A stretch of 64,000 nt of DNA from an uncultured Gammaproteobacteria bacterium (GTDB lineage: Bacteria; Pseudomonadota; Gammaproteobacteria; Eutrophobiales; Eutrophobiaceae): NCBI GenBank assembly GCA_943788815.1, contig CALSRS010000001.1:310001-374000 (forward strand), written 5' to 3'. A model generated the notes under the pieces. The model ran no database searches and had not been told where the DNA came from. It was given only the letters and a program-made list of their open reading frames with translations. A program made the position numbers and the translations under genes. Below are positions 1 through 64,000 of the stretch, piece after piece. How positions within the stretch are numbered: the stretch's first letter is position 1; the number at the start of each line of letters is the position of its first letter.

Positions 1-207
1 CACAATAAATTACAACACGATGTCTATTATAGTAGTGTTTTTAAATATTTCTAATTTTTTTTGCAAAAAAAATAGTTTTTTTAAAAATAATTGAATTGAT
101 TTGCTCTCGAGTGTGTAAATTTTCAACTTATACTGACAACACTTTTATTAGGAATATCTAATTAATAAATGTGATCTGATTCTCAATATAAGATGAAAAT
201 AAATTAC

Positions 208-870
208 TCAATGATTGTTTTTCAGTCTTTCAAAGATGACATCACGTGTTATGGCAACGCTTTTTGAACCATCTATTTGTATATATTTTGGCGCATTAAC
301 ACTAGTTTTTAGCTGTAAATTTGAATAAAAATCTATTAGTGGTGCAGTTTGCGTATGATAAACCTGTAATCGCTTCTTAACAGTGTCTTCTTTATCATCA
401 TCACGCTGTATTAATGGTTCACCCGTCACATCATCCTTGCCTTCAATCTGGGGTGGATTAAATTCGATATGATAAGTCCGTCCAGAATCCAGATGTACAC
501 GCCGTCCGCTCATCCTACTGATGATTTCCTGGTCATTAACCTGTAGTTCAACCACAAAATCAACATTTATACTATTATTTTGCATTCCTTCGGCCTGTGC
601 GACTGTACGGGGGAATCCATCAAACAGGTATCCATTGTCGCAATCATCTTCCGTAATTCGTTTCTTTATTATCTCTAAAATTAAATCATCAGAAACCAGA
701 TCACCAGCATCCATAATCTTCTTCAGTTCCTTACCCTTATCTGATCCTGCCTTTACTTCTGCCCTTAATATATCGCCTGTTGATATCTGGGGAATATTGA
801 ATTCCTGTTTAATGTAATTTGCCTGCGTCCCTTTTCCTGCTCCTGGTGGCCCCAGTAATATTAGTTTCAT
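208..870 (-). CDS. adk: Adenylate kinase
   Basis: Cytosolic nucleotide kinase that interconverts ATP + AMP and 2 ADP. The protein has 220 residues, close to the 214 of E. coli Adk. The P-loop GPPGAGKGT is at residues 7-15, followed by the AMP-binding segment ISTGDILR, the DGFPRT motif near residue 84, and a long LID region beginning at GRRVH. The ATG is preceded by AAGGGGATGTAACA, a good ribosome binding site. It is transcribed away from the Mth938-like gene at 931. The 207 bases beyond its stop are very A+T-rich and hold no gene that I can see. Confidence 0.97.
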
Positions 871-930
871 TGTTACATCCCCTTTATAATGGTCTTACTT
901 ATCTGAAGAAAATAATTGGCTAGTGACCTC

Positions 931-1311
931 ATGAAAATAGAACTAGATCTACTGGACTCCAGTATCTATACAATCAAATCCTATTCAAAATCTGGTATTT
1001 TCATCAAAAATACACTATATCAGACCAACATTATAGTCAGTCCTAAGATTATAGTGGAAGACTGGGGGCCTACTGATATCAATAATATTGATCAAGATCA
1101 TCTAATAGATATTTTTAATACCAAGCCAGAGCTGGTTTTAATAGGAACAGGAAGCAAGTTGTCGTTCCCTGACAATGAAATTCTAGATGCCATATTATTA
1201 AAAAATATTGGTGTAGAAGTTATGGATACCGGTGCTGCATGTAGAGCCTATAATTATATTGCCGGCGAAGGACGAATGGTCACCGCGGCATTGTTCCACC
1301 CTGGCATTTAA
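931..1311 (+). CDS. Mth938-like domain protein (DUF498 / NDUFAF3 family)
   Basis: Small protein of about 126 residues of the Mth938-like fold, a family whose mitochondrial member NDUFAF3 helps assemble complex I. The bacterial role is not settled. Typical features are an N-terminal beta region, then the segment ELVLIGTGSK near the middle, GVEVMDTGAACRAYN, and the C-terminal stretch EGRMVTAALFHPG. I start it at ATG 931. An in-frame TTG at 916 with a GAAG upstream would add five residues and cannot be excluded. It converges with rpoS, with only 4 bases between the two stop codons. Confidence 0.88.
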   Translation: MKIELDLLDSSIYTIKSYSKSGIFIKNTLYQTNIIVSPKIIVEDWGPTDINNIDQDHLIDIFNTKPELVLIGTGSKLSFPDNEILDAILLKNIGVEVMDTGAACRAYNYIAGEGRMVTAALFHPGI

Positions 1312-1315
1312 TTAC

Positions 1316-2323
1316 TTAATCTTCGTTAAACAGCGTCTCTAGCGAAAACCCTTCTCGTTCAAGAATATTTCTTAGTCTTTTTATAGCCTCAATTTGTATT
1401 TGTCTGACGCGTTCACGGGTCACCCCGAGTTCTTCGCCAATTTCTTCAAGTGTAGCAGCCTCCCTGCCGTGCAAACCAAAACGGCGTTCAACTACGGCAC
1501 ACTGCTTGTCAGTTAATTGATCCAACCAGTTATCGACATGCCTTTTTACATCAGCGTTTTGTAACAGAAATTCAGGATCCAGGTTATTATCATTCGGAAT
1601 AGTGTCTAGCAAGGTCTTATCAGAGTTATAACTACTACTGTCAACTGAACTTGTTCTTTCATTTAAACCAATCATTTTTTCTACGTCATTGATTGGCCGG
1701 TCCAGAAATTCTGCTACATCTTCAGATGTTGGCTCACGATTAAGCTTTTGGGACAACTTTCTTGCAGCCCTGAGGTAAATATTAATTTCCTTGATCACAT
1801 GTATTGGCAGTCTGACAGTTCTTGTCTGGTTCATTATGGCTCTTTCTATGGTCTGTCGTATCCACCATGTAGCGTATGTCGAAAATCTAAACCCTTTTTC
1901 TGGATCAAATTTTTCCACAGCTCTCATTAATCCCAGGTTCCCTTCTTCGATTAAATCCAGAAGTGCCATGCCTCTGTTCATATATCTCCTTGCAATCTTA
2001 ACGACTAACCTGAGATTTCCTTCGATCATTCTCTTACGACTAGCTTCATCTCCCTTTAGTGCTTTCCGAGAATAATATTTTTCTTCCTCGGCGGTCAGTA
2101 AAGATGAAAAACCTATCTCGTTCAGATATATTCTTGTCGCGTCCAGTTCTCCTTGAGTTATAGAAAAAGTCCTGGTATCAGCCTTATTTACTTCCTCGAC
2201 CTTTTCCTCAATTCCCATACTGGCAGAAGTAAATTCATCATCGTAATTGTCAGCTTTATCAATATCGTGGCCAAGATCAAGCTCACCTTCAGATGAATGC
2301 TCAGTTTTCTTTCTGCCTGCCAT
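1316..2323 (-). CDS. rpoS: RNA polymerase sigma factor RpoS (sigma-38)
   Basis: Stationary-phase and general stress sigma factor, 335 residues. Region 1.2 begins at [13 protein letters not shown]. Region 2 carries [16 protein letters not shown] and the [17 protein letters not shown] core. Region 3 begins with [11 protein letters not shown]. Region 4 carries [17 protein letters not shown] and ends in an IKRLRNIL helix. The protein has the RpoS layout, without the long 1.1 region or non-conserved insertion of RpoD. It is the last gene of surE-pcm-nlpD-rpoS and lies 16 bases after nlpD. In E. coli the main rpoS promoter is inside nlpD; I could not confirm one here. No good ribosome binding site is visible before the ATG. 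Confidence 0.96.
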
Positions 2324-2339
2324 TAGACAATATTATTAC

Positions 2340-3164
2340 TTAAGATTGAGGGGGTAAATACTGGAGAGGATCGACTGTTTTTCCATCTTTTCGAATTTCA
2401 AAATGTAATAGCACTTGCCCACGGCTACTCTTACCCATTTCACCAATGCCCTGACCTGCTTTGATAATGTCACCTTCTTTAACTAGCATCACCTGATTAT
2501 GTGCGTAAGCACTTAAATATGTTTCATTGTGTTTTACGATGATAAGGTTTCCATATCCTAAAAGTCCACTACCGCTATAGACAACGACACCATCGGCGGC
2601 CGCCTGAATCTCCTGTCCTTCATTTCCTGTTATATCCAGTCCTTTTTGCGCAATGGGAGTATTAGATTTTATGATTCTCCCAATTGTTGGCCATCGCCAC
2701 TGGATTACTGGTTGATTAATTACAGATCGAGGTCGCTGTTGGATAGGGCTAGCAGAAGATTTCGGCTTTGAACTGCTTGTAGAGATTGGTTTAGACGTTC
2801 CTGATATAATCGGCGTGGATGACACTGTTTTTGGTGCTGGGGCACGACCAGGAATTAACCATAATCTCTGGCCAGGATATATCACAAAATTACTCGATAT
2901 ATTGTTCCAGGCAGCGACATCTCGGTAATCGATACCATAACGCCAGGAGATAGAATATACGGTATCTCCATCAATAACCTCATGAAACCCTTTAGTCACC
3001 GGTTCCGGGTCATAACTGGTAACAGGAGCTGCATGATGTAAATCAGCTGTTCTCCTGTTATCAACGGGGGCTACTGATTTAGTCGAGCATGAAATGAGAA
3101 ACAGCGACAGAATGACTAAAGATATTAATATCTCGATTTGCTTAAAGCTTCTGGTTCGCGTCAA
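2340..3164 (-). CDS. nlpD: Murein hydrolase activator NlpD (LysM + M23 lipoprotein)
   Basis: Outer-membrane lipoprotein that in E. coli activates the amidase AmiC at the division septum. The signal peptide ends in a lipobox LISC (Cys near residue 26). A LysM domain spans about residues 60-105, followed by a Ser/Pro-rich linker and a C-terminal M23 (LytM) domain from about residue 165. The M23 site is degenerate, as in other NlpD proteins: the segment is KGLDITG where active peptidases have a metal-binding His, although LHFEIR is kept. It therefore probably activates rather than cuts. Its ATG overlaps the pcm stop by 4 bases (ATGA), and rpoS follows after 16 bases. Confidence 0.95.
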   Translation of the reverse strand: MTRTRSFKQIEILISLVILSLFLISCSTKSVAPVDNRRTADLHHAAPVTSYDPEPVTKGFHEVIDGDTVYSISWRYGIDYRDVAAWNNISSNFVIYPGQRLWLIPGRAPAPKTVSSTPIISGTSKPISTSSSKPKSSASPIQQRPRSVINQPVIQWRWPTIGRIIKSNTPIAQKGLDITGNEGQEIQAAADGVVVYSGSGLLGYGNLIIVKHNETYLSAYAHNQVMLVKEGDIIKAGQGIGEMGKSSRGQVLLHFEIRKDGKTVDPLQYLPPQS

Positions 3165-3796
3165 TTTATGCCCCCCAGCATGGGCACAAAGCTTACGGCA
3201 TCCAAATACTTCTCAGATACCCCATCTTCATTTTTGGTTAATAAAAGTAATTTCTGGGAACCTGCTGAACCCACGGGGATTACCATTCTTCCATTCACCG
3301 ACAACTGTTCAATAAGCTGGGTAGGCACACCAATGGGGGCAGCAGTAACAAGTATTCCGTCATAGGGCGCGTGTTCAGGCCATCCAAGATTACCATCGCT
3401 GTTCATTGCCTTGATATTTCTGCACTTCAGAGAGTAAAACCGCTCTCGCGCTCTGGACAATAACGCCTGGATGCGTTCTATCGTATATACCTGTTCTGCA
3501 AATTTGGACAATATAAGAGTCTGATACCCGCAACCAGTGCCGATTTCCAGGACTTTTTTGAGTGGTTTTCCATTAACAATAAGCGCCTCGGTCATTTTGG
3601 CAACAATATACGGCTGCGAAATTGTCTGATTAAACCCAATGGGAAGCGCCGTATTGTCATATGCCCGGCTTGCCAGGGCTTCGTCAACAAATAAATGACG
3701 CGGTGTGTTCTTAATTCCATCTAGAATTAACTCAGACTCAATACCCATAGAACGCAACTGTTCTACCAGACGATTCCGGGAGCGTTGCGATGTCAT
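3161..3796 (-). CDS. pcm: Protein-L-isoaspartate O-methyltransferase (cytosolic copy)
   Basis: SAM-dependent enzyme that starts repair of isoaspartyl residues in aged proteins. Typical motifs are PRHLFVDEA, ALPIGFNQTISQPYIVA, the SAM site VLEIGTGCGYQT, and ILVTAAPIGVP. I place the start at ATG 3796 (211 residues) because AGGGA lies just upstream and the protein then begins where E. coli Pcm does. In-frame ATGs at 3847 and 3823 would overlap surE and lack a Shine-Dalgarno sequence. With the 3796 start, 23 bases separate it from surE, and its stop overlaps nlpD. A second, exported homologue lies at 14900-15625. Confidence 0.94.
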   Translation of the reverse strand: MTSQRSRNRLVEQLRSMGIESELILDGIKNTPRHLFVDEALASRAYDNTALPIGFNQTISQPYIVAKMTEALIVNGKPLKKVLEIGTGCGYQTLILSKFAEQVYTIERIQALLSRARERFYSLKCRNIKAMNSDGNLGWPEHAPYDGILVTAAPIGVPTQLIEQLSVNGRMVIPVGSAGSQKLLLLTKNEDGVSEKYLDAVSFVPMLGGIN

Positions 3797-3819
3797 TCCT
3801 ATTCCCTGTTGTTCGATGT

Positions 3820-4575
3820 TCATTTTATTGCCAGGGGACTTATCCATGATGCAACATCATCTATAATGTCATAACGAGTTAAATCAAACTGTAATGGGGT
3901 TACAGATATATTGCCATTTTCTATTGCATAAAAATCTGTTCCAGGTCCTGCATCATTACCATGTCCTGCAGGTCCAATCCAGAAAACTTCCCTTCCTTTT
4001 GGATCTGACATCCTAACGGAAGCCTCTGACTTATGCCTTTTACCCAAACGCGTTGTTTCCCAACGACCTGGCTCGGATTGCGAAAAATCAGGAATGTTTA
4101 TGTTTAGCAATAAATCAGGCGGCAGTGATTCAGACAACATTCGCTCCAAAAATGTACAGACCAGACTGGCAGCATTGTCATAGTGTGTTGCATTGTAACC
4201 TGCGAGTGATACTGCCACCGCCGGGCGACCCAGAAAACGACCTTCCATGGCTGCCGCAACGGTGCCTGAATATAATACATCATCACCAAGATTAGGCCCT
4301 GAGTTTATTCCACTAATCACCATGTCAGGAACATCATCAAGCAGACCGGTAATTGCCAGGTGGACACAATCCGTTGGGGTTCCATTCACATATCTGAATC
4401 CATTTTTTGCAGTTTTGACTGATAAGGGAGTATCTAATGTTAGCGAATTGCTTGCACCACTTCTGTCACGATCTGGTGCGACCACCGTGACTTTACCCAG
4501 TCTGGAAATCTCCCTGGCAAGTACCTCAAGGCCAGGGGCCATGTAACCATCATCATTACTTAATAGGAAGTGCAT
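3820..4575 (-). CDS. surE: 5'/3'-nucleotidase SurE
   Basis: Metal-dependent phosphatase of nucleoside monophosphates and short polyphosphate, 251 residues, cytosolic. The N-terminus LLSNDDGYMAPG holds the two Asp metal ligands (D8, D9). APDRDRSGAS and the Asn in SGINSGPNLGDD complete the usual metal site, and the segment NGTPTDCVH is also typical of the family. It is the first gene of the stress-survival operon that ends in rpoS, the order known in many Gammaproteobacteria. The 131 bases between it and argF should contain the operon promoter, but I see no convincing -35/-10 pair. Confidence 0.96.
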   Translation of the reverse strand: MHFLLSNDDGYMAPGLEVLAREISRLGKVTVVAPDRDRSGASNSLTLDTPLSVKTAKNGFRYVNGTPTDCVHLAITGLLDDVPDMVISGINSGPNLGDDVLYSGTVAAAMEGRFLGRPAVAVSLAGYNATHYDNAASLVCTFLERMLSESLPPDLLLNINIPDFSQSEPGRWETTRLGKRHKSEASVRMSDPKGREVFWIGPAGHGNDAGPGTDFYAIENGNISVTPLQFDLTRYDIIDDVASWISPLAIK

Positions 4576-4706
4576 GCTAATTTAATATCTTCATATCCAT
4601 GAAATCATTCGACTATCTGTCATATTTGTTTGGCAGATGCCAAATATCAGATTAAAAAACTTATTATAACCGTATGAGGGAACTGCCAACCAGTTAATGG
4701 AAGATA

Positions 4707-5606
4707 TTAAAGCAGGAATTCCAACAGCGCCTTTTGTGAATGTAAACGATTTCCTGCTTCCTCCCATACGACACTTTGAGGGCCATCGATTACCTCTGCA
4801 GTTACCTCTTCACCTCTATGGGCTGGCAAACAATGCATGAATATCGCTTTATTTGCTGCCAGTGACATAATTTCGGAATTCACCTGATAGGTATTAAAGA
4901 TTTTGGCCCTTTGTTCTGATTCCTGTTCCTGTCCCATACTGGCCCAGACATCGGTAACGACCAGGTCAGCATCTTTAACTGCCAATTCCGGATCCTGAGT
5001 AACTTCCACAAAACTGGATGCCTCATCCAGCAATTGTGCATTTGGTTTGTGGGATTCAGGGCAAGCAATTTTCAATGTAAAATCTAATATGCGCGCCGCA
5101 TTTATATAAGAATGACACATGTTATTCCCATCTCCCAACCAGGCCACGGTTTTTCCTCTGACATCACCTTTAATCTCAAAGAAAGTTTGCATGTCTGCCA
5201 ACACCTGACAAGGATGGTATGAATCAGACAGACCATTGATTACAGGGATTTCCGAATGCTTTGAATAAGTCATCAGCTTTTCATGTTCAAACGTTCTGAT
5301 CATGACGCAGTCAACCATTTTAGACAAAACTCTGGCAGTATCTTCCAGGGGCTCCCCCCTGCCTAACTGACTATCATCAGGTGACATGAATATGCCATGT
5401 CCTCCCAGTTGCACAATGGCAGTTTCAAATGAAACACGGGTACGGGTAGATGATTTTTCAAAAATCATTGCCAAAATTTTCCCTTGCCTGCTAGCTTCTA
5501 TTTTCCCTTGCTTCAGCGCTTCCTTCATTTCAATTGCGCGCTTAATGATCTCGAGTAGTTCTGCTCGACTTAAATCATTTAATGTTAAGAAATGCCTGAC
5601 GTTCAT
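4707..5606 (-). CDS. argF: Ornithine carbamoyltransferase
   Basis: Makes citrulline from ornithine and carbamoyl phosphate in arginine biosynthesis. The 299 residues carry the carbamoyl-phosphate motif STRTRVSFE (about residues 53-61), HPCQVLADM, the ornithine-binding DVWASMGQE, and HCLPAHRGEEV. The protein is nearer the short anabolic type than the roughly 334-residue catabolic ArcB type. It follows argD with a 4-base gap, so the two are very likely one transcript (argD-argF). Confidence 0.96.
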   Translation of the reverse strand: MNVRHFLTLNDLSRAELLEIIKRAIEMKEALKQGKIEASRQGKILAMIFEKSSTRTRVSFETAIVQLGGHGIFMSPDDSQLGRGEPLEDTARVLSKMVDCVMIRTFEHEKLMTYSKHSEIPVINGLSDSYHPCQVLADMQTFFEIKGDVRGKTVAWLGDGNNMCHSYINAARILDFTLKIACPESHKPNAQLLDEASSFVEVTQDPELAVKDADLVVTDVWASMGQEQESEQRAKIFNTYQVNSEIMSLAANKAIFMHCLPAHRGEEVTAEVIDGPQSVVWEEAGNRLHSQKALLEFLL

Positions 5607-5610
5607 TTTA

Positions 5611-6786
5611 TTAGCTTCGTAGAAAATCCTTGATCAGATCGGAAACCATAGAGACGATTTTTTCAGCTTCGGCATCAGAGGTTATTAACGGCGGCAAAAG
5701 TCGTACAACATTTTGTGCTGTGACATTCAATAGTATGCCTCTTTCCAATGCCGTTGTTACTATCTCAGCACAGGGTTTATCCAGTTCTATTCCTAACATC
5801 AACCCCTTACCCTGGATTCTTTTAATACCTGTCACATTTTGCAATCTGCTATTAAACTCATCCAGCATGGTTTTTCCCAGTTGATATGCCCTGGCATCCA
5901 GATTTTCTTTTGTTAAGACATCTATGACGGTAAGTGCGGCACTCGCTGCCAGCGGATTCCCTCCGAATGTGGAACCATGACTTCCAATGGTCATAGGCGC
6001 AGCAGCTAAATCATTGGCCAGACATGCACCTATAGGCACCCCATTTCCCAGAGATTTAGCCAGCGTCATAATGTCAGGTGTAACTCCCTCATGCTGAAAG
6101 GCAAACCACTTGCCTGTCCTGCACATCCCTGTCTGAATCTCATCCAATACCATTAAGGCATTATTTTTTTCAGTAATTTCACGTACATTCTTGAGATAAT
6201 CATTATCTGGAACAACAATTCCACCTTCTCCTAATATGGGTTCGAGCATAACGGCAACAATGTCTTTTTGTTTATCAAAAATACTTTTCAGTGCATTGAC
6301 ATCGTTATAGGGAATATGAATAAAGCCCTCTACCAGTGGTTCAAACCCTTCTTTGATTTTATTGTTGCCCGTAGCAGTCATGGTTGCCATCGTCCTGCCA
6401 TGAAAACTATTATTCATGACTACAATATAGGGGACTTTATAACCCAGTTGATGACCATATCGTCTACAGATCTTGATAGCTGCTTCATTTGCTTCTGCAC
6501 CAGAATTTGAAAAAAACACTTTATCTAATCCAGATAATTCACAAAGACGTTTTGCCAACTTTTCCTGCAAGGGGACTTCATATAAATTGGATGAATGGAT
6601 TAGGGATGAACTTTGTCTTGCCAGAGTTTCATTAAGCTCTGGGTGGGCATGCCCCAGACCACATACTGCGATACCAGCCAGCGCATCTAGATACCGCTTA
6701 CCATTGGTATCCGTCAACCATACTCCTGAACCTGATTCAAATGCGACAGGCAGTCTATTATATGTTCCCATCAATACTTCACTCAT
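5611..6786 (-). CDS. argD: Acetylornithine aminotransferase
   Basis: PLP-dependent class III aminotransferase that converts N-acetylglutamate semialdehyde to N-acetylornithine; relatives also act on succinyldiaminopimelate. The 391 residues open with LMGTYNRLPVAFESG, then GLGHAHPEL, SGAEANEAAIK, FHGRTMATM, VMLEPILGEGG, LDEIQTGMCRTG, and the PLP lysine in TLAKSLGNGVPIGA. A second ATG five codons in has a GAAG upstream and is an alternative start. The gene begins just after the terminator of the next minus-strand gene, so it should have its own promoter in the roughly 25 A+T-rich bases or across the hairpin. Confidence 0.95.
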   Translation of the reverse strand: MSEVLMGTYNRLPVAFESGSGVWLTDTNGKRYLDALAGIAVCGLGHAHPELNETLARQSSSLIHSSNLYEVPLQEKLAKRLCELSGLDKVFFSNSGAEANEAAIKICRRYGHQLGYKVPYIVVMNNSFHGRTMATMTATGNNKIKEGFEPLVEGFIHIPYNDVNALKSIFDKQKDIVAVMLEPILGEGGIVVPDNDYLKNVREITEKNNALMVLDEIQTGMCRTGKWFAFQHEGVTPDIMTLAKSLGNGVPIGACLANDLAAAPMTIGSHGSTFGGNPLAASAALTVIDVLTKENLDARAYQLGKTMLDEFNSRLQNVTGIKRIQGKGLMLGIELDKPCAEIVTTALERGILLNVTAQNVVRLLPPLITSDAEAEKIVSMVSDLIKDFLRS

Positions 6787-6810
6787 TTGTGTAATATTTT
6801 TTCTTTCCTA

Positions 6811-6840
6811 AAAAAACAAGCCCGACACTTGCCGGGCTTG
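6811..6840 (-). terminator. Rho-independent terminator after the urate-oxidase-type membrane protein
   Basis: A perfect 8 bp stem (CAAGCCCG / CGGGCTTG, 6817-6824 and 6833-6840) with an 8-base loop is followed on the minus strand by six T residues (6816-6811). It lies 26 bases past the stop of the gene at 6866-7450 and separates it from argD. No T run follows on the plus strand, so it acts in one direction. Confidence 0.85.
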
Positions 6841-6865
6841 AATTATAAATGTTAAAAAAATCTGA

Positions 6866-7450
6866 CTACAACGGCAATCCGTGCATTTGCCCGACCATGC
6901 ACATCAACATTGGTATAGACAAGCAGGTGTTAGTCCTGGAAGCCATCAAGGCGACTACTTTAGCTTTAGCAATTTCATCACCACTTGCTTCTACTATACC
7001 CAGTATTTTTTTCTGGTTAGGCCAAATTAATATCCAGACATTAAACAACATAATACTACCCAGCCACGCACCAATTCCTATCACCTCAACACCATCAGCC
7101 AGAGCAAATGCATTGACAAATCCCCAGCCTGCTACCTCCAGAGCAGCAGCACCTGTCACCCAGGTCGCCAAAGCTGCCCACCTGAACCACAAAAGAGCAA
7201 GCGGTGCGACATATTTACTTATTGCCGCAGGCCCAGGGCCATCACTATCCGCAGTTGCAGTCGCGGCGGCTGGCACCTGTATAAAATTAAAGTAGTACAG
7301 TAACCCTATCCAGATAATGCCCACAAATACGTGTAACCATACGACAAGAGACCAGATCGCATTTCCTGGTGCATTAATCAGCACCGATATCACCACGGCA
7401 ACAATAAATCCAAGGATTATTGTTCCTGATATAGATTTAAGTGGGTTCAT
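6866..7450 (-). CDS. Urate-oxidase-N-terminal-type membrane protein (PuuD-like, no cytochrome c domain)
   Basis: An inner-membrane protein of 194 residues with about five hydrophobic helices. The segment WLHVFVGIIWIGLLYYFNF matches the opening of the urate oxidase N-terminal (PuuD / DUF989) family, and later Trp-rich helices and WPNQKKILG also fit. Full PuuD proteins end in a cytochrome c domain with CxxCH; none is present here, and the protein stops after the membrane part. Short versions are common in marine Gammaproteobacteria and are often misnamed as NusG. The true function is unknown. No purine genes other than apt are nearby. Confidence 0.7.
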   Translation of the reverse strand: MNPLKSISGTIILGFIVAVVISVLINAPGNAIWSLVVWLHVFVGIIWIGLLYYFNFIQVPAAATATADSDGPGPAAISKYVAPLALLWFRWAALATWVTGAAALEVAGWGFVNAFALADGVEVIGIGAWLGSIMLFNVWILIWPNQKKILGIVEASGDEIAKAKVVALMASRTNTCLSIPMLMCMVGQMHGLPL

Positions 7451-7671
7451 AATAAGGTTTTCTCCCCTCTAAAGACTGTGAATTATAATTTGAAAATCGC
7501 ATTATACTTATCTATCAATCGGCTTTCATCTGTTAACGTCATTTCATTGAAGGATATACATATCTGCGCGTATATAGGCCATAGTAAGGCTTTTCAGTAC
7601 GATAAAACCAAGATATACTTGAATACTTGACTTATTTACTTAGTTATTAATTTGAAACATCGAGGAATTAC

Positions 7672-7980
7672 ATGGATATACATGACGAGATCAAACAAAA
7701 AATAGAAGATAACAAGATTATCCTGTTTATGAAAGGTAGTCCGGAGATGCCCCAGTGCGGATTCTCCATGCAAACAGCCCAGGCACTAAAATCCTGTCAG
7801 GCAGAATTTGCCTACGTCGATGTGCTTGAAAACCAGGAGGTGAGGCAAAATTTACCTAAAATATCAAATTGGCCTACCTTTCCCCAGGTGTTTGTCAATG
7901 GCGAGTTAATCGGTGGCTGTGATATTGTCATGGACCTTTATCAGAAAGGTGAATTGCAGAAAATACTGGATGGGGCATAA
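7672..7980 (+). CDS. grxD: Monothiol glutaredoxin, CGFS type
   Basis: A 102-residue glutaredoxin of the Grx4 type that carries or delivers [2Fe-2S] clusters together with glutathione and BolA proteins. The active-site motif CGFS is at residues 29-32. KGSPEMPQ precedes it, and the glutathione-binding segments WPTFPQVFVNGELIGGCDI follow. The start ATG has CGAGGAATTAC upstream, a clear ribosome binding site. It is a single gene, with 221 A+T-rich bases upstream. Confidence 0.95.
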   Translation: MDIHDEIKQKIEDNKIILFMKGSPEMPQCGFSMQTAQALKSCQAEFAYVDVLENQEVRQNLPKISNWPTFPQVFVNGELIGGCDIVMDLYQKGELQKILDGA

Positions 7981-7990
7981 AAATATAAAG

Positions 7991-8058
7991 TGTGAGGTGT
8001 TAGGAGTGGAGTGACAGCAATTTGATATCTAGAGGCACTTCATGCCTTATGCCTCACA
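7991..8058. repeat. Purine-rich heptamer-like repeat with inverted ends
   Basis: The space between grxD and dnaQ begins with TGTGAGGTGTTAGGAGTGGA and ends with GCCTCACA, so TGTGAGG (7991-7997) and CCTCACA (8052-8058) form an inverted pair. The left part reads as imperfect copies of a 7-base unit near GTGTNAG. A close relative (AAGTGTTAGGGGTGAGG) follows the DUF1499 gene near 48395. It may fold as a weak shared 3' end for the two converging genes, but no T run follows. Confidence 0.45.
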
Positions 8059-8066
8059 GACTCTTC

Positions 8067-8789
8067 CTACTCCTCATTTTCTTTTTCTAATTTCATCCAA
8101 ATACAATTTCCTCCTGATTTTTCATTTAGCACTTCAAGCCGTTGCTGGTGGGCTAAACTTTCATTATCTGAAGGCAAGATAGTTCTTAACCTCGGTCGCT
8201 TATCCAGTATTTTGTGTGATTGTGGATCTGGAATAAATTCCTGCACTTCCTCATCCAGTAACAAATCAGTTTGACCGCCTGTCATTGCCAGATATACATC
8301 TAGCAATATCTGAGCATCCAGTAGCGCACCATGAAGATCGCGTTGTGAGTTGTCTATGTCATAACGATTACATAATGCATCCAGATTGTTTTTTTGCCCA
8401 GGATGCAGGTCTCTTGCCATCACCAGCGTATCCGTAATGGTGCAATAGTCTTGAAGTTTCCCCCACTTTTTTCCTAATTGTTTTAATTCGGCATTAATAA
8501 ACTCTACGTCGAATGGAGCATTATGAATAATAAGCTCGCTATCTTTTATAAAATTAATCAAATCATGCGCGATATCTGCAAATTCTGGCTTATCAGCTAG
8601 AAACTCATTACTTAGTCCATGAATTTCAAATGCTCCATCATCAATTTCACGATGTGGATTTATATATTGATGAAAATGTTTATCGGATCGTCGACGGTTT
8701 TGAATCTCAACACAACCAATCTCAATAATTTTGTGCCCTTTTTCAGGGTTGAGGCCTGTAGTTTCTGTGTCTAATATTACCTGCCGCAT
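8067..8789 (-). CDS. dnaQ: DNA polymerase III epsilon subunit (proofreading 3'-5' exonuclease)
   Basis: Proofreading subunit of the replicative polymerase core, 240 residues. The DEDDh exonuclease motifs are present: Exo I VILDTETTGLNP with both acids, Exo II around IIHNAPFDVEFIN, and Exo III HGALLDAQILLDVYLAM. The C-terminal tail after about residue 185 should contact the alpha subunit. The gene lies 2 bases after rnhA, and the order methyltransferase-rnhA-dnaQ on one strand indicates a single operon. Confidence 0.95.
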   Translation of the reverse strand: MRQVILDTETTGLNPEKGHKIIEIGCVEIQNRRRSDKHFHQYINPHREIDDGAFEIHGLSNEFLADKPEFADIAHDLINFIKDSELIIHNAPFDVEFINAELKQLGKKWGKLQDYCTITDTLVMARDLHPGQKNNLDALCNRYDIDNSQRDLHGALLDAQILLDVYLAMTGGQTDLLLDEEVQEFIPDPQSHKILDKRPRLRTILPSDNESLAHQQRLEVLNEKSGGNCIWMKLEKENEE

Positions 8790-8791
8790 CT

Positions 8792-9241
8792 TTACAATTG
8801 CCCCGATAACATATTATCAATAGCCAGATTTGCAAGAGCATCCGCACGCTCATTCTCTTTGTGACCACTATGACCTTTTACCCAACACCATTCGATATCA
8901 TGACCCGAACATGCCAAATCGAGTTGTTTCCAAAGGTCCATATTTTTAACTGTCTTCTTGTTTGCTGTTTTCCAGTTTTTAACTTTCCAGTTTTTCAACC
9001 ACTGAGTAATACCGTTTTTTACATATTCCGAATCTGTCGTCAGACACACCTTGCAAGATCGTTTTAATGATTCAATTGATTTAATGGCTGCCATTAATTC
9101 CATACGATTATTAGTTGTTTCAGGCTCTGAGCCAAATAATTCTTTTTCTGTGCCCTGGAAACGCAGTATTGCACCCCAACCACCAGGGCCAGGATTACCT
9201 CGACAAGCACCATCTGTGAATATTTCGACAACTTCTCCCAT
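8792..9241 (-). CDS. rnhA: Ribonuclease HI
   Basis: Removes RNA from RNA-DNA hybrids. The 149 residues compare with 155 in E. coli. The catalytic acids are all visible: Asp in [17 protein letters not shown], Glu in [10 protein letters not shown], Asp in LTTDSEYV, and Asp in ERADALAN. The basic handle region [14 protein letters not shown] is also present. The gene sits 1 base after the methyltransferase gene and 2 bases before dnaQ, so it is translationally close to both. Confidence 0.96.
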
Positions 9242-9242
9242 A

Positions 9243-10019
9243 TTAACTGTCTGATATACGTGTTGTTGGTTCGGCGATTCTTGATTTAATCATATTTCGA
9301 CGTTTGGACCATAAATCTTTAACTGGTGTTAGTGGTACTACCCGTTTCCTGACGACCACCACATAAATACTTCCAAAAATACTCCAACAATACTTACCAA
9401 TTTTTTCCATAAAAAATAGCTTACCCATGATTTTAGAATTTTGTAATGGTGGGCGATAAAAAACCCTTTTCAACTGGATAAGGTCAAAATCCAGTAATGT
9501 AAACCAGTCTCTTATACGGTTATAACTGAAAAAATGTCCACACCAGGGCGTTTCTTCACGCCAGGCCAGCAATAATCGCCATATCCCAAATAAACTCCAT
9601 GGATTGAATCCTACGATGATTAGATGCCCTTCTCCAATCAGGATACGTTCTATTTCTCTCAGTATCTTGTGAGGAGTCTGTGAATACTCAAGCACATGTG
9701 ACAATACAACAACATCAACACTGTCTGATGCAATTGGTAGAGAATCATCCTGACAGATTAAAGATACAGCACAATCAATACTGTCTTCTTCATTTAATTG
9801 TGCAATAAAGTGATGATTTATGCGAGTACATGCCAGCAAGTGGTTTTGATGCACCAATCCAATCTGCATAAAATGATAACCAAACAGATCCGGCAGGATA
9901 CTTTCCATAATCAGGTGTTCATCATCAATCACCTGCCGACCAAGCGGTGTATTAAACCAGTCTAATAAGCGTTGCCTAACGGAGTTCCTCGATAATTTAG
10001 TGTTTAAACTGTCAGTCAT
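9243..10019 (-). CDS. SAM-dependent methyltransferase (YafS-like)
   Basis: Class I methyltransferase of about 258 residues. The N-terminal half has the YafS-type opening ([12 protein letters not shown] and [14 protein letters not shown]), where the usual glycine-rich SAM loop is weak. The later motifs are better: [42 protein letters not shown] start it at ATG 10019; an in-frame ATG at 10049 adds ten residues that look like untranslated leader. The substrate is unknown. The neighbours rnhA, dnaQ, gloB and mltD match the block known from Enterobacteria. Confidence 0.85.
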
Positions 10020-10069
10020 AATGATTATGATACATGATGTAATGTGCAATCATCCATGAGTCTATAACT

Positions 10070-10840
10070 ATGATAAATGTTATACCCATTTCCGCATTTC
10101 AGGATAATTATATCTGGATAATTAAAAATTCAGAGTCCGATGGTGTAGCAATAGTCGACCCGGGTGATGCAGCGCCGGTAATTGACTATTTCACTACTTC
10201 TAAATTACACCCTGTTGCCATTTTAATTACGCACCATCATAGAGATCATGTTGGTGGTATAGAACAACTTACATCAAAATACACAATTCCAGTATATGGA
10301 CCTTCATCTGAAAATATTTCAGGAATTACTCATCCTTTAAATGAAGGAGATACATTGCTATTGGATAAGCTTAATGTGAAATTTGATATTCTGGAAGTGC
10401 CAGGACATACCCTTGGGCATATTGCTTATTATGGCCATAAAAAATTATTTATTGGTGACACCCTGTTTATGTCAGGCTGCGGCAGATTGTTTGAAGGAAC
10501 ACCAAAACAGATGTACCAATCACTCAATAAGATTACAAACCTACCTGAAGATACTGAAATATTTTGCGCACATGAATATACACTAGCCAATCTTTGTTTT
10601 GCTCGAGCAGTTGAACCAGATAACAAAGATATCGTAGCTCGTGTAGAACATTGCAGCCAACTTAGAAAAAAAAATCTCCCGACCGTACCGGGAACCATCG
10701 GCGAAGAAAAAAAGACCAATCCTTTTCTCAGAGTGAACGAACCTGAAGTAATCAACTCAGCAGAAAATTATGCCGGTCATACTCTTAGTAACAACGTGGA
10801 TATATTCGCCAGCATTAGAAAATGGAAAGATAATTTTTAG
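10070..10840 (+). CDS. gloB: Hydroxyacylglutathione hydrolase (glyoxalase II)
   Basis: Hydrolyses S-lactoylglutathione to lactate and glutathione, the second step of methylglyoxal removal. It is a metallo-beta-lactamase fold of 256 residues with the binuclear metal motif THHHRDHVGG (about residues 54-63), PGHTLGHIAYYG, GDTLFMSGCGRLFEG and CAHEYTLANL. The C-terminal glutathione-binding region includes RKKNLPTVPGTIGEEK. It is divergent from the methyltransferase gene, with about 50 bases between the start codons, and mltD follows after 79 bases on the same strand. Confidence 0.95.
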   Translation: MINVIPISAFQDNYIWIIKNSESDGVAIVDPGDAAPVIDYFTTSKLHPVAILITHHHRDHVGGIEQLTSKYTIPVYGPSSENISGITHPLNEGDTLLLDKLNVKFDILEVPGHTLGHIAYYGHKKLFIGDTLFMSGCGRLFEGTPKQMYQSLNKITNLPEDTEIFCAHEYTLANLCFARAVEPDNKDIVARVEHCSQLRKKNLPTVPGTIGEEKKTNPFLRVNEPEVINSAENYAGHTLSNNVDIFASIRKWKDNF

Positions 10841-10919
10841 GCAGCTCGTTACCTGGAGCAAGATACTTACAAAACAAATAAAACTTGACGATTTTCAAAC
10901 AGTTGCATACGATGGCGTG

Positions 10920-12560
10920 ATGGGGACCCGAGCTTTTTTAATTATAACTATTATCTCTACATTAACTGCGTGCGCCACAACGCCTGCCGTTAAGCCATAC
11001 AGCAATACCGATCAAACGCCTGTTATTTCTGAATCTACGCCTGTCCAAAGACCTGAGCCTGTTGAGTTAATTGAACAGGAACCAGTTCTTTCTGCAATCG
11101 CTCTTGAATCCACCCCATCTGAATCTGAATATTATTCAGACGTATGGACAAGAATTCGTAGTAATCTGGTACTGGATCGCCACCTTGAAAATAGTGCCGT
11201 AAAAGAACGTATCGCATGGTATGCACGAAATCAGGAGTATATTGATAGAGTTGCACAAAGGGCGACACCTTACATCTACCACATCCTCGAAGAACTGGAT
11301 AAACGTAATATGCCATTGGATCTGGCATTGCTGCCAATTGTTGAAAGTGCCTATCAACCATTTGCTTATTCCAGAAGCCATGCATCAGGTATTTGGCAAT
11401 TCATACCTGGCACAGGCAAAATGTATGGATTAAAACAAAATTGGTGGTACGACGGTCGAAGAGACATTACCGAAGCAACGCGGGGAGCGCTGGATTATCT
11501 GGAAAAATTAAATAAGCAGTTTAATGGCGATTGGCAACATGCGCTTGCTGCCTATAACTCTGGAGAGTACAACGTAGAACGCTCAATAAAACGGAACAAA
11601 AGCGCAAATAAAGACACCGATTTTTTTTCCTTAAGACTGCCTCGGGAAACCCGTGGTTATGTCCCCAGCCTCCTGGCTGTAGCTGAAATTATTGCAAACC
11701 CGGATAAATACAACATCACCCTGGTATCAATTCCAGACAATCCCTATTTTGAAAAGGTTGATATAGGTGGACAGCTAGACCTTTCAACTGCTGCCACCCT
11801 GACGGGCTTGAGTATGGATGAACTGTATACATTGAATCCAGGATTCAATAGATGGGCGACAGATCCTGATGGTCCACACTCCTTACTGGTCCCCATCAAT
11901 AAAGCCCAGCTATTTAAAACTGGCCTGATGGCGATTCCTCAGGAAGAAAGAGTTGCCTGGAACCAGCATGTAATCAAACAGGGTGAAACACTCAGTGACA
12001 TTGCTGATAGATATAAGACTAGTGTTGCAACAATCAAGGAAACGAATAAGTTAAGAGGAAACTTGATCCGCACTGGTCGCTCATTAGTCATTCCCACGCC
12101 CAAAGAAGCTGGCAAGTTTTATACCCTCAGCCTGGAAAACCGTTGGCTTGCTGGACTTAAAAAAGAGGGTTCCGGCAATCAATATATTTATACAGTTCGG
12201 CGGGGTGACAGTCTTTGGATTATTGGTCGACGATACAATGTTTCTATCAAGGATCTGATAAGTTGGAACGGTATAAACACCAGAAGTGTCATTCGCCCCG
12301 GACAAAAACTGACATTATGGATTAACTCTTCAGATGATAATGACAATACACAAACTGTCGCAGTTGCCTATACCCGCAGTGAAGAAGGACATATCGAATA
12401 TACTGTTAAAAAAGGTGATTCTTTATGGCTAATATCCCAAAAATTTGGGGTCACAATTGCACAATTGCAAAAGTGGAATAATCTGCAAAATAGAAGATAT
12501 CTCCAACCAGGACAAAAACTGCTATTGCAAAATGCCCCGGCATTGACTACGGGTGCATAA
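10920..12560 (+). CDS. mltD: Membrane-bound lytic murein transglycosylase D
   Basis: Peptidoglycan lytic transglycosylase anchored as a lipoprotein. The start at ATG 10920 gives a signal peptide with lipobox LTAC (Cys at residue 18), and the upstream open frame into gloB is not part of it. The SLT domain has the catalytic Glu in LPIVESAYQP, then ASGIWQFIPGTG and AAYNSGEYNVE. Three LysM repeats follow at the C-terminus (HVIKQGETLSDIADRY, YTVRRGDSLWIIGRRY and YTVKKGDSLWLISQKF), which bind glycan strands. The length is 546 residues, somewhat longer than E. coli MltD (452), because of the third LysM repeat. Confidence 0.94.
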   Translation: MGTRAFLIITIISTLTACATTPAVKPYSNTDQTPVISESTPVQRPEPVELIEQEPVLSAIALESTPSESEYYSDVWTRIRSNLVLDRHLENSAVKERIAWYARNQEYIDRVAQRATPYIYHILEELDKRNMPLDLALLPIVESAYQPFAYSRSHASGIWQFIPGTGKMYGLKQNWWYDGRRDITEATRGALDYLEKLNKQFNGDWQHALAAYNSGEYNVERSIKRNKSANKDTDFFSLRLPRETRGYVPSLLAVAEIIANPDKYNITLVSIPDNPYFEKVDIGGQLDLSTAATLTGLSMDELYTLNPGFNRWATDPDGPHSLLVPINKAQLFKTGLMAIPQEERVAWNQHVIKQGETLSDIADRYKTSVATIKETNKLRGNLIRTGRSLVIPTPKEAGKFYTLSLENRWLAGLKKEGSGNQYIYTVRRGDSLWIIGRRYNVSIKDLISWNGINTRSVIRPGQKLTLWINSSDDNDNTQTVAVAYTRSEEGHIEYTVKKGDSLWLISQKFGVTIAQLQKWNNLQNRRYLQPGQKLLLQNAPALTTGA

Positions 12561-12645
12561 CAATCCCCTGAATTTCAATTATTTATCAGCATATATGACC
12601 TGCTGCTTATGAACACAGCAGCATGGATAGTTATAGTTTCTAACC

Positions 12646-14892
12646 ATGATTAAAATTATAAAGTTTCTGGTACGTTGTCTGCTGGTACTTCTATACCGTG
12701 TTGAAGTAACTGGAATTGAAAATTACCACAAGGCCGGCAAACGCACTTTAATTGTAGCCAATCACACTTCATTACTAGATGGCATAATTTTATATGCGTG
12801 GCTACCCGAGACCCCCACCTTTGCCATAAATACTGATATTGCATCAAAGAAATCTTTCCATTTTTTTCTAAGGTTTGTGGATCTTTTCGAAATGGACCAT
12901 ACCAGTCCATTATCTTTAAAATCCATGATTAAATTTATAAAAGAAGATAATAAGGCCGTAATTTTTCCTGAAGGCAGAATTACTGTTACCGGAACCTTAA
13001 TGAAGATTTATGAAGGTCCTGCCCTCATTGCGGATAAAGCTGATGCTACGATCCTGCCGATTGCCATTGACGGAGCGCAATTGTCTCCTTTTTCCTATAT
13101 TAAAGATCGTGGGCACATTAAACGATTTCCGAAAATTTCAGTAAAGATTTTGCCACCAGAAAAAATTCAACTACCAAATGGAATATCCAGTCATGATCGA
13201 CGTAAGATAGCTGCCAGCAAGCTGCAACAACTTATGTTCAATTTACAATTCTCTACTTTCAGTTATGACAAAACACTATTCACTGCCATTTGTGAAGCCG
13301 CATCAAAATATGGCAATAAGCTGATAATACTCGAAGACATAAATAATATTGAATTAACCTATAAACAGCTATTTACGCGTCTTATTATTCTGGCAAATAA
13401 AATAGAAAAGAATACCGTTTCAGGTGAGCACGTGGGTGTCTTATTACCTAATGTCAATGCCATTGGTGTCATCTTCCTGGCATTACAATACCTTGGCAGG
13501 GTTCCTGCTATGTTAAATTTCTCTGCTGGGACCCAAAATATAATCAAGGCATGTGAAACCGCAAATATAAAAACTGTCTATACCTCCAGAGCGTTTATCG
13601 ATAAAGCCAATCTAGGCGAACTCATCACTGACCTTCAGTTTCATGTAAATATTACTTACCTTGAAGACTTGCGTGATCAAATTAGTTTAATGGACAAAGT
13701 AACTGGCTTAATAAAAGGTCGTAACCCTCTAAAATATTATAGACGAAGAGGAATCCCCGACTCTCATAGTCCTATGGTCATCCTTTTCACATCTGGTTCA
13801 GAAGGCGTCCCCAAAGGTGTGGTTCTGTCTCACCAAAATATACTATCCAATTTCGCACAGGTCAGAATTCATATAGGTTTCAAACCTTCAGACATTGTAT
13901 TTACTTGCCTGCCCTTATTTCATTCATTTGGCTTAAATGCCGGTTTCATCATGCCTTTACTTGGGGGAAGCAAGGTGTATCTCTACCCAACACCTCTACA
14001 CTACCGGGTAATTCCGCAACTGGTGTATGAAAAAAATGCCACCATATTTTTTGGGACAAATACGTTTTTCAAAGGCTATGCAAAGCACGCCCATCCCTAT
14101 GATTTTAATAACCTTCGATATGTCGTTGCCGGCGCAGAAAAACTCAGAGAAGATACAAAACAGCTGTATATGGAAAAGTTTGGTATCCGTATACTTGAGG
14201 GTTATGGCGTAACAGAAACTAGTCCGGTTATCTCTGTAAATACACCCATCGTCTCCAGGTCAGGTTCAGTGGGGCTAGCTATGCCCTATGTTAAAACATA
14301 CCTTGAGCCAGTAGAAGGTATCGAACAAGGCGGACGACTGGTAGTAAAGGGACCTAATATCATGATGGGTTACCTGCTACATGATTCAGATGGAAAGATC
14401 ATTCCACCAATAACTGAACGCGGTGAAGGTTGGCATGATACCGGAGACATTGCGGATATTGATGAAGAAGGCTACATATCAATCCTGGGTAGAGCGAAAC
14501 GGTTTGCCAAGTTGGGAGGAGAAATGGTGTCATTAACTGCTGTAGAGGAACTGGCCACCTATACCTGGCCCGATTCAAGTCATGCTGCTGTCTCCATACC
14601 TGATGAAAAGAAAGGCGAAAAAATTATTCTTGTCACGGACAACCATGACGCGAATAAAAAGCAAATTCAAGAAGCTGCACGTAATCTTAAATACGGTGAA
14701 ATTTACATCCCTCGAAAAATAGTCCTGGCAGAAGAATTACCTGTGCTAGGCACAGGTAAAATAGATTATATTCAGCTTAGTACCATGGTGATGCAGGCAG
14801 AACAAGAAGGGAGTGGGTTGATACAAAAAATTGGTAATCTTGTGAAAAAATCCGCCCCAGAATCTTCTGAAGAACTGAGTTCTCAGGAATAA
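12646..14892 (+). CDS. aas: Bifunctional acyl-ACP synthetase / 2-acylglycerophosphoethanolamine acyltransferase
   Basis: Recycles lysophospholipids at the inner membrane: it activates a fatty acid on ACP and transfers it to lyso-PE. The 748 residues consist of an N-terminal PlsC domain with NHTSLLD (HX4D) and FPEGRI, then an AMP-binding ligase domain. The ligase domain carries LFTSGSEGVPKGVVLSH, GYGVTETSPVIS, WHDTGDIADIDEEGY and the C-terminal lysine segment LGTGKIDY. This is the Aas arrangement without a separate LplT transporter domain, and no lplT lies next to it. The stop is 7 bases from the stop of the converging exported methyltransferase. Confidence 0.93.
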   Translation: MIKIIKFLVRCLLVLLYRVEVTGIENYHKAGKRTLIVANHTSLLDGIILYAWLPETPTFAINTDIASKKSFHFFLRFVDLFEMDHTSPLSLKSMIKFIKEDNKAVIFPEGRITVTGTLMKIYEGPALIADKADATILPIAIDGAQLSPFSYIKDRGHIKRFPKISVKILPPEKIQLPNGISSHDRRKIAASKLQQLMFNLQFSTFSYDKTLFTAICEAASKYGNKLIILEDINNIELTYKQLFTRLIILANKIEKNTVSGEHVGVLLPNVNAIGVIFLALQYLGRVPAMLNFSAGTQNIIKACETANIKTVYTSRAFIDKANLGELITDLQFHVNITYLEDLRDQISLMDKVTGLIKGRNPLKYYRRRGIPDSHSPMVILFTSGSEGVPKGVVLSHQNILSNFAQVRIHIGFKPSDIVFTCLPLFHSFGLNAGFIMPLLGGSKVYLYPTPLHYRVIPQLVYEKNATIFFGTNTFFKGYAKHAHPYDFNNLRYVVAGAEKLREDTKQLYMEKFGIRILEGYGVTETSPVISVNTPIVSRSGSVGLAMPYVKTYLEPVEGIEQGGRLVVKGPNIMMGYLLHDSDGKIIPPITERGEGWHDTGDIADIDEEGYISILGRAKRFAKLGGEMVSLTAVEELATYTWPDSSHAAVSIPDEKKGEKIILVTDNHDANKKQIQEAARNLKYGEIYIPRKIVLAEELPVLGTGKIDYIQLSTMVMQAEQEGSGLIQKIGNLVKKSAPESSEELSSQE

Positions 14893-14899
14893 TTATTCA

Positions 14900-15625
14900 C
14901 TATTTTCTGGTCAGCGGCACAAAACCTACCGGCAAAATCTCTTTAACCTCAACATCACCTGATCGGTTTTTTGTAATCACGCGTAGATATTGTGTCCGTG
15001 ATTGTGCGCCTACGGGAATTACAATCTTACCTCCAGGCTTTAACTGTTCTATCAATGGCTGAGGGATTTCTTCGGGTGCTGCAGTCACAATAATCGCATC
15101 ATAAGGTGCATGTTCTTGCCAGCCGTTATACCCGTCACCACTTCGAACCGTAATATTTTCATAACCAAGATTAAACAAGGTTCGTTGTGCTTTTTGAGCC
15201 AAACTGTCAAGAATCTCGATACTATAAACATGGTGAACCAATTCTGCCAAAACAGCTGCCTGGTAACCTGAGCCAGTCCCTACTTCCAGTACAATAGAAT
15301 TTGAATTCACCTCGGCCAGATCGGTCATAAGTGCAACGATATAGGGCTGTGAAATAGTTTGCCGACTACCAATTGGAAGTGGTCTGTTCTCGTAGGCATA
15401 GGATTTATACAGATCTGGAACAAATTCATGCCTTGGGACATTACGTATTGCTTCTATCACCGCGCCTTTTAATCTGTCCTTACCGATATATTCTCTAGTC
15501 TCCATCACCATGGCTTCTATCTCTTCCACCAGAACATCACGGCGTTCTGGATAGTCATCTTGTGAGAAAGTAGAGACCGGGCAACACCATAAAACAAGTA
15601 AAGATAGAAATATCTTATTATTCAT
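14900..15625 (-). CDS. Exported protein-L-isoaspartate O-methyltransferase homologue
   Basis: A second PIMT family member of 241 residues. The catalytic core is complete to the eye: PRHEFVPDL, PLPIGSRQTISQPYIVALM, the SAM site VLEVGTGSGYQAA, GDGYNGW, and IIVTAAPEEIP. Unlike the cytosolic copy at 3161, it begins with a hydrophobic signal sequence (about residues 4-21, ending near TFSQDDY), with no convincing lipobox. SAM is not known to be present in the periplasm, so either a substrate pool exists there or the enzyme works in another way. It stands alone, with 228 gene-free bases upstream. Confidence 0.88.
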   Translation of the reverse strand: MNNKIFLSLLVLWCCPVSTFSQDDYPERRDVLVEEIEAMVMETREYIGKDRLKGAVIEAIRNVPRHEFVPDLYKSYAYENRPLPIGSRQTISQPYIVALMTDLAEVNSNSIVLEVGTGSGYQAAVLAELVHHVYSIEILDSLAQKAQRTLFNLGYENITVRSGDGYNGWQEHAPYDAIIVTAAPEEIPQPLIEQLKPGGKIVIPVGAQSRTQYLRVITKNRSGDVEVKEILPVGFVPLTRK

Positions 15626-15853
15626 ACAGTAAATATAAACTACCCTGATATAAAAGTTAAAATTCTAAAGGCACACTCATCTAAGACTGTACTATGGACC
15701 CACTTGCAACATGGAGGTTCCATAAGTCAGAAAAGCCCCATATAAGCCAGGTAAATTAATATCATTTATTACGATAATTTATCTGAATAGAAGTTTATAT
15801 AATACTTAACCCTGTTTTAGATACAGATACTAGTTTATGAGACCATTTTGTTT

Positions 15854-16522
15854 TTATTCATTGACTGACAGGGCCAAAATACGACTTAACTGGCATAATT
15901 CCCGTCCGCTTTCTTCAGATAATATATTAAATACATTTTGCACTTGCTGTTTTGCCTTTATTGATGATGGCACGCCTTGATAAGCACCCCAGCGGTTTAA
16001 AGCCCGTATCACATCTTGAGTCAGGATAAATGTATCTTTACCAGCCATTCTCAAAAAATATGGCACCGAGTAACCTCCCATCTGCTTGTAGTGTTTTTTT
16101 ATCTCCTGCCATAATCCAACAATATTGTTAGACGGCCAATTAGCCAAATAATGACCAAATCCAGATGTTTTTGTAAGCTGTTCATACATGATTGAAGCAT
16201 TATGGCGTACTGAATGAATCTTTCCCCAATGCCTGATTAATAAACGATTAGCCATCAATACATCGAGATCTTCATCACTCATCGTGCGGACAAAATCCAA
16301 ATCAAAATTATGATACGCCTTCTCAAAATTCGGCCATTTAGCATCCACCATAGCGTGCTTCAGGCCAGCCCTGAATATTCGCCTGGACATAGTTGATAAG
16401 TACCACGAATCATCCCTGGCACTAAGCATTTCATCTAAATCCGCTTTAGGTAGTATATTTTCAAGATCCTTATCTGGATTCAATATTAATGCAGTTTCAT
16501 ATATAGTTTGATAGCTTTTCAT
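15854..16522 (-). CDS. DNA-3-methyladenine glycosylase I family protein (Tag-like)
   Basis: A 222-residue HhH-GPD-type base-excision protein. The N-terminus (YETALILNPDKDLENILP), FRAGLKHAMVDAKWPNFEKAYHNF spread over about residues 50-75, and the later GGYSVPYFLRMAGKDTFILT match a divergent branch of the Tag family. The Cys/His zinc site of E. coli Tag is not evident, so damage specificity may differ from 3-methyladenine. It is transcribed away from apt, with about 70 bases between the starts. It could instead act on other alkylated or oxidised bases. Confidence 0.72.
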   Translation of the reverse strand: MKSYQTIYETALILNPDKDLENILPKADLDEMLSARDDSWYLSTMSRRIFRAGLKHAMVDAKWPNFEKAYHNFDLDFVRTMSDEDLDVLMANRLLIRHWGKIHSVRHNASIMYEQLTKTSGFGHYLANWPSNNIVGLWQEIKKHYKQMGGYSVPYFLRMAGKDTFILTQDVIRALNRWGAYQGVPSSIKAKQQVQNVFNILSEESGRELCQLSRILALSVNE

Positions 16523-16592
16523 TTATATTAATTATAATTTTGATAGTTTTATACTGTTATTCAGATAAGTCATATTACGGGAACCACTTTAT

Positions 16593-17108
16593 ATGGAACA
16601 AATTAAATCTCATATACGTAACATACCGGATTTCCCTAAACCCGGGATTCAATTTAAAGATATTACCCCGTTAGTAAAACACCCAGACATATTGAATAGT
16701 GCGATCAATGAGTTAATCAAGCCATTTGATGGTAAAGATATAGATTATGTTGCAGGTATGGAGGCTCGTGGTTTCATCTTTGGAGCACTTGCTGCAAGAG
16801 CACTAAATATAGGCTTTATTCCACTGAGAAAGCCGGGAAAATTACCCTATGATGTACAATCAATTAGTTATGACCTTGAATATGGCTCGGCTGCGCTGGA
16901 AGTCCATATCGATGCAGTTAATCCGGGCGACCATGTTATTTTAGTCGATGACCTTATCGCAACCGGTGGTACCGCTGCGGCTAGTTGTACACTATTGGAG
17001 AATCTTGGCGCCGTAATTGCAGGGTGTGCTTTCGTGGTAGAACTGGATGAACTCAAAGGTCGAGAGAAACTATCAAAGTACCTGGTGCATTCTTTGGTAC
17101 ATTATTAA
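16593..17108 (+). CDS. apt: Adenine phosphoribosyltransferase
   Basis: Salvages adenine with PRPP to AMP. The 171 residues include the N-terminal DFPKPGIQFKDITP, MEARGFIFGALA, and the PRPP loop VILVDDLIATGGTAAA near residues 116-131. The length and all key segments match known Apt. It is monocistronic and converges with the PilZ gene, with 6 bases between the stops. Confidence 0.96.
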   Translation: MEQIKSHIRNIPDFPKPGIQFKDITPLVKHPDILNSAINELIKPFDGKDIDYVAGMEARGFIFGALAARALNIGFIPLRKPGKLPYDVQSISYDLEYGSAALEVHIDAVNPGDHVILVDDLIATGGTAAASCTLLENLGAVIAGCAFVVELDELKGREKLSKYLVHSLVHY

Positions 17109-17114
17109 TTCGAT

Positions 17115-17477
17115 TTAGTCTGAAAGCAGGCAAATCACCATATTTTTCCATTCTGACACATCACAAAGGTGTTCATGAATATGTAGTCCTACCAGGTAAG
17201 CACCTTCTTTTTCACGACTCCAGGTTGTTTCACACATATGGTTATATTCAGAACCGGAAATTGGATTCTTGATTTTTAAAATAACTTTGCTATTAACAGG
17301 AAGATTTTCTTTTATTAAAAGACAGACACCGGTGAATGAAATATCTCGTGTTATACATTCGACTAGATCACCTTCATTTCTATCAGCTGAATCAGTAGAG
17401 ACTATTTTGACACTACTGCTCAGCCTGCTAAGCAGCCGCCCTTCCCCTCGTTTTTCATCTAAATTATTGTTCGTCAT
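17115..17477 (-). CDS. PilZ domain protein
   Basis: Small cytosolic protein of 120 residues with a single PilZ domain, the common bacterial c-di-GMP receptor. The binding signature is present in two parts: RLLSRLSSSV (RxxxR-like) and RDISFTGVCL (the D/N-x-S-x-x-G motif). The start overlaps the stop of the small membrane-protein gene by 4 bases (ATGA), so they should be made together. The target of regulation is not evident from the sequence. A second PilZ protein is at 28943. Confidence 0.8.
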   Translation of the reverse strand: MTNNNLDEKRGEGRLLSRLSSSVKIVSTDSADRNEGDLVECITRDISFTGVCLLIKENLPVNSKVILKIKNPISGSEYNHMCETTWSREKEGAYLVGLHIHEHLCDVSEWKNMVICLLSD

Positions 17478-17701
17478 TCCAATTTTTTCACCATCAAATG
17501 AGCTGCAATTAATATACCAAAACCAGAATAAATCCCGACAAGAGCAACCAGCATTAACAGGGCAGCTGAGACTGAAATAATGCCTAACCTCCCAAGAAAT
17601 ATTATTAATATAGCTAAGGCAGTAAAACTCACACCTACTACTGCCAGAATTAATATTTTATTACTCTTGGGTAATTTTGTATTTTTATTCTCTTGATTCA
17701 C
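17474..17701 (-). CDS. Small inner-membrane protein with two helices
   Basis: A 75-residue protein whose charged N-terminal stretch is followed by two hydrophobic segments, at about residues 17-37 and 41-70. I recognise no family. Its stop overlaps the start of the PilZ gene, so the two probably form a unit in which a c-di-GMP receptor is made together with a tiny membrane protein. The function is unknown. Confidence 0.65.
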   Translation of the reverse strand: MNQENKNTKLPKSNKILILAVVGVSFTALAILIIFLGRLGIISVSAALLMLVALVGIYSGFGILIAAHLMVKKLE

Positions 17702-17801
17702 AGTTATGATTCAATTCAAGGTCTTACTTGAATTCTCAGCATACATAATTAGGAATCTCGTGTCATATACATATGTGTTGACTACTACAATAAATTGACA
17801 A

Positions 17802-18266
17802 ATGAAAAAAAATACAAATTTTATAATTGTAATATTCATATTCATCCTTACTTACATACCGCATACTTATGCACAGATAGAAGCAGGAAGACCTATAGTT
17901 GTCTTACTAACACCTGAATCAATATACGCCGGCTCACTGGATGAGGAGATACCCAGTTATAAAACTGACAGTCTCGAGGGATTATTCAGCAACGAAAAAA
18001 TTGGCATATTTAATAATTGGTTTGCATTAGAGATAGCATTCCAGGGGATATTTTATAATGGCATGAATATCAGACCGGAAGACCAGATGCTAATTCTGGC
18101 AATCCCGCCGGGAAACAATCGGGATGCATGGTTAAAAATTGTGAGCATCCTGTTTGACCGGTTTAATATTCCAGAATTATACATACATGAAACGCAGACA
18201 TGGGACACCGCAATTACGCCAGAGTTGACGCCAGGAGAAAAACTTTACTGGATATCCAGAGAGTAA
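17802..18266 (+). CDS. Exported protein of unknown function
   Basis: A 154-residue protein with a clear Sec signal peptide (MKKN then a hydrophobic stretch, cut probable after THTYA-type residues near position 24). The mature part has no motif I recognise. It is mixed alpha/beta in appearance and contains one Trp-rich C-terminal segment (QTWDTAITPELTPGEKLYW). It converges with the APC permease gene, with 12 bases between the stops. No partner is evident. Confidence 0.6.
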   Translation: MKKNTNFIIVIFIFILTYIPHTYAQIEAGRPIVVLLTPESIYAGSLDEEIPSYKTDSLEGLFSNEKIGIFNNWFALEIAFQGIFYNGMNIRPEDQMLILAIPPGNNRDAWLKIVSILFDRFNIPELYIHETQTWDTAITPELTPGEKLYWISRE

Positions 18267-18278
18267 GAGCTCTTTATT

Positions 18279-19472
18279 TTAACCGCTCAAAATTAATACC
18301 AGGCAACTAATTAACCCGAACACGGGTATATAAATAGGAATACAAAAACCAGAAAATTTATTCTCATCTCGAATCTTAATTATAAGTAAGGATAGATTGA
18401 CAAGTATAAATATTATTAACAATAAAAAACTGGTCGCTCTGGCCAAAGATACCAGCGGGAAAAGCCAGGTAAACATTATAATTAAACCGACAACAGTTAT
18501 AGTAGCATTTACGGGCGTCCTTTTTTTCTGATTTAGAACACCAAACCACCTTGGCATCCATTGTTCAGAACTCATTCCATACAATACCCTTGATGCCATA
18601 ATTATTTGTACTAAGGCACCATTTAAAACAGCAAATAAACTAATAATCGTAATCAGGTATGGTTCTTTGCCGGTTATCGTAGCGTATATTTCTGCAAGCG
18701 GCGCGTCCGTTGCAGCTAATTGCGATGGAGATGATACGAGTAAAGCCAGTGTTGATATCCCGACATAAATTAGAGTAGCAATGGCCATAGAAATAATAAT
18801 TGCCAATGGCATGTTTCTTTCAACATCCTTAACTTCCTCGGCGATGTTCACCATGTCTTCAAACCCGATAAAAGCATAAAAAGCGAGTAATGCGCCAAGC
18901 ATAATTCCATTCATATCATCCGAAGTATTAGGACTGATAAAGGTAGTTATCTTATCCGGCAATTCCAGGAAATACTGCCTACCCAACACCAGGATTAATA
19001 ATAAGCCAAATATTTCAACCAAGGTTAAAACAATAGCTGTCTTTACTGATGCGTTAATACCCCAAATTGCAATAGTCCCTAATGCAGACAACACTAGTAA
19101 AATTACCAACCAGTCTGGAAAAATTAAAAAAATTGAAAGGTAGCCAATAAACCCTCGAATAATAGTGGCTGAGGACACTAGTGCGGTTAAAACAATTAAC
19201 AATCCAACCAATACTGATAGCCAGCGTTTACCAAATCCATGGTACACATAAATTGCAGCACCAGCACTTTGAGGATAACGAGATACCAATTCTGCATATG
19301 TAAATGCAGTTAGACAGGCAGTGAGTGCCGCAATCAGAAATGAAATTATCGCGTAGTTCCCTGAAAATAAAGCAACCTTACCGACCAGAACGTATATGCC
19401 CGCACCCAATATATTACCTAATCCATAGAATACGATTTGAGGTAATGTTACAACCCGCTTGAGTTCAGTCAT
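18279..19472 (-). CDS. APC-family amino acid permease
   Basis: Inner-membrane transporter of 397 residues and about 11-12 hydrophobic helices. The first helix carries the unwound-helix signature GLGNILGAGIYVLVG typical of the APC superfamily, followed by the helix-2/3 region EPLVSRYPQSAGA-like (AELVSRYPQSAGAAIYVY) and GFEDMVNIAEEVKDVERN, which is common in cationic and neutral amino acid permeases. The substrate cannot be told. Its start lies 8 bases inside the 3' end of yoaA, which suggests translational coupling within an efp-epmA-yoaA-permease run. Confidence 0.85.
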   Translation of the reverse strand: MTELKRVVTLPQIVFYGLGNILGAGIYVLVGKVALFSGNYAIISFLIAALTACLTAFTYAELVSRYPQSAGAAIYVYHGFGKRWLSVLVGLLIVLTALVSSATIIRGFIGYLSIFLIFPDWLVILLVLSALGTIAIWGINASVKTAIVLTLVEIFGLLLILVLGRQYFLELPDKITTFISPNTSDDMNGIMLGALLAFYAFIGFEDMVNIAEEVKDVERNMPLAIIISMAIATLIYVGISTLALLVSSPSQLAATDAPLAEIYATITGKEPYLITIISLFAVLNGALVQIIMASRVLYGMSSEQWMPRWFGVLNQKKRTPVNATITVVGLIIMFTWLFPLVSLARATSFLLLIIFILVNLSLLIIKIRDENKFSGFCIPIYIPVFGLISCLVLILSG

Positions 19473-21393
19473 TTACGCGTTCATGATATTTAAAAAACTT
19501 ACCCACCTCGCTAATATCTGAGTGAACTTTCATTTCTGGCATACTTTTCAAAAAGACTTTGCCATAAGATTTACTTTTTAACCTAGGATCACAGATCATT
19601 AAGACTCCGTAATCATTATTATCTCGTATCAAACGTCCTATACCTTGCTTTAGGCTTATGACAGCTTCGGGTAATTGATATTCCATAAATGCATTACCAC
19701 CGAGCTCCTCAATTTTCCTTAGCTTTGCCTTCAACACAGGATCATCCGGAGTTGAAAACGGTAATTTATCAATAATCACACAGGAAAGTGCCTGACCTTT
19801 CACATCGACACCTTCCCAGAAACTTGATGTTCCAAGCAGTACACCATGTGGTGTATTTCTGAATGTCTCCAGTAATTCAGTTCTGGGTGCATCTCCTTGA
19901 ATTAATACCGGGTAAGGTATTTTATTTCTAATTATTTCAGCCGCAATTTGCAGTGCACGGTGACTTGTAAAAAGAAAAAAAGCACGCCCCCTGGTGAGTT
20001 CAATCACAGGTATTGCCGCATCTATCGCCTGCTCGGTAAATCCGTTCACCCTTGGATCTGGCAAGCCTTCAGGCAAATAGAGCATAGCCTGTTTTTTGAA
20101 ATCAAAAGGACTTGCCCATGAATGATGCTTGATATTATCAAGCCCCATTTGATTAATGTAATGATTGAAATTTTCTTTTACTGCCAGGGTCGCCGAAGTG
20201 TAGACACATTGACAATCATAATCTGCCATTCTTTTCTGAAAAATTTCAGAAACATTTAGTGGCGTTTGATGTAATAGAAACCCTCTACCTCTGATTTCCA
20301 GCCATTGGACATGGTCAACCTCAGGTTCATTTATAAACATATTCAACATGCTGATAAAACCATCAAATCGTTTGAAACAGTGGTTCAGCTCTTTACCACG
20401 ATTGGCAAATGCATCAAGTATTTGATGAATATCCATACACTGACTGAATAATGCTGCAAGGGCATTTTCCACATCTTCAGATTTCTTTACTTCAAACCAG
20501 GCTGCGCGTGTATCATACTGATTTAATGCCAGGCGAAACTGCCTTATAGCTATATCCAGCTTATCTAGATATTCCAGTAACTCTTTCATGTCAGCGGCTT
20601 CAGAAAAATAAGCCTGACGGGAGTCTCTTACAAGTTCATAGAACTGATTACTACTGAGTGATTGTCCAAAAAACTGTGTGGCCAGATCCGGTAATTGATG
20701 CGCCTCATCAAATATCACCATATCAGCATTGGGTAGAATTTCACCGTAACCTTTCTCGCGCAAAGCCATATCTGCCAGTAATAAATGATGATTTACAACT
20801 GTAAGGTCAGAATCTGCAGCTTTACGTCTTGCCTTAAAAACATGGCAATCATCATAAAATGCACATTCTGCACCCAGGCAGTTTTCCGTAGTTGAGGTCA
20901 CCATATATCGGATCTGAGCATCTTCTGGTATTACTGTTAGCTCAGACATATCGCCAAGTTCGGTCTGATTCGCCCATTGCCTGACTTCAAACAACTGTGT
21001 TGAAAATCGCTGATTCTCAGCAGTCTGTTCATTTTCCATCAACGCCAACCTATGCAGACAAAGATAATTTGCACGGCCTTTTAACAATGCCGTATTAATA
21101 GCCATTCCGGTTGCCTGCTGAATGGTTTTCAAATCTCGCTTATATAGTTGATCTTGTAAGTGCTTTGTTCCGGTAGATACGATTATTTTCTTACCCGAGA
21201 GTATGGCCGGGATAAGATAGGCAAAGGTTTTACCTGTTCCTGTTCCTGCTTCAAGGATAATAGACTGGTTATTATATATGGCCTCCTCAATAGCCTCAGC
21301 CATATCAATCTGTTGAGGACGGACCTGATAGTTATGGATAATTTCTGATAATGGGCCACTTTCAGCAAGAATATCCTCAGGACTAATTACCAT
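19465..21393 (-). CDS. yoaA: DinG/YoaA-family ATP-dependent DNA helicase
   Basis: Superfamily 2 XPD-like helicase with an iron-sulphur cluster, involved in recovery from replication damage. Walker A is EAGTGTGKT, DEAH is in VIFDEAHQLPDL, and the C-terminal motifs include GTSSFWEGVDVKG and QGIGRLIRD. Four Cys in YLCLHRL and ENCLGAECAFYDDCH fit the cluster site. The start at ATG 21393 (642 residues) falls 10 bases after epmA; an upstream in-frame start at 21432 would overlap epmA and adds a poorly matching leader. The protein is closer to YoaA than to the larger DinG. Confidence 0.9.
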   Translation of the reverse strand: MVISPEDILAESGPLSEIIHNYQVRPQQIDMAEAIEEAIYNNQSIILEAGTGTGKTFAYLIPAILSGKKIIVSTGTKHLQDQLYKRDLKTIQQATGMAINTALLKGRANYLCLHRLALMENEQTAENQRFSTQLFEVRQWANQTELGDMSELTVIPEDAQIRYMVTSTTENCLGAECAFYDDCHVFKARRKAADSDLTVVNHHLLLADMALREKGYGEILPNADMVIFDEAHQLPDLATQFFGQSLSSNQFYELVRDSRQAYFSEAADMKELLEYLDKLDIAIRQFRLALNQYDTRAAWFEVKKSEDVENALAALFSQCMDIHQILDAFANRGKELNHCFKRFDGFISMLNMFINEPEVDHVQWLEIRGRGFLLHQTPLNVSEIFQKRMADYDCQCVYTSATLAVKENFNHYINQMGLDNIKHHSWASPFDFKKQAMLYLPEGLPDPRVNGFTEQAIDAAIPVIELTRGRAFFLFTSHRALQIAAEIIRNKIPYPVLIQGDAPRTELLETFRNTPHGVLLGTSSFWEGVDVKGQALSCVIIDKLPFSTPDDPVLKAKLRKIEELGGNAFMEYQLPEAVISLKQGIGRLIRDNNDYGVLMICDPRLKSKSYGKVFLKSMPEMKVHSDISEVGKFFKYHERVND

Positions 21394-21403
21394 ACAGCAC
21401 CAA

Positions 21404-22363
21404 TCAGCAATTAAGATAAGAAAAGGTGACAACCTCTTCGATGGAATTACAACCTTTCATTTTCATAAACAGTCTGTCCAGACCCACTGCTATGCCCGCA
21501 CATTCTGGAAGCCCATGTTCCAGGCTGTTTACTAGGTGCTTGTCGATGGGCATTTCATTCTGACCTTTTATTTTACGTTTTCGGTTATCTTCCTCAAAAC
21601 GTGACATCTGCTCTTTCGCATCACATAATTCATGAAAACCGTTCGCAATTTCAACACCATCTATAAATAATTCAAAGCGTTCCGCTACTGGATAATTATC
21701 ATTCCGAATCCTGGCAAGCGATGCCTGACAAGCAGGAAAATCAAAGAGAATAACAGCTTTATCTCCACTTAGTGCGGGGGCGATGCTTTGAGTAAAAATA
21801 AAGTCCAGCAAGAGACCTCGATCAACTGTATTTGTCTCCAGGCCATAATACTTTGCCTGCTCAAATAAGGTATTTGTATCTGCAAGATGTGGGTGTAAGC
21901 CGGTACACGATTCAAAGACATCACTATAAAGCATACGCTCAACGCTATGATAACCAAATATTGATAATAATTCTGACAGTTCATCCATTAGTTGATGATG
22001 ATCATATCCTAGCCGATACCATTCAAGCATAGTGAATTCCGGCTGGTGATGAATGCCTGCTTCATGGTCCCTAAATACTTTACAAATTTGATAAATTGAA
22101 CCACTTCCTGCCGCAAGCAAGCGTTTCATTGCAAATTCAGGAGACGTATTGAGATAAAAAGTAATGGGATTTTTATCATTAGGCGAGTGAAAATGGGTGT
22201 TAAAACTTGACAAGTTTGGGTCGGTATTTCCGCTATTAGAAAATATCGGTGTTTGCACTTCCATAATGTCTCTTTCCTCCATGAATCGACGAATGGTCTT
22301 ATAATACTCGGCACGTTGCCAAATAATATCTAATGAGGCACTGGGTTGCCAGTCAGACGTCAC
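21404..22363 (-). CDS. epmA: EF-P lysine beta-lysyltransferase
   Basis: A lysyl-tRNA-synthetase-like enzyme that attaches (R)-beta-lysine to Lys34 of EF-P. The 319 residues form only the class II catalytic core, without the tRNA anticodon domain: motif 2 VFRDHEAGIHHQPEFTMLEW and motif 3 GIAVGLDRLFM. The start codon is GTG, with GAGAGG eight bases upstream. The gene lies 13 bases after efp, and yoaA follows 10 bases later. With epmB at 22997 the full modification route is present within 2.6 kb. Confidence 0.95.
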   Translation of the reverse strand: MTSDWQPSASLDIIWQRAEYYKTIRRFMEERDIMEVQTPIFSNSGNTDPNLSSFNTHFHSPNDKNPITFYLNTSPEFAMKRLLAAGSGSIYQICKVFRDHEAGIHHQPEFTMLEWYRLGYDHHQLMDELSELLSIFGYHSVERMLYSDVFESCTGLHPHLADTNTLFEQAKYYGLETNTVDRGLLLDFIFTQSIAPALSGDKAVILFDFPACQASLARIRNDNYPVAERFELFIDGVEIANGFHELCDAKEQMSRFEEDNRKRKIKGQNEMPIDKHLVNSLEHGLPECAGIAVGLDRLFMKMKGCNSIEEVVTFSYLNC

Positions 22364-22376
22364 ACCTCACGCCTCT

Positions 22377-22946
22377 CTATTCTTTTGCTCTGGACATATA
22401 CTCACCGGTACGGGTATCAACCCTGATTAATTCACCTTCTTCTACAAATAAAGGAACTTTAACGACAGTGCCGGTTTCCAGTGTTGCTGGTTTTGTGCCT
22501 CCTGTTGCCGTATCTCCCCTCACCCCTGGATCGGTTTGCGTGATTTTAAGGATCACAAAGTTCGGGGCAGCAACACTCAACGGCGTACCATTCCAAAGCG
22601 TTACTTCACACTCTTCTTCGCCTTTTATCCATTGAGCCGCATCATTAATGGCGTTTTTGTCTGCCATATGTTGTTCATAAGACTTATTATCCATGAAATG
22701 CCACATATCTCCATCGGTGTAGAGATACTGCAATGTGATGTCTATTACATCTGCACCCTCAACAGAATCACCTGATTTGTAGGTTTTTTCGAGTACTCGT
22801 CCTGTTTTCAGGTTTCTTAGTCTTACCCTGTTAAAGGCCTGGCCTTTCCCGGGTTTAACAAATTCATTTTCAATGATTGAACACGGATCACCATCAATCA
22901 TTAATTTCAGTCCTGAACGAAATTCATTTGTATTATAAGTAGCCAT
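22377..22946 (-). CDS. efp: Translation elongation factor P
   Basis: Ribosome-binding factor that rescues ribosomes stalled at proline runs. The 189 residues carry the KPGKGQAF loop with the modified lysine at exactly position 34, the lysine type that EpmA/EpmB beta-lysylate, rather than the arginine of EarP-type systems. It is the first gene of efp-epmA-yoaA-permease and diverges from epmB, the two starts being about 50 bases apart. A likely client with seven consecutive prolines is encoded at 58820-58840 in this window. Confidence 0.96.
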
Positions 22947-22996
22947 TTAATCAATCCATAGTGCGTGATAAAGCGGCGTATGATACCTTGATTCCT

Positions 22997-23980
22997 ATGA
23001 AAATTTCGAGTTGGCAGACAGATTTACAATCCAGTATTCACAAATATCAGGATTTACTCCTTGAAAGTGGCCTAAAAAATGACTCTAAAACAACCCCAGA
23101 CGCCAGCTTATCCACATTTCCCACACGCGTCCCTCAAGCTTATCTTTCCCGTATAGATAAAAACAACCCTGAGGATCCATTACTGCTTCAGGTATTACCG
23201 ACCATAGATGAAGACAAGAAGACCCCGGGATTTAAGACTGATGCAGTAGGTGAAATCAAGCGACACTTAACAGCGGGACTCATTAAAAAATATCATGGGC
23301 GAGCATTAATGATTACAACTGCTGCCTGCGCCATACATTGCCGCTACTGTTTCCGCCGCCACTATCCCTATGAGAAAAACCAGGCAAGTCAGGAAAATTG
23401 GTCAAATGCGATAACGGCATTACAAGCTGATCCTGGCATTTTTGAAATAATATTAAGTGGTGGAGACCCGCTTTCTTTATCAGATGAAAAACTAGAGAGC
23501 TTGATTCTCAAGTTGGGTAATATTCCACACCTGAAATTTTTACGTATACATACTCGTTTCCCCGTGGTTGTACCTTCCCGAGTCACCAAGCATCTGCTTG
23601 AAACCTTGAAGCATACGCGCCTAAAAACTTCAGTAGTGCTTCATATAAATCATCCCAATGAAATCGATGCTGATGTCAGATTAGCATTAAATGCATTTCA
23701 TCATGCCGGCCTACAATTATTAAATCAGTCCGTGCTGCTAAAAGGTGTCAATGATGATGCAGAAGTCTTGACTAAGCTGAGTGAATCTATCTATTCAAAT
23801 CATGTTCTACCATATTATTTACATCTACTGGACCCCATTGAAGGTGCTGCACATTTTGAGGTGGATGAAAGTGTCGCTCATAAAATTATGGAACAATTGC
23901 GAACCAGGCTCCCCGGATATTTGGTGCCCCGCTTAGTAAAAGAAGTGCCAGATGCCCCCTATAAAATACCACTAGGCTAA
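22997..23980 (+). CDS. epmB: L-lysine 2,3-aminomutase (EF-P modification)
   Basis: Radical SAM enzyme that makes (R)-beta-lysine for EpmA. The cluster motif CAIHCRYCFRRHYPY (CxxxCxxC) is near residue 110 and the SAM-binding GGDPLSLSD follows. QLLNQSVLLKGVNDDAE and PYYLHLLDPIEGAAHF are typical of the family. I start it at ATG 22997 (327 residues) because the first recognisable segment, SWQTDL, follows it at once. A GTG at 22961 in the same frame would add 12 residues. It is divergent from efp, an arrangement suited to joint control. Confidence 0.94.
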   Translation: MKISSWQTDLQSSIHKYQDLLLESGLKNDSKTTPDASLSTFPTRVPQAYLSRIDKNNPEDPLLLQVLPTIDEDKKTPGFKTDAVGEIKRHLTAGLIKKYHGRALMITTAACAIHCRYCFRRHYPYEKNQASQENWSNAITALQADPGIFEIILSGGDPLSLSDEKLESLILKLGNIPHLKFLRIHTRFPVVVPSRVTKHLLETLKHTRLKTSVVLHINHPNEIDADVRLALNAFHHAGLQLLNQSVLLKGVNDDAEVLTKLSESIYSNHVLPYYLHLLDPIEGAAHFEVDESVAHKIMEQLRTRLPGYLVPRLVKEVPDAPYKIPLG

Positions 23981-24054
23981 TTAAAGCCATAGGCTCAAAA
24001 AATAAATGGACTAGCTGAATAGTAATTAGCTGCCATCTGACGGTTTCTTTTTTT

Positions 24055-24510
24055 CTATTTTTTAATTTTATCCCTGGTCTTTTCAGCGGCTCTTTTCAAT
24101 TTAACAATTTGTTTCTTTTCCCAGCGCTCTCCTGCAAGCAGCATTTTTTTTGCTTTCTTTTCGCTTATTTTCAATAACTCTTTTTCTCGCTTAAGAGCAT
24201 GTTTGAGGAGATCTTTTAATAATGCGATTTCATCTCGTGCTGAGACTCGTGCTGCTTTTAGAGTATCCTTTGTCACTGCCAGTTCTTTTTTCAATGTCTT
24301 CAGCAGGGCTGCCCTGCTCTTTTCTACGTCTTTACGCTTGCTTGCTCCCGCTTTATCAACTTGGATTTTCTTTGTCCTAAGAGCAGGTTTCTTTGCAGAA
24401 GTGGATTCATTCCTGACAGTTTTTTTCTTTGTTGTCGATTTTTTTCGAACCTCGGACTTAGCACCTGATTCTGTTTGATTTTTGTTGGTCGATGAGTCTG
24501 TATTATTCAT
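24055..24510 (-). CDS. Lysine-rich histone-H1-like protein
   Basis: A 151-residue, very basic protein. The N-terminal third is Ser/Thr/Asn-rich and disordered, the middle carries runs such as KKSTTKKKT and KKPALRTKK, and the C-terminal half is a predicted coiled coil rich in Lys, Leu and Glu. The start at ATG 24510 has GGAGAGGGTGAAGAT immediately upstream, a strong ribosome binding site, so the open frame reaching to 24609 is not used. The composition resembles bacterial H1-like or AlgP-like DNA-binding proteins, but no defined domain confirms this. It follows epmB in convergent orientation. Confidence 0.65.
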   Translation of the reverse strand: MNNTDSSTNKNQTESGAKSEVRKKSTTKKKTVRNESTSAKKPALRTKKIQVDKAGASKRKDVEKSRAALLKTLKKELAVTKDTLKAARVSARDEIALLKDLLKHALKREKELLKISEKKAKKMLLAGERWEKKQIVKLKRAAEKTRDKIKK

Positions 24511-24648
24511 ATCTTCACCCTCTCCAGTTTGTCCAAAATTGAGTAACTGGTATTCAATATACATATTCTGACTATCGATATTATGATAAATATCAACAAT
24601 CATGCACATTACAGATCGACTGTTTATCAGGACACTAACTGAATATCC

Positions 24649-25983
24649 TTAAGGCGTTGTTTTTATAGTTATTTTTGGATTAACTCTGTTCCAATCAACA
24701 TCTCGAGTCAGATACATAAGCAGAGACAAGATGCCAAATAATCCGATGCTACCGATAACCAGTGCATATGCCTTAGAATTCAGGGTGATGTATAAATAAG
24801 AATATAATGCCCCTAACAGGCAAAAAATGACCGCTGCATATCTTCGGCTTTTTAAAATACTCAAGCTGTAAAGTGTAACGATCAAAACTGAGGCCCCTGC
24901 ACTCACCAGGTATGCGTAGATAAAATTGATGTGCTCTGCCAAAGACAGTAACAGCAAGTAAAACACACAATTCACCCCCCCCACTAAAATATACTGAATT
25001 GGATGCAAGTAAAGACGAGTCATAATCTCTGTAAAGAAATAGACCAGAAAGGCCAAACTAATGATTAATACCGCATACTTTGCAGATCGCATTACCTGTT
25101 GATATGTATCCACAGATTGAACAAATCGGACACCATAGTGCGATTGCGGTGATAACAAATCTGGACTTAAATATTGCACAGTATCGTGCCCTATCCCACC
25201 CAGGAGTTCATTTACATTCCATCTGGCAGTAAACTTATCATTGTCTATCGAATGAACATCTGGCAGGTAATTACCATAAAACCCTGGGAAACCCCAATTA
25301 GCATCAAGTTGTAAACGGGTTTGCGTTGAATTAGTTATAAAATTTACTTCGCCACTTCCATTTATAATATATTCCAGTGAAAATTTATGCACTTCTTCCC
25401 TATTTAACATTTCTGGGTCAATCTCAGAAAATATAGTAACGTCCTGCTTATTTGTACCAAGAAAATTTGGGTTTTTCTCTAACTCAATTCCATCCCAGGT
25501 GAAGGTGATAATTTCCTTTACCGCTTTTGGATCTCCCATGGGAACCTGAATAAAACCTTCTATTATTTCAAATTCCGTACTCTCATTATCGTTATAACTA
25601 ATATCCGATAAGTTATATGTTCCATTGAGTTTCACATGTGCGTTATACAACAGAACTTCGTAGATACTTCTATAGCGCAATTGTGTGTCTATGCTTATAT
25701 CGATATCCAATGTTCGAGGACGAATATGCTTATACAAAGTATCATAAGTCCATATTCCCTGTTCTGTATTCTGTTTAAGGTAAGGCAAGGAGATTACTGG
25801 TCCTGTTATCCATTGGTCTTTCCCCCATGAAGCCATCACTTCATCATTTACCTGCCTGTATAAATTGCCACGTTCTCTTATTAGCGATTCAATCATTTTC
25901 ATAGGAATTAACAAAATTAATATTAGGCCAGTTATTGTAAATACTCTGAATGTACTAGAACCCACAATGTTTCCAAGCTTCAT
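24649..25983 (-). CDS. creD: Inner-membrane protein CreD
   Basis: CreD family protein of about 444 residues. It has one N-terminal helix (residues 15-32), a large periplasmic domain (DEVMASWGKDQWITGPVIS at its beginning, then beta-rich sequence), and about five C-terminal helices. In E. coli creD belongs to the CreBC regulon and affects colicin tolerance and beta-lactam response; no creBC genes are seen here. The start at ATG 25983 has GAGGAA eight bases upstream and is preferred to an earlier in-frame start at 26067. Confidence 0.88.
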   Translation of the reverse strand: MKLGNIVGSSTFRVFTITGLILILLIPMKMIESLIRERGNLYRQVNDEVMASWGKDQWITGPVISLPYLKQNTEQGIWTYDTLYKHIRPRTLDIDISIDTQLRYRSIYEVLLYNAHVKLNGTYNLSDISYNDNESTEFEIIEGFIQVPMGDPKAVKEIITFTWDGIELEKNPNFLGTNKQDVTIFSEIDPEMLNREEVHKFSLEYIINGSGEVNFITNSTQTRLQLDANWGFPGFYGNYLPDVHSIDNDKFTARWNVNELLGGIGHDTVQYLSPDLLSPQSHYGVRFVQSVDTYQQVMRSAKYAVLIISLAFLVYFFTEIMTRLYLHPIQYILVGGVNCVFYLLLLSLAEHINFIYAYLVSAGASVLIVTLYSLSILKSRRYAAVIFCLLGALYSYLYITLNSKAYALVIGSIGLFGILSLLMYLTRDVDWNRVNPKITIKTTP

Positions 25984-26208
25984 ATTTAAGTTTCCTCGTC
26001 TCATCATGAAATTATCTTTTATAATTGATAAAAAGATATAACAACATTCAGACATTGCCGTGATCAATTCTGACCATAATGTGAATTTCTGATAATGAGA
26101 ATAATGTTTATTAACTTCATATTTCTCCTATTTTTTTGCGCTTGAGTTTGTTGATAGCTATACTCGCTACTGGTTTAATATGTGATCAACATTTTTTAAG
26201 GAACAAAA

Positions 26209-27192
26209 ATGAAAGGAAAAATTGCATTCGAAGAACATTTTGCGATCCCAGATACCTCTGAACAGGCAAAGCCCTTTGCCGGAGATAGCGGCGTATGGGA
26301 TGACTTTACACGAGAGATTATGGACCTTGATGAGGAACGCCTGGAGCACATGGACAACAGTGGTATCGAGCTGGCTTTACTATCGCTCAATGCTCCAGGA
26401 CTGCAATCTATCTTAAATGCCGATGAAGCAATGAATGTAGCCAAAAAAGCCAATGACAAGATGGCAGAAGCAGCGCAAAAATACCCGGGCAGATATGGTG
26501 GCATGGCTGCTCTTCCCATGCATGATCCAGATGCAGCTTCACAAGAGCTTACCCGATGCGTAAAAGAACTGGGACACAAAGGAATATTGGTGAATGGTTT
26601 TCAGCAAATAGACCAACCTGATAATCAGGCATACTATGACCAACCTGAGTACCGAACTTTCTGGGCCACTGTACAAGAGCTGGATGTTCCTTTTTACCTG
26701 CACCCCAGAATGACTATCCCGTCACAGGCTCGCGCCTATCAGGACCATCCCTGGCTAATGAGTTCGCCCTGGGGATTTGCAGTAGAAACGTCTACCCATG
26801 CACTTAGACTGTGTGGATCTGGTTTATTTGAAGATTATCCCAATCTAAAGATATGCCTGGGGCATCTGGGTGAAGGTATCCCTTTTGGGTTATGGCGTAT
26901 AGATGCCCGCATGGCATTTTCCCCCAGAGGATATCGTGGACTACGTCCACTGGGAGATTACTTCAGAGAAAATTTTCATTTAACCATTAGTGGTAATTTC
27001 AATGACGCCGCATTTCGTTGCACCCTGGATATGTTTGATAATGACAAAATCTACTACAGTGCTGACTATCCGTTTGAACGGATGGAAGATGCATCTGACT
27101 GGTTTGATAACACCCAGGAAATTAATGACGAACAGCGACAACAAATGGGACGTGACCACGCAATAAAACTATTTAAACTGGATCTTGAATAG
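26209..27192 (+). CDS. Resorcylate / dihydroxybenzoate decarboxylase-like amidohydrolase
   Basis: A 327-residue ACMSD-type metal-dependent decarboxylase. The opening GKIAFEEHFAIP closely resembles gamma-resorcylate (2,6-dihydroxybenzoate) decarboxylase. Candidate metal and catalytic residues are in register: E8, H10, H165 (YLHPR), H219 (GHLGE) and D286 (YSADYPFE). The closest activity I can suggest is reversible non-oxidative decarboxylation of a hydroxybenzoate, but the family also holds vanillate- and catechol-type enzymes. It stands alone, with no aromatic-pathway gene or transporter adjacent. The ribosome binding site AAGGAAC is good. Confidence 0.85.
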   Translation: MKGKIAFEEHFAIPDTSEQAKPFAGDSGVWDDFTREIMDLDEERLEHMDNSGIELALLSLNAPGLQSILNADEAMNVAKKANDKMAEAAQKYPGRYGGMAALPMHDPDAASQELTRCVKELGHKGILVNGFQQIDQPDNQAYYDQPEYRTFWATVQELDVPFYLHPRMTIPSQARAYQDHPWLMSSPWGFAVETSTHALRLCGSGLFEDYPNLKICLGHLGEGIPFGLWRIDARMAFSPRGYRGLRPLGDYFRENFHLTISGNFNDAAFRCTLDMFDNDKIYYSADYPFERMEDASDWFDNTQEINDEQRQQMGRDHAIKLFKLDLE

Positions 27193-27353
27193 TGACTAAG
27201 CCAGGCTCAAGCGACGCGAAGCACATTTTATCAGCATATAAAATCATTGGGAATGTGATGAACTATGGAACGGCTTATTGTAATTGATAGTAATTCATAG
27301 TGAGACACTGATAAGAGGCGTTTGAATGGCATTCCTGATATCCAAACATAAGC

Positions 27354-27809
27354 TTATAACTCAAAATTTCCTGATTTTGCTATGGGGATGATTTGGTAGT
27401 GTGACCCAATATCCAGTCTGGCATTAAACTCATACCTGATTTGCTCATTATTCAGACGTGCCAAATCTCGCAACAGCTTTATACTGCCAACCAGACTAAT
27501 TTGAGAAATAACGCTTACTGTTTCTTCGCCGTACGGCTCAATTTCTGGAAAATTGTTTGATACTCCTGATACCACTTTGTTTCCTTCCAGTAAAATATCA
27601 TAACTCATCCCAACTATATCTAGTGCAACACGATTAGGATTGGTAATTCGCAAAGTGACCTCAAATTCCGGACTCAAACCAGATGAATTACGTAATTCGA
27701 TATTCATGATCGAAAATGCCGGTTGCTGAAAATCAGATGGCATACTGGCGCAAGCCGCCAGTAAAATAGTAGAAAGAAATATGTAAGTTTTTTTACCTAA
27801 TCTAAACAT
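27354..27809 (-). CDS. LEA14-like (WHy domain) lipoprotein
   Basis: Probable lipoprotein of 151 residues with signal peptide and lipobox LAAC (Cys near residue 20). The mature part is a LEA type 2 / WHy immunoglobulin-like fold: VTLRITNPNRVALDIVGMSYDILLEGN is the recognisable core (residues about 52-78), and it is one domain long. Bacterial members are linked to stress and desiccation, but their role is poorly known. It follows the small gene at 27823 with a 13-base gap and is likely co-transcribed with it. Confidence 0.82.
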   Translation of the reverse strand: MFRLGKKTYIFLSTILLAACASMPSDFQQPAFSIMNIELRNSSGLSPEFEVTLRITNPNRVALDIVGMSYDILLEGNKVVSGVSNNFPEIEPYGEETVSVISQISLVGSIKLLRDLARLNNEQIRYEFNARLDIGSHYQIIPIAKSGNFEL

Positions 27810-27822
27810 TATTGTAATCAGG

Positions 27823-28089
27823 CTAAAATCGTCTCGATTTTTTAAGTTGGGGGTTGATACTATCTAGCTGAGTCTGAACTTCTTCGCAACTACACTCATA
27901 AACAATTTCCCTGCCCATGACATTGCCGGCATAGGCTTTCTTTGTCCGTGTGGGCATCAGATCACAAGTGACGCTGTGAACACCCTGACCAACGACTACC
28001 TGTATCCGTTCTAAACGCTTGCTCAGTACCACGACATCCATACTCTGCCCACTTTCGGTCACCTGCACTGTGATAGTTTCATCATTCAT
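27823..28089 (-). CDS. Hypothetical small protein
   Basis: An 88-residue protein with no signal peptide or helix, beta-rich in the first 60 residues and basic at the end (KKSRRF). Two Cys lie close together in YECSCEEV and one in VTCDLMP, which might bind metal. I recognise no family. The start has AAGGA about nine bases upstream, so it is probably a real gene. The LEA14-like lipoprotein gene follows at once. Confidence 0.6.
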   Translation of the reverse strand: MNDETITVQVTESGQSMDVVVLSKRLERIQVVVGQGVHSVTCDLMPTRTKKAYAGNVMGREIVYECSCEEVQTQLDSINPQLKKSRRF

Positions 28090-28188
28090 AGATAAAATTC
28101 CTTTGAATTATTTTAAGTATCAAAAACTTCACGTAATCATTGCATGATTTAATGGTATTAACTCTATAAGTCTACGATCCCAACTTCA

Positions 28189-28758
28189 TTATCCAAACGG
28201 TCTGACACCAATTAGTGGTCCATGTAACCACATGGCAAATACGACGTAAAGCAGAAGACCCCCAATGACCGCAATAAATATATTCCCCTTGTTTTCTGGA
28301 ATATGCGGAACATCTCTAACAGGTCTCCTTTTTACTGAAATTCTGTCTGTAACCGCCCAAAACAAAAATGCACCAAATAATATGAGATCTGCCGATGATC
28401 CATTTACCAGCAAATGTGCCGTAGCCCAAAGTTTTACGCCTATCAGTTGAGGATGTTTAATTTTTTTATTTATCGCGCTGGGGAAATAAGGTGCCAGCAT
28501 AAAAATAAAAAATGGCACCAACAATAATGCTGCTATGTGTTTTAACCACATAGGTGGCATATATAAAATCGGTGCGGACAAGCGATATTCACCATATCCC
28601 CTTATTAACAACACCAGTCCCACCAGGGATAAGAGGCTATAGAATGCTTTCCATAATATTTGATTCTTTTCAGCCATACTATTTCTAAACGGCATTGCAA
28701 AAATTGATATCGAATGAATACTAAAAAAAATCACCAAACCCGCTATTAATTCAATCAT
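28189..28758 (-). CDS. NnrU family membrane protein
   Basis: A 189-residue inner-membrane protein with about six helices. The segments WKAFYSLLSLVGLVL, HPQLIGVKLWATAHLLVNG and SADLILFGAFLFWAV match the NnrU family, related to isoprenylcysteine methyltransferase-like folds and originally described beside denitrification genes. No denitrification gene is seen here. The His and Asn residues in HPQLIG and HLLVNG are the conserved ones of the family. The ribosome binding site AAAGG is present. Confidence 0.85.
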   Translation of the reverse strand: MIELIAGLVIFFSIHSISIFAMPFRNSMAEKNQILWKAFYSLLSLVGLVLLIRGYGEYRLSAPILYMPPMWLKHIAALLLVPFFIFMLAPYFPSAINKKIKHPQLIGVKLWATAHLLVNGSSADLILFGAFLFWAVTDRISVKRRPVRDVPHIPENKGNIFIAVIGGLLLYVVFAMWLHGPLIGVRPFG

Positions 28759-28942
28759 TCTTTCAGCCTTTAAATTATTGTATTAAAACACGTATTAATT
28801 GTGGCTCAAGTTATAAGTCATCAATAAATTTATTTATAACACTCAATGTTGTACTTGCGCAACGCCATACCAATATATTTAAATATTTGTGACGATATAA
28901 ATAACTTTTCAAAAATTATTATAATGGAAATTTGATGCGGAA

Positions 28943-29311
28943 ATGCGTGAGAATAGAAAACTAAAGCGATATTCAGTGAAACTCAAGGTATATAGCCAGA
29001 AGACAGGTAAATTAATAGGCTACATAGAAGATATCAACATTAGTGGCATGAGCATAAAAAGTACGGTTCGCTTCCGAGATATGCAGGAAATCAAAGTATG
29101 GTTTGGCGTAGATTCTTATAAGAAGTCAGAAAAAATTGATCTCACAGTAATAAAGGTTTGGGATGCATTTACAGATACGATTCCACGTTTTTACAATACA
29201 GGCTTACATTATATAAACCCAGGTGAAGATACACTTGATCTACTACAGGAAATGATTATTGAGTTACGAGATGAATATGTAACCCAAAGAAGTGAATCAT
29301 CGTATATTTAA
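28943..29311 (+). CDS. PilZ domain protein
   Basis: A 122-residue protein with one PilZ domain. RKLKRYSVK (RxxxR) starts at residue 5 and DINISGMSI (D-x-S-x-x-G type) lies near residue 32, the two c-di-GMP contacts. Its 3' end overlaps by 15 bases the 3' end of the GGDEF-EAL gene on the other strand. This physical link pairs a c-di-GMP receptor with a c-di-GMP enzyme, although the overlap itself means they are not one operon. Confidence 0.85.
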   Translation: MRENRKLKRYSVKLKVYSQKTGKLIGYIEDINISGMSIKSTVRFRDMQEIKVWFGVDSYKKSEKIDLTVIKVWDAFTDTIPRFYNTGLHYINPGEDTLDLLQEMIIELRDEYVTQRSESSYI

Positions 29312-31486
29312 TACCTCTGCAACAGATAGAGGGGATGACAACATAAATCCCTGAAAATAATCACATCTCCTGTCTGCTAAGCATTTGAATTGTTCCTCTG
29401 ATTCAATCCCTTCCCCAATGACTGTGATCGACATTGCCTGACTTAATGAAAAAATCATGTCCAATATTTTTTCATCTTGTACATTGAGAGGCATATTTTT
29501 AATTAGGCATTTATCAAGTTTAATATATTTAATAGGAAATAATTTAATAGGCTCCAGAGATAAATGGCCTGTGCCAAAATCATCTATTGCCAGCTGCACA
29601 CCTAGTTCACATAAATTTTCTATAACTTTTCTATTCTCATGCAAATTCGCATCCAGATTTTTCTCAGATAATTCTATTACCAGGTTTTCAGGCTTGAATT
29701 GACTAATTGCCAGGGCATTTTGAACAATTTCCAGGAGTTTTGATTTGATTTGTAATGGGGAAACATTAATAAATATTTTTTCGCCTTTGCTTTTTTCTTC
29801 TTCCCAGGATTGTGCTGTCTGCATAGCAGTTAATAATACCCATTCTTCGATCTCATCAAGTAACCCTACCTTCTCTGCCAACGGTAATAGTTCTATGGGT
29901 TCAACTAGTCCCACATCTCTCGAATTCCAACGTATCAATGACTCATAACCCAATATTTGTTTTTCCTTTGAAAATATTGGTTGATATAAAATCTTCAGTT
30001 CATTATTTACAATTGCTGTTCGTAAATCATTTTCAACTTTCACATTGCTGAATATTTTATTATTTAGATCACTTAAATAAAAATGATGCCGATTCCGCCC
30101 CATTGCTTTTGCTTTATACATTGCGGCATCTGCACAACTAATTAGCTGCTGTATGTCTTTCCCATCTTTAGGCGCCAGCGCGATACCAATACTCGCTGAT
30201 ATAAAATGTTGTTTATCTTTTATACGATATGGCTGAGCCAAAGTATTCATTATTCTCTTTGCAAAATTTTCTATATCCTCCATATTTCGATACGAGAATA
30301 TCAAGGTGAACTCATCGCCTCCATAGCGCGCCATTAAATCTTTGTCACGGACACAACTGCTTAATCGCTTACTAACAGCCTTTAGCAGTTCATCTCCTAC
30401 CATGTGTCCCTCGTTATCATTAATATTCTTAAACCCATCAAGATCAATAAACATTAAGACAAATGAATTATCTTCGTTAATATTACTCAGTCTTGCTGAG
30501 GCTTCTTTCTCAAAGAAGAGACGATTTGGCAAATTGGTAAGAATGTCGTGATGAGCGAGGTGAGACAGTTTACTTTCTGACTCTTTCATTGTGCTGATAT
30601 CTGAAAGGACGATAACAAATTGCGCAGAAAGACTATTTTCTGCATTAACCTTTCTAATATTCATCAGTAAATGCAAAACCTCACCAGCCTGATTTTTAAG
30701 ATCAACATTACCTCGCCAATGGTCTTCATTGACCATATTGTTTTTCAGGTTTTCCAATTGAACTTCATCTGAGAGAAGTAAATCGTAAAAATTCATACTT
30801 TTTATTGCATTAGCATCAAAGCCAGTTAGTGTTTCAAATGCCAGATTTGATTTAAAAATTATCCCATCATTATCAGCAATCAGGATACTCTCAGTAGAAT
30901 TATCAAAAGCTATCTTGGAATGTAACAATAGTTCATCTGCTTTAGCACGTTCAATTGCAAAACTGGCCAGATGACTTGCTGATTGCAAAATATATTGATG
31001 AAGTGGATTTGGTTTCCTTTTAATTCCACTTGTCAGAGAAAATGAACCGAATATTTCTCCGTTTATATATATGGGATAAGACCAACATGACCTAATTGAA
31101 TATTTTTTTGCGATATCTCGAACATTTTCCCAGGAATCCGCAATGCTCACATCTTCTATAAACATGGATTTACCCGTTGCAACAGCACTGGCGCATGATC
31201 CATATCCATATTCTGGACTTATTTTACTAAAGTCTTTTCTGATTTCATCTGAATAACTGGGTGAGGCAATTACAGTCAAGCTGGTTTTATTTTCATTAAA
31301 TACCATCACGGCTGCCAGGCCGTCGCCAACCAGTTTTTCACTCATAAGACATAATTCATTAAGCGATTCCGAGACAGATTTACGGTGCGCAATTAGCTCG
31401 AGCATTGATGTCTGAATATGAAAAACTTCAGTAATACTTTCGGTGTTTGTGTTTTTTTCTACTAATTCTGGTGCGGGCTTGGCCAT
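29297..31486 (-). CDS. GAF-PAS-GGDEF-EAL sensor, diguanylate cyclase / phosphodiesterase
   Basis: A 729-residue soluble signalling protein: GAF (about residues 25-185), PAS (about 190-300), GGDEF (about 310-475) and EAL (about 490-720). The cyclase site is RYGGDEF, and the product-inhibition site RDKD lies five residues before it, so synthesis looks possible and feedback-controlled. The EAL side keeps GYESL (ESL for EAL), NVSPLQI, ELSEKN, IDDFGTG, KLDK, GEGIE and FQGF, so hydrolysis looks possible as well. ATG 31486 is preferred to an in-frame TTG at 31501. No membrane segment is present. Confidence 0.92.
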   Translation of the reverse strand: MAKPAPELVEKNTNTESITEVFHIQTSMLELIAHRKSVSESLNELCLMSEKLVGDGLAAVMVFNENKTSLTVIASPSYSDEIRKDFSKISPEYGYGSCASAVATGKSMFIEDVSIADSWENVRDIAKKYSIRSCWSYPIYINGEIFGSFSLTSGIKRKPNPLHQYILQSASHLASFAIERAKADELLLHSKIAFDNSTESILIADNDGIIFKSNLAFETLTGFDANAIKSMNFYDLLLSDEVQLENLKNNMVNEDHWRGNVDLKNQAGEVLHLLMNIRKVNAENSLSAQFVIVLSDISTMKESESKLSHLAHHDILTNLPNRLFFEKEASARLSNINEDNSFVLMFIDLDGFKNINDNEGHMVGDELLKAVSKRLSSCVRDKDLMARYGGDEFTLIFSYRNMEDIENFAKRIMNTLAQPYRIKDKQHFISASIGIALAPKDGKDIQQLISCADAAMYKAKAMGRNRHHFYLSDLNNKIFSNVKVENDLRTAIVNNELKILYQPIFSKEKQILGYESLIRWNSRDVGLVEPIELLPLAEKVGLLDEIEEWVLLTAMQTAQSWEEEKSKGEKIFINVSPLQIKSKLLEIVQNALAISQFKPENLVIELSEKNLDANLHENRKVIENLCELGVQLAIDDFGTGHLSLEPIKLFPIKYIKLDKCLIKNMPLNVQDEKILDMIFSLSQAMSITVIGEGIESEEQFKCLADRRCDYFQGFMLSSPLSVAEVLNIR

Positions 31487-31560
31487 AGTCAATATTAACA
31501 AAATTCACTATGCATTGGTTGAAATTTTACCCTGACAAAACAATTTTACATAAAAAGCGA

Positions 31561-32874
31561 TTATACAACTTTGACCAATAAGGCAGACAGAAATCCAGCC
31601 AAGGTGGATAAGCCAACAACCGATCCACCCATTTCAAATGCTTCAGGCAACATGGTCTCGGCTATCATCGTTAGCATAGCCCCGGCAGCCAGGGCCTCAA
31701 TACCCACCATAAAATAATACAGACCTCCAACGGGATCTGGCGGAAATATTACCGATCCCAATGCTGCACCCAAGCCTGTAGTCAACGTGATTGATCCCCA
31801 CATGAGGTATATTTTACCCAGGGATAGACCATTATCCCTCATACTCACGGAGCTTGACATGGCTTCAGGCATATTTGCCAGAAATACACCGACTATGAAC
31901 GCGAGACTAACCCCGCCGGGACTGACTACTAATAATCCGATAACTAGTGATTCAGGTATGGCATCAATAAATATTCCTAACCAAATCGCCAAGGATGCAT
32001 TGCCATGTGATCGAGTTTCACCTTCGCTACGAATTTCTTCGGTGGTGACTGCTACCTGTTCCTTGTCAAGAAATTCCATGGTTTGTTTATGCCAATCTTC
32101 ATTTACTTCCACATCTGTTTTCATAGACAATTCATCAAGTCTGGCTGCAGCCATTTTCATAATCTTGTCTCTAACTGTTCCATCTTCCTTAAGGAGGGTT
32201 TTAAAATCATCTCGTGAAATACTGTAGACCTGAACATTTCCTCTTGCGATAGCATCAGCAGTCCGTGGCCCTTCCTGTATTACACCAAGTTCTCCAAAAC
32301 TATCGTATTTAATTAATGTTGCCAGTGTATTTAATTCATTACCTACGTGACGAATTATCTCCACTTCTCCACTGAGTATAAAAAACATCTCTTCTGCTGC
32401 ATCACCCTGGCGGCATATTACTTCTCCATCAACATAGGTTTTTAATTCCAACTCATGAAGCAGATCAGCCATCAACTCCGGTGATAATTCGTTCAACACC
32501 TTAATTTTTCCGAGTTTCTCCAGCAAGATTTTTGAACGTTTATACTTGATCCGCTCCAGGTAATGTCGCGCACTGGATAAACGACGCATAAATGCACCGT
32601 AATTATTTAATATGGCATTTAATCCTGAGAAGGTGATCCCTCCCAAAATGGCAGCAGCAAAGACTACCCAGATAACTGTGCTACCGTGAGATTCCACATG
32701 ATGAGGAACATGTCCAAATAATTCTATTGTCAGTGCAAATAGTAATGCACCACCACCAAAGGCCATGAAGATGGAATTAATTTTCTTGCTGGGTCTGGAC
32801 CATAAGCCCAACCAGGCGCCTATGGGTAATGAAATGGCACTGATGATACCCCAGAAAAATGCGGTAGTTGTCAT
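31561..32874 (-). CDS. ZIP-like metal transporter with inserted cyclic-nucleotide-binding domain
   Basis: A 437-residue membrane protein. Three N-terminal helices (to about residue 90) are followed by a cytosolic cNMP-binding domain (about residues 122-240; FGELG and the phosphate-contact Arg204 in GPRTAD), a linker, then about five helices ending in AAGAMLTMIAETMLPEAF, which is typical of ZIP proteins. The metal-binding helices read DAIPES (D304-S309) and NMPEAM in place of the HNFPEG / HNIPEG of ZupT, so the usual His ligands are missing. Either selectivity differs or this is a sensor. The ribosome binding site CAGGAG is good. Divergent from the SulP gene. Confidence 0.85.
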   Translation of the reverse strand: MTTTAFFWGIISAISLPIGAWLGLWSRPSKKINSIFMAFGGGALLFALTIELFGHVPHHVESHGSTVIWVVFAAAILGGITFSGLNAILNNYGAFMRRLSSARHYLERIKYKRSKILLEKLGKIKVLNELSPELMADLLHELELKTYVDGEVICRQGDAAEEMFFILSGEVEIIRHVGNELNTLATLIKYDSFGELGVIQEGPRTADAIARGNVQVYSISRDDFKTLLKEDGTVRDKIMKMAAARLDELSMKTDVEVNEDWHKQTMEFLDKEQVAVTTEEIRSEGETRSHGNASLAIWLGIFIDAIPESLVIGLLVVSPGGVSLAFIVGVFLANMPEAMSSSVSMRDNGLSLGKIYLMWGSITLTTGLGAALGSVIFPPDPVGGLYYFMVGIEALAAGAMLTMIAETMLPEAFEMGGSVVGLSTLAGFLSALLVKVV

Positions 32875-33013
32875 AGCAACTCCTGAAATTGTTTTCAGCT
32901 TAAAATATATTTATTTGTAATATCTGTCTTGTTATTAACAAGTAATATATACAGCCTGAGAATACTTAAAAAACTCAGAATTTATATACGATTTTTTATC
33001 GCAGACAAACTTA

Positions 33014-33058
33014 GCATGATCTACATCATGTAATAAAATGAGAAAATCATTGTATCAT
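33014..33058 (+). promoter_or_regulatory. FNR/CRP-type palindrome and putative -10 of the SulP gene
   Basis: A perfect palindrome CATGAT-CTAC-ATCATG (33015-33030) matches the FNR-type layout TTGAT-N4-ATCAA at four of five bases in each arm. A -10-like TATCAT (33053-33058) lies downstream, which would place a start site near 33065 and the palindrome centre at about -42, the position used by class II FNR/CRP activators. The match is by eye, and no regulator gene of this family is in the window. Confidence 0.5.
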
Positions 33059-33104
33059 CCATATACCTTAGGCTACACGACCTATTTTCACAGCATTATG
33101 CCAA

Positions 33105-35324
33105 ATGAAAAAAACAGATATTGAGCAAAAACCACCTCATTATTTAATTAATGAATTCTGGGGTGGCTTGGCCTCTATGCTAGTGGCACTCCCATCTGCA
33201 ATAGCCTTTGGTGTCCTGGTTTACTCATCTATCAACCCCGAATTTGCTGGCGAGGGGGCACTGGTGGGGATGATAGGTGCAGCGGCACTTGGAATCACTG
33301 CCCCATTGGTGGGTAGAACCCCGGCACTGATTACCGCACCCTGTGCACCTGCTGCCGCAATACTCTCAGGACTTGCCATTACACTGGTAGACAGTGGTAT
33401 GGATATCAGTCGTATACCCGGACTACTGGCACTAACCGCATTACTGTCTTCAGCATTTCAGATAACTTATGGCCTGATAAAAGGCGGCAGGTTAATAAAA
33501 TATATCCCCTATCCCGTGGTCAGTGGTTATCTCTCAGGTGTGGGGCTGATTATCGCCATCAGTCAGATGCCGAAATTACTAGGGACTCCGGACGGTGTGG
33601 GTTTACAGCATGGGTTGGTATCCATAAGTGATTGGCAGTGGCCAGGAATCATTGTTGGTGTGGTAACCATCTCTGTGATGGTTCTGGCACCGCGGGTAAC
33701 CAGGAAGGTCCCGGCTGCAATCCTGGGATTACTTGCCGGGATCAGCATGTATTTTATTTTGGGTGTTTTTATTCCTGACATGATGGAGTTAACAGGGAAT
33801 CGCCTGATCATCGGTCCTATCCAATCCAGTGCCTCTTTTACCGATACGGTCAGTGGCCGGTTCAGTTCTATCCTGAAAATTCGCATGGACGATCTTGCCA
33901 TGGTGTTCTATTCTGCCATGGCATTGTCGGTGTTGTTGTCAATCGACACTCTGAAAACCTGTGTTGTACTCGATGCCTTGACAAAAAATCGGCATAATTC
34001 AAACCGTGAATTGTTTGGGCAAGGCATCGCCAACCTGGCGTCATTTGTAACAGGCGGAATGGCCGGCGCCGGTACCATGGGCCCAACATTGGTCAACGTA
34101 ACCAGTGGTGGCAGAAAATCAGCTTCAGGTATTGCTGAGGGGATCATGGTCATCCTCGCCATACTGGTCCTTTCCCCCTTAATAGCCTGGGTTCCTATTG
34201 CCGCTCTGGCCGGCATTATGTTAGTAGTTGCATTTAACATGTTTGAATGGAATGCCTTCAGGTTGCTGAAACATAAAGAAACCCGGCTTGATTTTGCTGT
34301 CATCGCGGCAGTCGTCATTGTCGCAGAAACCCTGGGACTGATTCAGGCATCTGCTACTGGAGTCGGGCTAGCCATCATTTTATTCATACGGGACCAGATA
34401 AGGGGTTCAGTCCTGCGACGAAAATTCACACTATCTGAAATCTCATCAAAGACAAATCGCCTTGAATCTGAAAGGGACATACTGAAAACCCAGGGTGAAA
34501 ATGCTGCAGTAATCGACCTTCAGGGCAACCTGTTTTTTGGCACCACGGATCAATTATTCACTGAACTCGATAATGACCTTAAAACCCGAAAATTTCTGCT
34601 GTTTGATTTACGCCGGGTACAATCGCTGGATTATACCGCTGCACACTTGTTCACCCTGATGGAGGAACGCCTTAAGGAGAGATATGGTGATCTGCTGTTT
34701 TGTGGTCTACCATCCTCCCTACACAGCCGCCAGGACCTGTATAAATACATGAAACGTGTAGGTTTAATCAGTGAATCGGGGGTTGGGATCCGCATATTTG
34801 AAACCCGCGATTCTGCCATTGAGTGGATGGAAAATCGCATACTGGAAGACAACGGCTGGGAAAATACCGCAATAGAACAAGCACTGGACATCAAAGACAT
34901 TGAACTACTCAGGCAACTAAAAGAGGACACAATTGACAGTCTAAAGAGCTGTATAAAAGAATTAACAGTAAAACCCGGGGAAAAAATATTCAGCCAGGGA
35001 GATGAAGGAGACGAGATATTTTTGTTACGTCGCGGTGTAATTCGTATTCTACTACCACTGAGGGGAGGTAAACATCATCATCTCGCAACCTTCAGCCGTG
35101 GTGATTATTTCGGAGAGATGGCATTTCTTGACAAAGGCACCCGGTCAGCGGATGCCGTGGCAAAAACCGAGTGTGATCTATATGTATTATCACGTGCAGA
35201 ATTTAACAAACAGGTTTATAACAACCCGGTCATGGGGGTGCAGGTATTTGCACGTCTGGCACTGGCAGTCTCATTGAGACTTAGGCAAACCGATATTGAA
35301 TTAAGAGGTAATGAAGATCGATAA
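33105..35324 (+). CDS. SulP anion transporter with STAS and cyclic-nucleotide-binding domains
   Basis: A 739-residue SulP/SLC26-type transporter. The membrane part (about residues 15-430) includes the SulP core GGLASMLVALPSAIAFG, GRTPALITAPCAPAAA and SGVGLIIAISQMPKLLG. A STAS domain follows at about residues 455-570 (AVIDLQGNLFFGTTDQLF). The C-terminal cNMP-binding domain begins near residue 622, with YFGEMAFLDKG (Glu671) and the phosphate Arg680 in TRSAD. Substrates of the family include sulphate, bicarbonate, dicarboxylates and chloride; the sequence does not choose. Nucleotide control is inferred from the domain. It reads visibly more G+C-rich than its left-hand neighbours. Confidence 0.93.
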   Translation: MKKTDIEQKPPHYLINEFWGGLASMLVALPSAIAFGVLVYSSINPEFAGEGALVGMIGAAALGITAPLVGRTPALITAPCAPAAAILSGLAITLVDSGMDISRIPGLLALTALLSSAFQITYGLIKGGRLIKYIPYPVVSGYLSGVGLIIAISQMPKLLGTPDGVGLQHGLVSISDWQWPGIIVGVVTISVMVLAPRVTRKVPAAILGLLAGISMYFILGVFIPDMMELTGNRLIIGPIQSSASFTDTVSGRFSSILKIRMDDLAMVFYSAMALSVLLSIDTLKTCVVLDALTKNRHNSNRELFGQGIANLASFVTGGMAGAGTMGPTLVNVTSGGRKSASGIAEGIMVILAILVLSPLIAWVPIAALAGIMLVVAFNMFEWNAFRLLKHKETRLDFAVIAAVVIVAETLGLIQASATGVGLAIILFIRDQIRGSVLRRKFTLSEISSKTNRLESERDILKTQGENAAVIDLQGNLFFGTTDQLFTELDNDLKTRKFLLFDLRRVQSLDYTAAHLFTLMEERLKERYGDLLFCGLPSSLHSRQDLYKYMKRVGLISESGVGIRIFETRDSAIEWMENRILEDNGWENTAIEQALDIKDIELLRQLKEDTIDSLKSCIKELTVKPGEKIFSQGDEGDEIFLLRRGVIRILLPLRGGKHHHLATFSRGDYFGEMAFLDKGTRSADAVAKTECDLYVLSRAEFNKQVYNNPVMGVQVFARLALAVSLRLRQTDIELRGNEDR

Positions 35325-35342
35325 CTTCTCTTAATTATAATA

Positions 35343-36074
35343 TTAATAACGAATCAGTAGGGACTCATAGCCAAAAACAGCATTTAAATGGTGCAGAAAG
35401 GCATGCTGTCCATATTCGGTCCACAGCTCATTCACCTGATCTTCAGCATCACCGTAGGCAGCTATCATACTATCAATGTCCATCTCATCATTGACTGACT
35501 GTGGCACAACATCCTCTAGCAGAGATAACCAGGTCATACTCACACCCATAATGTAAGTTGGCCAATGTCGTTGCACTGACTCGGGCCAGCTTTTATCACT
35601 TGTATCTTCAATATGCTTTTGTTTTGCATCGTCTGCAGATGTGCACCCTGTTGTTTCCAGAATATTTTCAGCTATTAATCTTTGTTTTATTCTGGATTGG
35701 TTAATTTTCTGACTGATCTGTGCTGCCACGTCTGATCCTGAATAAAAAATAAAACTAAACTGATGACCAGCATCATCACGGTTAGCACGTCTATGGAATC
35801 GCCATCGATATAGAGAATCTCCGTATTGCTTCAGAACTGGGGCAACAATTTGATGTGCAAGCAGTAAATCAAGCTCAAATTTCAAGTCACTCTCCTCGGG
35901 CCAGTATATCTTGAAAAAACAACTTCGCCAGGCTGGGTTGACCATATGTTGATCTTCCAACGGGTAAGACACGGACTGAGTTTGCCGTTGAGAGATAGAA
36001 CTACACCCTGTAAGTAGCAAGGATATGAAAACTGAAATCAATAAAAAACGATAAGTGAAACAATTTATTTGCAT
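35343..36074 (-). CDS. Hypothetical lipoprotein of the sigma locus
   Basis: A 243-residue lipoprotein with lipobox LTGC (Cys near residue 24). The mature part is alpha/beta with many Trp and Tyr and no recognised motif. The segments WRSCFFKIYWPEE and ELDLLLAHQIVAPVLKQ are distinctive. Its ATG shares one base with the stop of the anti-sigma-like gene (TAATG), so it is translationally coupled to it and should belong to the same envelope response. It converges with the SulP gene, with 18 bases between the stops. Confidence 0.7.
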   Translation of the reverse strand: MQINCFTYRFLLISVFISLLLTGCSSISQRQTQSVSYPLEDQHMVNPAWRSCFFKIYWPEESDLKFELDLLLAHQIVAPVLKQYGDSLYRWRFHRRANRDDAGHQFSFIFYSGSDVAAQISQKINQSRIKQRLIAENILETTGCTSADDAKQKHIEDTSDKSWPESVQRHWPTYIMGVSMTWLSLLEDVVPQSVNDEMDIDSMIAAYGDAEDQVNELWTEYGQHAFLHHLNAVFGYESLLIRY

Positions 36075-37018
36075 TAGTCCTCCATCTGACTATTAGTCGA
36101 TTCACACAAGCCATCGGTATAACTGAAGACATTCTCGTCACTGCAAGCACTGCAAGCATTTGGGTAATTCATATCCTCGGTATTGTCACAAGGTGTCGTA
36201 ACACAACGTATGCCCGTGTCGCGTACCGCGCAGACCGGCATGTATATCTCGGCACAGACCTCAGGTCGAGGTATTGTACACTCGGTATTCGATTTGCGTT
36301 GAGCGGTCACGACAATATCAGACGATCCCATTGTCGCAGTCAGAGAGTTTGTAGTCACAGTATCCGAGTCTTCCAGCAATTGAGTTCGGGTATCGACCGG
36401 CATCTGGGGTGCTACCTGGTCTGCGAAATCTACTTCGCTGTTAATGGCCGAGATAGATTCAGGCAACTGCTGCTGCGTGCCCATAGCGGTCTCCTCTCTA
36501 ATCTCATCAAATGACGTCTCCTCATCCGAGGTGATACTGCGCATGACTCTGAATGCTGGCAGGTCAGCAGTCGATGATTCTGCCGATACCTGTTCAGATG
36601 ACACATCATTACTAATAATATTTTCTAGTATCACATTTGATTCGCTGATGGCCGCATTCTGACTAACTGCTGCATTGCGATTCATATCGAATGTTTTTTC
36701 CTGAGTGGCCACCTCAGACAGATTTTCAATGGCTGGAGTAAACATGGCCCGTTCAGACTCATTGGGAAGATTAAAAACCACCAATACCGACAACACCACC
36801 ACCGCAGCAATAGAAACAGGGACATGCCAGGTGCTTGAGAACGGTGCCGTTACCCTCACAGGACCCGATCCTACAGCCTTGCGGGACGCGGCGAGTATTG
36901 CCTCATCCGTTGTCGCCGACGGCATTTCAGAAGCATTTTGTTGATATGCCTGTGAGAGTCCATCTTTCCCAGCCTGGTATTCGTTAAGGTCGTTGCCGTC
37001 TTTGTCGTTGCCTGTCAT
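36074..37018 (-). CDS. Anti-sigma-factor-like membrane protein with Kazal-like periplasmic domain
   Basis: A 314-residue single-pass protein. Residues 1-62 should be cytosolic, one helix spans about 66-84, and a long Ser/Glu/Asn-rich periplasmic linker leads to a Cys-rich end. That end has eight Cys (247, 255, 263, 272, 277, 289, 292, 305) with YMPVCAV, NYPNACSAC and SYTDGLC, the pattern of a Kazal-type protease inhibitor with an insert. Position and a 4-base overlap with the ECF sigma gene make an anti-sigma role likely. I do not see a clear zinc-type anti-sigma motif in the cytosolic part, so that call rests on context. Confidence 0.72.
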   Translation of the reverse strand: MTGNDKDGNDLNEYQAGKDGLSQAYQQNASEMPSATTDEAILAASRKAVGSGPVRVTAPFSSTWHVPVSIAAVVVLSVLVVFNLPNESERAMFTPAIENLSEVATQEKTFDMNRNAAVSQNAAISESNVILENIISNDVSSEQVSAESSTADLPAFRVMRSITSDEETSFDEIREETAMGTQQQLPESISAINSEVDFADQVAPQMPVDTRTQLLEDSDTVTTNSLTATMGSSDIVVTAQRKSNTECTIPRPEVCAEIYMPVCAVRDTGIRCVTTPCDNTEDMNYPNACSACSDENVFSYTDGLCESTNSQMED

Positions 37019-37629
37019 GGATTCATCACCTGCTTTAGTTTTTTTACTGCATATCGCAATCGGCTCTTTACTGTTTCCTTGTTGACTCCTGTTAGTGTAG
37101 CAATTTCCTCCAGATCCATCCCGGCCTCTTCTTTTAATAAAAATACATCACGCTGCATGACAGGTAATGATTCTACCGCTGCACTTAGGCTTGCAACCTG
37201 TTGTTGCAGGTCAACCTGAACGTCGGGCTGATCGTATTCTATAGCAGTTAATGTATCTGGATTGATATCTTCCATCTCGTATCCCCGATTCCCTGTCTGC
37301 CTGTAATAGTCGATGATACGGTGCCTCGCAATGGTGTATAACCAGGTAGTAAACTTTGCCTTTACTTCATATCCACCATGGTTCTGTATCAATTTCATCC
37401 ATACATCCTGAAATAATTCATTGGCCGTTTCCTCTTCACGACACTGACGTAATATGTAACGATACACTGGTCCTTTATGACGCAAATATAATATTTCAAA
37501 TGCGGCTGCATCACCCTGCTGATATAACAGCATCAATTCTTCATCGGCAATATCCTGATCCATAACACAAGTGTATGGCGTCAATGCCTCAGGCGTCAAA
37601 GGACGATTGTCACTAGCAGTGTCAAACAT
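37015..37629 (-). CDS. ECF-type RNA polymerase sigma factor
   Basis: A 204-residue sigma factor with regions 2 and 4 only. Region 2 spans about residues 30-100 (LYLRHKGPVYRYILRQC, ELFQDVWMKLIQ, FTTWLYTIARHRIIDYYR), and region 4 begins at SLPVMQRDVFLLKEEAG and has LEEIATLTGVNKETVKSRLRYA. It is probably held by the membrane protein encoded directly after it (ATGA overlap) and released on an envelope signal. An in-frame ATG at 37563 is an alternative start, and neither has a good ribosome binding site. Confidence 0.9.
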   Translation of the reverse strand: MFDTASDNRPLTPEALTPYTCVMDQDIADEELMLLYQQGDAAAFEILYLRHKGPVYRYILRQCREEETANELFQDVWMKLIQNHGGYEVKAKFTTWLYTIARHRIIDYYRQTGNRGYEMEDINPDTLTAIEYDQPDVQVDLQQQVASLSAAVESLPVMQRDVFLLKEEAGMDLEEIATLTGVNKETVKSRLRYAVKKLKQVMNP

Positions 37630-37736
37630 TGAAATTCGTCAGCATATAAACATCATTATTACACACGTCTGAAGCTAATCATTAACATGACCGCCCTTTG
37701 GGTGTTCATTCATCTCAAACGATATGATTAGTCTCA

Positions 37737-39578
37737 TTACTCAATCAACCCTAGTTGCTGTACTCCCGCATTGTTCGGAGTGCTGAGGGATTCCGCCAAA
37801 CGTACCAGAGACAAAAACTCTCCACGATAACCGAATGGATCTTTACCACGAGAATCACGCGCAAGGTCCATGATATTTCCGAAACTAAAATCTCCAAGCT
37901 GCTCTCCCCCTCGCAATAACTGACTAAAAGCAGCCACTGCCGCAGCGAATCTAAACTCAGTTGAGGTCTCCTCCAGGCTGCTGGCAATGTCCGTACGAAC
38001 AAGGGGCCATTCCAATAATTTACTTGTGTCTGCACCGGGCACCTTGTATCGCAATCTGAGAAATGCGAGTTCATTCGTGATATCTGATTCAGGCAGCTTG
38101 TCCTGATAACGCAAAGGATCCATCTTCTGCCCGCTACTGCCTACCAGTGCAATTTCATAAATGGCCGTGACCGTATGACCAGCGCCAATCTCACCCGCAT
38201 CCACCTTATCATTATTAAAATCTTCACGATTTAACACCCGATTTTCGTATCCGATTAACCGATACTCAGCTACCACGGCAAGATTAAATTCGATCTGGAT
38301 CTTTACATCCTTGGCTATCGTCAGCATTGTTGAACTCATTTCATCCACCAATACCTTACGTGCCTCATTGAGTGAATCGATATAAGCATAGTTACCGTTA
38401 CCGATGTCTGCCAATTGCTCCATCAAGGCATCGTTGTAATTACCAGCACCAAACCCCATGGTGGTCAATGCAATACCGGTATTTCGTTTTCTTTTTATCA
38501 GGTCTTTTAATTGCTCGATATTTACAGCGCCGACATTAAAGTCACCATCAGTGGCGAGGATAACCCTGTTAATTCCTTCTGGTATAAATGCCTGTTCCGC
38601 CATGGCATAGGCCAGTTCAATGCCCGCTGCACCGTTGGTTGATCCACCGGCAGTCAGACGATCCAGGGCGGTGATGATCTTTGCTTTCTGGTTTCCAGTT
38701 GTAGGTTCCAACACCACGCCAGATGCGCCGGCATAGACAACCAGCGAAACAGAATCTTGCTTTCGAAGCTGTCTGGTTAATAGTTGTAATGAGGTCTTCA
38801 ATAGTTCCAGCTTATTGGCATCCTGCATGGATCCGGATACGTCCACGAGAAATACCAGATTAGCAGGCGGCAAGTTTGCAGCGCTTTCTTCATATCCCTT
38901 GATACCAATATGCAATAAGTGGGTATTTGGATTCCAAGGAGTTACTGAGATTTCCTTGTGCACAGTGAACGGCGTGGTCCCCTCCGCACGTTCAGGATAG
39001 TCATAGGAAAAATAATTTATAAGTTCCTCAGCTCGAACTGCATCGTGACGTGGTAGCTGTCCACTATTTATTATTCGCCTTACCACCGAATATGACCCGG
39101 TATCCACATCAATACTGAAGGTAGATACTGGAGATGCCAGCACCTGTTTCACAGGGTTGTCATCAAAGTTGGCATAGTTTTCGGTATCGAGCGGCTCTGA
39201 AGCTGGCTTTATGGAATATAGTAACTGGTCATACATCATGGGTGGGGCGCTTTGAGGCACGATACGGTAATAGTCATCCATTTTTTTGTGCATGACGGCG
39301 TATTCTTCAAGCTCATGTCTGGTATTTAATGAACTCTGAGACAACATTTTGGATTCTTGATTATAGTCTAAGGATTCCTCAGAGCGCTGTGCCATTACAA
39401 TTACGTCATTAGCTTGCTCCACAGTTGAACCTTGGTCGCTATCAGTCATAGCCGTGGTGGACGATGTTGACGAATCTAAACCTGCCTTACTAATTTCCCG
39501 TTGTGGTTCTGTGACCGAACACCCTGTGAAATACACTATCATGACGAAAAGCATAAAAATTGAAATCTGATTCTTCAT
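37737..39578 (-). CDS. VWA-domain lipoprotein (YfbK-like)
   Basis: A 613-residue lipoprotein (lipobox FTGC, Cys20). A disordered region is followed by an N-terminal domain typical of YfbK proteins (FSIDVDTGSYSVVRRI), a VWA domain with MIDAS motif DVSGS (246-250), then GGSTNG and ATDGD, and a C-terminal domain of the DUF3520 type (FAAAVAAFSQLLRGG). Residues 58-70 read DVIVMAQRSEESL, close to the TonB-box-like VIVTAQ segment of outer-membrane receptors; a related segment is in the anti-sigma-like protein. Ribosome binding site AGGAGAGG. The sigma gene follows after 107 bases. Confidence 0.88.
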   Translation of the reverse strand: MKNQISIFMLFVMIVYFTGCSVTEPQREISKAGLDSSTSSTTAMTDSDQGSTVEQANDVIVMAQRSEESLDYNQESKMLSQSSLNTRHELEEYAVMHKKMDDYYRIVPQSAPPMMYDQLLYSIKPASEPLDTENYANFDDNPVKQVLASPVSTFSIDVDTGSYSVVRRIINSGQLPRHDAVRAEELINYFSYDYPERAEGTTPFTVHKEISVTPWNPNTHLLHIGIKGYEESAANLPPANLVFLVDVSGSMQDANKLELLKTSLQLLTRQLRKQDSVSLVVYAGASGVVLEPTTGNQKAKIITALDRLTAGGSTNGAAGIELAYAMAEQAFIPEGINRVILATDGDFNVGAVNIEQLKDLIKRKRNTGIALTTMGFGAGNYNDALMEQLADIGNGNYAYIDSLNEARKVLVDEMSSTMLTIAKDVKIQIEFNLAVVAEYRLIGYENRVLNREDFNNDKVDAGEIGAGHTVTAIYEIALVGSSGQKMDPLRYQDKLPESDITNELAFLRLRYKVPGADTSKLLEWPLVRTDIASSLEETSTEFRFAAAVAAFSQLLRGGEQLGDFSFGNIMDLARDSRGKDPFGYRGEFLSLVRLAESLSTPNNAGVQQLGLIE

Positions 39579-39601
39579 AGCCCTCTCCTGTTTTTAATGG
39601 A

Positions 39602-39617
39602 TTAATCAAATGATTAA
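39602..39617. promoter_or_regulatory. Palindrome upstream of the VWA lipoprotein gene
   Basis: TTAATCA-AA-TGATTAA is a perfect 7-2-7 palindrome lying 24-39 bases before the VWA start codon and just before its ribosome binding site. Its place suits an operator in the 5' leader or overlapping the start site. No known regulator motif is matched with confidence, and it could be chance in A+T-rich DNA. Confidence 0.3.
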
Positions 39618-39802
39618 CCATGTAAACGGAAGAAAATGAAAAAGGGGTTAAATATTGTGAAAATATTAATTAATTCGTCACATTTTCCGACCAAATGCAT
39701 CAACGAGAAAATCTGGGAAAATGAATTGTAATTGGCATCAATTATGATGTTCATTCACAGCCGATTTTAAAAAACTGAAATTACATCTATACTTAATAAA
39801 TC

Positions 39803-40168
39803 GTGGTTGATTCGAAAAATGAAAAGTTAAGTCGGCTTATTAAAAATACCCGCAAGTCGCGCGAAATTCGTGAACAGGGATATCGAACACAGGCATTAAA
39901 ACTGTTTCCGCATGTCTGTGGCAGGTGCACACGGGGATTCAACAACAAAAACCTTCATGAACTGACTGTGCATCACAAAGACCATAATCACGATAATAAT
40001 CCTGCCGATGGCAACAACTGGGAGTTGTTATGCATATACTGCCATGATAATGAACACCAGCGCTTACAATCAATTAGTGGAAGTGATCCGGGAATAAAAC
40101 AATCCCTAACATCTACCTATAAACCGTTCACAGATCTGAAGTCCATGTTGAAAAATAAAAAGAAATAA
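39803..40168 (+). CDS. yajD: HNH nuclease family protein YajD
   Basis: A 121-residue HNH-type protein. It contains VCGRCTRGF, ELTVHHKDHNHDNNPADG (the HNH core) and LLCIYCHDNEH, so two CxxC pairs flank the HH-N motif and should bind zinc. The C-terminal KPFTDLKSMLKNKKK matches the end of E. coli YajD. Its biological role is not established. It starts at GTG, and no better start exists in frame. It converges with msrA, with 11 bases between the stops. Confidence 0.9.
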   Translation: MVDSKNEKLSRLIKNTRKSREIREQGYRTQALKLFPHVCGRCTRGFNNKNLHELTVHHKDHNHDNNPADGNNWELLCIYCHDNEHQRLQSISGSDPGIKQSLTSTYKPFTDLKSMLKNKKK

Positions 40169-40179
40169 TTAATCATAGT

Positions 40180-40785
40180 TTATTTACCAGTCGTTTCCAT
40201 ATTCCCCCAGATTTCCTTTAACCTGTCATCACGGCCACAAGAATAACGGTAGAATTTGTATTTAAGTGGGCTCTTCTTATAGAAATCCTGGTGATAACTC
40301 TCATCACCTTTGATGGGATAAAAGATCATAGAATCCAGTATCGGAGTGACAATGGTCTCATTGGGAAATTTATTGACGTTATTTTGTTTTGTGACCTCGG
40401 CCAAACGTCTTTCTTCATCTGTTGAAACAAAAATTGCCGACAAATAGCTATGGCCTTTGTCACAAAACTGCCCCTTATCATCAAAAGGATCAATATTCAC
40501 CCAGAAATGGTCTAGCAGTTTCTGATAACTCACTATCTTTGGGTCATAATGTATTTCGACTGCTTCATAATGGCCTTGATGGTTTCCGTTATAGGTCGGA
40601 TTCTTCAATGTGCCTCCTGTGAAACCAGATATTACTTCGCTTACTCCATTCAATTTTTCAAAATCGGACTCTACACACCAAAAACACCCACCGGCAAAAT
40701 AAGCGGTCTCTGCCAGCACGCTGACTGGCATCAATCCAAAGAGAAGAAATACGCTGGGGAAAAGAAATCTATTCATATTAAACAA
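40180..40785 (-). CDS. msrA: Peptide methionine sulfoxide reductase MsrA, exported
   Basis: Repairs methionine-S-sulfoxide in proteins. The 201 residues have an N-terminal signal peptide (to about residue 25), then the active-site AGGCFWCVE with catalytic Cys34. HQGHYEAVEIHYDP, YLSAIFVST and DESYHQDFY follow as usual. Export implies repair of periplasmic proteins, with an unknown reductant, because no msrB or thioredoxin-like partner is next to it. A further Cys in RYSCGRDD near the C-terminus could be the resolving Cys. Confidence 0.94.
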   Translation of the reverse strand: MFNMNRFLFPSVFLLFGLMPVSVLAETAYFAGGCFWCVESDFEKLNGVSEVISGFTGGTLKNPTYNGNHQGHYEAVEIHYDPKIVSYQKLLDHFWVNIDPFDDKGQFCDKGHSYLSAIFVSTDEERRLAEVTKQNNVNKFPNETIVTPILDSMIFYPIKGDESYHQDFYKKSPLKYKFYRYSCGRDDRLKEIWGNMETTGK

Positions 40786-41189
40786 ACATTCTGCATTGCT
40801 TTGTAATATGTTACATTTTTATTTTATCTATTTTTCGTATCTGGTATTACTTAACACACCAATCTATGCGTGGATCAACATATGATCACCCTATCATATA
40901 GCTTTAATCTCAAGCATTATTCTGAAATACCTGTAACAACGCATACTAAAAAAAGATTAACCAATCTGGACTATTGCAGGCATATGAACTTAATACGATC
41001 TGATTTAGATAGTAAGGATCTATCCATCTTTCCCAATCTCTGGAGATGCAACATTTTCATATTTTTCCGGAAGAATCTTAAAATAGAAGAAAAAATTATT
41101 GATTTAAATCATAAGTCCCGCTGTTTCAGATAACCTTAATTAATCAAAGCAGATAATAATAGAACTCAAATGCATATACTGACTCAATC
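40786..41189. other. 404-base stretch without a credible gene
   Basis: This A+T-rich space lies between divergent msrA and the Na/Pi transporter gene. An 87-codon open frame at 40870-41133 (GTG start) has no ribosome binding site and no family resemblance, and I do not call it. A short imperfect inverted repeat, GTGGATCA-acata-TGATCAC, lies near 40870-40890 and might be an operator. Otherwise I see nothing recognisable. Confidence 0.5.
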
Positions 41190-42977
41190 ATGACGCTCAC
41201 TGGTTTTCTAAACTTGCTTGGCTCTCTCGCGCTATTCCTATATGGGATGAAGGTCATGAGTGATGCATTAATGGAACTTGCCGGCGATAAAATGCGGAAA
41301 ATCATGATTCGTCTTACGTCAAATCGCTTTAAGGGCGCTTTGATGGGACTATTTATTACCGGACTCATACAGTCATCGTCTGCAACCACCTTGATGGTGG
41401 TTAGCTTCGTTAATGCCCAACTCCTCAGTCTCACTGAAGCTATTAGCATTATAATGGGAGCAAACATAGGTACAACATTGACCGCATGGTTAATAACCAT
41501 CTTCGGATTCAAGGTCAAAATGACTTCAGTGGCAATTCCCGTCATCTTCATAGGCCTGATCTTTTATCTAAAAAAAGATCGAAAACTCAATAATTTGGGA
41601 AATTTAATTATTGGCTTTGCCCTGCTGTTTATCGGTTTGGAATTCATGAAAGATGCCATGGATGGGCTTGAAAACAGTCCCATGTTATTTGAGTTTTTTA
41701 AGAATAACTCAGATAGAGGGTTTCTGGGGATACTTATCCTGGTATTCATTGGTACACTCTTGACCCTGATATTACAATCTTCCAGTGCGACAATGGCAAT
41801 CACACTAGTGGCTGCCAGCCAGGGTGTTCTGACCTTTGAGGCTGCAGCCGCCATCGTCCTGGGAGAAAACATTGGCACTACCATCACTGCCAATCTGGCC
41901 GCGTTGATTGCCGGCACCGAGGCCAAACGTGCTGCACTTGCACATCTCACATTTAACGCTATTGGTGTTTGCTGGATATTACTGTTATTCAATCCATATT
42001 TAATGGCCATAGAAAAAATAGCCAATGAATTTGTATCGGCCTATCCCATGTCAGTTGCCACTGATATTCCCATTGGATTATCCCTGTTTCATAGTTCCTT
42101 TAATATTCTAAATACCTTACTTCTAATCGGGTTCATCAATATCATTGCCAGAATCGTAATTTACCTGATTCCTGATAAAGTCATATCGGAACCGATATTT
42201 TCTACATCTAAATATTTACACAAGGACGCCCTGAGATACCCTGAAACAGCCATCAAAGCCTTACTACAGGAAACCCGTAGACTCTACGAGGAAGCCGTGA
42301 TTGAGGCCATCGCCCACACCCTGGGCGCACACCGCAAAGACATCATGAGCGATCTCCCGATCAGAGACATCGTCGAGAAGCATAGCCACCCCGGGATTAA
42401 ACACAAGACCTTCATCAAGACACGCATCCAACCCATCTATACCGAGGTACTTGACTACGCGTCGGATATTCAGGAAAAATTTCAGCTCACACGTGAAGAC
42501 AATGACAGGGTTACTCGACTGAAAAAAGTTCATCGTGATGCCCTGGATATCCTTGTACATGTCAGAACGTTAAAAAAAGAAATATCAAAACATGCAAATG
42601 ATAATAATCCCGTACTTGACAATGAATACATGAAATTAAAATGCGCTGTTATTGAACTGCTTCGACTATTTCTAAATGAAAGCGATAAATTATTCATTAC
42701 GGGAAGTAACACCTTGCTGGGAGGGGCCCAAAGCAAAGCGGAAACTGAAGATGTTAACCTGATTCTGGATATAGATAGATTAATACGAGATCACAAGATT
42801 ACTTCAGAGCAAGGAGTTTCCCTTATTAATTGCAGTGCTGCAGTATTGGAAATATATCGAATGATGATTAAATCTGCGAAATACCTTGCCGTAATCGGTT
42901 CAGGATATGAACAACTGGAACAGGCCGTCCTGAAAGAAGAAGAAGATATCAACAAGCATGTAGAAGAAACAGCCTGA
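41190..42977 (+). CDS. Na/Pi cotransporter family protein with PhoU-like domain
   Basis: A 595-residue membrane protein of the NptA/YjbB type. The duplicated transport signature is clear: GLIQSSSATTLMVV with MGANIGTTLTAW in the first half, then LQSSSATMAITL with LGENIGTTITAN in the second. About nine helices end near residue 340. The soluble C-terminal part (about residues 370-590) is helical and PhoU-like. Phosphate export or sodium-coupled uptake are both possible. It converges with the SDR gene, with 12 bases between the stops. Confidence 0.9.
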   Translation: MTLTGFLNLLGSLALFLYGMKVMSDALMELAGDKMRKIMIRLTSNRFKGALMGLFITGLIQSSSATTLMVVSFVNAQLLSLTEAISIIMGANIGTTLTAWLITIFGFKVKMTSVAIPVIFIGLIFYLKKDRKLNNLGNLIIGFALLFIGLEFMKDAMDGLENSPMLFEFFKNNSDRGFLGILILVFIGTLLTLILQSSSATMAITLVAASQGVLTFEAAAAIVLGENIGTTITANLAALIAGTEAKRAALAHLTFNAIGVCWILLLFNPYLMAIEKIANEFVSAYPMSVATDIPIGLSLFHSSFNILNTLLLIGFINIIARIVIYLIPDKVISEPIFSTSKYLHKDALRYPETAIKALLQETRRLYEEAVIEAIAHTLGAHRKDIMSDLPIRDIVEKHSHPGIKHKTFIKTRIQPIYTEVLDYASDIQEKFQLTREDNDRVTRLKKVHRDALDILVHVRTLKKEISKHANDNNPVLDNEYMKLKCAVIELLRLFLNESDKLFITGSNTLLGGAQSKAETEDVNLILDIDRLIRDHKITSEQGVSLINCSAAVLEIYRMMIKSAKYLAVIGSGYEQLEQAVLKEEEDINKHVEETA

Positions 42978-42989
42978 ATGTTGACTGTC

Positions 42990-43910
42990 TTAATTCTCCC
43001 TAGCAGGCAATTTGATGAGCTCTCTGGCAATTTTATCTAGTTCTGCACGTGCCACAGAATCATAAGCCTGGTCATTAGCTCGTCCTTCATTGTGACCTAC
43101 GAAATATAGTCCGGACCTTCCTACCAAAGCCGGAGAAACTGCCAGCATCATTAATGCCCTTGCCCCTTCATCTACTGTGGTTCGTGCCGGCCCCGGCATC
43201 TGTGCCACCATAGTGGTATCCATCATCGACGCCGGGTGTAAGGTATTAAATGTGACCTGAGTACCTTGTAGTAACTCACTATAGTGAAATGCGTGCATGA
43301 CCTGGGCAAGCTTACTTCGATGATAGGTAGCACGTCCGCTGAAATAATTTTCCAACATGATATCGCCAAAATTAACCGGACTTTGAGCGCGCGATGCAAC
43401 ATTGATTATACGAGATGGCGCACCGTCTTTTAACAAGGGTAATAAAAGATCCGTCAATAAATAATGTGCGAGGTAATTTACCTGCAAGACCATTTCATAT
43501 CCGTCCTGGCTAACACGACGCTGGCCGCCCGCAAACCCAGAACCCAAACCGGCATTGTTAATTAGAATGTGCAATTTTTGATGATCACGCTTCACATTGT
43601 TAGCGAGTTCACGGACATTATTTAAAGAACCAAAATCTGCCTGGTAAAATTGAGCACTACCAGCACTATTATTAATTTTTTCTACCACTTCCGCGCCACG
43701 CTGTGCATTGCGACCATGCACCAGGACATGCGCCCCCAACATCCCTAGTCGAATGGCCACTTCACGGCCTAAACCGTCGGTTGACCCAGTTATAAGGACA
43801 GTTTTACCGTCCATGGAAGGATAATCTGAATTTACTTGAGCATTAATCTGGCTGGCATAACTACTAATAATGACAATCAACGTAATCAGGGAGTTATTCA
43901 ATATTTTCAT
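42990..43910 (-). CDS. Exported short-chain dehydrogenase/reductase (retinol-dehydrogenase type)
   Basis: A 306-residue SDR with a Sec signal peptide (residues 1-24, cut near INAQ). The Rossmann motif is TGSTDGLGREVA, NNAG is present, the catalytic Ser is in NVASRAQS, and YHRSK supplies the catalytic Tyr and Lys, so the enzyme looks active. The order of motifs and the insert around HPASMMDTTM resemble retinol dehydrogenase and protochlorophyllide-reductase-like SDRs. The signal peptide is odd, because NAD(P)H is not expected in the periplasm. It may instead be a membrane anchor facing the cytosol. Confidence 0.87.
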   Translation of the reverse strand: MKILNNSLITLIVIISSYASQINAQVNSDYPSMDGKTVLITGSTDGLGREVAIRLGMLGAHVLVHGRNAQRGAEVVEKINNSAGSAQFYQADFGSLNNVRELANNVKRDHQKLHILINNAGLGSGFAGGQRRVSQDGYEMVLQVNYLAHYLLTDLLLPLLKDGAPSRIINVASRAQSPVNFGDIMLENYFSGRATYHRSKLAQVMHAFHYSELLQGTQVTFNTLHPASMMDTTMVAQMPGPARTTVDEGARALMMLAVSPALVGRSGLYFVGHNEGRANDQAYDSVARAELDKIARELIKLPAREN

Positions 43911-44063
43911 TTAGATGCACCATTTGATAAATTAACATATAATAATTTTATATCACTTTTTACTATATTCTGTTACTTAAGTCATACTATTTACAGCTGT
44001 AATTGGCTTTATATAACTTAATTTACTAGTCTGTAATTTCAAACGCTTAATTCTGGGGAAAAA

Positions 44064-44927
44064 ATGTTAAGAAAATTTCTAATTATACTTTCAATTTGTA
44101 TTACCACTGTGCTTTCCGGGTGCGCAACAACGGGTGGTACTGATAATCACGGCGTAACTGAAGAGCTACTCTGCTTCATGGCCATGACTTTAGCCGGTGC
44201 AGGTACAAGTGCCGTAATTAAGAATGAACCTGAAGTTATTTTCCCCGGTGCAATAATTGGTGGTGCCATCGGTTATCTTGTTTGTGGAGATAAAGAGCAA
44301 GATACACCAAGCATGCCTGCTGATGCTGACGGTGATGGAGTGACTGATAACAATGACCAATGTCCTGGCACACCAAGAGGTACACGAGTTAATGCGTCGG
44401 GTTGTGCATTAGATAGTGATAGAGATGGTGTGGCAGACAATAATGACCGTTGTCCTGGCACCCCAAGAGGTGCTGCAGTAAATAGCGCTGGCTGTGAACT
44501 TGATAGCGATAATGACGGGGTCGTAAACAGAATTGACCAATGTCTTAGTACACCTGCTGGCCAGGCTGTTAACGAAGTTGGTTGTCACATAGTGTTCACT
44601 TTAGAAGGCGTGAATTTTGATTATGATAGCGCAAACTTAACGAATGCTGCGCGGACTAGACTTAACCAGGCCATTAGTATGCTGAGAGAAAATTCTGAAT
44701 TAAATGTAAATATTGAAGGCCATACTGATAGTAATGGTAGTGATGCATACAATATGCAGTTATCTCAGAGACGTGCACAGGCAGTGGTTGATTATCTGGC
44801 TAATAACGGTATAAATCGAAGCCGCATGTCAGCACTAGGGAAAGGAGAAAGCTCTCCAATCTCAACAAATGATACGTCTTCCGGACGCGCTCAAAACCGC
44901 CGAGTTGAATTTATCATTAGAAATTAA
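44064..44927 (+). CDS. OmpA-family lipoprotein with TSP3 calcium repeats
   Basis: A 287-residue outer-membrane lipoprotein (lipobox LSGC). A glycine-rich membrane-like stretch lies at about residues 40-75, three thrombospondin type 3 repeats (DADGDGVTDNNDQCPGTP and two more, each ending in an ASGC-type turn) occupy about 92-178, and a C-terminal OmpA domain binds peptidoglycan. The OmpA part includes NFDYDSANL, IEGHTDSNGSD and LSQRRAQAVVDYL. Likely tethers the outer membrane to the wall. Ribosome binding site GGGGA. A strong terminator follows. Confidence 0.92.
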   Translation: MLRKFLIILSICITTVLSGCATTGGTDNHGVTEELLCFMAMTLAGAGTSAVIKNEPEVIFPGAIIGGAIGYLVCGDKEQDTPSMPADADGDGVTDNNDQCPGTPRGTRVNASGCALDSDRDGVADNNDRCPGTPRGAAVNSAGCELDSDNDGVVNRIDQCLSTPAGQAVNEVGCHIVFTLEGVNFDYDSANLTNAARTRLNQAISMLRENSELNVNIEGHTDSNGSDAYNMQLSQRRAQAVVDYLANNGINRSRMSALGKGESSPISTNDTSSGRAQNRRVEFIIRN

Positions 44928-44940
44928 TCAGTAGTAATAA

Positions 44941-44976
44941 AGAGGAGACAGGATATCCCTGTCTCCTCTCCTTTTC
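44941..44976 (+). terminator. Rho-independent terminator after the OmpA-family gene
   Basis: A perfect 12 bp stem (AGAGGAGACAGG at 44941-44952, CCTGTCTCCTCT at 44958-44969) with a 5-base loop is followed by CCTTTTCTTATTCTTT. It lies 13 bases after the stop codon. This is the strongest terminator in the window. Confidence 0.88.
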
Positions 44977-45050
44977 TTATTCTTTCCTGACCTCATTTAG
45001 TTTGCAATACTGTCTTTAACACTGACATTTACTTGTGTATAGTGGTTCAG

Positions 45051-46544
45051 ATGGTTTTTAGAACTTCTATACCATATCTAAAAAAATTTTCTTTTATTGC
45101 GCTACTTGTTACCCTTCAAGCTTGCAATGGCTTGTACTTCAAGGAAGCCATCGCACCACCCTCTACTACACAGTATGCCCTGCATGAATGGCCGTATGAA
45201 GAATACTGGACCGGAATTGTCTTCAACGGCAACAAAATCGGATTTAGTCACTTACAGATAGCACTAGATGAAAAAAGACCTGGCACTTACCTCATTAGTT
45301 CTAATGCCTCCATGCACTTTCGTTTTCTTGCGGTGGACAAAAAGGTCAAACTATACTCAAGAGACTGGGTTAATCCTGACCTTACGATTAACGGATTCGT
45401 CTATGACTATGATATGGACGGAAACCGACTGAAATTATATGGCGTGGTCAGAAATAATGTACTGACAGTAGTGATAGATTCTTCTGCTGGCCAAACAACA
45501 GAGCAATATCCACTACTAAGGCCACTATATCCAACGAGTGTAATCAATCTATATCCTTCTTTTCAGGGCATGAGTCCAGATGCCCGGTATGTGTATGATG
45601 TCTATGATGGGGAATCGCAACGTATGACAACACTGACACAACACGTTGAGAATTATGAATCCAGTGATCTATATCCTGGCGAAGCTTACAAAATCAAGAC
45701 CAGTATGCATGGGCAAGATGTGACGACCTGGATCAATACCGGAGCAGAGCCGCTACTGGAAATGAGCATGAATGATATTTTCATCGCCGAACTGAAAAGC
45801 GAAGAGATGGCAAGATATTATCTCACACAGGCAGCACTTAATAAGGAGGAGTCATTATTAAATTTCAGTCTTATCGGTACGGATCAGCCATTATCTTTAC
45901 CCAGAGAAACTAATTTACTGGAGCTGGAACTTTCGGGTACTGCTGATATGTACGATTTTCCGAATGATATGCGACAACAATGCAAAGGCTCAGGTGACAT
46001 AACAAGATGCCGTATCAATGGCAGCCTGTCGCCAGTGGAAATTTCAGATATGAGCAGGAACTATTTAGATAGCAGCTTAGCTATACCCACTCGTCATCCT
46101 ACTATCAATCGTATAGTCGGAGTAATAACCCAGGATAAGGCATCAGATTCTGACAAATTAAGCGCCATCATGGACTGGATACAGACGCATATCGATCCGG
46201 TTGCCACAGACGTTTTTACTGCCCTGGATGTTTTGCAACAACGTAAAGCAGAATGTCAGGGATTCAGTTATCTATTCGCTTCTTTTGCTCGCTCGGCAGG
46301 TATTCCAACACGTCTTGTTAATGGCATTGTCTATTCAGAACAACACGAAGGTTTTCTATATCATACCTGGGTAGAAAGTCAGGTGGATGGGAACTGGCAA
46401 TCCATAGATCCCATATTCGGACAACTACATGCCGATGCTACGCATATTAAGTTTGTTGAAGGTGATAACACTGCTGACCTCACACCCTTGTTATCTGTAA
46501 TCGGCAAACTCTCTGCGCGTATCGTGGAAGTTGAAACTGAATAA
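45051..46544 (+). CDS. Transglutaminase-like lipoprotein
   Basis: A protein of about 497 residues with a signal peptide and lipobox LQAC (Cys near residue 25). A beta-rich N-terminal region of unknown family (to about residue 320) is followed by a transglutaminase core: the Cys in KAECQGFSYLF, the His in LYHTWVES and the Asp in SIDPIFGQ form the catalytic triad. Bacterial relatives act as papain-like peptidases or in amide exchange at the envelope. The start at ATG 45051 is chosen, while an in-frame TTG at 45033 is less likely. The kelch gene follows after 33 bases. Confidence 0.85.
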   Translation: MVFRTSIPYLKKFSFIALLVTLQACNGLYFKEAIAPPSTTQYALHEWPYEEYWTGIVFNGNKIGFSHLQIALDEKRPGTYLISSNASMHFRFLAVDKKVKLYSRDWVNPDLTINGFVYDYDMDGNRLKLYGVVRNNVLTVVIDSSAGQTTEQYPLLRPLYPTSVINLYPSFQGMSPDARYVYDVYDGESQRMTTLTQHVENYESSDLYPGEAYKIKTSMHGQDVTTWINTGAEPLLEMSMNDIFIAELKSEEMARYYLTQAALNKEESLLNFSLIGTDQPLSLPRETNLLELELSGTADMYDFPNDMRQQCKGSGDITRCRINGSLSPVEISDMSRNYLDSSLAIPTRHPTINRIVGVITQDKASDSDKLSAIMDWIQTHIDPVATDVFTALDVLQQRKAECQGFSYLFASFARSAGIPTRLVNGIVYSEQHEGFLYHTWVESQVDGNWQSIDPIFGQLHADATHIKFVEGDNTADLTPLLSVIGKLSARIVEVETE

Positions 46545-46577
46545 AACTAACATTTAAATATCCCACGGAGAATAATC

Positions 46578-47543
46578 ATGCTCATACGTATATTTTTATT
46601 TGCATTGCCAACTCTGGTGCATGCTGTAGATGCGTGGGAACAACTTGCGCCACCACCCCTGCCCCAATCAGAATTTTCGGTTGCTCAGGTCGATGGAGAA
46701 ATTTACTTATTCGGTGGTTATCCTGAAGATCGCATTACGCGTAATTCAGTCCAGGTATATAACATCGATAAAAACACCTGGCGTATGGGACCTGAGCTTC
46801 CATTTCCGAATAATCATGGCACTGCAGAAGTCGTAAATGGGATTATCTATCTTATTGGTGGTGCAACGGGATCCTCAAGTGACCCGGGGGGAGTAGGATA
46901 CCAGAACGCTGTTTGGGCCATGGATCCTGACATTGGAATTTGGGAACAAAGATCGCCTATGCCCACCAGGCGCAGGGGCTTAAATAGTGCCGTGATTGAT
47001 GGCCAGATTTACGTGGCTGGAGGGCAACCACCTCAAGCATTTGATTTTGCAGTATTTGACCCTCAGACCGATAGCTGGGAGACTCTACCCAATCTCCCAT
47101 ATGGACCAAATCATTTTATCCTCGCTGCCATTGGCGATAAAATTCATGCTATGGGGGGTAGATTGCAATCAAATCACACCTCTGAACTGACAGACAAGCA
47201 TGCCATTTATGACCCAGCAACCCGGTCATGGGCTATGGGGACGCCACTACCCCGGGCTAGTAGTGGAAATAATGGTGTATTGGCATTTGCTTGTTTTCAT
47301 GTCTGGGGAGGTGAAGGTGGTGGCGTTAACCATGATGAAATGATGGCGGATCACATTGTTTATGATCCTCGCTCTAAAACATGGACCCGCCTGCCAGACA
47401 TGCCACTACCGGTGCATGGTGTTACCGGGGCTGCATTTAAAGACGGTGTTATTTATGCCCCTGGCGGCGGCATTGAGGCAGGTGGTCGATCGGGGGCACA
47501 TATAAATCAAGCCTATCAACCAACAATACGATGTGACGAGTAA
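46578..47543 (+). CDS. Exported kelch-repeat protein
   Basis: A 321-residue secreted or periplasmic beta-propeller with a short signal peptide (to about residue 16, LVHA). Six kelch blades are recognisable from IYLFGGY, IYLIGGA, IYVAGGQ, IHAMGGR, HVWGGEG and IYAPGGG, which closes a six-bladed propeller. No catalytic motif is present, so it may bind a partner or glycan. Some bacterial kelch proteins are sialate mutarotases (NanM), but no sialic acid genes are near. It shares a strand with the transglutaminase gene, and GGAGA precedes the ATG. Confidence 0.85.
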   Translation: MLIRIFLFALPTLVHAVDAWEQLAPPPLPQSEFSVAQVDGEIYLFGGYPEDRITRNSVQVYNIDKNTWRMGPELPFPNNHGTAEVVNGIIYLIGGATGSSSDPGGVGYQNAVWAMDPDIGIWEQRSPMPTRRRGLNSAVIDGQIYVAGGQPPQAFDFAVFDPQTDSWETLPNLPYGPNHFILAAIGDKIHAMGGRLQSNHTSELTDKHAIYDPATRSWAMGTPLPRASSGNNGVLAFACFHVWGGEGGGVNHDEMMADHIVYDPRSKTWTRLPDMPLPVHGVTGAAFKDGVIYAPGGGIEAGGRSGAHINQAYQPTIRCDE

Positions 47544-47593
47544 GATGCGTTATAATCTGTTATCGATATGACATTAATTTTTATGGAGTCAAA

Positions 47594-48385
47594 ATGAACC
47601 TTTCAGACATACCAAAACAAAAATGGTTATTGTGGATTTCCCTTGGCACCCTGGCACTGGGGATACTTACTGTATTGATTACAGTTGCAGCTCCTCTTGG
47701 CTACCGCCTCAATCTTTGGAGCTACCGGACCGGTTTTACTATCCTTCGAACCATGGTCCCGATGTGGTTGTACATTGCGGGCATAACCGCGGTGATTACT
47801 GCTGTCATTGGATTTTTGGCAAATAAATGGCAGATGGAAAACATGACGCGGCTGGTGGAACTGGGTGCGGCAAGTGTGCTTATCTCACTGACGACCTGGT
47901 ATGCGCCACAAACTTACCTGGAACCAGACGGTGACCCCTACCCCTCCATCCATGACATTTCTACCGACACAATAAACCCACCTGAATTTGTTGCTGTGCT
48001 ACCGTTAAGAGAGGGTGCTGATAACGGTGTGGAATACGGTGTATCTCGGGATATGGATCCAAGGTTACTGGTGGAATTAACTGAACAGGCCTACCCGGAT
48101 TTACTCGAGCCCGTGATCCTGGACGTCTCACCGGATACCGCGTTCGACCGCGCAATGAATGCTGTGAATCAATTGGGCTGGGAAGTTTTGGATGCCAATA
48201 AGGCCGCTGGACGAATTGAAGCATCTGAAAGTACCTTTTGGTTTGGATTCACAGATGACATCGTCATTCGTCTGACATCCATGAGTTCAGGCATAAAGAT
48301 AGACGCCCGCTCAGTGTCAAGAGTTGGAAAAGGTGATGTGGGAATTAATGCAAAACGCTTAAGGGCTTTTTTTGAAGCACTTTAA
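47594..48385 (+). CDS. DUF1499 membrane protein
   Basis: A 263-residue protein with three helices in the first 110 residues (about 11-33, 53-73 and 84-104) and a DUF1499 domain after them (ILDVSPDTAFDRAMNAVNQLGWEV, then FGFTDDIVIRL and IDARSVSRVGKGDVG). The function of DUF1499 is unknown; SRVGKGDVG is the family's most recognisable part. It follows the kelch gene after 50 bases and has GGAG in front of the ATG. Confidence 0.85.
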   Translation: MNLSDIPKQKWLLWISLGTLALGILTVLITVAAPLGYRLNLWSYRTGFTILRTMVPMWLYIAGITAVITAVIGFLANKWQMENMTRLVELGAASVLISLTTWYAPQTYLEPDGDPYPSIHDISTDTINPPEFVAVLPLREGADNGVEYGVSRDMDPRLLVELTEQAYPDLLEPVILDVSPDTAFDRAMNAVNQLGWEVLDANKAAGRIEASESTFWFGFTDDIVIRLTSMSSGIKIDARSVSRVGKGDVGINAKRLRAFFEAL

Positions 48386-48439
48386 AGGTATGTGAAGTGT
48401 TAGGGGTGAGGATTAATGTGTCAGTACTTTTGTCAGCTA

Positions 48440-48536
48440 CGTCCGTCATGCCGGGCTTGACCCTGGCATCCAGTAAGAAAATAACCGCGTAGTGGCTCTT
48501 TTTTCACTGGATACTGGCATTCGCCAACATGACGAC
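48440..48536. repeat. Imperfect inverted-repeat element (REP/MITE-like)
   Basis: The space between the DUF1499 and hydrolase genes holds a palindrome-like unit of about 97 bases. ACGTCCGTCATG on the left pairs with CATGACGACGT on the right (one base missing), and TGGCATCCAGT pairs imperfectly with ACTGGATACTGGCA inside it. The CGTCATGCC...GGCATCCAGT layout is typical of widespread short repeats in Proteobacteria. It may act as a bidirectional terminator for the two converging genes. Confidence 0.6.
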
Positions 48537-48561
48537 GTGTGAGTTATTCATTAATCACATA

Positions 48562-50061
48562 TCACTGTTCTTCAATCAACTCCCGTTCCATATAATCCCC
48601 TACTAACTCAACCACACCCGGTTGAAAATAACGGATATGATGTGTCTGTCCATCACCTGGATAGAGCATCAGTTCACTGTTCTTTAACGCTCGATGGGCC
48701 TGTAGCGTCCTTTCTCTTGCACGATGCTCAGTGGATATCAGCAATACCGAAGTATCAAGAGTAGGAAATATTTTTGCCAGGTCATCATCATAGTAGACCG
48801 ACATTAACACCATGGCCTTGATCCTGTCTGGATCCACCGCTGCAGCCAGTGAGGCATTGCGTGTCCCTCGTGCGCCTCCCATTAGTCCAATATTATTTTC
48901 ATCTATGCCTTCTTGTTCCACCAGAAAATCAATTCCCGCCAAAACATCTAGAAAATAGGGACTCTCTGTGGGATCTTCGGCCCACAATTTTGCTATCTCA
49001 GGGTCTTCTACTGTTTTACCCATCATACTTTGCCCCCTTCCGCGTTGTTCAACACTCACCACGGCGATACCTCTGCGGGCCATTTCTTCTTCAAAGCGAT
49101 AATAAGAATAGCGATTGGAACGCCCACCGGGGGCAATGACCACGCCTGGAATTTTTTTACCGTCCTTACCCATTTCATCTGGATAGCGAAAATTCCCATG
49201 GATCGTAAATCCGTCCTGCGTTGTCAGGGTAATCTCTCGATTCCTCCCCAATCCTTTCACGTTGGTACTTAGCCATCGGATCAAATGATCCATTCTCGAC
49301 TCACCCTGGGCCGATTCATTATTTAAAAGTTCAAAAAACAGAATGTTGTAACCACGCTCGGCAGCATAAGGTGTCACCAAATGACTATTATGGTTTTTTG
49401 AGTCTACATAAATATCCACCATCTCCTTGAGGATGGGCTTGTCCACAATACTGGCACCGGTAAAAACCGGGACATCGCTATTGGCCAGAAAATCTTTTGA
49501 TTCATCGCTGATATCAGTCCCACCTAGAATAACAATGGCGCGGGTAGGCACGTCTACCTTTTGCATGGCACGGATTGCATGCTCGGCACTGTATTGTAAT
49601 GCCACGATCCCAATGCGAAATCCATCCACCCCCGGGAAATCCCGCAAAAACTCCATACCCGCCTTGATATCCAGGTAGGTATTATCATTGGTACTAAAAG
49701 CAAAATCATGACGTTCATATTCCACAGGCTGATCGTCCCCCATACTCAGCCCTCTACCACGTAAATCGATATTCAAAGCTGCAATTCCTGCAGTAGGAAG
49801 CACCTGCGCCAGACCCGGATCATCCCCTATCCCTACAAACTCATTCCGATCGTGTTCTTTTTCGTGCAACAGGATCATCGCCGGATATTGATTATTTCGG
49901 CTTGCGTCTGGTGGCAACCTTAGGGTTCCACTGATAGTCCATCCATCTTCAGTTTTATAGTTGATTTCCTTGGTAATATAATGGTCTGTGCCCATTGCAG
50001 GCGAAGACATACTAACCAGGAAAAATATGGAAAGGCAGGTTTTAAACATCTTATCCATCAT
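48562..50061 (-). CDS. Exported tandem alpha/beta-hydrolase-fold protein lacking canonical nucleophiles
   Basis: A 499-residue protein with a signal peptide (cut near residue 24, PAMG) and two dienelactone-hydrolase/peptidase-like alpha/beta-hydrolase halves. The oxyanion and strand segments are kept (DLRGRGLSMGD and VEQRGRGQSMMG), but the nucleophile elbow reads ALQYSA in the first half (Gln156) and GGARGT in the second (Ala397, codon GCA), where active enzymes have Ser, Cys or Asp. The second-half His (GDGQTHHIRY) remains. It is probably a binding or structural protein unless another residue serves. Ribosome binding site GGGGGAG. Confidence 0.8.
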   Translation of the reverse strand: MMDKMFKTCLSIFFLVSMSSPAMGTDHYITKEINYKTEDGWTISGTLRLPPDASRNNQYPAMILLHEKEHDRNEFVGIGDDPGLAQVLPTAGIAALNIDLRGRGLSMGDDQPVEYERHDFAFSTNDNTYLDIKAGMEFLRDFPGVDGFRIGIVALQYSAEHAIRAMQKVDVPTRAIVILGGTDISDESKDFLANSDVPVFTGASIVDKPILKEMVDIYVDSKNHNSHLVTPYAAERGYNILFFELLNNESAQGESRMDHLIRWLSTNVKGLGRNREITLTTQDGFTIHGNFRYPDEMGKDGKKIPGVVIAPGGRSNRYSYYRFEEEMARRGIAVVSVEQRGRGQSMMGKTVEDPEIAKLWAEDPTESPYFLDVLAGIDFLVEQEGIDENNIGLMGGARGTRNASLAAAVDPDRIKAMVLMSVYYDDDLAKIFPTLDTSVLLISTEHRARERTLQAHRALKNSELMLYPGDGQTHHIRYFQPGVVELVGDYMERELIEEQ

Positions 50062-50228
50062 ATACTCCCCCTATGTACGACCGATATGCCAATGATAATA
50101 GCAAATAATCAATTCTTCTCCTTAATAATCTTGGCAGGTCAGATAATTACCGATGGATACGCGATTAGGCTAAAATAGGTCAAACTAGAATAACTTGTAA
50201 TGGACTAATACACGCGGTAATGCACTGA

Positions 50229-51854
50229 ATGCAATCCACAAAGCAACTAAACCTATTGAGAAAGGCATGGCAATGGGGCAGTCTTATACTCGCTCTATAT
50301 CTCTTGAATTTTGCACTGAGCTTTCATAATGTCTGGCCAACTCTAGGTATCACCACACGACATGATCTCTCAGTGGAAGTAGCTGCACTGGTATTTTTCA
50401 TATCGCTATATACCTGGAAAATTGGAAAAATCTCTACGGTAGTCATCACCTTGCTGGCAAGTTTGTTAACACTAATGTCACTTGCCCGTTACATAGAAGT
50501 CACTGCACCCGCCTTGTTTGGACGTCGTGTCAATCTCTATTGGGACGCACAGTACCTGCCTCACGTGGCGGAGATGATGATGGAAGTCGCATCCCCCATA
50601 CAATTAATATTGCTATCACTGGGCAGTGCTATTAGTTTGGCCGTGATATTTTATTTATTACATCTATCCCTCAAACGCGTACTGAGTGCATTGGAAGAAC
50701 CCCTTACACAACACGTTTTAAGGATCCTTATGGGCATCCTCATTGTGGGATATACCATGGGGCACATTAACCAACCTATACATACACTAAAATATTATTC
50801 TTTACCCCTGAGCAAAACCTACTGGAAACAACTAGAATTTATTTCATCTGTATTGGCAAAAGACATTAATGATGTATTGCCCAGTACCAATCCTTTAGGT
50901 AATTTTGATCTACCAGGTCTCAATAATACTGATGTTATTGTCCAGTTTATTGAATCCTATGGGGCCACGGCATATGACACACCATTCATTGCCGAAAAAA
51001 TTTCTGACAGCAAAAACATGTTTACTTCTGCCATAGAATCTACGGGTCGTCGTGTGGTATCCGGGTTTATTGAATCACCTACCTTTGGGGGCAATTCCTG
51101 GCTATCACATTCTAGTTTTATGACAGGTCTGGATATCCGCCACCTATCTACTTATGAGCTGTTAGTTACCCAGGACCGCCCTACTCTCGCAGACCGTTTT
51201 AGAACTAACGGTTACCGACCAGTTGCCTTGATGCCAGGACTACGTACCGAATGGCCCGAAGGTAGTTTTTATGGTTTTGATATCATTTATGGTGAACAGG
51301 AACTCAATTACCAGGGGCCTGACTTTGGCTGGTGGCGCATACCAGATCAGTTTTCGCTAGCGCGAATTTTTAATCTGGAAATTAATAAACCCATCAGAAA
51401 ACCACTATTTGTTTTTTTTACCACCATCACACCGCATATGCCATTCAGGCCAACTCCACCGTATCAACCAGATTGGCAAAGGTTAGTATCCGAAAATCCA
51501 TTTAATGAATCAGACGTTAATTCTGCTTTGGCACTACGACCGGAATGGACCAATCTACAACCAGCCTATGCAGATACTCTGTCATATACATTTGAATATC
51601 TAGCCGGGTATCTTCGATCGCAACCAGAACAAAAATTCACATGGATCATACTGGGTGACCATCAACCGCCTGCTAGTGTCAGCGGCATAGATGTTAGATG
51701 GGACGTGCCGGTTCATATCATCAGTGACAATAATGTCATTATTGATAGATTAATAAACAAAGGATTCGTAGAGGGAGTATCTCCAGCAATAAAACCTGTA
51801 GATACTATGCATCAACTACCTGTCACCTTACTTGATGTGTTTTCCGGCGCATGA
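50229..51854 (+). CDS. Membrane sulfatase-fold phosphotransferase-like enzyme (LtaS/OpgB type)
   Basis: A 541-residue protein with about five N-terminal helices (to about residue 180) and a periplasmic alkaline-phosphatase-superfamily domain. Candidate metal ligands are E242 (VQFIESYG) and D478-H479 (LGDHQPP), and the nucleophile is probably Ser290 in TFGGNSWLSHSS. This architecture is shared with lipoteichoic acid synthase and OpgB, which transfer phosphoglycerol. It overlaps the GH17-GT2 gene by 4 bases, so decoration of the glucan made by that partner is a reasonable inference. A sulfatase role is not excluded. Confidence 0.78.
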   Translation: MQSTKQLNLLRKAWQWGSLILALYLLNFALSFHNVWPTLGITTRHDLSVEVAALVFFISLYTWKIGKISTVVITLLASLLTLMSLARYIEVTAPALFGRRVNLYWDAQYLPHVAEMMMEVASPIQLILLSLGSAISLAVIFYLLHLSLKRVLSALEEPLTQHVLRILMGILIVGYTMGHINQPIHTLKYYSLPLSKTYWKQLEFISSVLAKDINDVLPSTNPLGNFDLPGLNNTDVIVQFIESYGATAYDTPFIAEKISDSKNMFTSAIESTGRRVVSGFIESPTFGGNSWLSHSSFMTGLDIRHLSTYELLVTQDRPTLADRFRTNGYRPVALMPGLRTEWPEGSFYGFDIIYGEQELNYQGPDFGWWRIPDQFSLARIFNLEINKPIRKPLFVFFTTITPHMPFRPTPPYQPDWQRLVSENPFNESDVNSALALRPEWTNLQPAYADTLSYTFEYLAGYLRSQPEQKFTWIILGDHQPPASVSGIDVRWDVPVHIISDNNVIIDRLINKGFVEGVSPAIKPVDTMHQLPVTLLDVFSGA

Positions 51855-54475
51855 ATAAAGTTCATAAATTTCAAAGCATAATCATTATTGCCTTGTCTGC
51901 AATAATAACTCTTTGTATATGGGCAGCTTATAACCGCCCTATTACCGAACCAGCATGGCCTGCCTCAATCAAGGGTATGGCGTTTTCCCCTTACCAGGTA
52001 AACCAGGATGCCATATCTGGAACCTTACCTACATTGGAACAAATCGATAGTGATCTGGCACTATTATCCGGGCAGACCCACGCGATCAGAACATATACCA
52101 CTGAAGCGGTATTTAACGAAATTCCTGCACTTGCACAAAAACATCAACTGGACGTAACGATAGGTGCATGGATATCTCAAAATCTTATGCTTAATCAAGA
52201 TGAGATAACTCGCGCAGTGGCCTTATCAGAGCTTCCAAACGTTACCAATATATTAATTGGCAATGAAGTCCTGTTACGTAATGAGCTTCCGTTATTTAAA
52301 CTCATTGATTACATCGATGACGCCAAAGCAAGGATAAAAAAACCAGTTAGTACTGCAGAGACCTGGAGTATCTGGATGCAATATCCAGAACTTGCCGATC
52401 ACGTTGATTTCATTGCTGTACACATTCTCCCATACTGGGAAGGCATCGATATTGCAGTCGCCATCAGTTTTACTGCGGATCGCTTGACGCAATTAAAGCA
52501 ACGGTTTCCCGACAAACCCATCGTGATTGCTGAAGTAGGCTGGCCAAGTGAAGGGCGTACCCGTAATGATGCGGTGGCATCTCGAGCAAATCAGGCAACT
52601 TTCCTACGACGTTTTTTGACATTGGCAGAGGAAGAAAACTATAACTATTTTATTATGGAAGCCTTTGACCAACCCTGGAAACATAAAATTGAAGGTGCCG
52701 TCGGTGCCTACTGGGGTGTATATGACGTCCAACGTCTATCCAAGTTTCCCCAGACTGGATCTATCATAAAAATACCCAACTGGTTGCACCTTGCGTCTAT
52801 CTCAATTGTTTTTGGCGCCCTGTTTGCAGGCTTGTTTGCCTTGTATAGTTATAACACTACCAGTACTGGCAAAATGATAATGGGCAGTATCATCTTTACA
52901 CTCATGTCCCTGGTGATATGGCTAATTAATGACTACCTCACACCTTATTTATCATTCACCGGCATAGTCACCGGTATAGTGCTATTAATTTTAATGTTGG
53001 CTATAGTCATGCTGCTATTGTGTGAGACCCATGAGTGGATAGAGGCATATTGGTGTCACCACAGGCGTCGACCTCCTCCGGAGATAGCGGATAACAAAGA
53101 TTATCTACCCAAAGTATCCATCCATGTCCCTATCTACAATGAACCCCCCGGCATGGTCATACAAACATTGAATGCATTGGCAAATCTTAACTATCCTGAC
53201 TTCGAAGTTATCATTGTAGATAACAACACCAAGGATAAAAATATCTGGGAGCCAGTATCATTACATTGTAAGAAGCTCGGAGAAAGGTTTCATTTTCATC
53301 ATGTCGATCCCCTTTCAGGGTATAAGGCCGGCGCACTTAACTTTGCACTTAAACATACCAGCAAAAATGCGAAAGTCATTGCTATCATAGACAGTGATTA
53401 CACTGTAGAGCAAAACTGGTTAAATGAATTGATACCTGCCTTTGCTGCCCAGAACATTGCTATCGTACAGGCACCTCAGGACTACCGTGATGGAAATCTA
53501 AATGCGTTCAAGAGCATGTGCTATGCCGAATACAAAGGTTTCTTTGAAATTGGCATGGTCACCCGCAATGACAGAAATGCCATCATCCAGCATGGCACCA
53601 TGACGCTGGTGAGAAAAGATATCCTCGAAGAAGCAGGAAATTGGGCACAATGGTGTATTACCGAAGATACAGAACTGGGCTTACGCATTTTTGAAAACGG
53701 TTATGAAGCAGGCTATACATCAAAAAGCTATGGCCGTGGCCTAATCCCCGATACCTTTTTGGATTTTAAGAAACAACGTTATCGCTGGGCTTATGGAGCA
53801 GTTCAAATTATCAAAAATCATATTAAACCATTGCTAGTCCCTGGTAATAGTCGATTAACTCTTGGCCAACGCTATCATTTTATCGCGGGATGGTTACCCT
53901 GGTTTGCACAAAGCATTAACCTGGTATTTAGTATAGTGGCCATTGCCTGGTCGGTAGGCATGATGTATGCACCCCAAACGTTTGAAGTACCTCACGAAGC
54001 ATTCTCTATATTCCCTGTCCTGTTTTTTGGTTTTAACCTTTTAAAATTATTTCACCTTTACCGATATAAATTAAAGGTATCAACGGGACTAACCATTGCC
54101 GCAGCAATTGCCAGCCTGTCACTGTCCTATACCATAGGCAAGGCGATGATATATGGGATATTCACCAACAATCAGCCATTTATTCGGACGCCCAAACTGG
54201 CCAAACCTCACGCAATTTCGACAGCTGTAAAATCCTCATCTGAGGAGCTTTTGTTTTTCATTACATTTATAATTGCGATTTTTTCTTTAATGTCGCTCCC
54301 AAGGACTAACAGCCCGGATTTTACTTTGTGGTTAAGTTTACTGACTATACAAAGCATTCCCTACGGCGCCGCATTTATAACCTCATTGATCAGCGCAACA
54401 CAAATGCCAGCATGGGTGTTTAACTCTGGCGCAAGCAAAAAGACACATTACAACCCTGAAACAAATGAACGATAA
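51851..54475 (+). CDS. ndvB: GH17-GT2 fusion: beta-glucan synthase / glucanosyltransferase (NdvB-like)
   Basis: An 874-residue inner-membrane protein with the layout of Pseudomonas NdvB. One helix (10-26) leads to a periplasmic GH17 domain with acid E139 (LIGNEV) and nucleophile E228 (IAEVGWPSEG). Two helices (about 313-335 and 343-392) then bring the chain to a cytosolic GT2 domain with DSD (514-516), TED (604-606) and QRYRW (642-646), the cellulose-synthase-type signature, followed by C-terminal helices. The GT half should build a beta-1,3-linked glucan, and the GH17 half remodel or cyclise it. The upstream gene overlaps by 4 bases. Confidence 0.88.
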   Translation: MNKVHKFQSIIIIALSAIITLCIWAAYNRPITEPAWPASIKGMAFSPYQVNQDAISGTLPTLEQIDSDLALLSGQTHAIRTYTTEAVFNEIPALAQKHQLDVTIGAWISQNLMLNQDEITRAVALSELPNVTNILIGNEVLLRNELPLFKLIDYIDDAKARIKKPVSTAETWSIWMQYPELADHVDFIAVHILPYWEGIDIAVAISFTADRLTQLKQRFPDKPIVIAEVGWPSEGRTRNDAVASRANQATFLRRFLTLAEEENYNYFIMEAFDQPWKHKIEGAVGAYWGVYDVQRLSKFPQTGSIIKIPNWLHLASISIVFGALFAGLFALYSYNTTSTGKMIMGSIIFTLMSLVIWLINDYLTPYLSFTGIVTGIVLLILMLAIVMLLLCETHEWIEAYWCHHRRRPPPEIADNKDYLPKVSIHVPIYNEPPGMVIQTLNALANLNYPDFEVIIVDNNTKDKNIWEPVSLHCKKLGERFHFHHVDPLSGYKAGALNFALKHTSKNAKVIAIIDSDYTVEQNWLNELIPAFAAQNIAIVQAPQDYRDGNLNAFKSMCYAEYKGFFEIGMVTRNDRNAIIQHGTMTLVRKDILEEAGNWAQWCITEDTELGLRIFENGYEAGYTSKSYGRGLIPDTFLDFKKQRYRWAYGAVQIIKNHIKPLLVPGNSRLTLGQRYHFIAGWLPWFAQSINLVFSIVAIAWSVGMMYAPQTFEVPHEAFSIFPVLFFGFNLLKLFHLYRYKLKVSTGLTIAAAIASLSLSYTIGKAMIYGIFTNNQPFIRTPKLAKPHAISTAVKSSSEELLFFITFIIAIFSLMSLPRTNSPDFTLWLSLLTIQSIPYGAAFITSLISATQMPAWVFNSGASKKTHYNPETNER

Positions 54476-54515
54476 AATTATATCCAGTAAAAAGTTAAAA
54501 ATAATAATAATAATA

Positions 54516-54700
54516 GACAGGATTAACAAGATTAATATGATATTACCTATTACATTATGAAATTTGTGTGCCCCATTATATAAATATATTTTACATAGAC
54601 CCCATAAAATATTTATTATTAATAATATGAGAAATGCATTTAAATCCAGGATTGTTGTTGAACTATTTTTTCACATCCTGTAAATCTTGTTAATCCTGTC
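54516..54700. repeat. Small element with perfect 18 bp terminal inverted repeats
   Basis: GACAGGATTAACAAGATT (54516-54533) and its exact reverse complement (54683-54700) enclose about 150 A+T-rich bases with no open frame. The total length of 185 bases and the perfect ends suggest a miniature inverted-repeat transposable element or a hairpin-forming repeat. Its right end is 15 bases before the start codon of the dienelactone hydrolase gene, so it may also affect that gene's expression. No target duplication is obvious. Confidence 0.75.
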
Positions 54701-54715
54701 CAAAAGGAATAATAA

Positions 54716-55456
54716 ATGACTACCCGTAAAGAAACTAAAGAAGATCAAAACGGCAAAATAATATATTCATTACACGCTGGCTATGAAACCGATGGCGATT
54801 ACACGGATGCATTTCTGGCACGTCCTGCCGACGGTGAAAATTTACCCGGCATGATTTTACTCTCTGGCATGGGCGGACTCACCATGACCCAGCGAGAAAT
54901 AACCCGACGTTATGCCCGGGCCGGTTTTGTTTCCTTGTCACCGGATATCATGGGTGCAGATATGCCACCGGGTCGTGCAGATCGGCTAAAAGCAAAAAAC
55001 TCACTGGATGTAAATGACGTTACACGACGTATTATCGGTGGGGCTGCCTTCTTACGCACCCTCCCCTGGGTTGGTGAAAAGGCTAAGATTGGTATTATGG
55101 GATTTTGCCTTGGCGGGGGATTAGCCTTACTTGGTGCCGCACGCAGTGATCAATTCTCCGCAGGCGTTATCTATCATCAAAGCCTGTTTCCCGATGTAAG
55201 GGAACTCGAAAATATACATTGCAAACTCCAATGTCACTATGGGACCGATGACCATTCAACCCCAAAAGATGAAGTCGATGCCTTTACTCAAGCACTGGAT
55301 ACAATGGATAAAGAATATGAGTGTCTATGGTATGAGAACATGGGTCACAGCTTTGCCCAGGTGGCACCAGATGCAGACCTGCCAGCTGAACGCAAGGCCG
55401 CTTCAGATCTTTCCTACGATAAAAGTTTTGAGTTCCTTAAACGAGAATTAGCTTAA
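54716..55456 (+). CDS. Dienelactone hydrolase family protein
   Basis: A 246-residue cytosolic alpha/beta hydrolase. The nucleophile is Cys in GFCLGGGLALL, with Asp in GTDDHSTP and His in NMGHSFAQ, a complete triad of the dienelactone hydrolase type (Cys rather than Ser). There is no signal peptide. The substrate is unknown, since no chloroaromatic pathway genes are near. AAGGA lies in front of the ATG, just outside the inverted-repeat element. It converges with the ankyrin gene, with 3 bases between the stops. Confidence 0.9.
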   Translation: MTTRKETKEDQNGKIIYSLHAGYETDGDYTDAFLARPADGENLPGMILLSGMGGLTMTQREITRRYARAGFVSLSPDIMGADMPPGRADRLKAKNSLDVNDVTRRIIGGAAFLRTLPWVGEKAKIGIMGFCLGGGLALLGAARSDQFSAGVIYHQSLFPDVRELENIHCKLQCHYGTDDHSTPKDEVDAFTQALDTMDKEYECLWYENMGHSFAQVAPDADLPAERKAASDLSYDKSFEFLKRELA

Positions 55457-55459
55457 GAG

Positions 55460-56980
55460 TTAATAGGTATAATCTCTTACAACCACTCCGGATTCTTCCA
55501 AAGGTATAGCCCCAAGATCCATTAATAGTTTGAATGTACTAGGACTGGAACGTCTGGGCCGAGTGTCAAAATAACTCCCTAAACCGGCAACAATGATATG
55601 TCTGGAAATACTGACAGGATTCTGACCAAAGTTATCCTTAGCATTGATATCAGCACCATTTTCTACTAAATATTCAATAATGTTGTCGGCATTAATAAAA
55701 CAGGATGCATGCAATGCAGTCATGCCATATTCATTGGTCGCATTGATATCTGCCCCTAGTTCTATAGCAACTTTGACGGTTTCCAGGGCCTCATCCTGAA
55801 ATTCCTTGGAAAGAGATATCCAGTTGTCCGTTACACGGTCCATACCGGCAGCAGCCATTAGCGGGGTAGTTCCTGCAATGTAATTCACTCGTCTACCACT
55901 ACCGCCTAGATAATAGACAGACTCTCCACTTGGTCGGTGAATATCACCACCACGTTCCACCAATAATTTAAGTGCCGGAGCATTTCTGTTTTTTGCTGCC
56001 ATGTAAACAGGTGTCACACCTGCTGGCATAGTATCTCCCCTTATCCCAGTCTCGACGATACGTGTTGGGGATTTTAAAAACGGTAGATCAGGAACAGCAT
56101 GATATTCATGATCAGATTTTGCATTTAATATCACTGCATTGGGGTCTGCACCCTTATCCAGCAGGCTTTTAACAGATTCAATCATGCTTCTACGCATGGC
56201 GGCATAATGTAAAGGTGTATATCCCCTATAGTCCCGCTCCTGAGGATTCGCCCCCTGAGCAAGTAAGAATCGGCTTAATTCATCATGTCCTCCGGCGGTA
56301 GCCAGTAATAATGGCGACATTTCATCTTTGGACATGGCATTGATTTCAGCATCCATGGAAACCAGTTTTTTGGTTGCCGCCAAGCTGCCGTTGAGGCTGG
56401 CAAAATGCAATGGAGACAAGCCCGAATGGGTTTTTTCATGCACACTCGCACCACTTTCAATCAAGGCTTCTGCAATATCTTCATGACCTTCGGCAACGGC
56501 CCACATTAATGCGGTCTGTCCTGCTTCAGATTCTTTCGCGTGAACATTGGCATTTGATGCGAGTAATGCTTCCACGATATCAATATTGCCAATATCAGAA
56601 GCTGTCATCAAAGGTGTCTCACCACTATTGATAGGTGTGTTTGGGTCTGTTCCTGCCGCCAATAACATTTTGGCTTTAACTGTATTACCATTTTTAACTG
56701 CAACCCATAGCGCTGTCGCGCCACTTTCATCGATCAAATTTACATCTGCACCATTATTAATTAATAATTCTACAATTTCCGTACTATCTCTGTGCACTGC
56801 CCAATGTAATGCGGTGGTCCCATCTGGAGATTGCTGATTTACATTGATATCGTCTTTTAGTAACTGCTGGACTTTGTCTTCATCGTTATTTTTAACGGCA
56901 TCAATTAATCTTAAATCATCTCCATTTACTGCAGAGACATAAATTAACAGTATTAAAATACCGGCCAGATAATTTCTCAT
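55460..56980 (-). CDS. Exported ankyrin-repeat protein
   Basis: A 506-residue protein with a Sec signal peptide (MRNYLAGILILLIYVSA, cut near NGDD) followed by about ten ankyrin repeats (for example DGTTALHWAVHRDSTEIVE and GGHDELSRFLLAQGANP). One longer interrupted segment at about residues 300-360 separates the last repeats. ATG 56980 is chosen because an upstream in-frame start at 57067 would overlap DUF1552 and adds a non-signal leader. It lies 40 bases after the DUF1552 gene on the same strand. Periplasmic ankyrin proteins are usually scaffolds or inhibitors, here probably for its two operon partners. Confidence 0.85.
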   Translation of the reverse strand: MRNYLAGILILLIYVSAVNGDDLRLIDAVKNNDEDKVQQLLKDDINVNQQSPDGTTALHWAVHRDSTEIVELLINNGADVNLIDESGATALWVAVKNGNTVKAKMLLAAGTDPNTPINSGETPLMTASDIGNIDIVEALLASNANVHAKESEAGQTALMWAVAEGHEDIAEALIESGASVHEKTHSGLSPLHFASLNGSLAATKKLVSMDAEINAMSKDEMSPLLLATAGGHDELSRFLLAQGANPQERDYRGYTPLHYAAMRRSMIESVKSLLDKGADPNAVILNAKSDHEYHAVPDLPFLKSPTRIVETGIRGDTMPAGVTPVYMAAKNRNAPALKLLVERGGDIHRPSGESVYYLGGSGRRVNYIAGTTPLMAAAGMDRVTDNWISLSKEFQDEALETVKVAIELGADINATNEYGMTALHASCFINADNIIEYLVENGADINAKDNFGQNPVSISRHIIVAGLGSYFDTRPRRSSPSTFKLLMDLGAIPLEESGVVVRDYTY

Positions 56981-57020
56981 TTGAATTCCCCAATCAAATC
57001 TACAGTAAAAATAATAATGC

Positions 57021-58367
57021 TTATCCCAAAAGGTCCAGGTGTCCGTTGCTATCGCCAAAGGTATCATTCGGTATGTTTAAAACATCCATCATTCTTAGAT
57101 ACAGATTGGCCAGTGGTGTCTTTTTAGGAAACTGAATATGCCTGTTGCCTGGAATGCGCGAGTCTCTGCTGATTAGAACAATAGGCAGGTCCAGGGGTTC
57201 ATGCATATTGGCGTCACCTAGACCACCACCATAAGTAAGTAAACTATGATCCAGTAAGGAGCCATCACCATCAGGAGTATCCTGTAAGCGTTCCAGAAAG
57301 TAGTTAAACAGACTGGTGTGATAGACATTTATCATTCCTGCTTTTTCAATCTTCTCTACATCACCCTGGTGATGTGTGAGAGGATGATATGGATCAGGCA
57401 CACCAATTTCCGGATAGGCCATGGTGCTCATTTCTCTTCCCATCATATAAGTCCCAACTCTTGTCAGGTCTGTTTGATATGCCAGTACCATTAGATCAAA
57501 CATTAACTTTGCATGGTCATCGAAACTTTGGGGAATCCCCGCTGGTTTATCAATATCAGGTAATTCGCGCATTGATTGCGCTTCTGCCATTTGTATTCTT
57601 CTTTCCACATCACGGGTTGCATCCATATATTGTTCAATTTTTTGTCTATCGCTAGCACCCAATTCCTTCATAATGCCCGTTGCCGCATCTCCTACAAAAT
57701 CCAGAAGACTTTTACGTTCTTGCAATCTGGCCAATCTATCAGACTGGCTGGTACTATCACTATCACCAAATAGGCGCTCAAACACGGCACGTGGCTGGTT
57801 TTGTATTGGCATAGGCGTTGTTTCATCACGCCAGCTAATCGTACTGTTATAGGAACAACTGTCACCATCACATGATCCCACCACGGCATCAGATTCAAGA
57901 CCTAGCTCCAGTGAAGCAAGTTGAGTCTCCTTACCATAATGTCGCGCAAGAATCTGATCAACGGAGATACCTACTTTTCGGTTTTCAAGACCTTCAGCTG
58001 TTCTCACATAGGGGTGCACACAAGTAAGAAACGCAGCGGATGCTCGGGGATGTTCACCTCCCGCTTCACCCTTTACACCTTTAGCTCTCCAGTTGTCCAA
58101 ACCACTGATCACCGTCATGGATTCTTTAAATGGTGCCAGGGGCTTAAGAATCTGAGTCAGTTCAAAATCTTCACCTAAGGTTTGTGGCTTCCATTTTTTG
58201 GGAATTGCGCCATTGGGGAAATAGACAAATCCAACCCGTGTCGGTGTCATCCCTGGAGAAATTTCGGCAAAAGCCGGGACCATTGCATCCAGCATGGGTA
58301 ATGCCATGGATGCACCCATTCCACGCAATACTGCACGTCGGGAAATATGTTTTTTAAATATCATCAT
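57021..58367 (-). CDS. DUF1552 protein, Tat-exported
   Basis: A 448-residue protein of the DUF1552 family, common in Planctomycetes and some marine Proteobacteria. The N-terminus ISRRAVLRGMGASMALPM is a twin-arginine signal (R10, R11), which implies export of a folded protein. Typical segments include VYFPNGAIPKKW, TVISGLDNWRAKG and LLTYGGGLGDANMHEPL, and the domain looks related to alkaline-phosphatase/sulfatase folds. The activity is unknown. Its ATG overlaps the DUF1592 stop by 4 bases, so the two proteins should be made together. Confidence 0.9.
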   Translation of the reverse strand: MMIFKKHISRRAVLRGMGASMALPMLDAMVPAFAEISPGMTPTRVGFVYFPNGAIPKKWKPQTLGEDFELTQILKPLAPFKESMTVISGLDNWRAKGVKGEAGGEHPRASAAFLTCVHPYVRTAEGLENRKVGISVDQILARHYGKETQLASLELGLESDAVVGSCDGDSCSYNSTISWRDETTPMPIQNQPRAVFERLFGDSDSTSQSDRLARLQERKSLLDFVGDAATGIMKELGASDRQKIEQYMDATRDVERRIQMAEAQSMRELPDIDKPAGIPQSFDDHAKLMFDLMVLAYQTDLTRVGTYMMGREMSTMAYPEIGVPDPYHPLTHHQGDVEKIEKAGMINVYHTSLFNYFLERLQDTPDGDGSLLDHSLLTYGGGLGDANMHEPLDLPIVLISRDSRIPGNRHIQFPKKTPLANLYLRMMDVLNIPNDTFGDSNGHLDLLG

Positions 58368-60685
58368 GGTCCTGCAGACCTCCTCATTTGAAAGGGTTGA
58401 CTCTGAACAACTTGCATAATAACGGCTGACCAGCGGTAATCCTGTTCTGCTGATTCACGTATAATCTTTCTGACTGCACGCATATCATAATATTCCAAAC
58501 CTCTACCCAGAGCATATATCAATATTCGTTCAACAAATGTTCCTATAAACTGTTCACGACCTGACCATAATGCTTCGCGTAATTGTGAAGGTCCAGTGAA
58601 TTCAATGCCATTTGGTAAGACACCTGAGGCATCTATAGGTGATTTATCCAGGTTGACCTCGCGGTATGTCCCTATAGCATCAAAATTCTCCAACGCCAGT
58701 CCCAATGGATCCATTAAGGAATGGCAACTGGCACATACGGGGTTATTACGATGTTGGGCCATTCGTTCACGCATGGACATCTTCATGGACTGTGGGTCTT
58801 CTTTTAATGAAGGAATATCCGGTGGCGGTGGCGGTGGCGGTGTGCCCAGGATGTTATCCAATACCCACTTGCCTCTAAGGGTTGGAGATGTTCTTGTTGC
58901 ATATGATGTCACCGTAAGTACCGCACCTTTACCCAACAAACCCCAACGTGACTCATCTGTTAGTGAAACTTTTCTGAAATGGTTTCCGTGAACATCTGGT
59001 ATCCCATAATGGCGGGCCAATTGCTCATTTACAAAGCTATAATCAGATTCCAAGAAATCCAGTATGCTCTTGTCTTCTTCGATGACATGAGTGAATAATA
59101 ATTCGATCTCTTTTTTAAAAGCTGATTTTAAATTGTGATTATATTCAGGAAATACCGCTGGGTCTGGTGGAGAAAGTAGATCCAGATTCCTCACATGTAA
59201 CCATTGTGAAGCAAAATTCTGAATTACCGCCAGCGATTTAGGATCCTTGAGCATGCGCTGCAGTTGTTTATCCAGCACAGATTGATCACGTAATTTTCCT
59301 TCAAGCGCCAGATCAATCAATTCTTTGTCCGGAATACTACTCCATAAGAAAAAAGATAGCCGGGAAGCAAATTCAAGATCATCAATGGTATATGCAATGC
59401 CAGACTCTATACCTTCGGGGTCATTTTCAACGCGAAAAAGAAAATCTGGACTGATCAATATCCCTTGAATGACGAGTGAAATTGCTGAATCAAAATCACC
59501 CTGTTCTCTTCCTGCTTTAAATAACGTAGTTAGCCGTTGTACATCTTCATCCTTCACCAATCGTCTATAGGCCAGTGTAGCAAGATCGGTAATAATCTGA
59601 TTCGCACAATTTAATTCTTCACTGACAGAATCTGGCTTACAGCTAAATATTTTCTTGCGACTTGGCGTGTCACCTACACCGGAAAAATCATACGGCCCAT
59701 CAACTTCTACTAATTTAACTTTCGCGCCACCAAACTCACCATCAACCCGGTACTTTCTAATGACTTCAGCCTTCGTGGTATCTTTAAGAAAGCTTACACC
59801 GACATTTCTCATTCCGGCCTTAATGTTTACCCGTGTTTCCAGTGTCACTGCGGACTGCTCATCACCACCGACTTTAAACCTATCCAATAAAGCGTTATCC
59901 AACCTGATTTCAAGTTGCTGTGATTTGGAAAAGCCATCTACTTTGCCTGCATATATCCCAACCGGAACACTGTGTAATGTCGCACGTATCACATACTCAC
60001 CATCCACGGGAAAGTAATGTTGAAACGCCGTTCCTCCACGCGATGCAAATGGAAGGCTATCATCCACCCGATCTTCCTGATCCATGTTGTCTGGTAATAG
60101 ATAGGTTTTCACTTCGGTAGGCTGCTTGGGATTACCCACGGCCAGTCGACTGATGGTTTTGGCAGCCGTGATATATCGTTCCATTAATAAAGGTGAAAGA
60201 GTTAAGACATCCGCTATGTTGTCAAAACCATGACCCGAGGCTGGATCCGACGGTAAAAGTTCTTCAATATTCACTTCCAGATTGAGTACATCTCTTACCG
60301 CATTGGCATATTCCGCCCGGTTTAAGCGGTGAGGAACGGAACGACCAGGGTTCGGATTAGCGGCAGCATGCAGATCCAAACCGTTTTCAAGATGATCGAC
60401 TAAAAATTTGTATTCATTCTCCTCAGGTCTGGGCATCCCAACAGGAGGCATAGATCTCGCTCTCAATCGTCTAACAACTTTTTCCCACGTAGCAGGCTGA
60501 TCTTTTATTGTCCCTGAAATCGCCTGGTCTAATAATAAATTAGCTGTCTTAAGATTTTCGTTATGGCAGGTAACACAATATGTTTGAACAATTTTACTAG
60601 CACGCGAATCTATGTCTGCATGGACCTGAGCTGACAATCCTAAAATGCCCATTATTGCGATGAGTAATTTATAGTTTCTAAGCAT
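58364..60685 (-). CDS. Planctomycete-type diheme cytochrome c protein (DUF1587/DUF1592/DUF1588/DUF1585)
   Basis: A 773-residue exported protein with a signal peptide to about residue 23. A cytochrome-like domain has CVTCH at 37-41, then come DUF1587 (HRLNRAEYANAVRDVL), a carbohydrate-binding-like stretch (YVIRATLHSVPVG), DUF1592 (FASRLSFFLWSSIPD), DUF1588 (RGKWVLDNILG, seven prolines, and CASCHSLMDPLGLALENFD with the second CxxCH near residue 650), and DUF1585 at the end. It should carry two c-type hemes and work in the periplasm. Its electron partner is unknown. The proline run makes it a likely EF-P client. No good ribosome binding site is seen. Confidence 0.92.
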   Translation of the reverse strand: MLRNYKLLIAIMGILGLSAQVHADIDSRASKIVQTYCVTCHNENLKTANLLLDQAISGTIKDQPATWEKVVRRLRARSMPPVGMPRPEENEYKFLVDHLENGLDLHAAANPNPGRSVPHRLNRAEYANAVRDVLNLEVNIEELLPSDPASGHGFDNIADVLTLSPLLMERYITAAKTISRLAVGNPKQPTEVKTYLLPDNMDQEDRVDDSLPFASRGGTAFQHYFPVDGEYVIRATLHSVPVGIYAGKVDGFSKSQQLEIRLDNALLDRFKVGGDEQSAVTLETRVNIKAGMRNVGVSFLKDTTKAEVIRKYRVDGEFGGAKVKLVEVDGPYDFSGVGDTPSRKKIFSCKPDSVSEELNCANQIITDLATLAYRRLVKDEDVQRLTTLFKAGREQGDFDSAISLVIQGILISPDFLFRVENDPEGIESGIAYTIDDLEFASRLSFFLWSSIPDKELIDLALEGKLRDQSVLDKQLQRMLKDPKSLAVIQNFASQWLHVRNLDLLSPPDPAVFPEYNHNLKSAFKKEIELLFTHVIEEDKSILDFLESDYSFVNEQLARHYGIPDVHGNHFRKVSLTDESRWGLLGKGAVLTVTSYATRTSPTLRGKWVLDNILGTPPPPPPPDIPSLKEDPQSMKMSMRERMAQHRNNPVCASCHSLMDPLGLALENFDAIGTYREVNLDKSPIDASGVLPNGIEFTGPSQLREALWSGREQFIGTFVERILIYALGRGLEYYDMRAVRKIIRESAEQDYRWSAVIMQVVQSQPFQMRRSAGP

Positions 60686-60769
60686 TGACGAATTATCTAC
60701 ATTTTAGTTAAATTGATCCAGTCAAACTATCTCTTTGATTTGCAAGAACTTATTTATCGTATTGCCAGG

Positions 60770-61756
60770 CTATCTTTTGATTGCCAGGTATGCCATTCCA
60801 TCTGGGCCCCGGCCTAATTTGACGAGATTGGTAACCTGGTAGCTACGCAAATCAATCACGCTAATGGATCCTGACCTGGAATTTCCAATAAACGCTCGCT
60901 GGCTGTCAGATGATATCTCCACCCCCACGGGAAACTCCCCCACCCCAACCCTCGCCAAAGTGCGTTTGGTAGAAACATCAATAATAGTCACCTCTCCTGC
61001 CTCTGCGCTACTGACCACAGCCATTCGCCCATCGGGAGATATTTCAACCCGGATAGGGAATCCTTCCACAGTGAATGTTTCAAACACTTCAAGGGATTCA
61101 GTATTGAGTATCGATACTGTGTCAGATGCCCGGTTGGTAATCCATAGTTCAGTACCGTCTGGGGTTAGTGCAATACCCTCGGTACCATTACCGGTTTCAA
61201 TATGCTGGATAAGCTGATTTGAAGTCAGATCGATGACCGAAATATTGCCGCTACCAAGGTTAGATGTGTATAGCCGTTTCCCATCGGGGGAAGCAACTAC
61301 CATGTGGGTAAAGCGCTGGCCAGTTTCAATCGTTTGCAAGGGTTCCCCATTGCGAGGGTCCATTTGTAACACCGCAAGATTGGCCTCCACCGTGATATAT
61401 AACCACTTACCATCATGACTGGGGACAATGCCATGGGGCCGGTCAAGACGTCTTAAATTTGAACGATAGATTTCACGACGAGAATTGGTATCGATGATGG
61501 AAACAGACGGACTACCTTCATAATTTGTGACGTAAGCTCGGTTAAGTTGTGGTAAGACGGTAATTTCATGAGGACCTCGTCCTACCTCCACCTTCGATTC
61601 GACTTCCAGAGTGTCAGCATTGACAAAATAGACGGCATCTTCCACCTTATCGGCAACCAGAAGGATATTGTTACTGGATGGCGCCTCTTGCGCATAAGCA
61701 CCCGCACAGGCAAGGACCAGGTAGAAGTATAAAAATCGCAACAAGCTGACGTTCAT
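60770..61756 (-). CDS. YncE-type beta-propeller protein, exported
   Basis: A 328-residue exported seven-bladed propeller of the YncE / YVTN type. The signal peptide ends near AGAYAQ. Blades are recognised by AYVTNYEGSPSVSIID, LYTSNLGSGNISVID, LWITNRASDTVSIL and later AFIGNSRSGSISVID. The domain order and repeats fit proteins that bind DNA or accompany periplasmic c-type cytochromes and quinoproteins. The start at ATG 61756 is chosen over a TTG six bases earlier. It precedes the DUF1592 gene by 84 bases on the same strand, so it may be part of the unit. Confidence 0.87.
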   Translation of the reverse strand: MNVSLLRFLYFYLVLACAGAYAQEAPSSNNILLVADKVEDAVYFVNADTLEVESKVEVGRGPHEITVLPQLNRAYVTNYEGSPSVSIIDTNSRREIYRSNLRRLDRPHGIVPSHDGKWLYITVEANLAVLQMDPRNGEPLQTIETGQRFTHMVVASPDGKRLYTSNLGSGNISVIDLTSNQLIQHIETGNGTEGIALTPDGTELWITNRASDTVSILNTESLEVFETFTVEGFPIRVEISPDGRMAVVSSAEAGEVTIIDVSTKRTLARVGVGEFPVGVEISSDSQRAFIGNSRSGSISVIDLRSYQVTNLVKLGRGPDGMAYLAIKR

Positions 61757-61838
61757 AATCAATCCACTGGATATGCACCAACACTACCTGGAGTTTTCCA
61801 GGTAGTGCAATACACTATGATTGTTAGAATCGGTTCTA

Positions 61839-64000
61839 CTAACGTGTAGTAATAGTCGGTGCCCAGTCTGAATCCTGGTAAATGATCTCATCCCCAACCA
61901 CGGTGAGGATCACCTTGTTATCCACGATCCTGTCTCTAGGCACTTCGAAGAAATTTTCATCCATCACAACAAAATCTGCCAACTTTCCAGGCTCTAATGA
62001 TCCGACTATGGATTCAGCCATTAACCATTCGGCTGCACGACTGGTAAATAGTCGCATGGCAGTCGCCCGGCTGACAGCTTCTTCTGGCATGACTATGCCA
62101 CCTGAACCTGGCAACTGATCATCCGTTGCAATTTTTCGGTTAATAAAGAGATCAAAATCATGGAAATAATCAGATGGGCTCGGTACTGGATGGTCCGCTT
62201 CGCCAACCACTTTTACACCTGCTTCCAGCAAGGTCTTGGTAGGTGCAAGAAACTGCAAACCTTCCGGACCATAGCGTTTAACCTGATTAACAGATACTCG
62301 AATGTCCTCCGGTTTTAATGGCACATAAAGATTATAATCAACCATCAACTCCATCACATCAGGGACCTTCCCTACCGAACCACCATGGGCAAATCCGATC
62401 CGTAGTGCGCGGATATCATCCATAGACATGCGGGCTGCTACCCTGGCCTGTTCAATCCAATCAACGTGTTTCCTGAAGGCATCACTCCCAAATGAATGCA
62501 CACTAAATACCCGCCAGCCAGATTCCACTGCGGGGATCAGGGTGTCTTGCAAACGATAAGCCTCGCTATCCCAGCAAAATTCTCGTTGCTTTAACATTTC
62601 AGGTCCAGGCAGATCATCACCGAAACAGGCTACCTCACGGTTATCCCCCGCACCACCGTCGGTAATCCCCATAGGCCAAAACCAGGGATTCACTTCTGGT
62701 GAGCTCTGATGCGCCCCCAGGTTTCTGACTAATAAATTTTGTGTGGGATATAGAACCGGACTACGTAACATTTCATAGCCGTAGCCAAACCTTACCGGCA
62801 GGCGTTTTTCTTTTCGTAACAGATCATAAAATGCCGTCAATGTTCTGCCATCTTCAATACTGGACGCAATCATGGTGGTGCCACCAACAGCATATTTTTC
62901 CATGGCACCTTTAATCAATGAATTAAATAACTCACGGGGTTCCCTGGGCGGAAATACAGTCTTCTCCCAGGCACCTGAATCCTGAAAAATACCGCCTACA
63001 AATCCGCGGTCGCCGGAATTTTCCGTGAGTGACATCACATCATTAGCCGCGGTGATATAACCGGGCCAAATTTCAAGAGTCTTTGCCAATGCCAGTTTAT
63101 TCAACAAAATCATGCGATGACTGCAGTGTTGTAAATGGTGTGGATAACGCTCCACCCAGGCACACCCTTCTGCAAGGTGAAATTGATAATCTTCCTCGGC
63201 CTCATGATGGGCGTTTTCACTGAACAGATCCAAAAAGGGATTCTCACCTTGAGCTATACTTTCACCCAACTGTGTTTTTCGTGCCGCATTCCCTGGAATT
63301 GAAATGGCCTGCACCTGGCTCTTTCCATCAGCAGCAACGGTAACCCTGACGGCGACACCTGGCTGTTGTACCGCACTGGGACCAGCCCCTATGCCTAAGG
63401 TTGCCGGGTTATTTGGAAGCACATTTGAAAAATCTTCCATAGTAAGAAAGTTGTTGTAGATCCCCACGGTCAATGCGCCAATGTCTGGATAATCCGTCTC
63501 TTCATTAGGCACCAGTAGGATATGCACCCACTCTCCATTGTTTGGTTTGGTTTTGTCCACGACATCTCGGATGGCATCCAGGGTTGCCTCAGAAGTTGCT
63601 TGTAACAAAACAGCAGTATGGATACCAGGTGCCCATTGATATACCGCTCTTTCATCATCATCACCGGATCTCGCAATGGTGCTTTCGGGATGAACATGGG
63701 TGTCAACAAAGCCTGGGACTACCGTTTTGCCCTGAACATCCATGACCCGAGTCCCTGGACCTGCCAATGAGAGCATTTCATCATTTGATCCCAGCGCAAA
63801 TATCTTGCCATCGCGGATGGCCATGGCCTGAGTAATTGTTCCGGGATCCGCTGAGAGAATTTCGTGGTTGTCCATACTAACGATATTGCCGTTGATAACG
63901 ATAGTATCGACATAGTTCACTAGACGCAGTGGTGCATTTATCATGGCTTCCTGAGAAAAAACCAATAATGAATTTAGTAGAATTGCTATAGACAACGGGT
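61839..64000 (-). CDS. Exported amidohydrolase (amidohydrolase_3 type), 5' end cut by the window
   Basis: The open frame continues past the window edge, so the true start and part of the signal peptide are missing; at least 718 residues are present. The metal site begins with VDTHVHPES (HxH) after DVQGKTVVPGF, and the C-terminus has the usual PGKLADFVVMDENFF. Further metal-site candidates include GFAHGGS and GEADHPV. It resembles the YtcJ-like branch of amidohydrolases, which lack an assigned substrate. The remaining hydrophobic leader (LLVFSQEA) implies export. The YncE gene follows 82 bases later on the same strand. Confidence 0.85.
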   Translation of the reverse strand, partial: PLSIAILLNSLLVFSQEAMINAPLRLVNYVDTIVINGNIVSMDNHEILSADPGTITQAMAIRDGKIFALGSNDEMLSLAGPGTRVMDVQGKTVVPGFVDTHVHPESTIARSGDDDERAVYQWAPGIHTAVLLQATSEATLDAIRDVVDKTKPNNGEWVHILLVPNEETDYPDIGALTVGIYNNFLTMEDFSNVLPNNPATLGIGAGPSAVQQPGVAVRVTVAADGKSQVQAISIPGNAARKTQLGESIAQGENPFLDLFSENAHHEAEEDYQFHLAEGCAWVERYPHHLQHCSHRMILLNKLALAKTLEIWPGYITAANDVMSLTENSGDRGFVGGIFQDSGAWEKTVFPPREPRELFNSLIKGAMEKYAVGGTTMIASSIEDGRTLTAFYDLLRKEKRLPVRFGYGYEMLRSPVLYPTQNLLVRNLGAHQSSPEVNPWFWPMGITDGGAGDNREVACFGDDLPGPEMLKQREFCWDSEAYRLQDTLIPAVESGWRVFSVHSFGSDAFRKHVDWIEQARVAARMSMDDIRALRIGFAHGGSVGKVPDVMELMVDYNLYVPLKPEDIRVSVNQVKRYGPEGLQFLAPTKTLLEAGVKVVGEADHPVPSPSDYFHDFDLFINRKIATDDQLPGSGGIVMPEEAVSRATAMRLFTSRAAEWLMAESIVGSLEPGKLADFVVMDENFFEVPRDRIVDNKVILTVVGDEIIYQDSDWAPTITTR

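Follow-up and report, generated by a model that had tools for sequence, protein, structure and literature searches.

To our knowledge, no function has been assigned to DUF1552, DUF1501 or the planctomycete-type cytochromes. Genes with PSCyt3/PSD domains are numerous in some genomes and usually lie beside a family of unknown genes, according to the passages that treat them in studies of freshwater Verrucomicrobia (PMC5615132) and Rhodopirellula (PMC2754498), in which a redox role for the PSD/PSC domains was also suggested. The function of PSCyt genes is stated as not known in these passages of PMC5615132, where some of them are said to encode carbohydrate-binding modules as well, and a CBM2-labelled DUF1592 protein is mentioned in a portion of a study of a lignocellulose community (PMC6004670). 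We infer that the neighbor family of PMC5615132 is DUF1552, a name absent from the searchable main text of that paper though the search index counts it there; the word ankyrin is absent from the same main text, supplements aside. In gene pairs of the AnkB-KatB type, ankyrin proteins promote catalase activity and are proposed, in the section of PMC10294975 that deals with them, to stabilize the catalase or to aid its heme binding.

Our study reports on a three-gene cassette, DUF1592-DUF1552-ankyrin, whose first protein has domains of the same PSCyt3/PSD kind as the genes in the cited passages, but which differs from what is described there in being a trio that includes an ankyrin gene, in its 17 copies and in its gammaproteobacterial host. 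By description, its ankyrin protein is like those of the AnkB-KatB-type pairs in being exported and encoded beside a heme-protein gene, whereas its partners are a putative diheme c-type protein and a predicted sulfatase-fold protein instead of a catalase. The cytochrome and its unknown neighbor are already in print; the ankyrin partner, of which we found no mention in the searched literature on these families, is the addition of this analysis.

The window, the whole stretch of 64,000 nucleotides that was analyzed, holds four exported-protein genes in a row on the minus strand. Open reading frames and Pfam matches place all four where the preliminary description had located them, with agreeing families, and the 4-base overlap of DUF1552 with DUF1592 and the 40-base gap between DUF1552 and the ankyrin gene are both as it had given them. 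The features of the locus are:

54716..55456, plus strand: dienelactone-hydrolase-family gene (Pfam), convergent neighbor
55460..56980, minus strand: core gene 3, ankyrin protein, counted from its ATG (the open frame reaches 57067); Sec-type export signal
57021..58367, minus strand: DUF1552 (HXXSHH) protein, core gene 2; Tat-type signal; predicted alkaline-phosphatase/sulfatase fold
57369..57386, minus strand: HPLTHH, the HXXSHH motif of DUF1552, residues 328-333
58050..58052, minus strand: invariant His106 of DUF1552, which a weak profile alignment pairs with the formylglycine cysteine of sulfatases
58364..60685, minus strand: DUF1592 putative diheme protein, core gene 1; cytochrome c, PSD3, jelly roll, PSD5, PSD4, PSCyt3, PSD2
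58721..58735, minus strand: second heme motif CASCH, DUF1592 residues 651-655
59681..60127, minus strand: predicted jelly-roll domain of DUF1592, residues 187-335, like CBM36/CBM35/CBM6
60563..60577, minus strand: first heme motif CVTCH, DUF1592 residues 37-41
60770..61756, minus strand: YncE-like beta-propeller (YNCE/Lactonase propeller, Pfam), accessory gene of the window cassette
61839..63995, minus strand: exported Amidohydro_3 protein; the open frame continues 64 bases beyond the window edge

The upstream amidohydrolase gene, on the same strand but outside the span 55460-61756 of the preliminary description, may be the first gene of the cassette's transcript. Between 55300 and 64000 both promoter patterns (19 against 17.7 expected) and terminator patterns (5 against 6.7) occur at chance level, so that operon structure is read from the spacing of the genes.

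Recurrence of the ankyrin and DUF1552 genes across genomes had been set beforehand as the point on which the proposed association could be refuted, and recurrence is what we find. Within the 3.2 Mb of the organism's own genome, 17 of 18 DUF1552 genes stand in the order DUF1592-DUF1552-ankyrin, far above chance; the three families are absent from our control stretches, which were chosen away from cassettes and give no independent base rate. At the genus level 72 of the 75 DUF1552 genes in five genomes belong to a trio, leaving aside 3 of the 17 DUF1552 matches of genome G007, which are contig-end fragments. The 80 best-matching named loci, mostly from Acidobacteriota, carry DUF1592 in 79 cases and an ankyrin gene in 71; these and the genus counts come from six-frame searches, as greedy picking of open reading frames misses genes in GC-rich loci. 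Across 1.0 Mb of best-matching named loci, 72/75 ankyrin open reading frames lie within 600 bp of a DUF1592-DUF1552 pair, on either side and either strand, and the ankyrin gene adjoins the pair in several phyla with varying gene orders and strands.

A sample of other Pseudomonadota drawn without similarity ranking, which relied in part on greedy picking, has an ankyrin gene at only 2 of 11 DUF1552 loci, the other nine being DUF1592-DUF1552 pairs without it; the ankyrin gene therefore marks a subtype. Genomes with 10-20 DUF1552 matches are confined to this genus, and any DUF1552 at all was found in 1/48 other genomes of the family, 5/273 of the class and 7/397 of the phylum sample; a weak fragment in G688 was left aside. 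Nor is the trio always complete, since one relative (L223) keeps DUF1592-ankyrin with DUF1552 absent, another locus (L221) has an ankyrin gene of the trio's family with neither partner, and two (L009 and L140) have DUF1552 alone.

The three proteins of a cassette diverge together. With 9 incomplete cassettes left out, their pairwise distances correlate at r 0.84-0.90 across 16 cassettes of the own genome and at 0.91-0.94 across 65 cassettes, values reached in 0 of 2000 permutations. All three share one nearest relative locus, at 58-94% identity, in 9 of the 16 own cassettes, and in the remaining 7 the nearest relatives in another genome differ in locus among the proteins. Within the own genome the ankyrin protein varies most, with a mean identity of 0.40 where the other two have 0.48-0.49. 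By tree topology alone, the genus cassettes are spread over eight clades, with other phyla interleaved among them. DUF1592, DUF1552 and the ankyrin gene form one recurrent three-gene cassette with co-diverging members.

The DUF1592 protein combines PSD3, PSD5, PSD4, PSCyt3 and PSD2 domains above their Pfam cut-offs, and Cytochrome_CBB3 also matched. Its description as a diheme cytochrome agrees with its CxxCH motifs (residues 37-41 and 651-655); the number of such motifs is likewise exactly two in 65/65 cassette homologues (63 from the genus) and in 47/47 proteins of alignment A5, sets that have a few members in common. When the whole predicted model was searched with Foldseek and VIA, only the jelly roll was matched (Z 9.1, rmsd 2.9, 103 residues), and Foldseek returned no match at E 0.001; the jelly-roll match is middling, with TNF- and C1q-like jelly rolls scoring nearly as high as CBM36/CBM35/CBM6, and our fold assignment for this protein is confined to that domain. 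Among paralogues, the predicted jelly roll is the least conserved of the mature domains (identity 0.40 against 0.46-0.59).

The DUF1552 protein matches PF07586 well above the curated cut-off (317.9 bits against 30) and carries the HXXSHH motif as HPLTHH, the fourth position being serine in 53 and threonine in 20 of the 73 sequences of alignment A4. Its twin arginine at residues 10-11 is invariant in the same 73 sequences, as expected of the Tat export that had been predicted for it, and H106, H328, H332, H389, D300 and D373 are likewise invariant (73/73). The predicted model superposes on a sulfatase with Z 17.7 and rmsd 3.6 over 264 residues, and the best Foldseek match has E 6.1e-6 yet low TM-scores of about 0.4; we predict an alkaline-phosphatase/sulfatase fold across the whole mature protein. 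Members of the alkaline-phosphatase superfamily bind metals, and such a predicted fold fits the earlier suggestion that DUF1552 is exported as a folded protein.

While the predicted fold is shared with the S1 sulfatases, the active site appears to differ. Their C/S-x-P-S-R-type signature is found in 0/18 rows of alignment A1 and 0/73 of A4 (the window protein is in both), and a weak profile alignment (E 0.054, probability 1%), made with a sulfatase profile of 8 signature-bearing loci out of 30 PF00884 loci plus L168, places the invariant His106 opposite the catalytic cysteine, apparently replacing it. A comparison with four mixed PF00884 proteins, three of which resemble phosphoethanolamine transferases, gave no useful alignment, and a sequence search of solved structures with the DUF1552 and DUF1592 profiles gave nothing meaningful. 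The alignment of the DUF1501 family (PF07394) with DUF1552 spans 375 columns (single-comparison E 4.7e-4, at a low probability of 32.5%) and has a histidine at the H106 position. The DUF1501 set comprised frames from 23 of 30 loci; an RR close to the start is present in 19 of these 23, and one or more of the other four may be a neighboring gene; unlike DUF1552, the family has no match at E 0.001 in the organism's own genome.

Ankyrin repeats in the third core gene are confirmed by Pfam, and the NCBIfam ankyrin matches are to ankyrin effectors, far below their cut-offs. The Sec route earlier assigned to the ankyrin, DUF1592 and YncE proteins accords with the Sec-type signal peptides, read by eye, at which all three begin. 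The preliminary description suggested that the ankyrin protein could be a scaffold for DUF1552: that it is a recurrent partner stands, but because L223 keeps DUF1592-ankyrin without DUF1552, it may belong to the cytochrome and not scaffold DUF1552.

The propeller, for which a subunit role had been suggested, does not recur in this way. Of the loci that we examined, only the window cassette and its orthologue in the sister genome G007 have YncE next to them, the orthologue in G010 lying at a contig edge; the own genome has one weak second match, away from cassettes, and we rejected YncE as a core subunit. A Kelch-type propeller, different from YncE, stands beside one other cassette (L011). In G007 the dienelactone-hydrolase-family gene is also kept beside the orthologous cassette, where a GSDH-type (PQQ sugar) dehydrogenase gene adjoins YncE. 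In the own genome, 21 PQQ matches merge into 11 dehydrogenase frames, five of which lie within 5 kb of a cassette, more than expected (binomial P 0.0005); six are not near one, and most cassettes are without a PQQ dehydrogenase. TonB receptors make up 11/101 cassette neighbors against 8/313 control genes, whereas amidases (P 0.15) and amidohydrolases (P 0.23) show no enrichment; these neighbor counts lean toward enrichment in two ways, as their seed proteins were taken from cassette neighbors and the control stretches were placed away from cassettes.

We propose that the trio products form a periplasmic redox complex that handles imported compounds and has been amplified into versions, a reading to which we give an even chance. 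DUF1592 would be the electron-carrying subunit through its two hemes c and may bind substrate through the jelly roll. DUF1552 would fold in the cytoplasm and be exported by Tat as a sulfatase-fold partner; because its usual nucleophile is apparently replaced by histidine, a sulfatase is less likely than a partner that binds a metal or ligand, or than an enzyme of another kind. For the cytochrome, the ankyrin protein could be a dedicated partner that keeps it in place or helps it mature, much as periplasmic ankyrins reportedly do for catalases. Such a complex would take part in the oxidation of organic compounds that enter through TonB receptors, either together with PQQ dehydrogenases or alongside them, and would hand the electrons on to the respiratory chain; the cassette copies would differ in substrate.

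Part of the same evidence would suit a narrower role, in which DUF1552 and the ankyrin protein are maturation factors only, helping DUF1592 to fold or receive its hemes and taking no part in catalysis. The stabilization or heme-binding aid proposed for catalase ankyrins in that section of PMC10294975, the L223-type relative and co-divergence, as of one dedicated set per cytochrome, are all consistent with this, but DUF1552 is nearly always kept, its invariant histidines and aspartates look more like those of an active site or a metal-binding site, and 17 copies are more than a general maturation factor would require; we regard it as unlikely. The superfamily fold predicted for the entire mature protein, the DUF1501 alignment with its histidine at the H106 position and the hydrolase-type genes near cassettes (amidase, amidohydrolase, dienelactone hydrolase) could instead make DUF1552 the working enzyme, a hydrolase using a histidine nucleophile or metals only, with the cytochrome and ankyrin protein aiding substrate binding. 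This seems to us quite unlikely, as the sulfatase signature is absent from all 91 rows of A1 and A4 and the two CxxCH motifs, kept throughout both DUF1592 sets, would be needless in a mere binding protein.

The restriction of 10-20 matches per genome to this genus and the rarity of DUF1552 elsewhere are what one would expect of an ordinary lineage-specific amplification of an unimportant pair with the ankyrin gene carried along; we consider this improbable, since the ankyrin gene adjoins the pair in several phyla with differing orders and strands, which suggests repeated selection, and the eight genus clades are interleaved with other phyla. We give very little credence to a diversifying recognition or competition system, in which the ankyrin protein and jelly roll would vary to recognize self or rivals: the copies are many and divergent and the ankyrin protein is the least conserved, but no toxin-type Pfam match was found at E 0.001 in the three trio proteins, the nearest relatives of all three coincide in those 9 of 16 cassettes, and catabolic and transport genes are among the neighbors.

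This analysis adds a third recurrent partner to the pair and a predicted DUF1552 fold that poses a clear active-site question, so that a group of domains without known function becomes a defined unit of three proteins open to expression, purification and assay, with 17 natural variants in one small genome. We put forward only tentatively, and with more doubt than belief, that the redox complex proposed here represents a new class of periplasmic oxidation systems with specific substrates, comparable on the redox side to polysaccharide-utilization loci. A sulfatase-fold protein whose catalytic position holds a histidine would act in it with a diheme jelly-roll cytochrome and an ankyrin partner to attack imported organic compounds, and the 10-20 copies per genome would set the range of usable substrates. 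If the cassettes are indeed a catabolic redox system, they would oxidize carbon in the periplasm by a new route.

The window, positions 310001-374000 of contig C1 in a genome of 3.23 Mb that is 99% complete, carries a run of minus-strand genes that reads amidohydrolase, YncE-like propeller, DUF1592, DUF1552 and ankyrin-repeat protein, and that faces a plus-strand gene:

61839 to 64 bases beyond the window edge, minus strand: exported amidohydrolase, 741 codons in the longer stretch
60770-61756, minus strand: YncE-like propeller (Pfam)
58364-60685, minus strand: DUF1592, a diheme PSCyt3/PSD-type cytochrome (Pfam)
57021-58367, minus strand: DUF1552, an HXXSHH protein (PF07586; Pfam)
55460-56980, minus strand: ankyrin-repeat protein (Pfam)
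Plus strand, its end 3 bases from the ankyrin gene: dienelactone-hydrolase-family gene

The preliminary description had seen four exported proteins in a row and proposed that they form a redox system. The row is correct, with its families confirmed by Pfam; as a unit its core holds for three of the four genes, DUF1592, DUF1552 and ankyrin (hereafter the cassette), and its function is something that we infer. The YncE and DUF1592 genes lie 84 bases apart, DUF1592 and DUF1552 overlap by 4 bases, and the ankyrin gene starts 40 bases after DUF1552. DUF1552 has as its export signal a twin arginine that 73 relatives keep without exception, and the YncE, DUF1592 and ankyrin proteins begin with Sec-type signal peptides, as judged by eye. 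Also in the window, at 50229-54475, a protein with a weak match to the PF00884 family precedes an 874-residue protein with a 4-base overlap; a similar pair adjoins the orthologous cassette in G007, another genome of the genus (L134).

The genome holds 18 DUF1552 and 17 DUF1592 genes, and gene maps show the order DUF1592-DUF1552-ankyrin at 17 of the 18 DUF1552 genes. The window ankyrin protein has 37 matching segments, which fall into 18 open frames, and by position every one is at a DUF1552 locus; at one such locus (L019:5399-9287) two different tandem ankyrin genes follow a single DUF1592-DUF1552 pair. An ankyrin gene lies directly downstream of DUF1552 in 17/18 cases here, 12/14 in G007 (leaving out three further DUF1552 fragments at contig ends), 10/10 in G008, 20/20 in G009 and 13/13 in G010. 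This amounts to 72 of 75 loci in the genus, some with genes cut by contig ends, and all 72 also have DUF1592. Of the three exceptions, one lies at a contig end, and the others are lone DUF1552 genes orthologous to each other (L009:9424-10773 and L140:5863-7215), 85% identical and without DUF1592 or ankyrin, which occupy the same place in two species among similar neighbours. Incomplete sets of the trio also occur: L223:1230-5566 (G007:C67) has DUF1592 and then an ankyrin gene, overlapping by 4 bases, without DUF1552, and L221 has an ankyrin gene of the cassette family without either partner.

The members of the trio have diverged together. Pairwise distances among 16 cassettes of this genome correlate with r of 0.90 (DUF1552-DUF1592), 0.84 (DUF1552-ankyrin) and 0.89 (DUF1592-ankyrin), and among 65 cassettes, 63 of them from the genus, with r of 0.94, 0.91 and 0.94; nine truncated cassettes were left out, and none of 2000 permutations reached any of the observed correlations. 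For nine of the 16 cassettes, all three proteins have their closest counterparts from another genome at a single locus (58-94% identity), and for the other seven that locus differs among the proteins. The correlated distances and shared nearest relatives thus indicate that cassettes evolve largely as units, and some mixing may have occurred. In a midpoint-rooted FastTree tree the 63 genus sequences form eight clades, each made up of genus members only, with sequences of other phyla between them, a pattern suggestive of several ancient lineages or acquisitions that later expanded.

DUF1552 occurs in all five genus genomes, with 10-20 matches each, and outside the genus in 1/48 other genomes of the family, 5/273 of a class sample and 7/397 of a phylum sample, with one match each. 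The 80 loci that match best among named genomes form a sample biased by its ranking on similarity to this genome (mostly Acidobacteriota, some Gammaproteobacteria, single Gemmatimonadota, Acidimicrobiia and Alphaproteobacteria records, and five loci from two genomes of the window's own genus). In these 80, DUF1592 is adjacent in 79 and an ankyrin gene lies within 3.5 kb in 71; where full flanks are present the counts are 58/58 and 52/58. The loci span 1.0 Mb, in which 72 of the 75 ankyrin frames with at least 600 bases are no further than 600 bases from the pair. The placement of the ankyrin gene varies (same strand, on either side of the pair, or divergent), and so the linkage outlasts rearrangement. 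In a sample not ranked by similarity, drawn from the class and phylum outside the genus and family (11 loci, one weak fragment being left out), DUF1592 is adjacent in 11/11 and an ankyrin gene is present in 2/11. The two ankyrin-bearing loci have DUF1552 proteins scoring 452-523 bits against the cassette profile, and one of their ankyrin proteins matches with only 108 bits, whereas the nine ankyrin-less loci score 43-164 bits and in seven of them the DUF1592 frame exceeds 1200 residues. On these differences in DUF1552 score and DUF1592 length, DUF1592-DUF1552 pairs come in two kinds or more, one of which is marked by the ankyrin trio.

Sequence searches found no relative of DUF1552 among solved structures. 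Its model (mean pLDDT 82.9, pTM 0.82) matches 7stt with Z 17.7 and rmsd 3.6 over 264 residues, and the 50 structural matches listed belong by title to the alkaline-phosphatase/sulfatase superfamily (one is titled just as a global domain), so the predicted fold is that of this superfamily; the best Foldseek E value is 6.1e-6, but with TM-scores of only about 0.4. The sulfatase signature is absent from all rows of two DUF1552 alignments that include the window protein (0/18 in A1, 0/73 in A4), and H106, H328, H332, H389, D300 and D373 are invariant in 73/73 sequences. Comparison with eight sulfatases sets His106 opposite the formylglycine cysteine, a weak match (E 0.054, probability 1%) for which fold and common motif count as much as the alignment itself. 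In a set of DUF1501 proteins the position aligned with His106 is also a His; profile comparison with that set spans 375 columns (E 4.7e-4 for one comparison) at a probability of only 32.5%, so that kinship is likely, short of proof by sequence. In the DUF1592 model (pLDDT 87.8, pTM 0.88), approximately residues 187-335 form a jelly roll, between helical parts, that resembles CBM36, CBM35 and CBM6 (Z 9.1, rmsd 2.9 over 103 residues); scores are almost as high for TNF- and C1q-like jelly rolls, so this likeness is no demonstration of sugar binding. Among 16 paralogues of this genome it is the least conserved mature domain (identity 0.40 against 0.46-0.59 in the others). Both CxxCH motifs are kept in 65/65 and 47/47 DUF1592 proteins, two sets that have a few members in common.

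The pairing of cytochrome and unknown neighbour is already known and uncharacterised: passages of a study of freshwater Verrucomicrobia report that PSCyt3 genes usually adjoin members of an unknown gene family, that certain genomes have many PSCyt genes, some of them with carbohydrate-binding modules, and that no function is known for these genes (PMC5615132), and a passage of a Rhodopirellula study takes PSD/PSC domains to suggest a redox function (PMC2754498). The word 'ankyrin' is absent from the main text of the former (PMC5615132), and in the open-licence PubMed Central literature we found no paper joining ankyrin with these family names and no description of the ankyrin trio or its amplification. 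The nearest functional precedent for the ankyrin protein is in ankyrin-catalase pairs, where, as one passage has it, the ankyrin protein promotes catalase activity or heme binding (PMC10294975). The preliminary description had suggested the ankyrin protein as a possible scaffold for DUF1552; one relative, L223, pairs DUF1592 with ankyrin without DUF1552, which favours the cytochrome as its main partner. The trio would act as a complex in electron transfer and substrate handling.

Two thiamine-pyrophosphate enzymes (L017:13428-15754 and L221:8248-10558), one about 5 kb from a cassette and the other next to an ankyrin gene that stands alone, start with Tat-like signals, as judged by eye, and each is preceded by a protein of 118-124 residues without a Pfam match. 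Such an enzyme in the periplasm would be unusual, if true.

Of the genome's 11 PQQ-dependent dehydrogenases, 5 are found no more than 5 kb from a cassette, a range that covers 6.8% of the genome (binomial P 0.0005), and 4 no more than 3 kb (P 0.002). When neighbours were compared with control genes, TonB receptors (11/101 against 8/313, P 0.0014), PQQ dehydrogenases (P 0.011) and dienelactone hydrolases (P 0.047) were enriched, and amidases (P 0.15) and amidohydrolases (P 0.23) were not; these are single-test P values, and the enrichments are biased upward because the seed proteins were taken from the surroundings of cassettes and the control genes from elsewhere. A Rieske LigXa-type oxygenase is also among the neighbours. 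On contig C3 of this genome, genes for a multiheme cytochrome and for an outer-membrane porin of MtrB/PioB type (L020:1796-5239) stand 2.4 kb upstream from a cassette, separated from it by two genes; together they may conduct electrons through the outer membrane. The G007 orthologue of the window cassette keeps the YncE gene, which a GSDH-type dehydrogenase adjoins. Without naming a compound, the PQQ, TonB, oxygenase, porin and GSDH neighbours together point to the periplasmic oxidation of imported compounds.
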